A stretch of 34,104 nucleotides of DNA from Bacteroidota bacterium. GTDB lineage: Bacteria > Bacteroidota > Bacteroidia > Chitinophagales > UBA2359. Under the pieces are notes generated by a model. The model did no database searches. It had not been told where the DNA came from and saw nothing but the letters and a program-made list of their open reading frames with translations. The DNA lies in contig JAHDBT010000016.1 in the NCBI GenBank assembly GCA_020630215.1, positions 1 to 34,104 of the forward strand. Reading direction: 5' to 3'. This document shows positions 1 through 34,104 of this stretch, piece by piece. Within the stretch, counting starts at the first letter, position 1. Each line of letters opens with the position of its first letter. A program made the translations under genes and the position numbers.

Positions 1-384
1 GTGTTTTGCCAATTAACAGGGGAATGTGTTCCATTGCCCGAAAATTGTCCTTTAGTACAATACAATCCTTTAACGTGCGAATGTTGCGAGGAAGGAGAAG
101 TGTTTTGCCAATTAACAGGGGAATGTGTTCCATTGCCCGAAAATTGTCCTTTAGCTCAATACAATCCTTTAACGTGCGAATGTTGCGAGGAAGGAGAAGT
201 GTTTTGCCAGTTAACAGGGGAATGTGTTCCATTGCCCGAAAATTGTCCTTTAGCTCAATACAATCCTTTAACGTGCGAATGTTGTGAGGAAGGAGAAGTG
301 TTTTGCCAATTAACAGGGGAATGTGTTCCATTGCCTGAAAATTGTCCTTTAGCGCAATACAATCCTTTAACGTGCGAATGTTGC
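1..384 (+). repeat. 99-bp tandem repeat, four units, coding
   Basis: Units begin at 1, 100, 199 and 298 and differ at only a few bases (for example GTACAA/GCTCAA/GCGCAA codon changes). Each encodes 33 residues with six cysteines. Near-identity at DNA level indicates recent amplification, so copy number may vary and may have been collapsed in assembly. Confidence 0.95.
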
Positions 385-3342
385 ACGGTTCCCGAAGGTT
401 GTCCGTATCAACAATTTAACCCTGATACTTGTACTTGCTGCCCAACGGGTAGTTATTACTGTGCAAGTTCTGGCGAATGTGTTACTTTGGATTGTCCACC
501 TGCACAGGTTGTTCCAAATTCTTGCCAATGTTGTCCGCCAGAAACTTACTATTGTCCAGAATTAGGCTATTGCACGTTCTACCCTGCAAACTGCCCTTTA
601 GAACAAATTAATCCGCTTTTATGCGCTTGTTGTCCTGAAGATGAAATTTTTGATAATATTAGCCAAGAATGCATTCCAGTTTGTAACCTTGACGAAGGAT
701 GTGTACGATTTAATTATCAACTTTTACCATTGGGCGGTGGTATAGAGATTGTTAGTGTTACTAATGCTTGTAATAGCAATATTGAAGCAAGTTCCTATAC
801 TTTAACCCTTACTAATAGTAATAGTGACCCTGTTATTTTCACTTTCCCAATTGATACTAGTTCTGATGGTGGTGGTACTAGCAATGTGATTCCTCTTACT
901 GTTGGTATTTGGAAATGGGAACTTACAAATGTAATATTTAGTGTAGATGATGATGAGTGTATAGTTCCCAATGGCGCACAAGGAGCAATTGAGGGCGTTA
1001 GTGCGCTTGAATGCTGTACTCCATTGGCTTACTCTGGCGGTCAAGCTGGCGTAACATTTACACTTGACACAAAAGATGCTATAGCAGGCGATATTTTACA
1101 CGTTGATATTTACAATATTGTAGTGGTTGACATGGTTGAGGTTTATTTTACTGATCCCGTTACAGGTGTCACTACTAAAATCTTACAATCTCCCTTTGTA
1201 GGTACTGTAAGTAATATACCTGGACAAACCGAAGTCGGTTACTGGAACAATATTAATAACATTGCTAGTCTTAGCAATCCTTATATTTATTCAGCGAGTA
1301 ATACAGGTAATAGCAACTTACCAGTACCGCCAAATTTCCCTATTAATTACATTCCTTTTGGTACTGGCACAGGACGTGCATTTTATGAATACGATGGTGT
1401 AAGCATCGTTACGATTAAAATGATTGGAAACTTGATTAATTCAGGAACCGTTTGGACTGTACAACCTAGTTGCGCTATAGAACATATTGACGATGAATGT
1501 ATTAGCTGTGGAAGTGCATTACCACCTGAAGAATGTATTTTAATTCCACCGCCACCATGTCCTATACAAAGTTCCATTGAAATATTGCCTAATCCTTGCG
1601 AATTTCAGGTAAAAACAAATGTTCCATTTTCATCGCTTCCATTTACTGTTACAGGCTTAAATGCTCCAATTACTTGGAGTGCTAGTATTGGTGTTACTGG
1701 TTTCTCAATTGACCCTGATACGGGAATTGTTACAGGAACTACAGATGCCGTAGGTGGTGGCGGTAATTTACATGTTACAGCAACAGATTCAAGTGGATGT
1801 GTTGCAAATAATTTTGATTGCAACTTGAATATATGTGATCATTGTAGGATTTTAATTGTTGCTCCTGATGGAAGCGAAGGTGTTTTATCACTCAATCCAA
1901 CAATGAATTTAAGGTGTGACGGTGACACTACTTTCCGCTTTGTTTCTTGTTCATTAGAACAATTTCAATCAGCTACTTATGTAGATGTTGATGGAAACAC
2001 TATTAACTTAGCTATTAATGGAAATGAGGTTGTTGTTAATTCTGAATTGCTTAATTACAAAAATGGAACGCTTACTTTAATTAGTTACGAATGCAATGGC
2101 AAAACAAGCATAACTGTTAATTGCGCTCCTCCCTGCGATGAATGCGAAATAAGCATTTTAAATCACACACAAGGAAACGAATTAGTAGAGCCTGAAAACG
2201 ATGTATACAGACTTTCCTGTCAAGATGAGTATTATGTTCAACTTGCGGACTGTAGTACTTTGCAAATAGATAATGCAAGCATCTTTCTTGGAATAGGAAA
2301 TGTAGTAATTGGTACTATTTCAACAGATGGTAAAACAGCTATGTTTTCATTGATTGGTAAAACTGGTACTGGTGAATTAAATGTTAAAACTACAGGAATT
2401 TGTAACATTCAAAAGAGTGTAGTAATTGACTGTCCTTTACCAAAAGCAAGAACTGTAAAGAGTGATGATGATGCAGATAATGTATCATTGGATTTTGGAT
2501 TAAGTGAAGATAGCAATGAAAATGCGACAGGTGACACACAGGGATGTCATAGAACGAAGTTTACGCTTATGGGCGGTGCTAATACTAGCATTACAATCGA
2601 AGGTGCAACAGGGGCGGCTCTTAGTGCTGCTGATATTAATGCTTTGGAAAGTGTAGGGCTATATAATCCTATTGTGTCTAATTTTGACAATATTCAGGGT
2701 TTAGAAAAAAACCCACTTATTGACCCTGCGCTTGCTTATCAAATTGAGGTCGTTCATGAATATTCTAGTGATTGCCAACTTTGGAGCATTAATAATGATC
2801 GTGTTCAAATTGAAACTTTCAATCGTTATACAATGGACAATGGTATAGGTAAAACAATTAACTCCTATCCTATTGCCTGTCCTACCTATCCGCTTGTTTG
2901 TGATGCGAAAAACTTAAACAATACAATTGGTCGTATGGTTCTGGCAAACGGTATAAATGCAAACAATGAAAGGGTAAAGGTTTTTTACCGTTCCTTACTG
3001 CGTAAAGTGCCATTTAGAATCTATAATTACAAAGATGCAAATGGTGTGCAAACTTCATTAGATACTAATTCTTTTACTCCTCTTGGTGCGGCTAATTCTA
3101 GTCATTTTACACCAAATATGAATAATTCAATTGGTAATAATATAGGAATTACTTTTGGCGTATTTCCTAACAATCCGCTTTTTAATGCAAATGGGGAGGT
3201 GTACCAAAAAGCAACCTATTTTTCTAATTACATGAATAACGGCACTTTCCCAACATTGCAACGAATTATTACGACACTTGATTCTGATAATACGATTGAT
3301 GTTGAGCATGAATACAAAGCACCTGTTTACTTAAAACGCTAA
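1..3342 (+). CDS. Giant cysteine-rich spike-like protein, 3' part (starts at 33540)
   Basis: The GTG at base 1 is an internal codon, not a start; the frame is the continuation of the gene opening at 33540. Four near-identical 33-residue units (pattern FCQLTGEC..P.NCPL.QYNPLTCECC) come first, followed by diverged relatives to about base 700, with six cysteines per unit. The rest is beta-rich, Ser/Thr/Asn-rich sequence. Bases ~1615-1815 match a putative Ig (He_PIG) domain, with GFSIDPDTGIVTG and VTATDSSG. Later parts contain further CDxCEI-type cysteine modules. Size, modular repeats and position suggest a receptor-binding spike or fibre, with disulfides stabilising it outside the cell. The function is inferred. 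A large secreted adhesin is the alternative, but no secretion signal or sorting domain is visible. Confidence 0.8.
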   Translation: MFCQLTGECVPLPENCPLVQYNPLTCECCEEGEVFCQLTGECVPLPENCPLAQYNPLTCECCEEGEVFCQLTGECVPLPENCPLAQYNPLTCECCEEGEVFCQLTGECVPLPENCPLAQYNPLTCECCTVPEGCPYQQFNPDTCTCCPTGSYYCASSGECVTLDCPPAQVVPNSCQCCPPETYYCPELGYCTFYPANCPLEQINPLLCACCPEDEIFDNISQECIPVCNLDEGCVRFNYQLLPLGGGIEIVSVTNACNSNIEASSYTLTLTNSNSDPVIFTFPIDTSSDGGGTSNVIPLTVGIWKWELTNVIFSVDDDECIVPNGAQGAIEGVSALECCTPLAYSGGQAGVTFTLDTKDAIAGDILHVDIYNIVVVDMVEVYFTDPVTGVTTKILQSPFVGTVSNIPGQTEVGYWNNINNIASLSNPYIYSASNTGNSNLPVPPNFPINYIPFGTGTGRAFYEYDGVSIVTIKMIGNLINSGTVWTVQPSCAIEHIDDECISCGSALPPEECILIPPPPCPIQSSIEILPNPCEFQVKTNVPFSSLPFTVTGLNAPITWSASIGVTGFSIDPDTGIVTGTTDAVGGGGNLHVTATDSSGCVANNFDCNLNICDHCRILIVAPDGSEGVLSLNPTMNLRCDGDTTFRFVSCSLEQFQSATYVDVDGNTINLAINGNEVVVNSELLNYKNGTLTLISYECNGKTSITVNCAPPCDECEISILNHTQGNELVEPENDVYRLSCQDEYYVQLADCSTLQIDNASIFLGIGNVVIGTISTDGKTAMFSLIGKTGTGELNVKTTGICNIQKSVVIDCPLPKARTVKSDDDADNVSLDFGLSEDSNENATGDTQGCHRTKFTLMGGANTSITIEGATGAALSAADINALESVGLYNPIVSNFDNIQGLEKNPLIDPALAYQIEVVHEYSSDCQLWSINNDRVQIETFNRYTMDNGIGKTINSYPIACPTYPLVCDAKNLNNTIGRMVLANGINANNERVKVFYRSLLRKVPFRIYNYKDANGVQTSLDTNSFTPLGAANSSHFTPNMNNSIGNNIGITFGVFPNNPLFNANGEVYQKATYFSNYMNNGTFPTLQRIITTLDSDNTIDVEHEYKAPVYLKR

Positions 3343-3358
3343 ATTTAAACGAATAAAT

Positions 3359-3682
3359 ATGTTTGCAATTTCTAAAACTTTGCCTGAAAAAGGCAAGGGT
3401 ATAACGGATAAATTCCATAGGGTTAATTCGTCAAAAAGTGTAGTTACCGTTACACCTGTAAAGGTTGAATCAAAAGCAGAAAGCGGCAAACGTTTTTCTA
3501 CTTTTGATTATAAGATTTCTACATTAAAAGTGCGTTTAGATTCTGAAAAATGCATGGATTTTTTGAAGAATGATAAAATGTTAGATGGTGTTAGTGATGA
3601 CATCGATCAGTATGTTGAAAACTTACCAAATGGATATTCTTTATGGGTTGATAAGGAAGATATAGGACTAGTTAGTATCTAG
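3359..3682 (+). CDS. Hypothetical 107-residue protein between the two spike-like genes
   Basis: Starts 16 bases after the giant spike-like gene, so it is probably co-transcribed. It is small and soluble-looking, with a basic N-terminal half (residues ~1-45, Lys/Ser/Val-rich) and an acidic C-terminal half with DKEDIGLVSI at the end. There is one cysteine, no membrane segment and no signal peptide. No family was recognised. Its position between two large cysteine-rich proteins suggests a minor structural or assembly protein, which is inference only. Confidence 0.65.
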   Translation: MFAISKTLPEKGKGITDKFHRVNSSKSVVTVTPVKVESKAESGKRFSTFDYKISTLKVRLDSEKCMDFLKNDKMLDGVSDDIDQYVENLPNGYSLWVDKEDIGLVSI

Positions 3683-3721
3683 TACTTTTTTTTAAAAACA
3701 GCAAAAATAATTTTCTAAAAA

Positions 3722-5410
3722 ATGAAAATAACTACAGGACAAACATTTGCAGGAATTAATGGCCCTGATTGTGTTAATCAAATTTGCACTTACATAGCCG
3801 ATATTACGACCTTTGGTAGTGATCCAGATGATAATGTAACAACTGTTACACATTTAATTACTGATCAAGGTGAAATACCTTTAGCGAATCCAACAAACAT
3901 ACTTGATTTTGTTGCACTCGAATCAGAATTAAATGCACTTGGTCAAGGTACTTTTAGTGTAACTGTAGTAGGTGACGATAGAACACAAATTATTAGTAAA
4001 GATAATAGCATTGTTTTAAAAGGGCTTAAACATGAGCATGAAGATGTAAGCCGTTGTTTAGAGTTTGAGGCCTGCGAATGCGTGGAAGATTTAACTTGTG
4101 ATCAAAATTCAAGATGTAGTTATTCACTCAATCGAAAATTTGAAACAAGCAATAACGACCAACTTATTTTTCATGCAATAGAATTTGCAAACGCTACTTA
4201 TACCAGTCAAACGGGTATTGATACGCAGAATGTAACCGACATTTTAGCATTTATTAATGCACTTACAGAAAGTGAGCAAAAATTTAAAGGTTTCTACCAA
4301 AATAACCGTTTGACTATTTATGCAGATGGCCTAAAGTATGAACCGATTAAAATAGTTTTTAAAACTATTACCGAGTGTGACGATGTTACGCAAACGGATT
4401 TTGTAGAAACATTTTTTGAAAAATACAATTGCATTAGCCCTTGCTGTAATTTTGTTTGTGGACGTGAGGGACAGCTACCCTGTCCAAACGGAACGGAAAA
4501 CGGATGTAACGAAGGTTTGGAAAAAGGACTTTCTGGACTTTGTGGTATTCCGTGTAAAACTGGTTCCGTTGTAATTAATGGTAAAACCTATCAAGCTGGC
4601 GGTTATTTACAGCCTACTGATTGTAATGGAGAATGCAATGAGGGTTTTGTGCCTACTGATGCAGGTTGTATGCCGCAAGATATTTGCAAAAAGGTTTGTG
4701 ATATTTCATTGACTATTGACGTAAATCCTAATGAGGAATTATTAGAAATTCACATGGGCAGTTTAGGTATTTTCCGACCTGATGAATGTATTTTGTTTGG
4801 GGATGGTAGTGCTATTCAGGCTTTTATCGAGGATAAAATTTGTCCTGTCGGTCATCCTGAATGCGTAAAGGTAGAAGTAGGACAGGCAGATGAGAACGGA
4901 ATTGTACACTATGAGTTTTTATTTGAAGGTGTAAACATTGACTTTACGGGTGTTGGTGAGCCTATAAAATCAACTACTCAATACTGTGATAGTGATATGT
5001 ACCATTCTTGCGTGAAACCTGCTAATTGTACAACCGATCCTGTTACCCCTGTTTGCACCTCTGGCGAAATGTACGATACAACATGGATGCGATGCTTAAC
5101 AGTTGGGGATAATTGCACTACTGCGGAAACTAGAGCGCAAAATGGCGTTCCTTATCCCTGTCATAATACTATGCAGCGTGATCAAACTTATCAAAATCAA
5201 CGTGCTGCTTTAATTGCCTCTGAAATTGCAAACATTCAATCTAATGCGGCACTTACTAAACAAGTGATCGATTACTATACAGCTAGGGGCTTGCCTGTTA
5301 GTTATGAAGCTTATGCGATTCATCGACTAGTTGTAACGGCTCAACTTCCTTTTGATGAGCGTGTATGCATGGAATCAGGTAATGGTACGGTTGTAATTGG
5401 CATTAGCTAA
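3722..5410 (+). CDS. Second cysteine-rich structural (spike/minor virion) protein
   Basis: A 562-residue protein in the same direction as the giant spike-like gene. The N-terminal ~115 residues look beta-rich and nearly cysteine-free, then cysteine clusters alternate with folded segments (CECVEDLTC, SPCCNFVCG, GLCGIPC, DCNGEC). The last ~70 residues (after PYPCHNTMQRDQ) look helical, ending VCMESGNGTVVIGIS. There is no membrane segment or signal peptide. Its composition resembles the other spike-like protein, though the repeats are not the same. It is probably a virion surface or vertex protein; no named family was recognised. Confidence 0.75.
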   Translation: MKITTGQTFAGINGPDCVNQICTYIADITTFGSDPDDNVTTVTHLITDQGEIPLANPTNILDFVALESELNALGQGTFSVTVVGDDRTQIISKDNSIVLKGLKHEHEDVSRCLEFEACECVEDLTCDQNSRCSYSLNRKFETSNNDQLIFHAIEFANATYTSQTGIDTQNVTDILAFINALTESEQKFKGFYQNNRLTIYADGLKYEPIKIVFKTITECDDVTQTDFVETFFEKYNCISPCCNFVCGREGQLPCPNGTENGCNEGLEKGLSGLCGIPCKTGSVVINGKTYQAGGYLQPTDCNGECNEGFVPTDAGCMPQDICKKVCDISLTIDVNPNEELLEIHMGSLGIFRPDECILFGDGSAIQAFIEDKICPVGHPECVKVEVGQADENGIVHYEFLFEGVNIDFTGVGEPIKSTTQYCDSDMYHSCVKPANCTTDPVTPVCTSGEMYDTTWMRCLTVGDNCTTAETRAQNGVPYPCHNTMQRDQTYQNQRAALIASEIANIQSNAALTKQVIDYYTARGLPVSYEAYAIHRLVVTAQLPFDERVCMESGNGTVVIGIS

Positions 5411-5441
5411 AAAGCTTTTTGCATAATTGATCTAATAAATT

Positions 5442-5486
5442 AAAAAGGGTAAAAGGAAGTGTTTTTTTTAAACCTTCCCTTTATCT
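5442..5486 (+). terminator. Weak hairpin after the second spike-like gene
   Basis: AAAGGAAG and CTTCCCTTT flank a T-rich loop about 30 bases after the stop of the 3722 gene. The stem is imperfect and no long U-run follows, so it may only attenuate transcription into the small membrane-protein cluster. Confidence 0.35.
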
Positions 5487-5513
5487 TAAATTCAAAATAA
5501 ATTTTTTTCAAAA

Positions 5514-5696
5514 ATGCCTATTTTAAATCCTTTTAATAAAGATTTCAATTTCAAAATTGCTTTCTGGATTCTTGTAATTTTATTTACTCTTTACACCGTT
5601 AAAACTTTTGTTTACAAAAGGAAAAAATGTGGTTGTAAAGGCAAAAAAGCAGACTTGCCAAAATTGGAAGATGCAATACAGGAAAGCACGGAGTAA
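5514..5696 (+). CDS. Small single-pass membrane protein, 60 residues
   Basis: First gene of a run of tiny membrane proteins. One hydrophobic helix at about residues 15-32 (FWILVILFTLYTVKTFV) is followed by a strongly basic segment with two cysteines (KRKKCGCKGKK) and an acidic end. The basic side would be cytoplasmic or face the DNA in a membrane-containing virion. An A-rich leader precedes the ATG. No family was recognised. Confidence 0.65.
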   Translation: MPILNPFNKDFNFKIAFWILVILFTLYTVKTFVYKRKKCGCKGKKADLPKLEDAIQESTE

Positions 5697-5718
5697 TAGG
5701 TAAAAATCGTTTCTATCA

Positions 5719-5907
5719 ATGAATTATTTAAAAGAAAATTCTACTGCCATTTTATTAGTTTTTGCTGTGGTGGCTCTATCCTTATTTTTCTGGCAGAGAA
5801 AAAAATATATGGATGCCAAAGGTGAAAAAAAACCAACGGGTGATGGTAAAACAACGGCAACTGATTCTACTAATAAAAATAATCAACGTAGAACAGCAGC
5901 ATCATAA
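5719..5907 (+). CDS. Small single-pass membrane protein, 62 residues
   Basis: An N-terminal hydrophobic helix (residues ~9-25, STAILLVFAVVALSLFFW) is followed by a Lys/Thr/Asn-rich hydrophilic tail that looks disordered. It lies 22 bases after the preceding gene and 12 before the next, in one apparent operon. Architecture matches its neighbours: short, one helix, basic juxtamembrane residues (QRKK). A candidate virion membrane protein, by context only. Confidence 0.65.
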   Translation: MNYLKENSTAILLVFAVVALSLFFWQRKKYMDAKGEKKPTGDGKTTATDSTNKNNQRRTAAS

Positions 5908-5919
5908 ATTTAGTGTGTA

Positions 5920-6441
5920 ATGACTTTAGAACAACAAGTACAGAAATATTTAAACGAACCTCGTAAAATCATTTATTTTATAGGAGCATTTTTTCTTGCT
6001 TTTATTGTTATTCGATTTTTTGTAAAGTTAGTGCGTGATGCTGTGCCAAAACCTAAATCATTGCCTGTAAATCCCAATAGCTTAATTACTGGTAGCGTAG
6101 ACCCACAGACAGGTCAAGCGGTTGTTTGGAATCCTGGACCTGTTAATGATGCGCTCTATTCAATTATAGATGAATATAATTTTTTCTATTCAGGATGCAC
6201 AGGCCCTAGTGGGGAAAATGCAGACGCTTTACTTGGTCGTATTATTTCTTACACTCCTGACCAGTTGCGGGCCTTGTGTAATGATTGGAATGAGCGTTAT
6301 TTTAGACGTGCGGATAATAGGACGTTGGTTAAGGCTATTATGGACGAAAGTTGTGGTTATTTCTCTTGTTTTTCTTGTGTAAATCATAGCGCAGCAGTTA
6401 ACAAACTAACTGCTAGTGGATGCCAGATTTCAACAGTATAA
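5920..6441 (+). CDS. Membrane-anchored protein with cysteine-containing C-terminal domain
   Basis: A 173-residue protein with a hydrophobic helix at residues ~18-37 (IIYFIGAFFLAFIVIRFFV) and a soluble C-terminal domain of about 120 residues. That domain looks helical (YSIIDEYNFFYSGC, YTPDQLRALCNDWNERYF) and ends with several cysteines (ESCGYFSCFSCVNHS). The gene sits among small membrane-protein genes in the late operon. The domain was not recognised. Confidence 0.7.
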   Translation: MTLEQQVQKYLNEPRKIIYFIGAFFLAFIVIRFFVKLVRDAVPKPKSLPVNPNSLITGSVDPQTGQAVVWNPGPVNDALYSIIDEYNFFYSGCTGPSGENADALLGRIISYTPDQLRALCNDWNERYFRRADNRTLVKAIMDESCGYFSCFSCVNHSAAVNKLTASGCQISTV

Positions 6442-6454
6442 ATTTTAATTTGCA

Positions 6455-6868
6455 ATGAGTAAAAATATAGTAATTTCTGTTTTTGTAAGTATTGTTTTTT
6501 TAGTTGTTTATATCCTGTTTGAGGATAGAATAAAAGCAGCTATTAAAACTAATTTCGGCTTCATAAGAAACTTTGCAAATGCTACTGTGCAAAGTTTGCC
6601 TACTGATGATTTTAACACGGAGTTTGGAAAATGTAATGTGCTTACAGATGTTGATTTTGATAAGCTAATTGATATTGAAAATAGGGGTATTACTTCTAGC
6701 TGTGAAGTTGGACTATTGCAAAAAACATTAAACGATAAAAAAGGTGCAAATTTGCTTGTTAATGGTAATATGGATTCAGCAACACGGGATCAGTTGTTAA
6801 TTAATCTCGATTTTGTTCCATCTTTTAATGAGCAAAGTTTAAATTACTGGTTAGAATCAATTAAATAA
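6455..6868 (+). CDS. Membrane-anchored protein with peptidoglycan-binding-like region
   Basis: 137 residues with an N-terminal membrane helix (residues ~5-22, VISVFVSIVFLVVYILF). The C-terminal half contains LLQKTLNDK..GANLLVNGNMDSATRD, which has the spacing of a PG_binding_1 repeat (Leu-Gln-x-x-Leu-Asn, then V-(D/N)-G and a Thr before the last helix). If correct, this virion or envelope protein contacts the cell wall during entry or exit. The match is by eye and only one repeat is present, so the domain call is tentative. It lies 13 bases after the preceding gene. Confidence 0.65.
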   Translation: MSKNIVISVFVSIVFLVVYILFEDRIKAAIKTNFGFIRNFANATVQSLPTDDFNTEFGKCNVLTDVDFDKLIDIENRGITSSCEVGLLQKTLNDKKGANLLVNGNMDSATRDQLLINLDFVPSFNEQSLNYWLESIK

Positions 6869-6870
6869 TT

Positions 6871-7038
6871 ATGCTTCAAACTCTTTTTGAAAATGTAACA
6901 TCCGTACTTGGCCCCGATGGCATACAGACGGATAATAATGTAAAAGTAGAACTTGACTATACACCTATTGCGGTATTACTCGCTTTTGGATTTGCTTTAG
7001 GTTTGGCTTATAAATTTATTTCCTCAAAAATAAAGTAG
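6871..7038 (+). CDS. Small membrane protein, 55 residues
   Basis: ATG at 6871 lies two bases after the previous stop. The protein has a hydrophilic N-terminal half (MLQTLFENVTSVLGPDG) and a C-terminal hydrophobic helix (PIAVLLAFGFALGLAYKFI) ending in SSKIK. Tight spacing on both sides supports a real gene. No family was recognised; it matches the other one-helix proteins of this cluster. Confidence 0.65.
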   Translation: MLQTLFENVTSVLGPDGIQTDNNVKVELDYTPIAVLLAFGFALGLAYKFISSKIK

Positions 7039-7044
7039 TTAAAG

Positions 7045-7500
7045 TTGAAAGACAAATATTTATATGGTGGTATCTTATTTTTTGCTGTACTGCTATCAGT
7101 TGCTTATTATTTTTATAGAAGGGCTAACGCTCTAAATAATTCTTACTGTAGTTATGGTAGAAATGTATATACAGGTAAGCCATGTAAATTGTTTCCTGAA
7201 AATTATACAGGGCCTCAATGTAAGGATGGTTATAATGTTTTTTCGGGGTTTGAATGTGGCGCACAATTAGACCGAGGGGGAGCAACAATAGTTTTGTTAA
7301 ATAATAACTATTGCACCAATGGCGTAAATAATGAAACTGGTAATCCTTGTACTTTAATGCCTAGTGATTTTACAGGACAGCAATGTAAAGACGGATATAA
7401 TGTTTTTTCAGGGTTTGAGTGTGGCGCACAGTCAGACCGAGGTGGCGCAAGTTCTGGAGGCGCAAGCAGTAGACCAACTAAATTAAATTCGATTTTATGA
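7045..7500 (+). CDS. Membrane-anchored protein with duplicated 50-residue cysteine repeat
   Basis: 151 residues starting with TTG (no ATG nearby), six bases after the previous stop. The N-terminal helix (residues ~6-24) is followed by two copies of a ~50-residue module: N.YC..G.N..TG.PC.L.P...TG.QCKDGYNVFSGFEC. Each copy has four cysteines and the copies are also similar at DNA level, so this is an internal duplication. It ends in a Gly/Ser-rich tail. The cysteine pairs suggest an extracytoplasmic or virion-exposed domain. It overlaps the next gene by ATGA. Confidence 0.7.
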   Translation: MKDKYLYGGILFFAVLLSVAYYFYRRANALNNSYCSYGRNVYTGKPCKLFPENYTGPQCKDGYNVFSGFECGAQLDRGGATIVLLNNNYCTNGVNNETGNPCTLMPSDFTGQQCKDGYNVFSGFECGAQSDRGGASSGGASSRPTKLNSIL

Positions 7501-7790
7501 AAAGAGGTATTTTATTAGTCGTTCTTTTTGCCTTAGCAGGGACAGCGTTATTTTTTGTGTACCAAGCTTTTTTTTCTGGTGAAGATGGCGATCCTACAAT
7601 TGACGATGCTATTGGGGCTGTTGGTGATAATAATTTAGCGTTGCTTGATGCACAAATAGCATTCGAGGAAAAACAACAACTTATCAAAGCTTGCAAAAAA
7701 ACTTGTGGCGGTTTAGGAGCGTTGATATTCTCGAATAAAAAAAGGCGCAAATGTAGAGCTAATTGTGTAGAGAAATACACACAAATTTAA
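7497..7790 (+). CDS. Small membrane protein with basic CxxxC tail, 97 residues
   Basis: The start overlaps the preceding stop (ATGA), so translation is probably coupled. An N-terminal helix (residues ~5-23, ILLVVLFALAGTALFFVYQ) is followed by an acidic stretch and a C-terminal basic region with two cysteine pairs (ACKKTCGG, RRKCRANC). This looks like a disulfide- or metal-stabilised tail. No family was recognised; probably another virion membrane protein. Confidence 0.65.
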   Translation: MKRGILLVVLFALAGTALFFVYQAFFSGEDGDPTIDDAIGAVGDNNLALLDAQIAFEEKQQLIKACKKTCGGLGALIFSNKKRRKCRANCVEKYTQI

Positions 7791-7796
7791 ATAAAA

Positions 7797-7958
7797 ATTA
7801 AATTTTTTAAATGGTGGTTGTTTCTGGTTTTTTTCTTTTGGGGACTGTATTTTATTGGTCGTGTATTTGGGTATGTTGATAGTTTAATTCCTTCTCCAAA
7901 AAAAAATGAAACTGCTGAAGAAACAAATATTAACTCAAAACTTAAAACTACAATATAG
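7797..7958 (+). CDS. Small membrane protein, 53 residues, apparent ATT start
   Basis: The frame between the stop at 7788-7790 and TAG at 7956-7958 has no ATG, GTG or early TTG that fits. Initiation at ATT (7797) gives MKFFKWWLFLVFFFWGLYFI, an ideal basic-then-hydrophobic N-terminus, with a hydrophilic tail ending NSKLKTTI. Spacing fits the operon: 6 bases after the previous gene and 2 before the next. Either ATT is a rare start, a base differs from ATG, or TTG at 7818 is used with a shortened helix. The ATG at 7811 is in another frame and stops quickly. Confidence 0.55.
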   Translation: MKFFKWWLFLVFFFWGLYFIGRVFGYVDSLIPSPKKNETAEETNINSKLKTTI

Positions 7959-7960
7959 CG

Positions 7961-8233
7961 ATGGAAGATGGACGAAAAGTACGCATGGAAAGAATCAAAA
8001 AAATTTCTGTTGATAAAGGAATACCAATGTCCGAGGCTATGAAATTGGATAAGGGTAATCCTTCAACTTCGACCAGTAAAAAAGCAAAAGGTGGCGGTAA
8101 AAAGTCAATGCCTTTTATGGGTCTAGGTAAGATTGTTTTATGTGTCGGTTTAGGTATTCTGATAGCTGCTTTTATTGCATCCGCTATTAAAAAAGCAGAT
8201 GAAAAAGCAATTGCTGATTTAGAAAGTAAATAA
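7961..8233 (+). CDS. Membrane protein with basic EAM-type DNA-contact motif, 90 residues
   Basis: Residues ~7-31 form a basic amphipathic motif (VRMERIKKISVDKGIPMSEAM) resembling the two motifs in the next protein. A Lys/Gly/Ser-rich linker and one hydrophobic helix follow (residues ~56-76, GKIVLCVGLGILIAAFIASAI). It starts two bases after the previous stop. Sharing a motif with the lysine-rich neighbour suggests it links the packaged DNA or nucleoprotein to a membrane. That role is an inference. Confidence 0.65.
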   Translation: MEDGRKVRMERIKKISVDKGIPMSEAMKLDKGNPSTSTSKKAKGGGKKSMPFMGLGKIVLCVGLGILIAAFIASAIKKADEKAIADLESK

Positions 8234-8286
8234 TTTTTAAACAAGATAAATTGCTGATTTATAAAGCAATAAAAATTAAAAAAATC

Positions 8287-8706
8287 ATGGCAAAAAATGC
8301 TTGGGTAGAAAAAGTAAAACGCTACGCTAAAAAAAACAAATTGACCTATAAGGAGGCAATGATCGAACTAGGTAAAGGCAAAACTAAGGCAAAAGGTTCT
8401 ACACGTAGAAAAACCAAAAGAAAGCCTACTAGATCTACATCTGGGGGGCGTTCTGCTGCTGCGAAAAAGAAAAAGGCAATTGCTATTAATAAAACTAGTC
8501 TAAGTTGGCAAGATAAGCTAAGGAAGTACAAGAAAGAAACGGGTGCAACTCATAAAGAAGCTATGCTTGCACTCAAAAGCAATAAAACCATTAAAGATAT
8601 TGGTAAGTTTCAACGTGAAAAGGCGAAAAGGGTTAAGAATAAATGTACCCGTTATGGTGGTAGAATTGATGATGGCAGAAAGTTCACTTTTCGTATAGAC
8701 GATTAA
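8287..8706 (+). CDS. Lysine-rich basic DNA-binding-like protein with two EAM motifs
   Basis: 139 residues from the ATG at 8287; an upstream TTG at 8251 in frame is less likely because the ATG follows a clear A-rich leader. It has two copies of a ~25-residue basic motif: WVEKVKRYAKKNKLTYKEAM near the N-terminus and WQDKLRKYKKETGATHKEAM in the middle. They are separated by a Lys/Arg/Ser/Thr stretch. The pattern (Trp, basic helix, (Y/H)KEAM) resembles short basic motifs I recall from large DNA viruses. Likely a nucleoprotein that condenses the genome. It ends at a strong terminator. Confidence 0.7.
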   Translation: MAKNAWVEKVKRYAKKNKLTYKEAMIELGKGKTKAKGSTRRKTKRKPTRSTSGGRSAAAKKKKAIAINKTSLSWQDKLRKYKKETGATHKEAMLALKSNKTIKDIGKFQREKAKRVKNKCTRYGGRIDDGRKFTFRIDD

Positions 8707-8752
8707 TTGCAAAAGTGCTTGATAAATATAATGTTGGTGTGTTTTAAATGGT

Positions 8753-8788
8753 AAAAAGCCGTTGCATTTTTTTTGCAACGGCTTTTTT
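8753..8788 (+). terminator. Rho-independent terminator after the basic-protein gene
   Basis: AAAAAGCCGTTGC and GCAACGGCTTTTT form a perfect stem around a T-rich loop, ending in a T-run. It closes the membrane-protein operon and lies in the apparent leader of the next gene. This argues for a start at 8802 rather than at the in-frame ATG at 8748. Confidence 0.85.
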
Positions 8789-8801
8789 AAAAGTGGTTAA
8801 T

Positions 8802-9503
8802 ATGAATGATTTTTTTTTGAAAATAAAGGGTAATTACTATTATCAATTATCCATTGTTTTAGTTGCGATTTTGATTTTTCTTTTGTTCCGTTTTTTGCGC
8901 TATAAAACGGACGTTATTGTTCAGGAAGAAGAAAAGCCAAGCACTACAGATGTAGCACTAGCGGCAATACCTACAATTATTCCTGGCTCTATTGACACGG
9001 GAGGGTTAAACATTGAATTGCCTGTTGAAATTGTAACTACTGACTTACCTACGCCTACGGTTTTACCGCCTCTCCCTTTATCCCCTTATATACCTAGTTT
9101 TTGTCCTCAAAACTATGCAATTATAGCTGGCACAGATAATTTCAAAATTTCCGAATTTCATTGTAATGACGGTACAGAAGTTCCTAACGAATTTAGAGGG
9201 AATTTGCAAATTCTAATGCAACAACTAGAGATTATACGTGCTGAATCTGGAGGACGTGCAATTACGGTTTCTTCTGGTTATCGTTCGCCTACTTGGAACG
9301 AAATACAGGGGGGAGCATCAAAAAGCAAACATTTGTGTAGTACGGCCGCTGACATCAAGATAAGCGGCATGTCTGCAAGTGAAGCACATGCGCTTATAAA
9401 ACGCCTTATTAATGAAGGCAAAATTATAGGCGGTGGTTTAGGTAAGTACAAAACTTTTACACATTACGACACGGGTAAAAGGCGTGATTGGGACTATTCC
9501 TAA
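8802..9503 (+). CDS. Membrane-anchored M15-family peptidase (endolysin or virion lysin)
   Basis: 233 residues from the ATG at 8802, which follows the terminator hairpin. A hydrophobic helix lies at residues ~14-34, then a Pro/Thr-rich linker, then a C-terminal Peptidase_M15_3-type domain (residues ~110-233). Zn-ligand motifs are visible: SSGYRSP, SKHLCSTAADI (His177, Asp184) and THYDTGKRRDW (His221). The family cuts peptidoglycan cross-links or peptide stems. The membrane anchor suggests either a lysin tethered to the inner membrane or a virion-membrane enzyme used for entry. No holin was identified, but several one-helix neighbours could serve. Confidence 0.85.
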   Translation: MNDFFLKIKGNYYYQLSIVLVAILIFLLFRFLRYKTDVIVQEEEKPSTTDVALAAIPTIIPGSIDTGGLNIELPVEIVTTDLPTPTVLPPLPLSPYIPSFCPQNYAIIAGTDNFKISEFHCNDGTEVPNEFRGNLQILMQQLEIIRAESGGRAITVSSGYRSPTWNEIQGGASKSKHLCSTAADIKISGMSASEAHALIKRLINEGKIIGGGLGKYKTFTHYDTGKRRDWDYS

Positions 9504-9531
9504 ATTATTTTTTTTTAAACAAAAATTAGCT

Positions 9532-10641
9532 ATGAAAAAAACGAAAATTTTTAATTTAATTTTGCTTTTAATAAGCATTTCATTTAGTGCCTGTATCAAA
9601 CAAGATGCAAAAAAAGCTATTCCCAAAACTAGTGCTATTTTTAGTACTGTTGAGGATGTTGGTAAACATTATGACGTATCATTTACAGCCGTAAAGAATG
9701 GCAAAAAAATAATAGGGGTTAATAAGCCTATTGCTAATGTTGCCTCTTTTTCAGTTACTAATGATAGCATACGGGTTATACCCGTTAAAATTGAAATTAC
9801 TGAACCTTCGAGAATTGAAGAAAGTAATAATCCTGCTGTTTTTTCTAAGCCCGATATTTTAAATTATGATTTTAAGGGTGGCAGTTCTATAGGCGTAGAA
9901 TGGAGATCAGGAGGTTCCGTTTTTGCGGTGGCTGGTACCGGTGGATGTGTTGTACAAAATGAGAAAGGGGAAAAGTTTGTGCTTACTAATTCCCATGTTG
10001 TACAGCACGTAGCACATTGGAAGGAAGTTACTGCACCATCTATGAGTGATGGCGGTAAAATTGGGGTTAATACTTTAGGTGATGTGCAACTTATTAGCCG
10101 ATACCATGACGTTGCTTTGATTCGTATATCAGACAATGTTGTTCCCACTAATTTTATTGAAGGGCTAGGCGAAATTGGCGGCTATGGTGCTTTACCTGAT
10201 GACCCCAACACAATTTTTTATAAAGTCGGGCGTACTACGGGAAAAACGAAACTAAAAATAAGCGAGTATAGAGAGAGCAACATAATGCACCCCTCTATAG
10301 CAGGTTTATTAATGCCTAATCAGTTTTTATTTGAAACTGGAACAAAAGGGGTTAGGGCTAGTAATAAAGGTGATAGCGGCTCTATAATCGTTTATTTTGA
10401 TAGTCGGATTAATAAATTTATTATTGTCGGTCATTTGTGGGGTGGAATTGAAATCGACGGTAAACACTATACGATAGCTGATCCGATTTTGGGAATAATG
10501 AAGGATGAAAAGTTATTTTTACTTAATGAAAAATTGCCTGTCATTAACGATCCTTGTGACGGGATGGTTAGTTCTGGCGGTAATAGTAGGGGAGTTCTAA
10601 AAGTTGACAAGGTTATTGCTAAACAATTAATTGTAAATTAG
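9532..10641 (+). CDS. Trypsin-like serine protease lipoprotein
   Basis: 369 residues from the ATG at 9532; an in-frame ATG at 9484 would overlap the previous gene and spoil the signal peptide. A lipoprotein signal (MKKTKIFNLILLLISISFSAC) has the lipid-modified Cys in SFSAC. The protease domain has a full chymotrypsin-fold triad: TNSHVV (His155), DVALI (Asp193) and GDSGS (Ser282). It would be exported and lipid-anchored in the envelope. Possible roles are processing of virion proteins, defence against superinfection, or envelope modification at release. A surface protease next to a lysin is unusual in phages. Confidence 0.85.
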   Translation: MKKTKIFNLILLLISISFSACIKQDAKKAIPKTSAIFSTVEDVGKHYDVSFTAVKNGKKIIGVNKPIANVASFSVTNDSIRVIPVKIEITEPSRIEESNNPAVFSKPDILNYDFKGGSSIGVEWRSGGSVFAVAGTGGCVVQNEKGEKFVLTNSHVVQHVAHWKEVTAPSMSDGGKIGVNTLGDVQLISRYHDVALIRISDNVVPTNFIEGLGEIGGYGALPDDPNTIFYKVGRTTGKTKLKISEYRESNIMHPSIAGLLMPNQFLFETGTKGVRASNKGDSGSIIVYFDSRINKFIIVGHLWGGIEIDGKHYTIADPILGIMKDEKLFLLNEKLPVINDPCDGMVSSGGNSRGVLKVDKVIAKQLIVN

Positions 10642-10956
10642 ATGAAAAAAAATAATGAATTACAAATAAGGTTTAAAGCTTTTTTTACTATTGCTTTTTT
10701 CTTCGTTTTCTTATATCTTTTTTACTCTACATTAAGGAAAGGTAATTATTTCGGTGTATTACTTTTGCCTTTGGTTATTGTTTCGGGATTTGTTTCCTTT
10801 TTTGAGTATACTTTTTTTGCCTACCAAAAGTCACAATTTCAAGTGCTGTTTAACATCAAAACAAAAAGGGAACAGGAATTGGAGGATTCTAGAGCTTTAA
10901 ATGAAAGCATTAACCCAGTACCAGTCACACCAAAATTAGTAACCGTAAATAGATGA
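10642..10956 (+). CDS. Two-helix membrane protein, 104 residues
   Basis: ATG directly follows the stop of the protease gene, suggesting coupling. Two hydrophobic helices (residues ~13-27 and ~36-57) form a hairpin, followed by a charged C-terminal tail (TKREQELEDSRALNES). The compact two-helix hairpin is compatible with a holin- or inhibitor-like partner of the adjacent lysin and protease. No family was recognised. Confidence 0.6.
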   Translation: MKKNNELQIRFKAFFTIAFFFVFLYLFYSTLRKGNYFGVLLLPLVIVSGFVSFFEYTFFAYQKSQFQVLFNIKTKREQELEDSRALNESINPVPVTPKLVTVNR

Positions 10957-10959
10957 TTT

Positions 10960-11205
10960 ATGAAAAAATGTATTACTGTTTTTGGCGAAGTTGGAAAAGG
11001 TATACACAGTTATCGAGTTTTTGACATTGCAATTGTAGACGTTTTACTGACTTTTTTAGTCGCTTTTTTAATTTCAAAATTTGGAAAATTTTCATTTTAT
11101 AAAGTGGTTATTATTCTATTTGTTGTTGGTGTTATTGCTCATCGAGTGTTCAGAGTTAATACGAAAATCAATAAAATGATTTTTGGCGAGCTAGAATGTG
11201 AGTGA
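10960..11205 (+). CDS. Two-helix membrane protein, 81 residues
   Basis: Starts 3 bases after the preceding stop and is the last gene of the rightward late region before a strong terminator. Hydrophobic segments lie at residues ~22-39 (FDIAIVDVLLTFLVAFLIS) and ~47-62 (FYKVVIILFVVGVIA), joined by a short basic loop. With its neighbour it forms a pair of small two-helix proteins next to the lysin, a holin-like arrangement. The role is not proven by sequence. Confidence 0.6.
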   Translation: MKKCITVFGEVGKGIHSYRVFDIAIVDVLLTFLVAFLISKFGKFSFYKVVIILFVVGVIAHRVFRVNTKINKMIFGELECE

Positions 11206-11228
11206 CTTTTTAAATGTAAAATGGCAAA

Positions 11229-11268
11229 AAAAAAGCCTCAAAGAAATATTTTCTTTGAGGCTTTTTTG
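11229..11268 (+). terminator. Strong rho-independent terminator closing the late region
   Basis: AAAAAAGCCTCAAAGAAA pairs with TTTCTTTGAGGCTTTTTT around a three-base loop. The A/T tracts on both sides would also let it work on the minus strand. Confidence 0.9.
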
Positions 11269-11612
11269 TTTTAAAACAGGACTATTTAAAGACTTTTGTA
11301 ATGTGTTGTTGTATAAAATTAGCTATTTTTGTTAAATGCCCTAATAATCATTTTAAGGGCTTTTGAGGGCTTTTTTTATGTTCACGGGTTCACCATTGAA
11401 AAAACAAAAGTTTTTCGTTTTTAATAATTTAAATTTAATAAGTGCGCTATTTTCAAGTCTTTATGTACATATTTTAGAAGTCTTTAAATTTTACTTTTTG
11501 CCTTTTTAATAAGCCCTTAAATGTCTTTTTTGGGTTTTTTGTTTCAATTATGCATTTTTTTTCTTTGAAATTATAATTCTAACCTAGATGGTAATAAGTT
11601 AAAAATCCCGTT
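11269..11612. other. Noncoding AT-rich gap with a partial GTTCA element
   Basis: No gene is supported here. It contains several GGGCTTTT/GCCC short inverted pieces (11335-11377) and, at 11379-11394, TGTTCACGGGTTCACC. That matches the TGTTCA-N3-GTTCACC end of the 102-bp elements at 14548 and 27014. GCCCTAATAAT at 11338 is also shared with the sequence just after the 27014 element. Confidence 0.55.
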
Positions 11613-12110
11613 TTATCCTGTTTTGTCTTTTGCTTTTTTTTCTTTCATATTAGACTTGAAAGATATTAAATCTATTGAGTTTTTAACACCGTATTTTTTT
11701 AATGCGTTTGCAAATTTTGATAATATCTTATAATTAACATTATGACCATTCCTAACACGTTGCACCTGATCGGTGCGTATGCCATACTCCTTAAAATAAG
11801 AATTCTCTAATTTATATTTTTCAAGGAAATCGTTAATAATTAAGAGAGCTACATCATTACCCCTAGATACTGAAAATTCAATATCAGTTAATAGGATTTT
11901 TGGATCGGCTATTTTTAGGAACTCGGCTATTTTCGCAATTACGTTTAAACTAGGGGTTTTCCTTCCGTCCATCCAATTACGAACGGTGCGCCTAGAAACG
12001 CCTAAAACGGCTTCTAAGTCCGTCCAGGTCTTATTGTTCATTTCTAATTGTTCGCTTACATTTGTTGTAAACGAATTTTGCACCGTGCATTTTTCTATTC
12101 TTGTACGCAT
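11613..12110 (-). CDS. Two-domain HTH transcription regulator, 165 residues
   Basis: Residues ~17-70 form an Xre/Cro-type helix-turn-helix (WTDLEAVLGVSRRTVRNWMDG, then TPSLNVIAKIAEFL). Residues ~95-150 look like a second, diverged HTH (YFKEYGIRTDQVQRVRNGHN, then YKILSKFANALKKYG), and the tail is lysine-rich. It is the last gene of the leftward 12671-11613 set. The inverted repeat at 12409-12439 upstream of 12383 may be its operator. Probably controls early genes; the target is unknown. Confidence 0.75.
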   Translation of the reverse strand: MRTRIEKCTVQNSFTTNVSEQLEMNNKTWTDLEAVLGVSRRTVRNWMDGRKTPSLNVIAKIAEFLKIADPKILLTDIEFSVSRGNDVALLIINDFLEKYKLENSYFKEYGIRTDQVQRVRNGHNVNYKILSKFANALKKYGVKNSIDLISFKSNMKEKKAKDKTG

Positions 12111-12122
12111 TTATTTTTGTTT

Positions 12123-12383
12123 TTAGTTGTTATTGTAATTTTGTACACATCTTAAATATAGGGCATAGGCTTCGTCAACTGTCCAATATTTTTTAAGATT
12201 TAATTTTTGATCGGCTAATTTTGAAGGGCATAGTTTGTTAAATGCTCCAGTATTGTGATACCATCCCTCAATAATGATTGATTTTTGCTTTTTATTTTTA
12301 CTTCTGCTTTTTTCCCAGTAAGCACTATGCACATTAAAATGAAGATGTAGCCAAATCGTGAAATCATTTAAATTTTCTTTCAT
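12123..12383 (-). CDS. Hypothetical 86-residue protein
   Basis: Ends 12 bases before the HTH regulator start, in the same direction. The protein is soluble, aromatic-rich and basic (FTIWLHLHFNVHSAYWEKSR, EGWYHNTGAFNKLC, YWTVDEAYALYLRC). No membrane segment is present and no family was recognised. An inverted repeat just upstream suggests its own regulated promoter. Confidence 0.6.
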   Translation of the reverse strand: MKENLNDFTIWLHLHFNVHSAYWEKSRSKNKKQKSIIIEGWYHNTGAFNKLCPSKLADQKLNLKKYWTVDEAYALYLRCVQNYNNN

Positions 12384-12408
12384 ATCTTTTTGATTTTAAA
12401 AACAGATG

Positions 12409-12439
12409 TGCTTGCAATATACAAATTATCTTGCAAGCA
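12409..12439 (-). promoter_or_regulatory. 9-bp inverted repeat, likely operator
   Basis: TGCTTGCAA and TTGCAAGCA form a perfect 9-bp inverted repeat with a 13-base AT-rich centre, 26 bases upstream of the gene at 12383. The centre-to-centre distance of two helical turns and the AT-rich spacer fit a dimeric regulator, perhaps the two-HTH protein downstream. No T-run follows, so a terminator is unlikely. Confidence 0.55.
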
Positions 12440-12455
12440 AACTATTTTAGAAGTT

Positions 12456-12671
12456 TTATTCTTTTGTGTTTATTAGTAGGTTTTTAGGTATTATTTTATT
12501 AAAGTCTTTGAGCGTAATTTTTGATACATCGGGTTTTACTATTAGTGCTTTTAATTTTGGCAAATATTCCGAAACGAATAAACAATAATTAATAGGCCCA
12601 GTTTTTTTTAGTTGCTCCGCAATTATTAACTTTTTAATTGCTGTTTTTAAATCTTTACTTATTGATTGCAT
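12456..12671 (-). CDS. Hypothetical 71-residue basic protein
   Basis: A small lysine-rich, helical-looking protein (LKTAIKKLIIAEQLKKTG, then YLPKLKALIV, then LKDFNKIIPKN). No membrane segment and no recognised domain. It lies in the leftward early set between the LPD29-like gene and the regulator. Upstream at 12697-12710 is a copy of the ACTTCTnATTTTG motif also found before the 14052 gene, so the two may be co-regulated. Confidence 0.55.
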   Translation of the reverse strand: MQSISKDLKTAIKKLIIAEQLKKTGPINYCLFVSEYLPKLKALIVKPDVSKITLKDFNKIIPKNLLINTKE

Positions 12672-12715
12672 TTTATTTTTGATTTTTGTTTTTAAAACTT
12701 CTTATTTTGGAATTA

Positions 12716-12738
12716 GGGAGAAAAAAATATTTTCTCCC
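12716..12738 (-). terminator. Hairpin after the LPD29-like gene
   Basis: GGGAG and CTCCC plus flanking A/T tracts pair directly after the stop of the 12751 gene. Only five G-C-rich pairs carry the stem and the following T-run is short, so this is probably a partial terminator. Confidence 0.45.
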
Positions 12739-12750
12739 TGATTATTTTTT

Positions 12751-14052
12751 TTAAATTTCCTTTAACATGTTCGATAAATAGCCTAGTATTAAAATCTTTG
12801 AATTTAAACTTTCAATAAAATCTACAATTGGTAAAATTTCGGTTGGCTTGGCTTTAGATAATGCATTCATGTTTTTGATAAATTCTTTTACCGTTACTTT
12901 GCCCAATTTAGAGGAGTTAAAAATATAATCAGGGCTAATTTTGTGGTATTCAATTAATGTTTTTAATCTTGATTCCACATCCGTTAAAATTGTTTCGGTA
13001 ATTTGTTGGGCTTCGTATTGTTCGCTTTTTTCAACTTTAAGACTTGCGGTGATTTTTGGGTTTTGTAGTTCTGCTAGTTTTTCGGTTTTAATTTCTTTGT
13101 TTTTTGCTTCTGCTTGTGCAAAGTTTTCATTTTCTAAATGTATATAAACGTATCTGGCGTAATTGTGACCTTGCGGATCTACTAAAATGTAAGCATTAGT
13201 TTTGGTGTTAAATACAAGTATACATAAGCACCTGTAACCCGTTTCGTAATTTTCCAGTTCTTGCCCTGCGTTTATTTCGTTGTTATCGTAAATTGCACAA
13301 CCGCCTAATTCGTCTAAAAAATCGTGTTTATCAAGTAAATTGTTTATGAAAAAATTGTATTGTTGATCATTTAAACTTAAAGTGTGTGTAACCTGTACTT
13401 TTATTATTGAGTATTCGTTTTTGTCTTCTAATTGTTCGGTAACTAAATCAAGTATATCGTTTTTGTTTATTTTAGGGGAAAATGCATACTTGTAAACGTT
13501 GTTTTTGTCGTTGCATTTGCGAATTTTCACATCCTTAAATAATTTCTCTTTTTCTTCTAGTCTTATTTTTTCGTAGGCTTGATATTCTTTATATTCTGCG
13601 TCCTCTTTTTTTCTTTTTTCTTCGTACTCTTTAGCCTGTTTTGCTTCCTGTTTTTTAATTTCTTCTATTTCAGAATTAAATTTATCAATGTATTTTTTAG
13701 TGAATTTTGTTTCTTTAAAGATAAATTCTTTATCCCATCTACCAACAGAAAGATCGCAATAATAACCCACATAATGATAATCGGTCATAATATCAGATCG
13801 ATTATAATTATCTTGATTAATTATTGTAAGTAAATCAGCTAGAAATAACGAAGAAATATTTTTTGTTTTTTCGTGATGATATTGGTTTATGCTTCCTTTT
13901 TCGTCTAGCTCAAAGGGTGTTTTTAAAACTGTTACTACAATAGTGCTGCTGTGTCGGTTTGTTATCGAAAATTTAAAACCGTGTTTAGCAGGATAAGCGG
14001 TTTTTATTTCGGTTCTTACTTTTTGGATTAATTCTTTTGATACGAAAGCCAT
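12751..14052 (-). CDS. LPD29-like protein with central coiled coil, 433 residues
   Basis: Residues ~1-125 match by eye the large polyvalent protein-associated domain LPD29 common on Bacteroidota mobile elements (ELIQKVRTEIKTAYP, KFSITNRHSSTIVVTVLK, SDIMTDYHYVGYYCDLSVG). A highly charged coiled coil (~130-175) and a second mixed alpha/beta region follow, with a final helical part. LPD domains occur in proteins thought to interact with DNA or counter host defences; the exact role is unknown. The gene has a strong promoter with a ~140-base leader that carries repeated motifs. Confidence 0.7.
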   Translation of the reverse strand: MAFVSKELIQKVRTEIKTAYPAKHGFKFSITNRHSSTIVVTVLKTPFELDEKGSINQYHHEKTKNISSLFLADLLTIINQDNYNRSDIMTDYHYVGYYCDLSVGRWDKEFIFKETKFTKKYIDKFNSEIEEIKKQEAKQAKEYEEKRKKEDAEYKEYQAYEKIRLEEKEKLFKDVKIRKCNDKNNVYKYAFSPKINKNDILDLVTEQLEDKNEYSIIKVQVTHTLSLNDQQYNFFINNLLDKHDFLDELGGCAIYDNNEINAGQELENYETGYRCLCILVFNTKTNAYILVDPQGHNYARYVYIHLENENFAQAEAKNKEIKTEKLAELQNPKITASLKVEKSEQYEAQQITETILTDVESRLKTLIEYHKISPDYIFNSSKLGKVTVKEFIKNMNALSKAKPTEILPIVDFIESLNSKILILGYLSNMLKEI

Positions 14053-14091
14053 TTTTTTTTGATTTTAATTATTTGGAAATTATTTTTTAAA

Positions 14092-14155
14092 ACTTCTAGT
14101 TTTGTATTTAAGAATAAAAAAAAGGAGGTTTGTTTTTAGGACTTCTAATTTTGTA
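14092..14155. repeat. Direct repeats of ACTTCTARTTTTGTA in the 5' leader
   Basis: ACTTCTAGTTTTGTA at 14092-14106 and ACTTCTAATTTTGTA at 14141-14155 are 49 bases apart. Related copies are ACTTCTTATTTTGG at 12697-12710 and an inverted copy at 14225-14238. They sit upstream of two genes of the same direction. Likely protein-binding sites, although TAnnTTTG inside them could also act as plus-strand -7 elements. Confidence 0.5.
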
Positions 14156-14197
14156 AATCAGGACAAAAAAAAACACCTCTTTAATTTTCGTCTGTTG

Positions 14198-14230
14198 CAA
14201 AGATAAAACATTTTTTTTAATTTTCCAAAA
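14198..14230 (-). promoter_or_regulatory. Bacteroidota-type promoter for the gene at 14052
   Basis: Read on the minus strand, -7 TATCTTTG (14198-14205) matches TAnnTTTG exactly and -33 TTTTGG (14225-14230) lies 20 bases upstream. The expected start is near 14190, giving a leader of about 140 bases. The -33 element lies inside an ACTTCTAATTTTGG copy, so a regulator binding that motif would block the promoter. Confidence 0.75.
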
Positions 14231-14266
14231 TTAGAAGTTTTAAGGCTTGATTTTAAAAGCCCTATT

Positions 14267-14301
14267 TTTACCAAAACCCCTTATTTTATTAGGGTTTTGG
14301 A
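14267..14301. terminator. Hairpin CCAAAACCCC/AGGGTTTTGG
   Basis: CCAAAACCC and GGGTTTTGG pair across an AT-rich loop and are followed on the plus strand by a T-rich run. No plus-strand gene lies upstream, so it may stop stray or antisense transcription from the repeat region. Confidence 0.4.
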
Positions 14302-14336
14302 GTTTTATTTTTTTTGAAAAATATTTTTTGCAAACT

Positions 14337-14396
14337 TAAAAAAGCTACTTTTTAGGACTTAAAATAAAATTTTAATTAGTCCTAAAAAGTAGCTTT
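14337..14396 (-). terminator. Long inverted repeat, bidirectional terminator
   Basis: About 20 bases, AAAAGCTACTTTTTAGGACT, are repeated exactly in inverse orientation (AGTCCTAAAAAGTAGCTTTT) around an AT-rich loop, with A/T tracts outside. It would end leftward transcription from the 14692 gene and insulate the promoter at 14198. Confidence 0.7.
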
Positions 14397-14547
14397 TTAT
14401 TTTTCTAAAATCCCGAAATTGCATTTTTGATTTTAAGTTTATCGAATTTCCAGATTTATCTAAACTAAAATATTTTCGAGTACATCTTTTTTTTTATTTT
14501 TAATGTGGTTAAACAAGCCTTATGTCCTGTTTTATTTACTCTCTATA

Positions 14548-14649
14548 GGTGAACACCTGAACACTAGCCGAAAAAAGCACCTAAACTATTGATTTACAGC
14601 TAATTAAGTGTTCATTTTTAAAAATGAACACTTTGAACACTTTGAACAC
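14548..14649 (-). repeat. 102-bp GTTCA iteron-like element, copy A
   Basis: Read on the minus strand it has three GTGTTCA units with exact 9-base period (14625-14649 on the plus strand), one inverted copy (14608-14614), the conserved CAATAGTTTA, and then TGTTCAGGTGTTCACC (14548-14563). Copy B at 27014-27115 has the same order and the same total length. Iterons of this kind typically bind a replication initiator or a regulator. Confidence 0.75.
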
Positions 14650-14691
14650 TATTATGTTTTTTCTCTTTCAGTATTATTGTGTTTTTAGCTT

Positions 14692-15126
14692 TCATTCTTG
14701 TAAGCTTTCATTATACATTGCATGACCGCCATTGTCTGCATCTAGGGAGCAATAATCAATAAGTTCCATATTTGACTTCCCTATTTTGCTTTTAATATCG
14801 TTATACCTATCAATAACATCTGATTTATCTACCTCGTAAATAATAGCTAGACTAAAACTGTTTAAATAATCCCATCCATTGCCTTTTTCGCCTAACATCT
14901 TACAATCCCACGAAGTTATTAAATACTCTGTTTTAGTGTAGAAACCTACATCATCAGGTACGCTAGTGTATTTTACATTTTCGTCCAAACGTTCGTCAAT
15001 AAAAACCATCATTGCATCTTTCGCACTTATTATATGTGTATTGCCATGATAATTTAACTTGAAGAAACGATCTTGTTTTTTATCAATTATTTTTCTTAAT
15101 TGTGTTAATGTTATGTATTTTGACAT
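14692..15126 (-). CDS. Hypothetical 144-residue protein
   Basis: A soluble alpha/beta protein beginning MSKYITLTQLRKIIDKKQD. It has no membrane segment, and a cysteine plus histidine near the C-terminus (DYCSLDADNGGHAMYN). It overlaps the preceding short gene by 16 bases in another frame, and is the last gene of a tightly packed leftward set. No family was recognised. Confidence 0.65.
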   Translation of the reverse strand: MSKYITLTQLRKIIDKKQDRFFKLNYHGNTHIISAKDAMMVFIDERLDENVKYTSVPDDVGFYTKTEYLITSWDCKMLGEKGNGWDYLNSFSLAIIYEVDKSDVIDRYNDIKSKIGKSNMELIDYCSLDADNGGHAMYNESLQE

Positions 15127-15302
15127 TGTAATTTATTTAGTAAACAGACTTGTCGAATCCTTTCTTTCCACAATGCAACATTTAATCTTACTGTGTGTAT
15201 TTTTGATTTTTCTTTTATGGATTGTACAAAGTTTGTTTGCTCTCCAAAACGAGGGTGCTTTTTAGGGAATTTTTGAGATACTATAATTACATAAGTTTTC
15301 AT
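15111..15302 (-). CDS. Short protein resembling the N-terminus of a Bacteroidota phage family
   Basis: 63 residues. KFPKKHPRFGEQTNFVQSI and KIHTVRLNVALWKERI resemble the start of a hypothetical protein family I recall from Bacteroidota prophages (FP.THP..GE.T.F, IHTIR.N..LW..R). Those proteins are longer and continue past this point, so this copy looks truncated: the next gene starts inside its 3' end. Its ATG overlaps the preceding stop (ATGA), so it is probably still translated. Either a decayed gene or a minimal form. Confidence 0.5.
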   Translation of the reverse strand: MKTYVIIVSQKFPKKHPRFGEQTNFVQSIKEKSKIHTVRLNVALWKERIRQVCLLNKLQCQNT

Positions 15303-15727
15303 AAGCTGTTTTGTTCTTTTTCTTCAACAATAGCATTAATAGTTCCGTTTAAAGCTTTAGTCATATTCTTAAATCTTTTTTGCAGTATGATTAGTTCTTT
15401 TATTAAATTTTCGTCGGGTTTTGATTTAGCTATATTTTCAACTAAAACAACGTAATCATTAATAAATTGATTTATGTCCACTACTAAATTAATAGTGCCG
15501 CTTTCTGCGTCCACTACATACCTAGAAACGAATTTGAATTTAGTATCATTTTTGGTGTAAATGTAACTGCTTTTTTTTCCGTGCTTTATGTTTAGCCTGC
15601 AATTGTTGTGATCCTCATCATCAACCAACACACTTTGCAGAAATACAAACCTATCTGCCTTTTCTAAAAAAACGAATACATTTTGTGGTAAATCTTTTGC
15701 TTTTACTTCTTTAAATTTAGTTATCAT
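15299..15727 (-). CDS. Hypothetical 142-residue protein
   Basis: The N-terminal half looks beta-rich (NVFVFLEKADRFVFLQSVLV, then YIYTKNDTKFKFVSRYVV) and the C-terminal half is a long helix (FINDYVVLVENIAKSKPDENL onward). No membrane segment. It is separated by 6 bases from the gene upstream and overlaps the next by ATGA, so it belongs to one operon. No family was recognised. Confidence 0.6.
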   Translation of the reverse strand: MITKFKEVKAKDLPQNVFVFLEKADRFVFLQSVLVDDEDHNNCRLNIKHGKKSSYIYTKNDTKFKFVSRYVVDAESGTINLVVDINQFINDYVVLVENIAKSKPDENLIKELIILQKRFKNMTKALNGTINAIVEEKEQNSL

Positions 15728-15733
15728 TTTATC

Positions 15734-15970
15734 TTATTTTTCAATTATTTCAAACTTAATTTCTTTTGAATCATTAAAACGCCTACAAATCAAATAGTCG
15801 GGAATATCGGTTTTTGGTATATCGTTACAATGTTCCTTTACAAGCCTAAAAATTCGCCCAAATTCATTTCCTTTTTTCTGCTTTTTTTTTAGTGCTTTTA
15901 GCTCCTTTTCTGGAATGTCAATCTCTATAGTATTAACTACCACTTTGGGATAATAAACGGTTACTTTCAT
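15734..15970 (-). CDS. Hypothetical 78-residue protein
   Basis: A small protein with an N-terminal beta-like segment (MKVTVYYPKVVVNTIEIDIP), a lysine-rich middle and a final strand (EIKFEIIEK). The start overlaps the stop of the DUF2786-like gene by four bases, indicating coupling. No recognised domain. Its short, charged form is typical of phage accessory proteins. Confidence 0.6.
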   Translation of the reverse strand: MKVTVYYPKVVVNTIEIDIPEKELKALKKKQKKGNEFGRIFRLVKEHCNDIPKTDIPDYLICRRFNDSKEIKFEIIEK

Positions 15971-16497
15971 GCTATTTTTTTTTGAAAAGTTTTATCTGAT
16001 AAATTACGCTTTATTCTCATTGAGCGTTCTAATCTTTCGAGTTCTGAACAATTAGGTTTTTCATCAGATTTACTTGGCAACAATAAGCTATGTTTTGATA
16101 GGTATGCATAGTAAAAGTCATCTAACAAAATTTTCTTTTCAGCCTTGTAATTGTCCAAGTGGAAATCAATTAATTCTTTAGCTTGTATATACTGTGAATC
16201 TGTTAATTTAAAAAATATCTTTTTTTCTGACCTGATAGTTTCACAAGTCGTTGTATCACCATCGTCAATTAAGCCTAATATTTGTGTTATCAGTTCAAAG
16301 CTTTCACTTTGAGTATAAAAAAAAACCCGTTCCCGTTTTATTTCAGAAGAAAATTCTTCAAGACTTACATTATATTTTAACAGGAGTTTTTCTAGTAATA
16401 ATTTTGCGTTCTCCTTCTCTCCCTCTATACCCCTTTTTGTAAGTTCAATTATTTTTTCAATTTTAAGCCTTACAGAATCATCCATATTTTTTTTCAT
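15967..16497 (-). CDS. DUF2786-like protein, 176 residues
   Basis: Residues ~10-45 (KIEKIIELTKRGIEGEKENA, then LLLEKLLLKYNVSLEEF) resemble the DUF2786 helix-turn-helix-like unit common in phage and plasmid accessory proteins, in which clustered residues lead to a Lys-Tyr-x-(V/I) end. The rest is helical, with an arginine-rich C-terminus. Function of this family is not established. Its stop overlaps the next gene. Upstream lies a terminator-like hairpin that may regulate read-through from the 16570 gene. Confidence 0.65.
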   Translation of the reverse strand: MKKNMDDSVRLKIEKIIELTKRGIEGEKENAKLLLEKLLLKYNVSLEEFSSEIKRERVFFYTQSESFELITQILGLIDDGDTTTCETIRSEKKIFFKLTDSQYIQAKELIDFHLDNYKAEKKILLDDFYYAYLSKHSLLLPSKSDEKPNCSELERLERSMRIKRNLSDKTFQKKIA

Positions 16498-16514
16498 TTT
16501 AAAGTTAAAAAAAA

Positions 16515-16538
16515 CCGCACCTACCTAAGTAAATGCGG
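16515..16538 (-). terminator. Hairpin with T-run between the 16570 and 16497 genes
   Basis: On the minus strand, CCGCA and TGCGG form a short GC-rich stem directly followed by eight or more T residues. It lies within the leftward early set, so it may attenuate expression rather than end the operon. Confidence 0.6.
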
Positions 16539-16569
16539 CAAATTTTACTAAACCCAAACAACTAATTTA

Positions 16570-16923
16570 TTACTTTTTATTAGGATTGACATGAAACGAC
16601 TTAGGCGGTGTTAACCTTGACCGTTGATGCTGAAAGTGAATTAAAAAATCGTAAAATTTATCTTCCAGTAGTCGAATTGATTTTTTTTCTTCTTTAAGAA
16701 TCTCGGATTTTATTTGATTAAAAACCTTTGGATTAAGTCCCTTGTAAACCATTTCCCACTCACCAGTATCATGATTTTTAATTGCCAATGATTTTTTCAT
16801 CTTCAAGTTATGCAAACTTGACTTTGCATCATCAAGAAGCTTTTTCACATCTAACAAATCTAAATTAATTTTAAGGTATTTGTTTTCAATTTTGACTACC
16901 TTGCTGTTATCATTTTTACACAT
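16570..16923 (-). CDS. Hypothetical 117-residue charged helical protein
   Basis: Mostly helical and lysine-rich, with two likely coiled segments (LDLLDVKKLLDDAKSSLHNL and IKSEILKEEKKSIRLLEDKF). It has a single cysteine near the N-terminus and a basic tail. No membrane segment. Second gene left of the cro-like regulator, bounded by hairpins on both sides, so probably early and separately tuned. No family was recognised. Confidence 0.6.
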   Translation of the reverse strand: MCKNDNSKVVKIENKYLKINLDLLDVKKLLDDAKSSLHNLKMKKSLAIKNHDTGEWEMVYKGLNPKVFNQIKSEILKEEKKSIRLLEDKFYDFLIHFQHQRSRLTPPKSFHVNPNKK

Positions 16924-16979
16924 ATAAACTAGTATTTTTAAAAGGTTGTTTAATCGTTTTATTTCTTTTTAGTGAATCA

Positions 16980-17006
16980 GGCGGTGCATATTCAGCATAC
17001 ACCGCC
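16980..17006 (-). other. Stem-loop GGCGGTG/CACCGCC
   Basis: A perfect 7-bp GC-rich stem that stands out in this AT-rich DNA, 57 bases upstream of the 16923 start. No T-run follows. Together with the stems at 17022-17039 and 17059-17088 it makes three consecutive hairpins in one leader. Confidence 0.5.
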
Positions 17007-17021
17007 CTTAATCACTCCTTA

Positions 17022-17039
17022 CAGATGTTCCCATATCTG
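17022..17039 (-). other. Short stem-loop CAGAT/ATCTG
   Basis: A 5-bp stem with an 8-base loop between two larger hairpins. Weak alone, it is listed because the three hairpins together could form a structured leader or a small RNA. Confidence 0.3.
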
Positions 17040-17058
17040 CAAATTTTGTTTTTAAAAA

Positions 17059-17088
17059 GTAGCACAGCTAGTAAACAAGCTGCGCTAC
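17059..17088 (-). terminator. Terminator after the cro-like gene
   Basis: GTAGCACAGCT and AGCTGCGCTAC pair with one mismatch around an eight-base loop. On the minus strand a TTTTT run follows directly. It would limit leftward transcription from the cro-like promoter, so downstream early genes may need read-through or antitermination. Confidence 0.7.
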
Positions 17089-17155
17089 CTATGAAGAGTT
17101 CCGAATAACTAAATAAAAAAATGTGCTTTAAAAGTTTGACTAACCCAAACGTTTT

Positions 17156-17374
17156 TTATTGTTCTAATTTGTTAATTCTATTTTTCAATGTGTCATTTTG
17201 TTGCTTTCTATCTTCAAATAAATCTAAAAAAGCAGTTGTTACATTTTCATTTTTAGAATCACCTTTTAAAACTTTATGTATGTACCTAGTAGAAAAGTTC
17301 AACTTAGTAGCTACTAAACCAATATCGCCTCTACGTTTTTTTTCTTTAATGTATGCCAATAAGTCAATTTCCAT
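17156..17374 (-). CDS. Small cro-like DNA-binding protein, 72 residues
   Basis: A compact basic N-terminal domain (IKEKKRRGDIGLVATKLNFS, then TRYIHKVLKGDSKNENV) has the length and pattern of a short HTH. A C-terminal helix (residues ~50-72) looks like a coiled-coil segment. It is divergent from the cI-like gene at 17506, with phased repeats between them, the arrangement of a lysogeny switch. The assignment as cro rests on context and size. Confidence 0.65.
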   Translation of the reverse strand: MEIDLLAYIKEKKRRGDIGLVATKLNFSTRYIHKVLKGDSKNENVTTAFLDLFEDRKQQNDTLKNRINKLEQ

Positions 17375-17403
17375 TTTTAACTTTAGCTTTTATTTTTGTA
17401 TTT

Positions 17404-17486
17404 TGTTCGCTGTTTGTTCCTTTTCTGTTCGCAAATATCGGACGGAATGGCGGAAAAAGCAAATATTTTGGAAATAAAATTTCCGC
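17404..17486. promoter_or_regulatory. Operator region of the divergent regulator pair
   Basis: TGTTC motifs start at 17404, 17415 and 17426, exactly one helical turn (11 bases) apart. GCGGAAA (17450-17456) and TTTCCGC (17480-17486) form an inverted repeat. For the cro-like gene, -33 TTTG (17460-17463) and -7 GATATTTG (17432-17439, one mismatch to TAnnTTTG) are 20 bases apart, so these repeats overlap the promoter and its start. Confidence 0.6.
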
Positions 17487-17505
17487 ACATTAATACATTT
17501 TTTTA

Positions 17506-17931
17506 ATGATAGATTATACTGCGAAGAATATCAAGTACTTAATGACTAAAGGAGCTATTCATTACGAATCGCATTTTGGAGTAAAAAAAACCACTATAAT
17601 TAGTTACCGTGAAGGAAAAACTGATCCACCAGTAAATGTTATTCTTAATATTTGCAAACATTTTGCTATTACACCAGATCATTTAATCTTATTAGATATT
17701 GAAAAAGAGGGCGGACTAGATGCTATTAAAGAAAAATATTTAAAGGGAAATGTTAAAATATTAATAGGGGATAAAAAAACAGACTCATGCAACTGTGCAT
17801 CATCAGAAGCATTAATAATGTGCAAAAAATTAAATACATTTCTTGAAAAAGAAAACAGCCGCTTAGAGGCAAGAATAAAGGAACTGGAAAGTATTACTAC
17901 AGTTCCAAAAACTAATAAACAAATTAAATAA
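17506..17931 (+). CDS. cI-like HTH repressor with C-terminal coiled coil
   Basis: 141 residues. Residues ~5-62 form an Xre-type HTH (HYESHFGVKKTTIISYREGK, then PPVNVILNICKHFAITPDHL). The C-terminal ~45 residues are a probable coiled coil (KKLNTFLEKENSRLEARIKE), suggesting dimerisation. There is no LexA/S24-type peptidase domain, so induction would not be by RecA-stimulated self-cleavage. It is divergent from the cro-like gene. The two genes that follow may be expressed with it in the lysogen. Confidence 0.75.
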   Translation: MIDYTAKNIKYLMTKGAIHYESHFGVKKTTIISYREGKTDPPVNVILNICKHFAITPDHLILLDIEKEGGLDAIKEKYLKGNVKILIGDKKTDSCNCASSEALIMCKKLNTFLEKENSRLEARIKELESITTVPKTNKQIK

Positions 17932-17951
17932 TTACTAAAATTAAAACAGGC

Positions 17952-18185
17952 ATGAAATCAAAAGGCACTGCTTATATACTCTGCATAATTGGCTTTTTTG
18001 GCATAGCAGGGTTACAACATTTTTACTTAGGCAAAATATTAAAAGGTTTACTATGGTTTTTTACACTTGGCTTTTTTGGCTTAGGTACAATTATCGACCT
18101 TTTTACAATGGGTTCGCAAGTTGACAATTACAACACTAAAAAAGAGCTAGAAACAATAAGAGCAAATGCATTAGCGAATAAATAA
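17952..18185 (+). CDS. TM2-domain membrane protein, 77 residues
   Basis: Carries the TM2 pattern: an N-terminal helix (AYILCIIGFFGIAGLQHFYL), then GKILKGLLWFFTLGFFGLG, with a conserved G..HFYLG turn and an acidic IDLF end. Family function is not well defined. It follows the cI-like gene by 20 bases and precedes a secreted protein, so it may alter the envelope of the lysogen, for example as superinfection exclusion. That role is inferred. Confidence 0.8.
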   Translation: MKSKGTAYILCIIGFFGIAGLQHFYLGKILKGLLWFFTLGFFGLGTIIDLFTMGSQVDNYNTKKELETIRANALANK

Positions 18186-18195
18186 ATATACCATC

Positions 18196-19341
18196 ATGAA
18201 AAAAGTACCACAAATTATACTTTTACTGCTTGTTCTACATAATTACACAGTAGCACAACAATCAACTATTGATGTAGCTGATTTAACCTTAAAAATTGGC
18301 ACTAACTCAACTGAAGAATTTTATTATGGTTTTGAGGAAGGAGATAAAATCGTGTTTTCTTTTGAAGAAAATAACGGTAAAGAATTAAAAGAGGTGGAAA
18401 TAATAGAATATCCTAAAACAGTTAAATTTTCGGATTATGAAACTAGTAAAATAGAAAATAAAACCTTAGCAGTTAACAAAAAATCGGTTTACAAATTTAG
18501 GTTTAAAAACAAGCACAAATTAAAAGGTAGAGTTTGCAAAGTTAAAATTCAGCGCATACCTGGCACCGAAGCAACCGCAAATTTTGATACTAGTATAAAA
18601 TGGGTAACAGAGCAAGATACTACTTGGAATATTTACACTAAAAAAGTAGTAGTAGGGCATGATACTATTTATACAAAAAAAACTAAAAAGGTACTTGCTT
18701 CAAAAGAAATAGTTGAGGAAATGATTTTTAATAAAGCAGAAGAAGTAGCAGCATTTACCAGTATAAATAGTACTAAAAAAGCAATTCCTGTAACGTTACC
18801 GCAAAGCGTTAAATCTAAATACGAATCTAAAAAGATAGTATCGTGGTTTTATTGGGTTTGTGTAAAAAAAGAATCAAATCAAGCTTGGGCAAAAAATAAA
18901 AAAGCAATAGTAAATATCGCTAAATTTGGAGGAGCTATATATTCTGGAGGTACAGCAGGAGCAGCCGCAGGAGCAGCAACAGATATTGTTTTACCAGAAG
19001 GAAAAGAAACTATAAGTTATGCATTAACAGACTATAAAAATGCACAACTTTTTTTAGCAAATCAAAAATATGCTGCTATTGATTATGGAACAGGCACAGC
19101 AAACTATTTTATTGTAAAGGATAGGCCACAAGGCACTTATTACGTTTTGCTTTACAACGATAACTTTATGACGAAAGTACATGTAGATGTTAAAGTAATG
19201 GCACTTGTAGAACACAAAATCTACAAAGACGAAGAATATACCGATATGGACATTAAGCCAGTATACGAGGAGAAAATAATGAAAGAGCCTAAAATTAATA
19301 CTCGTAAGTTTGCGGTAACTTCGGATTATAAAGGGAAGTAA
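18196..19341 (+). CDS. Secreted or periplasmic protein of unknown function, 381 residues
   Basis: A signal peptide is clear (MKKVPQIILLLLVLHNYTVA, then QQ). The N-terminal domain (~21-140) looks beta-rich. Later residues contain a Gly/Ala-rich hydrophobic stretch (~250-270, FGGAIYSGGTAGAAAGAATD) and a C-terminal beta-like domain (TYYVLLYNDNFMTKVHVDVK). It starts 10 bases after the TM2 gene and ends at a terminator. I recall similar secreted proteins in Bacteroidota but no named family. Position behind the repressor suggests lysogenic conversion. Confidence 0.7.
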   Translation: MKKVPQIILLLLVLHNYTVAQQSTIDVADLTLKIGTNSTEEFYYGFEEGDKIVFSFEENNGKELKEVEIIEYPKTVKFSDYETSKIENKTLAVNKKSVYKFRFKNKHKLKGRVCKVKIQRIPGTEATANFDTSIKWVTEQDTTWNIYTKKVVVGHDTIYTKKTKKVLASKEIVEEMIFNKAEEVAAFTSINSTKKAIPVTLPQSVKSKYESKKIVSWFYWVCVKKESNQAWAKNKKAIVNIAKFGGAIYSGGTAGAAAGAATDIVLPEGKETISYALTDYKNAQLFLANQKYAAIDYGTGTANYFIVKDRPQGTYYVLLYNDNFMTKVHVDVKVMALVEHKIYKDEEYTDMDIKPVYEEKIMKEPKINTRKFAVTSDYKGK

Positions 19342-19348
19342 CAAAAAC

Positions 19349-19388
19349 CCCTCATAGGCTATACACTAAGCTTATGAGGGATTTTTTA
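19349..19388 (+). terminator. Terminator closing the repressor operon
   Basis: CCCTCATA and TATGAGGG form an 8-bp stem followed by a T-run, seven bases after the stop of the 18196 gene. Confidence 0.85.
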
Positions 19389-19414
19389 TTACACATAATG
19401 TATAATTAAAAACA

Positions 19415-19446
19415 GCCCTTAAAAAGCGAAAAACTTAATAAGGGCC
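19415..19446 (-). terminator. Terminator of the two-gene leftward set
   Basis: GCCCTTA and TAAGGGC pair around a 17-base loop. On the minus strand the T-rich TGTTTTTAATT follows. It faces the terminator at 19349, insulating convergent transcripts. Confidence 0.65.
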
Positions 19447-19468
19447 GTTGTACTAAAAACAAATATAA

Positions 19469-19660
19469 TTACGAAAATAAAGCTTGATGTTTTGGTACAT
19501 CTCGAATGCGGTTTGTAAGGCGTTTTTTAGGTGCAATTTTTAGTAACATTGCACTACGCCAGCGGTTAATTGCATCCCTTTTTTCAAAAGTCTTGTAATC
19601 TGCTATAAAATCGCAGAAGTATGATAAAAACGGGTAATCAATGTAAAAAGGATTAAACAT
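19469..19660 (-). CDS. Hypothetical 63-residue basic protein
   Basis: The start codon overlaps the preceding stop by one base (TAATG), a reinitiation arrangement. Aromatic-rich N-terminus (MFNPFYIDYPFLSYFCDFI) and an arginine/lysine-rich C-terminal half (RWRSAMLLKIAPKKRLTNRI). Possibly a small nucleic-acid-binding or membrane-associated protein. No family was recognised; coupling to the upstream gene is the main support. Confidence 0.55.
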   Translation of the reverse strand: MFNPFYIDYPFLSYFCDFIADYKTFEKRDAINRWRSAMLLKIAPKKRLTNRIRDVPKHQALFS

Positions 19661-19968
19661 TAAGCCGTTTCTTTTTCTTTTTCTTCAACTTTTAATGGTT
19701 CAACAAAAGCGGAAATAATTTCGTAATGATCACCTACAGTTCTACCCAGTGTAACAGCCTCATAACTTCCAGCTTCCAAAAGCATATTAAATACTGAACG
19801 TGCTGTATTTTCATCATCGAAATAATTAATTTTTTCCTCACCATCTTTTTTTACACGTACAAACATATTAGCTTTTTGACCTGTATTGTACCTGCTATTG
19901 GTGAAAAAGTAACAATATAAAAAGCCCATTAAAAGCCCTAGTAAATATGTTTTAGTTGATTTTTTCAT
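19660..19968 (-). CDS. Small membrane-anchored protein, 102 residues
   Basis: One N-terminal hydrophobic segment (residues ~7-22, TYLLGLLMGFLYCYFF) with positive residues before it, followed by a soluble domain of ~70 residues (NMFVRVKKDGEEKINYFDDE onward) and an acidic, lysine-containing tail. It could be anchored facing the periplasm or the cytoplasm. First of two coupled genes. No family was recognised. Confidence 0.65.
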   Translation of the reverse strand: MKKSTKTYLLGLLMGFLYCYFFTNSRYNTGQKANMFVRVKKDGEEKINYFDDENTARSVFNMLLEAGSYEAVTLGRTVGDHYEIISAFVEPLKVEEKEKETA

Positions 19969-20019
19969 AATAATTTATTGATTTTAATAATTATTTTTAA
20001 TTAAAAAAACTAAAAAAAA

Positions 20020-20098
20020 TAGCCTAAACGCTGTAAAACATTGTCTTCGGTTCGCCGATGCAGCACATTAACACAAGCTTTACAGCGTTTTTAGGCTA
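20020..20098 (-). terminator. Large stem-loop terminator with inner hairpin
   Basis: TAGCCTAAACGCTGTAAA (20020-20037) pairs with TTTACAGCG and TAGGCTA at 20079-20098, with a small bulge. The loop contains a second stem, TCGG-TTCG-CCGA (20047-20058). On the minus strand a long T-run follows, directly after the stop of the 20111 gene. The size and nested stem are more than a terminator needs. Confidence 0.75.
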
Positions 20099-20110
20099 AA
20101 ATTGTTAGCA

Positions 20111-21412
20111 TTAACTTTGTAAAGAAACAATTCTATCAATCAACTCTTTTACATAAGTAGCCACTTTTGCGCCTGTATAATAGTTTTTGCCCTCTACATT
20201 TACCGTTTCCTCTTTTAATACATCCTTTAGCGTATCTACTGTACACTTACCGCCAGTTTCAATTGCTTGATTGATAGATGCTAGTTTTACGTGTAAATCC
20301 TGTACGTTTCTTGCTGCGTTTGGATATATTTTTTCGTTGTAAACTACTGTCCAATTATCATTAATTTTTCGCAGTATGGTAATACCACGTCCTACTACAG
20401 GTTTATCATCTTCTCCTTTTTCTATTTGCCCGTATGCAGCGGCAATATTTATTCCATTTGCCAAGAGTGAATATTTTACGCTCACACCATTTTCTGTATC
20501 GTTTACGTATTTTATCAATGTTTCAATATTATCATCACTAACGCCAAACATGCGAATTTTGTACCTTTTGCTGAGTTCTTCAAAAACATCAGAATATAAG
20601 CCTAATTCACTACCACAAACAGGCGTATAAGCAGCAGGAAAGAAAATAAAAATAAGAAACTCGCTAACAGCCATGTCCTGAAATGGTGCTACTAATTGCA
20701 TTTCGTCATCACCTGTTACAGCCGCTTTATACTTTTGTTCTTCGCCTTTTTTTTCTTGCTTCGGTTCATCAGTTTTTTTTCGCTTTGAGTTTGGCAAAAT
20801 AAAATCATCATCAGTAATTGTTTTAACAATATTAGCAACGTTGCCAAATTGATAAAAATCAATAATTTGCATTTTCCCTTTCTGGAAAAGAAAAACTTTG
20901 GGAACCGTTGGCATATTTTCAGGCTTAAAAAATTCAAGCTCGGATAATACAGAAATAGAAGGGCCATCCATGGCCACGACTTTCAATTTCCCGTTTTCAT
21001 AATCATTAACTTGTTCTGCAACTTTGTAAAGATATGGCATTAGCCATTTACACCCCTCGCAGTTTTTTTGCAATACCACCAACATAAAAGTATTTTCTTT
21101 AAATTTTGGTGAATTATAATATTGCTCGAAAGCACTAAGCTTTATAAAAAAATCTTGCAACTCAAACGGAACGGTAGCCCATCCATTTTCGACACATTTT
21201 TTAGTGTACTGGTAATCACTTGCACTAATTTCAGTAGCTTTTTTTGGTAGTGCTGCACCAATCACCTTATCAGAAAAAGTATTATCACTATTTACCTGAA
21301 AAACTTGTTGAACTTTATCGTTTTTTTTTGCAAAAAACAAGGTTTTTTTTTCATCGTTTAATTGATAATAAATAGTTTTTGATTTATTATTCACTGCAAT
21401 TTCCATAAACAA
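20111..21412 (-). CDS. Thioredoxin-peroxiredoxin fusion protein, 433 residues
   Basis: Residues ~95-205 look like a thioredoxin fold with CEGC active site (Cys118, Cys121) and the cis-Pro region MPTVPK (~168-172). A charged linker follows, then an AhpC/TSA-type peroxiredoxin (~235-400) with AYTPVCGSE, peroxidatic Cys266, and a possible resolving Cys390. There is no signal peptide, so it acts in the cytoplasm. The start could be Met1 or Met3. It ends the operon containing the packaging-type ATPase, three bases downstream of that gene. It may reduce peroxides using its own thioredoxin domain, or manage disulfides of the cysteine-rich virion proteins. Confidence 0.8.
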   Translation of the reverse strand: MFMEIAVNNKSKTIYYQLNDEKKTLFFAKKNDKVQQVFQVNSDNTFSDKVIGAALPKKATEISASDYQYTKKCVENGWATVPFELQDFFIKLSAFEQYYNSPKFKENTFMLVVLQKNCEGCKWLMPYLYKVAEQVNDYENGKLKVVAMDGPSISVLSELEFFKPENMPTVPKVFLFQKGKMQIIDFYQFGNVANIVKTITDDDFILPNSKRKKTDEPKQEKKGEEQKYKAAVTGDDEMQLVAPFQDMAVSEFLIFIFFPAAYTPVCGSELGLYSDVFEELSKRYKIRMFGVSDDNIETLIKYVNDTENGVSVKYSLLANGINIAAAYGQIEKGEDDKPVVGRGITILRKINDNWTVVYNEKIYPNAARNVQDLHVKLASINQAIETGGKCTVDTLKDVLKEETVNVEGKNYYTGAKVATYVKELIDRIVSLQS

Positions 21413-21415
21413 TTT

Positions 21416-22030
21416 TCATTTTATGATAAAAAATTTATAATCTTCTTTTTGGTAGTTGTTTAGTAGGTTTAGTGCTGCGGTTTTATATTTTTTTCTAAAT
21501 GCATTTGGCAATCTTAATGTTTGTTGCTCGATGTTGTCTTTCGTTTTGAATAAAATTAAAACTTGTACTTTTGATAAAAACCCTTTTGGCACATCTTCCA
21601 TCGAGTGCGCTTGCACAATTAGATCGTAATTAGATTGTTTTGGATCAATAATTAGTTTTTTGAGATTCTTCGACATTTTGCCTGTATGCCAGGAGGTAAA
21701 GTCATCTAAAATTATTAAGCCGCTATTAGTCCCCATTTGGTCAAAATCTCGCAAGATAATTTCGAGCATTACATCCGTATCATCATAATAACAGAAAGCA
21801 GGGCCTAACAAGTCCTTACGCCTGCACCATGCTGCTAACTGTGTTATTTTTATTTTTTGGATGTGCTTGTAATCGGGGTGGTTTTTATGATGAAGAATTA
21901 ATATTTTCCGTTCCAAATTAATATAAGGAAGTACTATTTTATTAAGGGAGAAATAAGTTTTTCCCATGCCCTGTTCTCCCACAATTACAGTATTGAAATT
22001 ATCAATACCTTGTTCTTTTTTTTCGGACAT
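21416..22030 (-). CDS. Small P-loop ATPase, candidate genome-packaging ATPase
   Basis: 204 residues. Walker A is GEQGMGKT (18-25), Walker B is LIILDD (105-110), and a polar sensor-like QAHS follows at ~140-143. The size and layout, with one compact ATPase core and little else, fit the FtsK/HerA-like packaging ATPases of tailless membrane-containing viruses and the related Zot-type ATPases. No nuclease domain of a terminase is present. It lies between a 321-residue acidic protein and the Trx-Prx fusion. It could instead assist conjugation-like or filamentous export, but no relaxase or Rep protein is seen. Confidence 0.7.
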   Translation of the reverse strand: MSEKKEQGIDNFNTVIVGEQGMGKTYFSLNKIVLPYINLERKILILHHKNHPDYKHIQKIKITQLAAWCRRKDLLGPAFCYYDDTDVMLEIILRDFDQMGTNSGLIILDDFTSWHTGKMSKNLKKLIIDPKQSNYDLIVQAHSMEDVPKGFLSKVQVLILFKTKDNIEQQTLRLPNAFRKKYKTAALNLLNNYQKEDYKFFIIK

Positions 22031-22036
22031 AAAAGC

Positions 22037-23002
22037 TTAGATTATATCAGATAGTTTTTCCTCGAAATAAGCAATTAATCTACTTCCAACTGTACCAATT
22101 AAAACAGGTGTCAAATAAATAAGCCGTTTAAAATTTGCCAGCTTCACATTAAAAAAACGAGAACCGCCTTCTGTGAGGTGGTTTTCAGCGAACCAATCAA
22201 TTTCTTTTTCAAAATCTTCTCTTATACCGTCTATTTCTTCCTGTGATAAGGGAAGTATTTCTTTTTTATAGTATTGGTAGTCGTCTAATTTTTTATGAGT
22301 TTTCTTTTTTATTTTATCAGTAATTGCCGCTTTTAGTCCTTCATCTTGGATTTTATCAAAATTCAGAACCATCACGTCTATTTCGTTGAAAAACAGCTTG
22401 CGATATAGCCAAGCGTATAATTTATTGTTAAGGTCGGAATAAGCCGACATAAACAAATTACCAGCTAATTGTTTGTTTAAATCTGTAAATTCTGGATGGT
22501 TTTTTATGGCATCATCAATATCAGTTTCATCATCGAGATCCGTTTGTTCATCTGCTTCAATTTCATCATTTTCAGCGGCAACACCTGGACTATCGGATTC
22601 ATCAGCATAATCATCTATCATACTATTATCCTCTTTTAAATCGCTCAAATCGTCCTCTCTTAATAGCTCTACTTCAGTATCTAATACTTGCGCCTGTACT
22701 TCTCTTTTTCGAGGTGCTGTAATATCATCAAAAAAAGCTTTTTGATTATCTAAAAAATCCAAATCATCCTGATTAACACCATTAGATACATTGCTTTTTT
22801 GAGGGAGGGCTTTTTTTGTTTTTTTAGCGGTAATAGGAGAGGGCTTAATTAACTTGTTAACCTCTGTTAAATCCTTTTTATATTGACGCTCACCTAATGA
22901 GTATTTTTTTTTGTACTCACTATAAGAAGGCTTTTTATTGTTTTTTTCAATTTGTTCTTCAAGCCAATCTAAGCGTATTTTTTTTGCTAAGTGTTTAGCC
23001 AT
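22037..23002 (-). CDS. Hypothetical 321-residue protein upstream of the ATPase
   Basis: Basic N-terminus (IRLDWLEEQIEKNNKKPSYS), a long acidic, probably disordered middle (~125-180, with DDETDIDD), and a helical C-terminal domain with a possible membrane-associated end (LIYLTPVLIGTVGSRLIAYF). It ends 6 bases before the ATPase and overlaps its upstream neighbour by 8 bases, so probably works with the ATPase. The region ~185-215 (MSAYSDLNNKLYAWLYRKLF) looks amphipathic. No family was recognised. Confidence 0.65.
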   Translation of the reverse strand: MAKHLAKKIRLDWLEEQIEKNNKKPSYSEYKKKYSLGERQYKKDLTEVNKLIKPSPITAKKTKKALPQKSNVSNGVNQDDLDFLDNQKAFFDDITAPRKREVQAQVLDTEVELLREDDLSDLKEDNSMIDDYADESDSPGVAAENDEIEADEQTDLDDETDIDDAIKNHPEFTDLNKQLAGNLFMSAYSDLNNKLYAWLYRKLFFNEIDVMVLNFDKIQDEGLKAAITDKIKKKTHKKLDDYQYYKKEILPLSQEEIDGIREDFEKEIDWFAENHLTEGGSRFFNVKLANFKRLIYLTPVLIGTVGSRLIAYFEEKLSDII

Positions 23003-23396
23003 TTTCTTTGTTTTTTTTAGGTTCGTTTAACAAAACTTTTTCTTTATTTTCTAATTGAACGAAACCATCAGAAACGGTTTTGTATCTATCTTGCACCTTT
23101 TGAAACAAAGGGCCTAGTTCTCTTTCTATTTTTAGCATATCAACCTTAAAAAAAGCCGTTGCCATCATTTGCCCGATTTGAAATTTATTCATTTTGCCCA
23201 AATCAGGAATACCATTTTCAAAACCCATAATTTCCTGTACAAGATTAAATATTTCCTGTACATCTACGGCGAAACCATTAATGTTAAAAAGTATTTTTTT
23301 TAACCTTTCGTTTTCATTTTTCAAGTTTAAAATAGTGTCGTTTTGCTGAGTAATAAACTTTTTATATTCCTCTATTAAATCATTCGGTTGCTCCAT
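22995..23396 (-). CDS. Coiled-coil protein, 133 residues
   Basis: An N-terminal coiled coil (residues ~8-40, LIEEYKKFITQQNDTILNLK and following) precedes a compact helical domain with MGKF-like loops (GKMNKFQIGQMMATAFFKVD). A lysine/asparagine-rich tail ends it. It overlaps both neighbours, supporting coordinated translation in the ATPase operon. No membrane segment and no recognised family. Possibly an oligomeric scaffold or packaging accessory protein. Confidence 0.6.
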   Translation of the reverse strand: MEQPNDLIEEYKKFITQQNDTILNLKNENERLKKILFNINGFAVDVQEIFNLVQEIMGFENGIPDLGKMNKFQIGQMMATAFFKVDMLKIERELGPLFQKVQDRYKTVSDGFVQLENKEKVLLNEPKKNKENG

Positions 23397-23643
23397 TCAA
23401 ACATGGTCTAATTGAATTAAAAAATTTATAGGAATTTACGTGTGTTTTTTTAGGGCCAACCTTAATTATTTTAGTATCGCAAGTATCGGGGAATTTAGCA
23501 CATTGAGAATTAACAAAGCACCTAATAACCTTTACAGAAATACTAACGCCCTCTATTTCCATCTCTTTTTTTATTTGAGAAATTGTTTTATAATCACATT
23601 GTCGCAATAGAAAGTCAAAAATTTGTATTGGATTATTATACAC
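23380..23643 (-). CDS. Winged-helix-like protein, 87 residues
   Basis: First gene of the ATPase operon, with a promoter just upstream. The pattern IFDFLLRQCDYKTISQIKKE, then VSISVKVIRCFVNSQ, and then a beta-rich turn looks like a small winged helix. Four cysteines occur in 87 residues. It could act as a regulator or as a DNA-recognition partner for packaging. No family was recognised. Confidence 0.6.
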   Translation of the reverse strand: MYNNPIQIFDFLLRQCDYKTISQIKKEMEIEGVSISVKVIRCFVNSQCAKFPDTCDTKIIKVGPKKTHVNSYKFFNSIRPCLNGATE

Positions 23644-23672
23644 AAAAAGTCCTATTTAGTCTTGTTTTGTGC

Positions 23673-23704
23673 CAAAAATACGGTTTTTTTGCATTAAACA
23701 CAAA
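23673..23704 (-). promoter_or_regulatory. Bacteroidota-type promoter of the packaging operon
   Basis: On the minus strand, -7 TATTTTTG (23673-23680) matches TAnnTTTG and -33 TTTG (23701-23704) lies 20 bases upstream, giving a start near 23666, about 20 bases before the 23643 gene. The -33 element is part of the T-run of the terminator next door. Confidence 0.75.
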
Positions 23705-23708
23705 AAAA

Positions 23709-23742
23709 ACCCTAAAACAGCCTTGTGAGGGTGTTTTAGGGT
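23709..23742 (-). terminator. Terminator upstream of the packaging operon promoter
   Basis: ACCCTAAAACA and TGTTTTAGGGT form an 11-bp stem followed on the minus strand by eight T residues. It blocks leftward read-through into the packaging operon. Confidence 0.8.
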
Positions 23743-23771
23743 ATCATTAACTAAATCATAAAAATAAAAGC

Positions 23772-23974
23772 ATGTCAAGCTTAAAAACAATAAGAAATTG
23801 GAAGAAAAGATACTGTGCAGGGCAAAAGGGCAGTTATACAAAAATAAGAGCCGCTTGTAAGCGTTATATTGACAATATGGCCAAAAAGCTAAATACGGTA
23901 AAAAAACAGCCGCAAGAAAAAAGGCTAAAAAGGCAACTATGAAAATAGTGCAATCAGCTTGTAAGCATAGATAA
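23772..23974 (+). CDS. Basic protein split by an A5 run, needs -1 frameshift
   Basis: The open frame from the ATG at 23772 gives MSSLKTIRNWKKRYCAGQ and more, then ends at 23942 with an implausible tail. In the -1 frame after MAKK (A5 run, C AAA AAG, at 23883-23888) the sequence continues AKYGKKTAARKKAKKATMK and ends IVQSACKHR at 23974. Joined it is 67 residues, basic throughout. Either -1 programmed frameshifting at AAA-AAG, a lost A in the assembly, or a decayed gene. It is the only rightward gene here and is flanked by terminators. A DNA-binding virion or core protein is likely by composition. Confidence 0.55.
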
Positions 23975-23979
23975 ATAAA

Positions 23980-24014
23980 AAAAGGCTAGTTATAAAATTA
24001 TAACTAGCCTTTTT
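23980..24014. terminator. Bidirectional terminator between the small basic gene and the 24032 gene
   Basis: GGCTAGTTATAA and TTATAACTAGCC are perfect inverted repeats with a two-base loop, flanked by A and T runs, so it ends transcripts arriving from both sides. Confidence 0.9.
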
Positions 24015-24031
24015 TATTCCTTCAAAAAAAT

Positions 24032-25087
24032 TTATTCACAGGGAACATAAGGGTTTTTACATGAAGGAGCGAATAAAGGAGGAGTGCTATTTTTAGATTG
24101 AACATAACTTATAACATCGTCAATAGTAGGAACATAAGATTCAATACCTTTTTTGCTTACTACTTTTTTAGTGCAAAAAGAAGTGGGTATGTAATTAGGG
24201 GGGAAGAATGTACTACCAAATTCTTTTTCTTTTTCCCTAATCAAATCAATTCTTTCAGGGAAATTTTCCATGATTAATAAAACCTCATTTTTAGTACACA
24301 TAATACAAGGAAGGCAACCTACACGAGTAAAACCTAAGTCGTAAAGAGGATTCCAATGTAAGCCATTTTCTTTTATAAACTCAAAAACTTTCTCATGATA
24401 CCAGCTAATAATTGGACGCTTTAGAATAGCATCATATTTATCTAAAAAACTAATCACATCTTTTTTCCTGTAATTATGATACTTAGGCTTTTTAGTAGCC
24501 TCATTAATGCGTTCTACCTCCGCTATGGAATAAAGATCTTTACCTTCTATTGTAGCCAAAACAATCCGATTCTCACCAAACATAAACGACTGTGTAGCAC
24601 CTTCCAAAACTCCCATTCTTTTAGCTTTCTCTTTAGCTTTCTTTAGCTGTTCGTGATACTTACCCTTAGTGAAACCATAAGGCTCAAAATAATGCTTAAA
24701 ATAATCGTCCTGTTTGTCCAGTCCTGATCGGTTTCTACTCTCCTGCCACCTGATGCCCTGATACATTGTAACATTGTCTTTAACTTCGTCCAATATGTAA
24801 TCAATCATTACGTTTACTTTAAGCTCAACAGTACAAAACTTTGCTTTAGTTGAGGGGAAGCGTTTTTTATCCTTTGACAAACCTAATAAACCATCATATT
24901 TTTTTGATGTTCTAGTAATTAGATTAAGACCTAATTTTTCAACAACTTCATTTATGTGTCCATAAGTTACGTCAATTTCCCATTTTGTGTCACAAAAAAA
25001 AGAATCAAATTCAATTCCTTGTTCCATCATATACAACGTTGTTGCTAGGCTATCTTTACCACCTGATAATGGTACTATATGTTTCAT
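24032..25087 (-). CDS. PAPS-reductase-like PP-loop protein, 351 residues
   Basis: The PP-loop SGGKDS (residues 8-13) marks the adenine-nucleotide alpha-hydrolase family of PAPS reductase, ThiI and DndC-type proteins. The C-terminal half has GCLPCIMCTK and more cysteines near the end (PSCKNPYVPC), compatible with a metal or Fe-S site. Phage-encoded members are common in Bacteroidota, and DNA sulfur modification or nucleotide modification are suggested roles; the substrate is not shown. It is 7 bases downstream of the DUF3987 gene in the same operon. Confidence 0.8.
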   Translation of the reverse strand: MKHIVPLSGGKDSLATTLYMMEQGIEFDSFFCDTKWEIDVTYGHINEVVEKLGLNLITRTSKKYDGLLGLSKDKKRFPSTKAKFCTVELKVNVMIDYILDEVKDNVTMYQGIRWQESRNRSGLDKQDDYFKHYFEPYGFTKGKYHEQLKKAKEKAKRMGVLEGATQSFMFGENRIVLATIEGKDLYSIAEVERINEATKKPKYHNYRKKDVISFLDKYDAILKRPIISWYHEKVFEFIKENGLHWNPLYDLGFTRVGCLPCIMCTKNEVLLIMENFPERIDLIREKEKEFGSTFFPPNYIPTSFCTKKVVSKKGIESYVPTIDDVISYVQSKNSTPPLFAPSCKNPYVPCE

Positions 25088-25094
25088 ATTTTTT

Positions 25095-26486
25095 TTACTT
25101 TTTAGGAATTAGATTAAACAAGGTTTCATACTTTTTTGTATAGCCGCTTATAGTGCCTGTAGCTATGTTTATTTTGCGTGAAATTTCACGGTACGAACAA
25201 CCTTCCATACGTAACTCAAAAACCCTCAAAACCTTATCAGGCAATTGTTCGTAACGTAAAATTGAATGTACTTTTTCACTAGTCATTATATAATACTTGA
25301 TTAGCATTATAGCATTATCAAGAGCATCCACCGTAACAAATTTTGGTTCATCAACCCCATCCGTAGTAGCATAGTCATTGCTTGCCCAATTAAGCAATTC
25401 TAAAACTAGGGCAATACGTGCTAATATACCCCTAAACTTACTATACATACTATCCAAACTTTCATCATTTGCATTTACAATTTTAGTGTGCAAATACTCA
25501 TTACAAAAATTTTCAAAAATGGTTTCTGCTTCTACTGTAAAACTTATTTGTTTTGCATCCTCTGTGTTACTGTATTTTATGTCGTGCAACTTTCTTAAAA
25601 TCTTTTTATACACCGTAATAAACTCAATAGATGGTTTATTTTTTAAAGATATTTTAGGGGTTTTATTATCTTCGGGAAAAGCAAAAAGGAAACGATATAA
25701 AAAACCGTTATCATCTCTATTTCCTGAAGCAAGTTTTTTTAATACTGCGTTTTGAATCCCACCTATTGCAGAAATACAAAGATTAGAAACAAAAAAACTT
25801 TTCTCATCATCATTTCTTTGTACGCTCCCATTTGTGTTATTAAATGCAGACAACCAAAACTGTTCCTCACCACCCTTTGAATACTGATTAAATGAACCTA
25901 CCCAACCCATCAATTCATCTTTTATCAAAACCAAACCTTTAGGATAAGAAAGCATACGCCTTCTCACGGCTTCAACAGTAGCAGAATCTAAATAAACGCT
26001 CTCACGGAACGGTTTAGGGGGGTCTGGCTCTCCCTTTTTCTTCATAGCCATTTCGCCCCTCCAGTACTCTAAATTCTCGTCATACTCCTCCTGCTTCTCT
26101 TTTTCTATATCGTACACAACAGAAGTTCCAAACTTCATAGCAGGCGTTTTTAGTTTTGAGGAAGGGCCAACAATTATTCCCCAAAGAATAGCAGGTTCGA
26201 TCCATAAATTTGTGAGATTTATTTTATAAGAGTTGCCTATAAGTCCAGCCGCAACTATTAAACAAGTTGTAGCAACATAAGGCACAGGTAAATTATTTTC
26301 AGAAGCAGTTTTAAAAATTTGCTGAAATGGCAAGGGGAAGGCTTCAAGCGGAAATTTTTGAAAGTTTTTTTGATTAGAAGAAAACTCGCTGTAAACTTTT
26401 TCTAGTATAGCATCACGATCAATTTCTTCCTTATCGGGTGTTTTTTTACCCCCAATATTTAGCGTTTTAAATTTAGTATTAGCCAT
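25095..26486 (-). CDS. DUF3987-like replication helicase protein, 463 residues
   Basis: Resembles DUF3987 proteins of Bacteroidota phages and plasmids, a RecA-fold helicase-like group. The Walker A position reads GPSSKLKT (107-114), lacking the usual Gly before Lys. A Walker-B-like LVLIKDE is followed by RDDNGFLYRFLFAFPED, a probable arginine-containing motif. The C-terminal ~45 residues form an HTH (VFELRMEGCSYREISRKINI). No separate primase or polymerase was found, so replication likely relies on host enzymes recruited by this protein. It is 7 bases upstream of the PAPS-reductase-like gene. Confidence 0.75.
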   Translation of the reverse strand: MANTKFKTLNIGGKKTPDKEEIDRDAILEKVYSEFSSNQKNFQKFPLEAFPLPFQQIFKTASENNLPVPYVATTCLIVAAGLIGNSYKINLTNLWIEPAILWGIIVGPSSKLKTPAMKFGTSVVYDIEKEKQEEYDENLEYWRGEMAMKKKGEPDPPKPFRESVYLDSATVEAVRRRMLSYPKGLVLIKDELMGWVGSFNQYSKGGEEQFWLSAFNNTNGSVQRNDDEKSFFVSNLCISAIGGIQNAVLKKLASGNRDDNGFLYRFLFAFPEDNKTPKISLKNKPSIEFITVYKKILRKLHDIKYSNTEDAKQISFTVEAETIFENFCNEYLHTKIVNANDESLDSMYSKFRGILARIALVLELLNWASNDYATTDGVDEPKFVTVDALDNAIMLIKYYIMTSEKVHSILRYEQLPDKVLRVFELRMEGCSYREISRKINIATGTISGYTKKYETLFNLIPKK

Positions 26487-26501
26487 ATTTAGTATTGTTA
26501 A

Positions 26502-26984
26502 TTAGTTTTTTTTCGTTTTAGTAATCTTGGTATCTCCTACAATAACGGTCACCGTTGATTCATTGTAAATCTGCCCAATAGTTTTAAATTCTGCACTTTC
26601 ATCATATTTAATTTTATTACCACAATAATCAGAAAATTCGTCATCAGTCAAATTAATAAACCTATTAACCGCTTTTCGTTCTTCTAGGTCTTTAGGATAA
26701 TACATGGTTGTAGGGAATTGAATATTTACCTTCTCAACAATTTCCAATGGTAAAGCTCCTTTTTTAGCCTTATCCCTTTCAATTGTATCTTTAAGAAAAG
26801 ATATAGTGTTTTCACACAGTTTTTGATAATTCAACAATAAGGTTATTCTATCATCTAGCAATTTTGCATACTGTGTTTTTTCAGGGTTTCTATTAATGTA
26901 ACTTTCCGCTTGCTTCGTCATTTTTGCAAGCTCTAAAGCAACATCTTTGTTTAAAAGCTCAAATCTTGCAATTTCAAAGTACAT
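26502..26984 (-). CDS. Hypothetical 160-residue replication-operon protein
   Basis: First gene of the 26984-24032 operon, with a helical N-terminal half (FELLNKDVALELAKMTKQAE, then LDDRITLLLNYQKLCENTIS) and a short beta-like end (STVTVIVGDTKITKTKK). No membrane segment. It lies just left of iteron-like element B, so it may be an initiator or accessory of replication or be regulated by that element. No family was recognised. Confidence 0.65.
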   Translation of the reverse strand: MYFEIARFELLNKDVALELAKMTKQAESYINRNPEKTQYAKLLDDRITLLLNYQKLCENTISFLKDTIERDKAKKGALPLEIVEKVNIQFPTTMYYPKDLEERKAVNRFINLTDDEFSDYCGNKIKYDESAEFKTIGQIYNESTVTVIVGDTKITKTKKN

Positions 26985-27013
26985 AAGTGTTGTTTTAGGT
27001 GGTTTTAGTGCTT

Positions 27014-27115
27014 GTGTTCATTGTGTTCATTTGCGTTCATATCAATAATGAACACCTAACTTATTGATTAACAATAGTTTAAAAGCAAATAAAGCAAGTT
27101 GTTCAGTTGTTCACC
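27014..27115 (+). repeat. 102-bp GTTCA iteron-like element, copy B
   Basis: GTGTTCA at 27014, GTGTTCA at 27023 and GCGTTCA at 27033 are followed by inverted TGAACAC (27049-27055), the shared CAATAGTTTA (27072-27081), and TGTTCAGTTGTTCACC (27100-27115). Order and length equal copy A on the opposite strand. It starts 30 bases upstream of the 26984 gene start, next to the DUF3987 operon, and is a candidate origin or operator. Confidence 0.75.
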
Positions 27116-27186
27116 CCATAAAGGCCCTAATAATAACATATACCCCTATTAAAAAAATAGCAAAAACACTTAGGTATAAAAAAAGC

Positions 27187-27239
27187 TTTAGTATTAGCGC
27201 ATCAGTTCTTTATAACCGATGCGCTTAAATAATACTAAA
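27187..27239 (-). terminator. Nested inverted repeat, second terminator
   Basis: TTTAGTATT...AATACTAAA encloses GCGCATC...GATGCGC. On the minus strand a run of seven T follows shortly after. It lies downstream of the first terminator at 27255. Confidence 0.6.
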
Positions 27240-27254
27240 TACGCTTTATTATTT

Positions 27255-27287
27255 AAAAGTGCGGACGTTTTACAATCCGCACTTTTT
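27255..27287 (-). terminator. Terminator of the 27316 gene
   Basis: AAAAGTGCGGA and TCCGCACTTTT form an 11-bp stem with flanking A/T tracts. It lies 30-60 bases after the stop of the 27316 gene and could act in both directions. Confidence 0.8.
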
Positions 27288-27302
27288 TAAGCCTTAAAAA
27301 GA

Positions 27303-27314
27303 CTAAAACAACCT
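27303..27314 (+). repeat. CTAAAACAACCT motif, copy 1
   Basis: Perfect 12-base match to three other copies (28306-28317, 30816-30827 on the minus strand, 33469-33480). This copy lies between the stop of the leftward 27316 gene and its terminator. Confidence 0.6.
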
Positions 27315-27315
27315 T

Positions 27316-27624
27316 TTATATTTTGGTCATACTGGCAACGTGTTCCGTAGTTAGCCATTCCTTTACAAAACCTACTATATATTTTTCAAAAACTCTTACA
27401 ATACATTGTTTTGTTTCGTCTGAAAGGCGTATTTCTCCAATATCATATTTAACTACTGTAGCCCTAGTTTTTTTAATTTCAGAATACAATTCGTTTTGTA
27501 ACTGTGTTTTTTCTGCTGAAGAACTGAAATACAAACAGTTAATGTATTCCACCCAAAAAAGTATGGCGTATTTTCTTTTGTGCAAGCTGCTTGCACTTTG
27601 TTCTTTTTCTAATTTGTTTTCCAT
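27316..27624 (-). CDS. Hypothetical 102-residue regulator-pair protein
   Basis: Charged and helical (YAILFWVEYINCLYFSSSAE, TQLQNELYSEIKKTRATVVK, then VFEKYIVGFVKEWLTTEHVA). No classic HTH was recognised. It is divergent from the HTH/coiled-coil gene at 27760, with a clear promoter and a repeated operator between them, so probably a regulatory or antagonist protein of that pair. The opposite-strand frame here is poorer in charged residues and is not considered a gene. Confidence 0.6.
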   Translation of the reverse strand: MENKLEKEQSASSLHKRKYAILFWVEYINCLYFSSSAEKTQLQNELYSEIKKTRATVVKYDIGEIRLSDETKQCIVRVFEKYIVGFVKEWLTTEHVASMTKI

Positions 27625-27649
27625 AAAAAAATTGCTTAAAATTGTTTAA

Positions 27650-27710
27650 TAACATTTAACATTTAACATTCAACATCACAAATATACTGTTTAATCTTTT
27701 AAAAACAACA
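27650..27710 (-). promoter_or_regulatory. Promoter of the 27316 gene with heptamer operator
   Basis: On the minus strand, -33 TTG (27706-27708) and -7 TATATTTG (27679-27686) are 19 bases apart, both matching consensus. Directly downstream, at and after the start site, lie four tandem 7-bp units read on the plus strand as TAACATT (27650-27677, last unit CAACATC). A protein on the heptamers would block initiation. Confidence 0.7.
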
Positions 27711-27759
27711 TTTTTCAGGACTAAACAGGAATATTTTTTCAAAAAAAACTTTTTGCACT

Positions 27760-28095
27760 ATGAAACAAGGTGAGATACTAAAGCGAGAATTATCTAAAAA
27801 ATTTTTTAAAGCGGAATATTATGTTCTAGCTTTCGAGGAAAAAGGCGTAAGTAAATCGGCTCTATATTCAAATTTTCAGCGAGAAAAATTAACAAACAAA
27901 GTATGCGCTGTAGCAACACAAATACTAGAAGTAGAATACAATTACTTTGAAGTAGAACAAGACCAAATAAGCAACCAAAACACCGTAAAAATGCTACAAA
28001 GAATTAAGCAGCTAGAAAAAGAAAACGAAGAATTAAAAAGACAGGTAATACAGCTAACAGATACAAACCATACGCTATCTAAAAAAATAACTTAA
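27760..28095 (+). CDS. Small HTH/coiled-coil regulator, 111 residues
   Basis: The N-terminal part (residues ~8-60: YYVLAFEEKGVSKSALYSNF, then QREKLTNKVCAVATQILE) looks like a small HTH. The C-terminal ~45 residues are a coiled coil (MLQRIKQLEKENEELKRQVI). The layout matches the cI-like protein at 17506. It is divergent from 27316 and lies just before attP and the integrase, so it may control integration or excision. Confidence 0.65.
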   Translation: MKQGEILKRELSKKFFKAEYYVLAFEEKGVSKSALYSNFQREKLTNKVCAVATQILEVEYNYFEVEQDQISNQNTVKMLQRIKQLEKENEELKRQVIQLTDTNHTLSKKIT

Positions 28096-28105
28096 AAAAA
28101 AGAGG

Positions 28106-28287
28106 TGTGTCAAATTATTAAAAAAATACAGTTACATAAAAGCCTAAAAATCAAAAATTTACATGCTAGTGTGTCATATATCAAATCCCTCTTTCTCCGC
28201 ATTTTTCAGCATAAAACGCTGATAAACAACACCTTAACACAAGAATTTACTATGATTGTGTTAAGGTTTTTGCTTTTACTTGACACA
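28106..28287 (+). other. Candidate attP with tRNA 3' end and arm sites
   Basis: AAATCCCTCTTTCTCCGC (28183-28200) plus flanking TC and A looks like a tRNA 3' end: T-loop TTCAAAT (partly), T-stem CCCTC, acceptor TTTCTCC and discriminator G, as in tRNA-Ser. No 5' tRNA half is nearby. Candidate arm sites are TGTGTCAA at 28106-28113, TGTGTCAT at 28170-28177 and the inverted TTGACACA at 28280-28287. The integrase gene starts at 28343. Confidence 0.7.
28232..28272 (+). terminator. Terminator after the small HTH gene
   Basis: CCTTAACACAA and TTGTGTTAAGG form an 11-bp stem followed by TTTTTGC. It ends rightward transcription from the 27760 gene before the integrase. Confidence 0.8.
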
Positions 28288-28305
28288 GTAGCCTGTAAAA
28301 ATTGA

Positions 28306-28317
28306 CTAAAACAACCT
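28306..28317 (+). repeat. CTAAAACAACCT motif, copy 2
   Basis: Preceded by TTGA and located about 25 bases upstream of the integrase start, so it lies in or next to the integrase promoter or leader. Confidence 0.6.
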
Positions 28318-28342
28318 TATTATTCAATTTTAACAGCTTCAA

Positions 28343-29560
28343 ATGAGAAAGGAAAAATTTAAACATGCTTACCTAAATAGGGGTAAGCGTTGGGAGGTTG
28401 TATTTACCTACAACTACAAAAGGAAAAGGAAAGCCGGATACAACAACATTTCCGACCTAAACCAACGTGAAGAAAAATACCAATCATTAATCAAAAACAT
28501 CAATCAATTAATTGATCAAAAGATAGACCCGTCATCCGTAAATATATACGATGATGCAACAGTAAAAAAAATAATAGAACGGATAAAAAAAACAAAATTA
28601 CAAAAGCAAATACATCATAACACAAAAGTAAATTGCTCAAAGAACCAAACCATTACACAAGCCTATCAAACAGCACTTGCTTTAGCGATACACGGAAAAG
28701 AGAAAGTAACACGACACAATTATACCAATCACCTTAACAGCTTCCTAAATTGGCTTGTAGCCGAAAATAAAGAACTCCTACCAATAAAAAAACTATCAAA
28801 AAAAATAGCTCGTACCTACCTAGATTATTTAATCTTGATTAAAAAGAAAGATAACGGAGAAAATTTAGCAAATGTCACAATTAAAAATAATCACGCAGTA
28901 ATGGGGATTTTAACAGGCATATTGGTGGAGCGTGAGATAATAAAAGAGAATTATTTTTTAAAATGCAAAAAGGTAACGGTAAACGCCAAACCAAAAATAA
29001 CCATTCCCAAACACATACAAAAAAAAGCTTTCCAATATGCCGAGCAACATTTTAAGCCGTTTACGATTTGCATGGCTCTCACACTTTCAGGAAGGCGCAT
29101 AGTTGAGCAAACAAGGATACAGGTAAAACACATTCATCTGAAAGAACAAAAAATTATACTGCCCTTAAATGAAGTGTGTAAAAAAAACCGTGACTATCAC
29201 GTTTTTTTAATCCCCTCCTTTATCATTCCTTATTTAGCCGAATATCTAAATCACACGAACAAAGAATGGTTTCTGTTTTCAAAAAACAATGGTAAACTAC
29301 TTGCGGGGCCTTCTCCAATTAGAATTAGAAGTTTAGAAAGGTATTGGACGAAAACAAAAAAAGGAATAGGTATCGAAAATGAAACCTATTCCTTGTATCA
29401 GCTAAAAAATAGCGGACTAGAAAAAATGTATGATAGTGGTGTTAATCCCTTAGATATGCAAAAACAGATGGGACATAAAAAATTTGCTTCCACGGAGGCT
29501 TATTTACGTTTGTTTGATAAAGGGCCAAAAGATGGCAAAATTAAAGGGATTGAATTTTAA
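28343..29560 (+). CDS. int: Tyrosine recombinase, phage integrase type
   Basis: 405 residues: an N-terminal arm-binding-like region, a SAM-like core-binding domain (~105-200) and a catalytic domain (~215-405). Catalytic positions: Arg252 in SGRRIVEQ, a Lys near residue 280 (VCKKN), Lys355 in YQLKNSG where many relatives have HxxR, His378 in MGHKKF and Tyr387 in EAYLRL. The Lys replacement is seen in other Bacteroidota integrases. It follows the attP candidate, so it should integrate the circle into a tRNA gene. It is convergent with the broken gene at 29561, with no gap. Confidence 0.9.
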   Translation: MRKEKFKHAYLNRGKRWEVVFTYNYKRKRKAGYNNISDLNQREEKYQSLIKNINQLIDQKIDPSSVNIYDDATVKKIIERIKKTKLQKQIHHNTKVNCSKNQTITQAYQTALALAIHGKEKVTRHNYTNHLNSFLNWLVAENKELLPIKKLSKKIARTYLDYLILIKKKDNGENLANVTIKNNHAVMGILTGILVEREIIKENYFLKCKKVTVNAKPKITIPKHIQKKAFQYAEQHFKPFTICMALTLSGRRIVEQTRIQVKHIHLKEQKIILPLNEVCKKNRDYHVFLIPSFIIPYLAEYLNHTNKEWFLFSKNNGKLLAGPSPIRIRSLERYWTKTKKGIGIENETYSLYQLKNSGLEKMYDSGVNPLDMQKQMGHKKFASTEAYLRLFDKGPKDGKIKGIEF

Positions 29561-29801
29561 TTACATTTGTAAATGAAATTTTCTATCTACATACAACGAA
29601 GAAATCAATTTTAATTTATCAAAATAATCATTCCAATTTTCAACAGTATCATTGTGAAAAGGAGCGGTATCACCATTGTAAAATAAAACTATTTCATGAT
29701 CTTTTTCAAAACCATTTTGAATTAATTATCTCTATACAATAGTAGTATTTTTTAGGCACACTATAAATGCTTTTTGTATTAGGATAAACAAAGTATTTCA
29801 T
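29561..29801 (-). pseudogene. Small gene broken by a +1 frameshift
   Basis: The ATG (29801-29799) directly follows the stop of the 29802 gene, so the gene is in operon position. The frame reads MKYFVYPNTKSIYSVPKKYY and on, then stops after NSKWF. One base away, the frame continues as NGFEKDHEIVLFYNGDTAPF and further to a stop at 29561. Removing one base joins both parts to about 79 residues. A point insertion, assembly error or programmed frameshift are all possible. The product would be small, soluble and rich in aromatic residues; no family was recognised. Confidence 0.6.
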
Positions 29802-30200
29802 CTAGTAAGTTTTAAAAAGCGTTTCCATTCGCTGTAAAATATGACCTTTTCCACACAACACATAATTAAAGTCATCTACTTTTTTAACTGGTAGCTTAAT
29901 CTGATCAATTTTAGAATCAGGATCTTGCACTTGAATAATGATGTTATTTTCTGTGCTAAACCAAACCGAAGGCATTAACATTTTTATTAGTTGCTCCTTT
30001 GTTTCGGTATTACCAACTATAAGGGGTATCGCATAAGTAGACAGTAGTTTTACATTTTGCCAAAGATAAATTTGAACCGCAATCAAACCAAAAAACAAGC
30101 CAAACCAAAAAAGCAATAACACCTGAAAAAAATATACAGTACAAAAAATAAAAGTAATACCCAGGAGCATTACTAATAAAGGTTTTAAATTAATCATCAT
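29802..30200 (-). CDS. Membrane protein with soluble C-terminal domain, 132 residues
   Basis: Two adjacent hydrophobic helices at the N-terminus (LLVMLLGITFIFCTVYFFQ, then LLFWFGLFFGLIAVQIYLW) are followed by a ~75-residue soluble domain. It starts directly after the stop of the 30201 gene and its own stop abuts the next ATG, so the three genes form one translational unit. No family was recognised. Confidence 0.65.
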   Translation of the reverse strand: MMINLKPLLVMLLGITFIFCTVYFFQVLLLFWFGLFFGLIAVQIYLWQNVKLLSTYAIPLIVGNTETKEQLIKMLMPSVWFSTENNIIIQVQDPDSKIDQIKLPVKKVDDFNYVLCGKGHILQRMETLFKTY

Positions 30201-30761
30201 TTAAAGTTTTGCGGTGTCAATTAATTGTCCAGACTGAATTAATTGTATAGTGACTACCAATAACATAACAGCTCCAGTTAAACAGGAAAAAATAAAAAGC
30301 CAACCAAAACCGACTTTAAAAAATCCCCAATCATTCATTAACATTTTATTAAACTGCATGATCTGTTTTGGTTTCCAATGAAGGAAGCTAGTTAAGTTAG
30401 CGGCTAATGCAACAATATTATTAGCTAGTCCTATAGATTTAAGCCCTACTTGTGAAATTGTGTTAAAAGCCTGCATAAACAAAATAAAACCTTCGGCCGC
30501 CCCATGCGTACCATTCTCAAAAATCCCCACAAAACGATCTTCTGTAGAATAATATTTGGAGGTCACATTTCTTTTTGTGTTGGTATTGGTAGACATAGCA
30601 TTGCTTTTAACAGATGTACTATTATTAGCTACTTGTGTACTATTGGCTGCTTTAGCGGTTGTAACTTCGGGTAGCTCAACCTTATCTTTATTAGTAATAG
30701 TTACCTCTTTAGTTGGTTTTACTACTTCCGTAAATTCAATAAATTCCTTTTCATTGCTCAT
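30201..30761 (-). CDS. Membrane protein with long disordered N-terminus, 186 residues
   Basis: The first ~70 residues are Lys/Thr/Asn/Val-rich and low in order. The middle has weak hydrophobic stretches (GFILFMQAFNTISQVGLKSI), and a strong C-terminal helix spans ~152-175 (GFGWLFIFSCLTGAVMLLVV). It abuts the 29802 gene. A CTAAAACAACCT copy (minus strand) lies 55 bases upstream, in the same relation as for two other genes. Role unknown; perhaps a late or maintenance membrane protein. Confidence 0.65.
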   Translation of the reverse strand: MSNEKEFIEFTEVVKPTKEVTITNKDKVELPEVTTAKAANSTQVANNSTSVKSNAMSTNTNTKRNVTSKYYSTEDRFVGIFENGTHGAAEGFILFMQAFNTISQVGLKSIGLANNIVALAANLTSFLHWKPKQIMQFNKMLMNDWGFFKVGFGWLFIFSCLTGAVMLLVVTIQLIQSGQLIDTAKL

Positions 30762-30815
30762 AATTAACGTAATTTTAAGTATTTAAGAGTAAATCTATTT
30801 TTTACAAAATAGGGT

Positions 30816-30827
30816 AGGTTGTTTTAG
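30816..30827 (-). repeat. CTAAAACAACCT motif, copy 3
   Basis: Minus-strand copy with GACTAAAACAACC context, upstream of the leftward 30761 gene. The adjoining 30860-30935 stretch is rich in TGGT/GTTGG direct repeats, another possible binding region. Confidence 0.6.
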
Positions 30828-30947
30828 TCTTAAATATTCAATAGAACCCTTTATTTACAAGGGCTTACATTATGGTATTATGGTGGTAACATCATGGTTT
30901 TAATGTTGGTTTATGTTGGTTTTAGGGTGGTAATCGTAGAGAGGGGA

Positions 30948-31838
30948 TTATTTATTGGTCAAATAACCAGCTTCTACAAAAAACCCTTTTTCGTTGATTT
31001 GGTATTTTTTACAATTGCCTCTAGCCATTACGCATCCTATTTTTTCAAGTGCTACTAAATTATAAGTCCTAGTAGGTTTGTTATTTATTTTAATACAATT
31101 GTTTTTAGAAGAAAAAGCCAAACGCTCAACGCTCCAAATTTCATTATTAGCCGCTAAACTTTCAATTGCTTTTTTCAATTCTTTCCTTTCTGTTTGTTCC
31201 GATATTTTAGGACGAAAGGTATTATCCTGCTTTCTCCATTCAAAGCATTTTTGCACAGCCTTTCCTGTAATAAAAAAATCATCAAAATTAGTGCTTTCCA
31301 TATCCTTATTTGCAGTAGCAATAGTTTGTTTTTCCTTTGCCGTATCAGTATCTATAACTTTTTTTTCATTACTTCGATTTGTGATTTCGACAGGACGAAA
31401 ATAAAAATCCTTTGAGTTGACTTTTTGAAATTTACTTTTATCGGCTTTATCTAATCCTAATACATGTGTACAAACATTGTCGATGTTGCGAACAAAAAAA
31501 AGCTGTCCATTTTTTACTAATAAATCCGAAACTGGAGCAATATCAACATAGTCTCCTGTAAACTCATCAAAACAAATATTTTTATATCCTGTTGTTCTTT
31601 TCGTTTCGTAGTGGTGATATTTCTTAGGTTTATTAGCTACTTGTGATACTTTTGTGGATGCTTCCTTTTTATCTTGTACAAATCGTTGATGCTGACAATT
31701 ATCATTAATTTCTTTTTTTGCTTCCTTATAATCATCTACAAAAAATATAGCTATTTTCCTGAATTGTACTGCTACAAACAAAAGTGCTGCACTCGAAAAA
31801 ATTCCTACAAACAAATAAATTACTATTGGATTTACCAT
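30948..31838 (-). CDS. Membrane-tethered protein with possible winged-helix C-terminus, 296 residues
   Basis: An N-terminal hydrophobic helix (residues ~5-25, IVIYLFVGIFSSAALLFVAV) is followed by a charged linker, a beta-like middle (YVDIAPVSDLLVKNGQLFFV), and a C-terminal part (LKKAIESLAANNEIWSVERL, then RTYNLVALEKIGCVMARG) that looks like a winged helix. A membrane-linked DNA-binding protein would be unusual. It is the first gene left of the noncoding region that also drives the capsid gene rightward. Confidence 0.6.
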   Translation of the reverse strand: MVNPIVIYLFVGIFSSAALLFVAVQFRKIAIFFVDDYKEAKKEINDNCQHQRFVQDKKEASTKVSQVANKPKKYHHYETKRTTGYKNICFDEFTGDYVDIAPVSDLLVKNGQLFFVRNIDNVCTHVLGLDKADKSKFQKVNSKDFYFRPVEITNRSNEKKVIDTDTAKEKQTIATANKDMESTNFDDFFITGKAVQKCFEWRKQDNTFRPKISEQTERKELKKAIESLAANNEIWSVERLAFSSKNNCIKINNKPTRTYNLVALEKIGCVMARGNCKKYQINEKGFFVEAGYLTNK

Positions 31839-32144
31839 AAAAATTTAATTAGTCTTTCAATTAATACCTAGTAGCAAAAATACGAAAAATAACATTAATA
31901 ATCAACTATTTAACATCATTGATATTAAATCAACAAACTTATTTTTTTAAATCCTTAAAAGTATGTTGAATAAATAACAAATTATTTTTTTTGTGTTGAA
32001 TTATTTTGTAAAAGGTTGTTAGTTAGTTATATATATATATTATTAAACTACGGTATTGTTCGCTCTATTGTTTATAAAAAAATCAATATTTAAGTTTGTG
32101 GCTTCTAGTTTAGAAATAGTATTAAATAATTAAAATTGATTTGA
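31839..32144. other. Divergent promoter region before the candidate capsid gene
   Basis: No gene is supported. It is strongly AT-rich with a TA-repeat run (32029-32042) and the rightward promoter at 32068-32098; the leftward gene at 31838 must have its promoter here too, but I could not pick one. Confidence 0.5.
32068..32098 (+). promoter_or_regulatory. Strong Bacteroidota-type promoter of the late operon
   Basis: -33 TTG (32068-32070), 20-base spacer, and -7 TAAGTTTG (32091-32098) matching TAnnTTTG. The expected start is near 32103, about 40 bases before the ATG at 32145. Confidence 0.8.
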
Positions 32145-32792
32145 ATGAATCCTTTTATTTCAGTTGATGAATTTAACAGCCTTCCTATTGACGATCGAAA
32201 CCGATTAAAGGAAATTGCAAAAAGATTAAACCGACAGGTTACTAATGCAAACGTAACAACTGTTGACATTAACAGTAGTCAGCAAAAAAGAGGTGTATTA
32301 GTAGAAACCTCACGTTTTGAAGATTTACAAGAGTTTTGTATTGAGTTCGATAACCGTAATGGTTCGGACGCAAAAACGGGTTACATATTCGGATGGTGTA
32401 AGCCGCCAGAAATGTACGATCCTTCCTATATGGCTGCGACTGGGGGAACACATTTACAACATTCGCACCTTTATTATCAACGTTCTGTAGTTGACGAAAA
32501 AATTGTGATTACTTCATTAGAGATTACTAGTGAAAAAGGCGATTACAGAAGTGACTTACATTTAGTGCGCCTTAAAAACAATGATGTAAACACACCAAAA
32601 CAACGATTAAAACTAGTTAATCCTAACGCATCGGACAACAGTAATTTACAGATGAAATCACGTATGGTATATAGTGGACAGCCATTCGTGGCGCAGGGCA
32701 AAATCCGCCTAGAATACACAATCCCTGCTGGTGATTTCGTGAAATTTACCTTTACTCAACAATCCCGTGAAAAGGCGTTTATTTCAGAGTAG
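32145..32792 (+). CDS. Candidate major capsid protein, 215 residues
   Basis: First gene of the late operon behind a strong promoter and followed by its own terminator, a pattern that makes one product abundant. The N-terminal ~35 residues are helical and charged (NPFISVDEFNSLPIDDRNRL); the rest looks beta-rich (QEFCIEFDNRNG, KIVITSLEITSEKGDYRSDL, GKIRLEYTIPAGDFVKFTFT), as expected for a jelly-roll. There is no signal or membrane segment. Length suits a single jelly-roll or a small double one. No family was recognised by sequence; the call rests on context and beta content. Confidence 0.5.
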   Translation: MNPFISVDEFNSLPIDDRNRLKEIAKRLNRQVTNANVTTVDINSSQQKRGVLVETSRFEDLQEFCIEFDNRNGSDAKTGYIFGWCKPPEMYDPSYMAATGGTHLQHSHLYYQRSVVDEKIVITSLEITSEKGDYRSDLHLVRLKNNDVNTPKQRLKLVNPNASDNSNLQMKSRMVYSGQPFVAQGKIRLEYTIPAGDFVKFTFTQQSREKAFISE

Positions 32793-32833
32793 TTCCTGAA
32801 TATTTTTGATTTTTCTTAATACTATTTAATAAT

Positions 32834-32861
32834 AGCATCCTTGTTTTTTAACAAGGATGCT
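32834..32861 (+). terminator. Terminator after the candidate capsid gene
   Basis: AGCATCCTTGTT and AACAAGGATGCT are perfect 12-bp arms around TTTT. Only a short T-run follows, so partial read-through into the membrane-protein genes is likely, giving more capsid than downstream products. Confidence 0.75.
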
Positions 32862-32875
32862 TTGTAAAAAAAAAA

Positions 32876-33148
32876 ATGGGTACTACAGGATTAATAGCGG
32901 CCGACGTAAATATTTCTAATAGTGTTGAATGCCAAACTGATTGCTTCGGTTTGGGGCAAGGCCTTTCAGGTACAGCAGATGCTATTTTTGGTGGCCCTGA
33001 TTTTAACATTCCTGATTCAAACCTTAACCTAACAGTAAACAATCCAAGTGGTAACAGAAAGCTTTTATTATTTGGTGGCGTATCTGCATTTGTTTTACTG
33101 TTTACTCTAATCATTTTTTACTATGGCACAGCAAAAGCAAAAGGATAA
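32876..33148 (+). CDS. Small membrane protein, 90 residues
   Basis: A Gly/Asn-rich N-terminal part with two cysteines (VECQTDCFGLGQGLSG) is followed by one C-terminal helix (residues ~65-84, LLFGGVSAFVLLFTLIIFYY) and a short basic end (AKAKG). It overlaps the next gene by 26 bases. It lies directly downstream of the candidate capsid gene, so it is probably a virion membrane protein. Confidence 0.65.
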   Translation: MGTTGLIAADVNISNSVECQTDCFGLGQGLSGTADAIFGGPDFNIPDSNLNLTVNNPSGNRKLLLFGGVSAFVLLFTLIIFYYGTAKAKG

Positions 33149-33461
33149 TAATAACGTTGCGATTTTTGGAATCTTTGCATTACTGATAGGTCTGTTTATT
33201 GCGGTGTTTGCTTGGTTGCAATCCCGTAAACCAACCATTGTACCACCACCTGTTGCACCTACAACAACTGCAACTACAACAGGAGGGAACGGTAATGCTC
33301 CTGCGGTAATAGATGCCGTTGTAAATGGGTTTAGTCAAATTGTTGAAACCCTCAATATTGGAAATAATAATTCGGATACGGGTGGCGGTTCTGATGATGA
33401 TCGAACAACAGATAGTGGAAGTAGTGAGCGTCGTTTAAGACCTAATATAGCATTCCTATAA
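33123..33461 (+). CDS. Small membrane protein with Pro/Thr-rich stalk, 112 residues
   Basis: Basic start (MAQQKQKDNN), a helix at residues ~14-30 (FGIFALLIGLFIAVFAW), then a Pro/Thr/Gly-rich segment (PPPVAPTTTATTTGGNGNAP) and an acidic Asp/Ser-rich tail. It looks like a membrane anchor with an exposed flexible stalk, perhaps a base for the spike protein encoded next. The overlap with the 32876 gene suggests coupled translation. Confidence 0.65.
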   Translation: MAQQKQKDNNNVAIFGIFALLIGLFIAVFAWLQSRKPTIVPPPVAPTTTATTTGGNGNAPAVIDAVVNGFSQIVETLNIGNNNSDTGGGSDDDRTTDSGSSERRLRPNIAFL

Positions 33462-33468
33462 AAAAAAG

Positions 33469-33480
33469 CTAAAACAACCT
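33469..33480 (+). repeat. CTAAAACAACCT motif, copy 4
   Basis: 60 bases upstream of the giant spike-like gene, followed by the hairpin at 33488-33518. It differs from copies 1-3 at the flanking base (GCTAAAAC rather than ACTAAAAC). Confidence 0.6.
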
Positions 33481-33487
33481 TTTAAAT

Positions 33488-33518
33488 GGGCTATTGCTGT
33501 TTTTAACAGTAGTAGCCC
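33488..33518 (+). other. Stem-loop in the leader of the giant spike-like gene
   Basis: GGGCTATTGCTGTT pairs with AACAGTAGTAGCCC over 14 positions including two G-T pairs. No T-run follows, so it is more likely an mRNA structure (stability or translation control) or a processing site than a terminator. Confidence 0.5.
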
Positions 33519-33539
33519 TACATAAATTCATTTGTAAAT

Positions 33540-34104
33540 ATGGACATTTCACCTTCTAATTTAGCGGTTAATAATTTGCCAGAACCTTGCACGGGTTGCG
33601 GTAAAAAAAAGACTTTAGAAAGTAAAGAGGTTAAAGAACAACCGAAAGGCGTACAATGCACTAATGAGGGTTTGTTGCATCAATATGAAATATACGATGT
33701 AACAGGACAAACATTAATTGAAACTATTGGCCCTTTCTCTCCTGCTACTGCAAAGTTAGCATTAGCACAATTTCTAAACCCTAATCCTTTGCCTCAACCA
33801 TCCATTACTTATGAGGTTAAATTATTGGAATATTGCGGTAATACTACTGTTTCTGTTAGCGATGATTTTGTAATTAATCCATGCTTTGATTGTAAAAACG
33901 GTATTGAATGCGGTGGTAAGTGCATAGAAAACTGTAGTACTGTACAGCTAAATCCTTTAACGTGCGAATGTTGCGAGGAAGGAGAAGTGTTTTGCCAATT
34001 AACAGGGGAATGTGTTCCATTGCCCGAAAATTGTCCTTTAGTACAATACAATCCTTTAACGTGCGAATGTTGCGAGGAAGGAGAAGTGTTTTGCCAATTA
34101 ACAG
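33540..34104 (+). CDS. Giant cysteine-rich spike-like protein, 5' part (continues at base 1)
   Basis: This is the N-terminal part of a protein that runs off the end of the window and continues in frame at base 1; joined over the 118-bp overlap it is 1262 residues. The ATG at 33540 follows an A-rich leader. The first ~135 residues form a unique domain starting MDISPSNLAVNN, with a CTGCGKKK cysteine cluster, and then the cysteine-rich 33-residue repeats begin. No signal peptide or membrane segment is visible. It follows two small membrane-protein genes downstream of the candidate capsid gene, which suggests a virion surface protein. No family was recognised for the N-terminal domain. Confidence 0.8.
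   Translation, partial: MDISPSNLAVNNLPEPCTGCGKKKTLESKEVKEQPKGVQCTNEGLLHQYEIYDVTGQTLIETIGPFSPATAKLALAQFLNPNPLPQPSITYEVKLLEYCGNTTVSVSDDFVINPCFDCKNGIECGGKCIENCSTVQLNPLTCECCEEGEVFCQLTGECVPLPENCPLVQYNPLTCECCEEGEVFCQLT
33987..34104 (+). repeat. Terminal overlap identical to bases 1-118
   Basis: These 118 bases equal bases 1-118 exactly, including the single unit variant that encodes Leu-Val-Gln rather than Leu-Ala-Gln. The overlap keeps one open frame across the junction. This is the pattern of a circular contig cut at an assembly overlap, but because it lies in a 99-bp tandem repeat an unresolved repeat break is also possible. Confidence 0.85.

Follow-up and report, generated by a model that had tools for sequence, protein, structure and literature searches.

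A duplicated GTTCA iteron array as a putative replication origin region read by a DUF3987 helicase in a virus-like element of Bacteroidota

DUF3987 proteins, which are labelled as being of 'unknown function', are found widely on plasmids, phages and islands. In a 34,104 bp contig of a Bacteroidota bacterium (JAHDBT010000016.1; the whole of this stretch is hereafter called the window), an iteron-like element occurs twice, once in a noncoding gap and once beside a DUF3987 operon, which raises the question of which protein reads these repeats and to what end. The original prediction, made from the letters alone, regarded both copies as candidate origins or operators linked to DUF3987. In this study, we describe the two copies (elements A and B), a third site (C), the helicase genes that carry comparable repeats elsewhere and the alternatives that have to be weighed. 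We consider it probable that the C-terminal HTH of the window's own DUF3987 protein binds to the arrays A and B and to the half-site C, and that these act as a replication origin region.

The positions, strands and equal length of 102 bp predicted for the two copies were confirmed (Table 1). Their common unit order is borne out by the GTTCA cores, which lie at offsets 18, 27, 36, 51 (inverted), 103 and 111 in A and 15, 24, 34, 48 (inverted), 100 and 108 in B; in both copies three direct iterons are followed by one inverted iteron, a 52 bp step and two direct iterons, and nearly all of the spacings are equal. Four and two iterons flank a 44 bp spacer, and the predicted shared spacer sequence is present in both copies. 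The units are of the GTGTTCA type originally described, except that the third unit of B reads GCGTTCA and the right-hand pair of B is without the leading G. Exact TGTTCACC is confined to the right ends of A and B, site C has GTTCACC and the other units read GTGTTCA. When the window was shuffled 300 times with dinucleotides preserved, the maximum was four GTTCA words per approximately 100 bp, compared with six in each of A and B. Within the 7.4 Mb genome bin of 767 contigs, a tandem GTGTTCA pair is found in A and B only, and one further site with a single mismatch is at chance level. A and B are thus a real, non-random element; a search of Rfam gave no match. The copies are identical at 64 of 102 positions, comprising 31 of the 37 iteron columns and 33 of the 65 non-iteron columns, CAATAGTTTA included. 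Because the latter also match above expectation (18.6 ± 3.5), A and B appear to be related along their whole length and most likely descend from one element. The count of two copies stands for the full-length element, to which a site missed by the original prediction has to be added: site C is identical to the right-hand pair TGTTCANNNGTTCACC, a pattern with three matches in the window against 0.03 expected.

Table 1. Positions of the repeat elements and of the associated genes in the window.
Feature	Position	Strand	Description
Element A	14548-14649	-	Six GTTCA-core iterons (3 direct, 1 inverted, 2 direct); spacer 68% AT
Element B	27014-27115	+	Layout as in element A; spacer 77% AT
Site C	11379-11394	+	Right-hand iteron pair TGTTCACGGGTTCACC on its own, in the gap separating two converging gene blocks
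CAATAGTTTA in spacer of element A	14582-14591	-	Common to A and B
CAATAGTTTA in spacer of element B	27072-27081	+	Common to A and B
DUF3987 protein, 463 aa	25095-26486	-	Proposed initiator helicase; PF13148, 183 bits; PHROG 2373, DNA helicase
C-terminal HTH of DUF3987, residues ~414-452	25131-25247	-	Proposed iteron reader
160-aa protein	26502-26984	-	Family unassigned; between B and DUF3987

The window is a complete contig and a virus-like DNA element. It encodes an integrase, an endolysin, several HTH regulators and the DUF3987 protein, and contains a weak match to an A32-type packaging ATPase, of which no close relatives were found. The contig may be circular since its ends overlap by 118 bp, although the overlap lies within a 99 bp tandem repeat. 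This repeat (1-384 and 33800-34104) spans the contig ends and encodes a Cys-rich repeat protein (MFCQLTGECVPLPENCP...). A related element, G003:C86 (L113, L114), shares the integrase, endolysin and packaging ATPase with the window; it encodes an 858-aa protein resembling a DnaG-type primase and has no GTTCA array, the replication module being swapped between the two. In the assembly G003:C86 apparently stands twice in tandem, the sequence repeating after ~28.4 kb; over the 1.6 kb that were compared, 94% match. The predicted surroundings of the two copies were found to be correct: A sits in a noncoding gap of 639 bp, and B, 12.5 kb away, precedes the first gene of the DUF3987 operon by 30 bp. 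The 160-aa protein, which probably shares the operon, had been put forward as a second candidate for binding the element, but nothing implicates it. Directly behind DUF3987 lies the gene for a PAPS-reductase-type protein (PF01507; 24032-25087), the two ORFs being 8 bp apart. GC skew, originally proposed as a means of locating the origin, does not change sign at B but does so near A, at 14 kb, where the cumulative skew is at its maximum, and close to 32 kb; it tracks gene direction and is not decisive as an origin locator.

The DUF3987 protein scores far above the PF13148 cut-off of 27 bits, and the domain model and HTH matches predict a helicase with a C-terminal DNA-binding domain, the recognition helix of which reads ATGTISGYTKK. 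A sequence search of solved structures returned nothing significant, and AlphaFold run on the single sequence gave a mean pLDDT of 35. No close relatives of the protein were found in IMG/VR or in 19 other genomes of the same family.

Public viral and genome contigs were searched with a pattern representing the left half of the element; the right half, used in the same way on viral contigs, gave no match. Among the matches in mobile elements, a GTGTTCA cluster lies repeatedly a few bases past the stop codon of an AAA_25 (RepA/DnaB-like) helicase that ends in a short C-terminal HTH. In the alignment of the AAA_25 helicases whose neighbourhood first yielded this pattern (A2), all seven have the same kind of C-terminal HTH and six of the seven have the cluster at most ~10 bp from the stop. 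Several mobile elements (L058, L149 and L163) hold two or three GTTCA clusters, and in L075, the HTH of which carries the signature described below, the cluster, as in the window, does not follow immediately after the helicase gene. GTTCA-type palindromic clusters are also seen between housekeeping genes and not near helicases in chromosomes of Mucilaginibacter and another Bacteroidetes bin (L050, L055, L057, L071 and L078); L050, L055 and L057 were excluded on account of this position. Vibrio genomes (L053, L074 and L086) share an inverted cluster of GTTCA that precedes a conserved gene, the product of which contains MDEY.NNDRSHQSIIESSWRRC.

The idea that GTGTTCA itself follows DUF3987 genes was rejected, as the DUF3987 loci scanned first had no GTTCA clusters and had other iterons instead. 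Downstream of DUF3987 genes fetched regardless of repeats, the iterons include TGTCCGG, GGCA, GGCGAAA, TTTTGTCG and more. For a quantitative comparison, helicase sets were gathered by protein similarity only, not by repeats, and the 120 bp after each stop codon were searched for a repeated 7-mer with one mismatch allowed (p ≤ 0.05 against dinucleotide shuffles), a 6-mer count having missed visible degenerate arrays. Significant iterons follow 27 of 76 DUF3987 genes and 15 of 24 AAA_25 genes. Before the start codon the counts are 4/75 and 4/24, and in a control window 300 bp downstream they are 4/75 and 1/23, respectively. For DUF3987 the downstream enrichment has a Fisher p of 4e-6 against either control; for AAA_25 p is 0.003 against the upstream region and 3e-5 against the region further downstream. 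The median distance from stop codon to iterons is 10 bp for DUF3987 and 3 bp for AAA_25. The predicted link between an iteron element and DUF3987 is supported, iteron clusters accompanying DUF3987 genes in general. The suggested recurrence of this very element upstream of DUF3987 in relatives found no support: the searches yielded no close relative with a conserved A or B, and elsewhere the iterons lie just downstream and are mostly of other sequences. Judged by these surveys, the combination of a helicase and adjacent repeats turns up widely in Bacteroidota mobile DNA, each helicase apparently with its own repeat word. By the 7-mer test about two thirds of DUF3987 genes have no significant downstream iterons, and none were detected in the 120 bp downstream of the window gene (p 0.60).

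The HTH and the iteron word vary together. L041 and L141 encode AAA_25 helicases whose bodies are 80% identical, whereas both HTH and iteron differ: L041 combines ...ISLGAVNKYLK with GTTCA iterons and L141 combines ...ISHMKVSRILK with GTTACA iterons. As read from such pairs, HTH and iteron sequence change together in AAA_25 helicases. Profile comparison shows that the DUF3987 and AAA_25 families can be aligned over the C-terminal HTH only. An HTH HMM was built from the last 48 residues of helicases associated with GTTCA, with the window left out of training. Of all DUF3987 proteins, the one in the window has the top score with this model (21.2 bits, followed by 15.3), and among the window ORFs DUF3987 alone scores well (18.2 bits; next 4.8). 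The C-terminal HTH of DUF3987 is thus the one domain in the window that matches the readers of GTGTTCA iterons elsewhere, in keeping with the DUF3987 link first proposed. This HTH is of a generic type, and the model alone is no proof of specificity since some AAA_25 helicases with other iterons (L150 and L141) score above the window protein. L163, a remote helicase outside the HMM training set, has a matching HTH together with TGTTCAC iterons. The recognition-helix signature [GA][AT][VI][NS]xY is present in four unselected helicases, all four with GTTCA iterons, and 92 of the 94 helicases lacking it are without such iterons; this result is descriptive, the signature having been chosen after seeing the same data. 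Among window proteins the signature occurs in DUF3987 only. The covariation supports the view that the C-terminal domain may bind the iterons and drive replication. We give an even chance to the broader proposal that DUF3987 and AAA_25 helicases carry exchangeable HTHs dictating the adjacent iteron sequence, in a recognition-helix code readable from sequence alone, in which [GA][AT][VI][NS]xY stands for TGTTCA, with the window as a split origin comprising two full sites and a third half-site.

The leading alternative, although an unlikely one, is that a phage repressor or another regulator uses A and B as operators to control the DUF3987 operon and silence replication; candidates are, for example, the HTH proteins encoded at 17156-17374, 17506-17931, 11613-12110 and 27760-28095. 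The closeness of B to the first ORF of the operon would suit such a role, as would the gap between divergent HTH regulator genes at 17375-17505, where three direct repeats of a related core, TGTTC(G/C), stand 11 bp apart (17404, 17415 and 17426). These are likely to be repressor operators themselves, yet they read TGTTCG or TGTTCC and the gap is without the GTGTTCA unit. In addition, no gene start is closer to A than ~490 bp, the HTH regulators of the window fail the GTTCA-linked HTH model (best 4.6 bits), and the same iterons elsewhere follow helicase genes, not promoters. Still less probable is that the tyrosine integrase encoded at 28343-29560 uses A or B as its attP, with the iterons as arm-type sites and CAATAGTTTA in the core. 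B is 1.2 kb from int, arm sites on both sides of a core are the layout of attP, and in L058 one of the three GTTCA clusters directly follows a gene that is integrase-like by position and sequence. However, the integrase of G003:C86 is 36-38% identical to that of the window, yet its element has no GTTCA cluster and a different replication protein; attP would not need two complete, diverged copies, and GTTCA clusters elsewhere follow helicases. A role of A, B and C in partition, packaging or another maintenance step instead of replication would fit several copies round a circle, also typical of centromere-like or packaging sites, and the position of C where gene blocks converge, but is very improbable given that no ParA or ParB gene was found among the window genes tested and that the HTH match points to the helicase.

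Under the favoured reading, a split origin region recognized by DUF3987, subunits of the helicase would dock on the iterons through their HTH, and the two iteron groups would position helicase assemblies at both flanks of the AT-rich spacer, which may then melt and allow loading of the helicase domain at this point. B, which lies immediately upstream of the operon, would be the likelier main origin and could also mediate autoregulation of the operon, while A and C may serve as further cis sites comparable to phage P4 ori plus crr. Against this reading stand the placement of the full arrays, which lie upstream and 12.5 kb away and not directly downstream of the helicase gene, and the distance of two of the three sites from the DUF3987 gene. 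If the rule holds, DUF3987 origins could be located from sequence through the iterons beside the gene and the HTH would allow prediction of incompatibility groups; with its many natural pairs, the short recognition helix would amount to a directly testable protein-DNA code, useful for building replicons in Bacteroidota.

Several known systems resemble the one proposed here. SaPI Rep and SCC Cch2 are helicases with a C-terminal domain that recognizes iterons downstream of the gene (PMC7581432), and in PICI origins of Gram-negative bacteria two iteron sets flank an AT-rich region (PMC6092414). The present system shares with SaPI Rep, SCCmec Cch2 and PICIs a helicase with a C-terminal DNA-binding domain, here a predicted one, and short iterons in two sets round an AT-rich stretch, and with SaPIs the position of the iterons directly downstream of the helicase gene in its relatives. 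It differs in the helicase, which is DUF3987 here and DUF3987 or AAA_25/RepA-like in the relatives, and in the window arrays, which comprise two full copies and one half copy and are placed upstream of the operon and at a distance from it. The phage P4 record (NC_001609) annotates type 1 repeats in ori and further repeats in crr. P4 ori likewise has six iterons, three followed by an inverted one, a spacer and two more, over 104 bp; the core TGTTCACC also ends A and B, and the proposed window origin, like that of P4, would involve more than one separated cis region, so that P4 provides a precedent for several cis sites. The P4 type I iteron reads GGTGAACA, whereas most window iterons read GTGTTCA in the same direction, and crr has five annotated repeats per 120 bp unit in a different order. 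Because no homologue of P4 alpha, an alpha-type primase-helicase, was found among the window ORFs, the likeness in DNA would reflect convergence or be very old. Kazlauskas et al. predict that DUF3987 is a helicase of mobile elements and that origins are recognized by C-terminal winged-helix domains (PMC5862659). The sections of that paper considered here mention neither iteron sites next to the gene nor a correspondence between HTH and iterons; the paper treats primase fusions, which are absent in the window. In a limited literature collection, no paper was found that combines DUF3987 with iterons. The way of working is thus already known from SaPI Rep, SCC Cch2 and P4 alpha; what is new lies in the helicase families involved, in a layout split over several sites and in the link between HTH and iteron.
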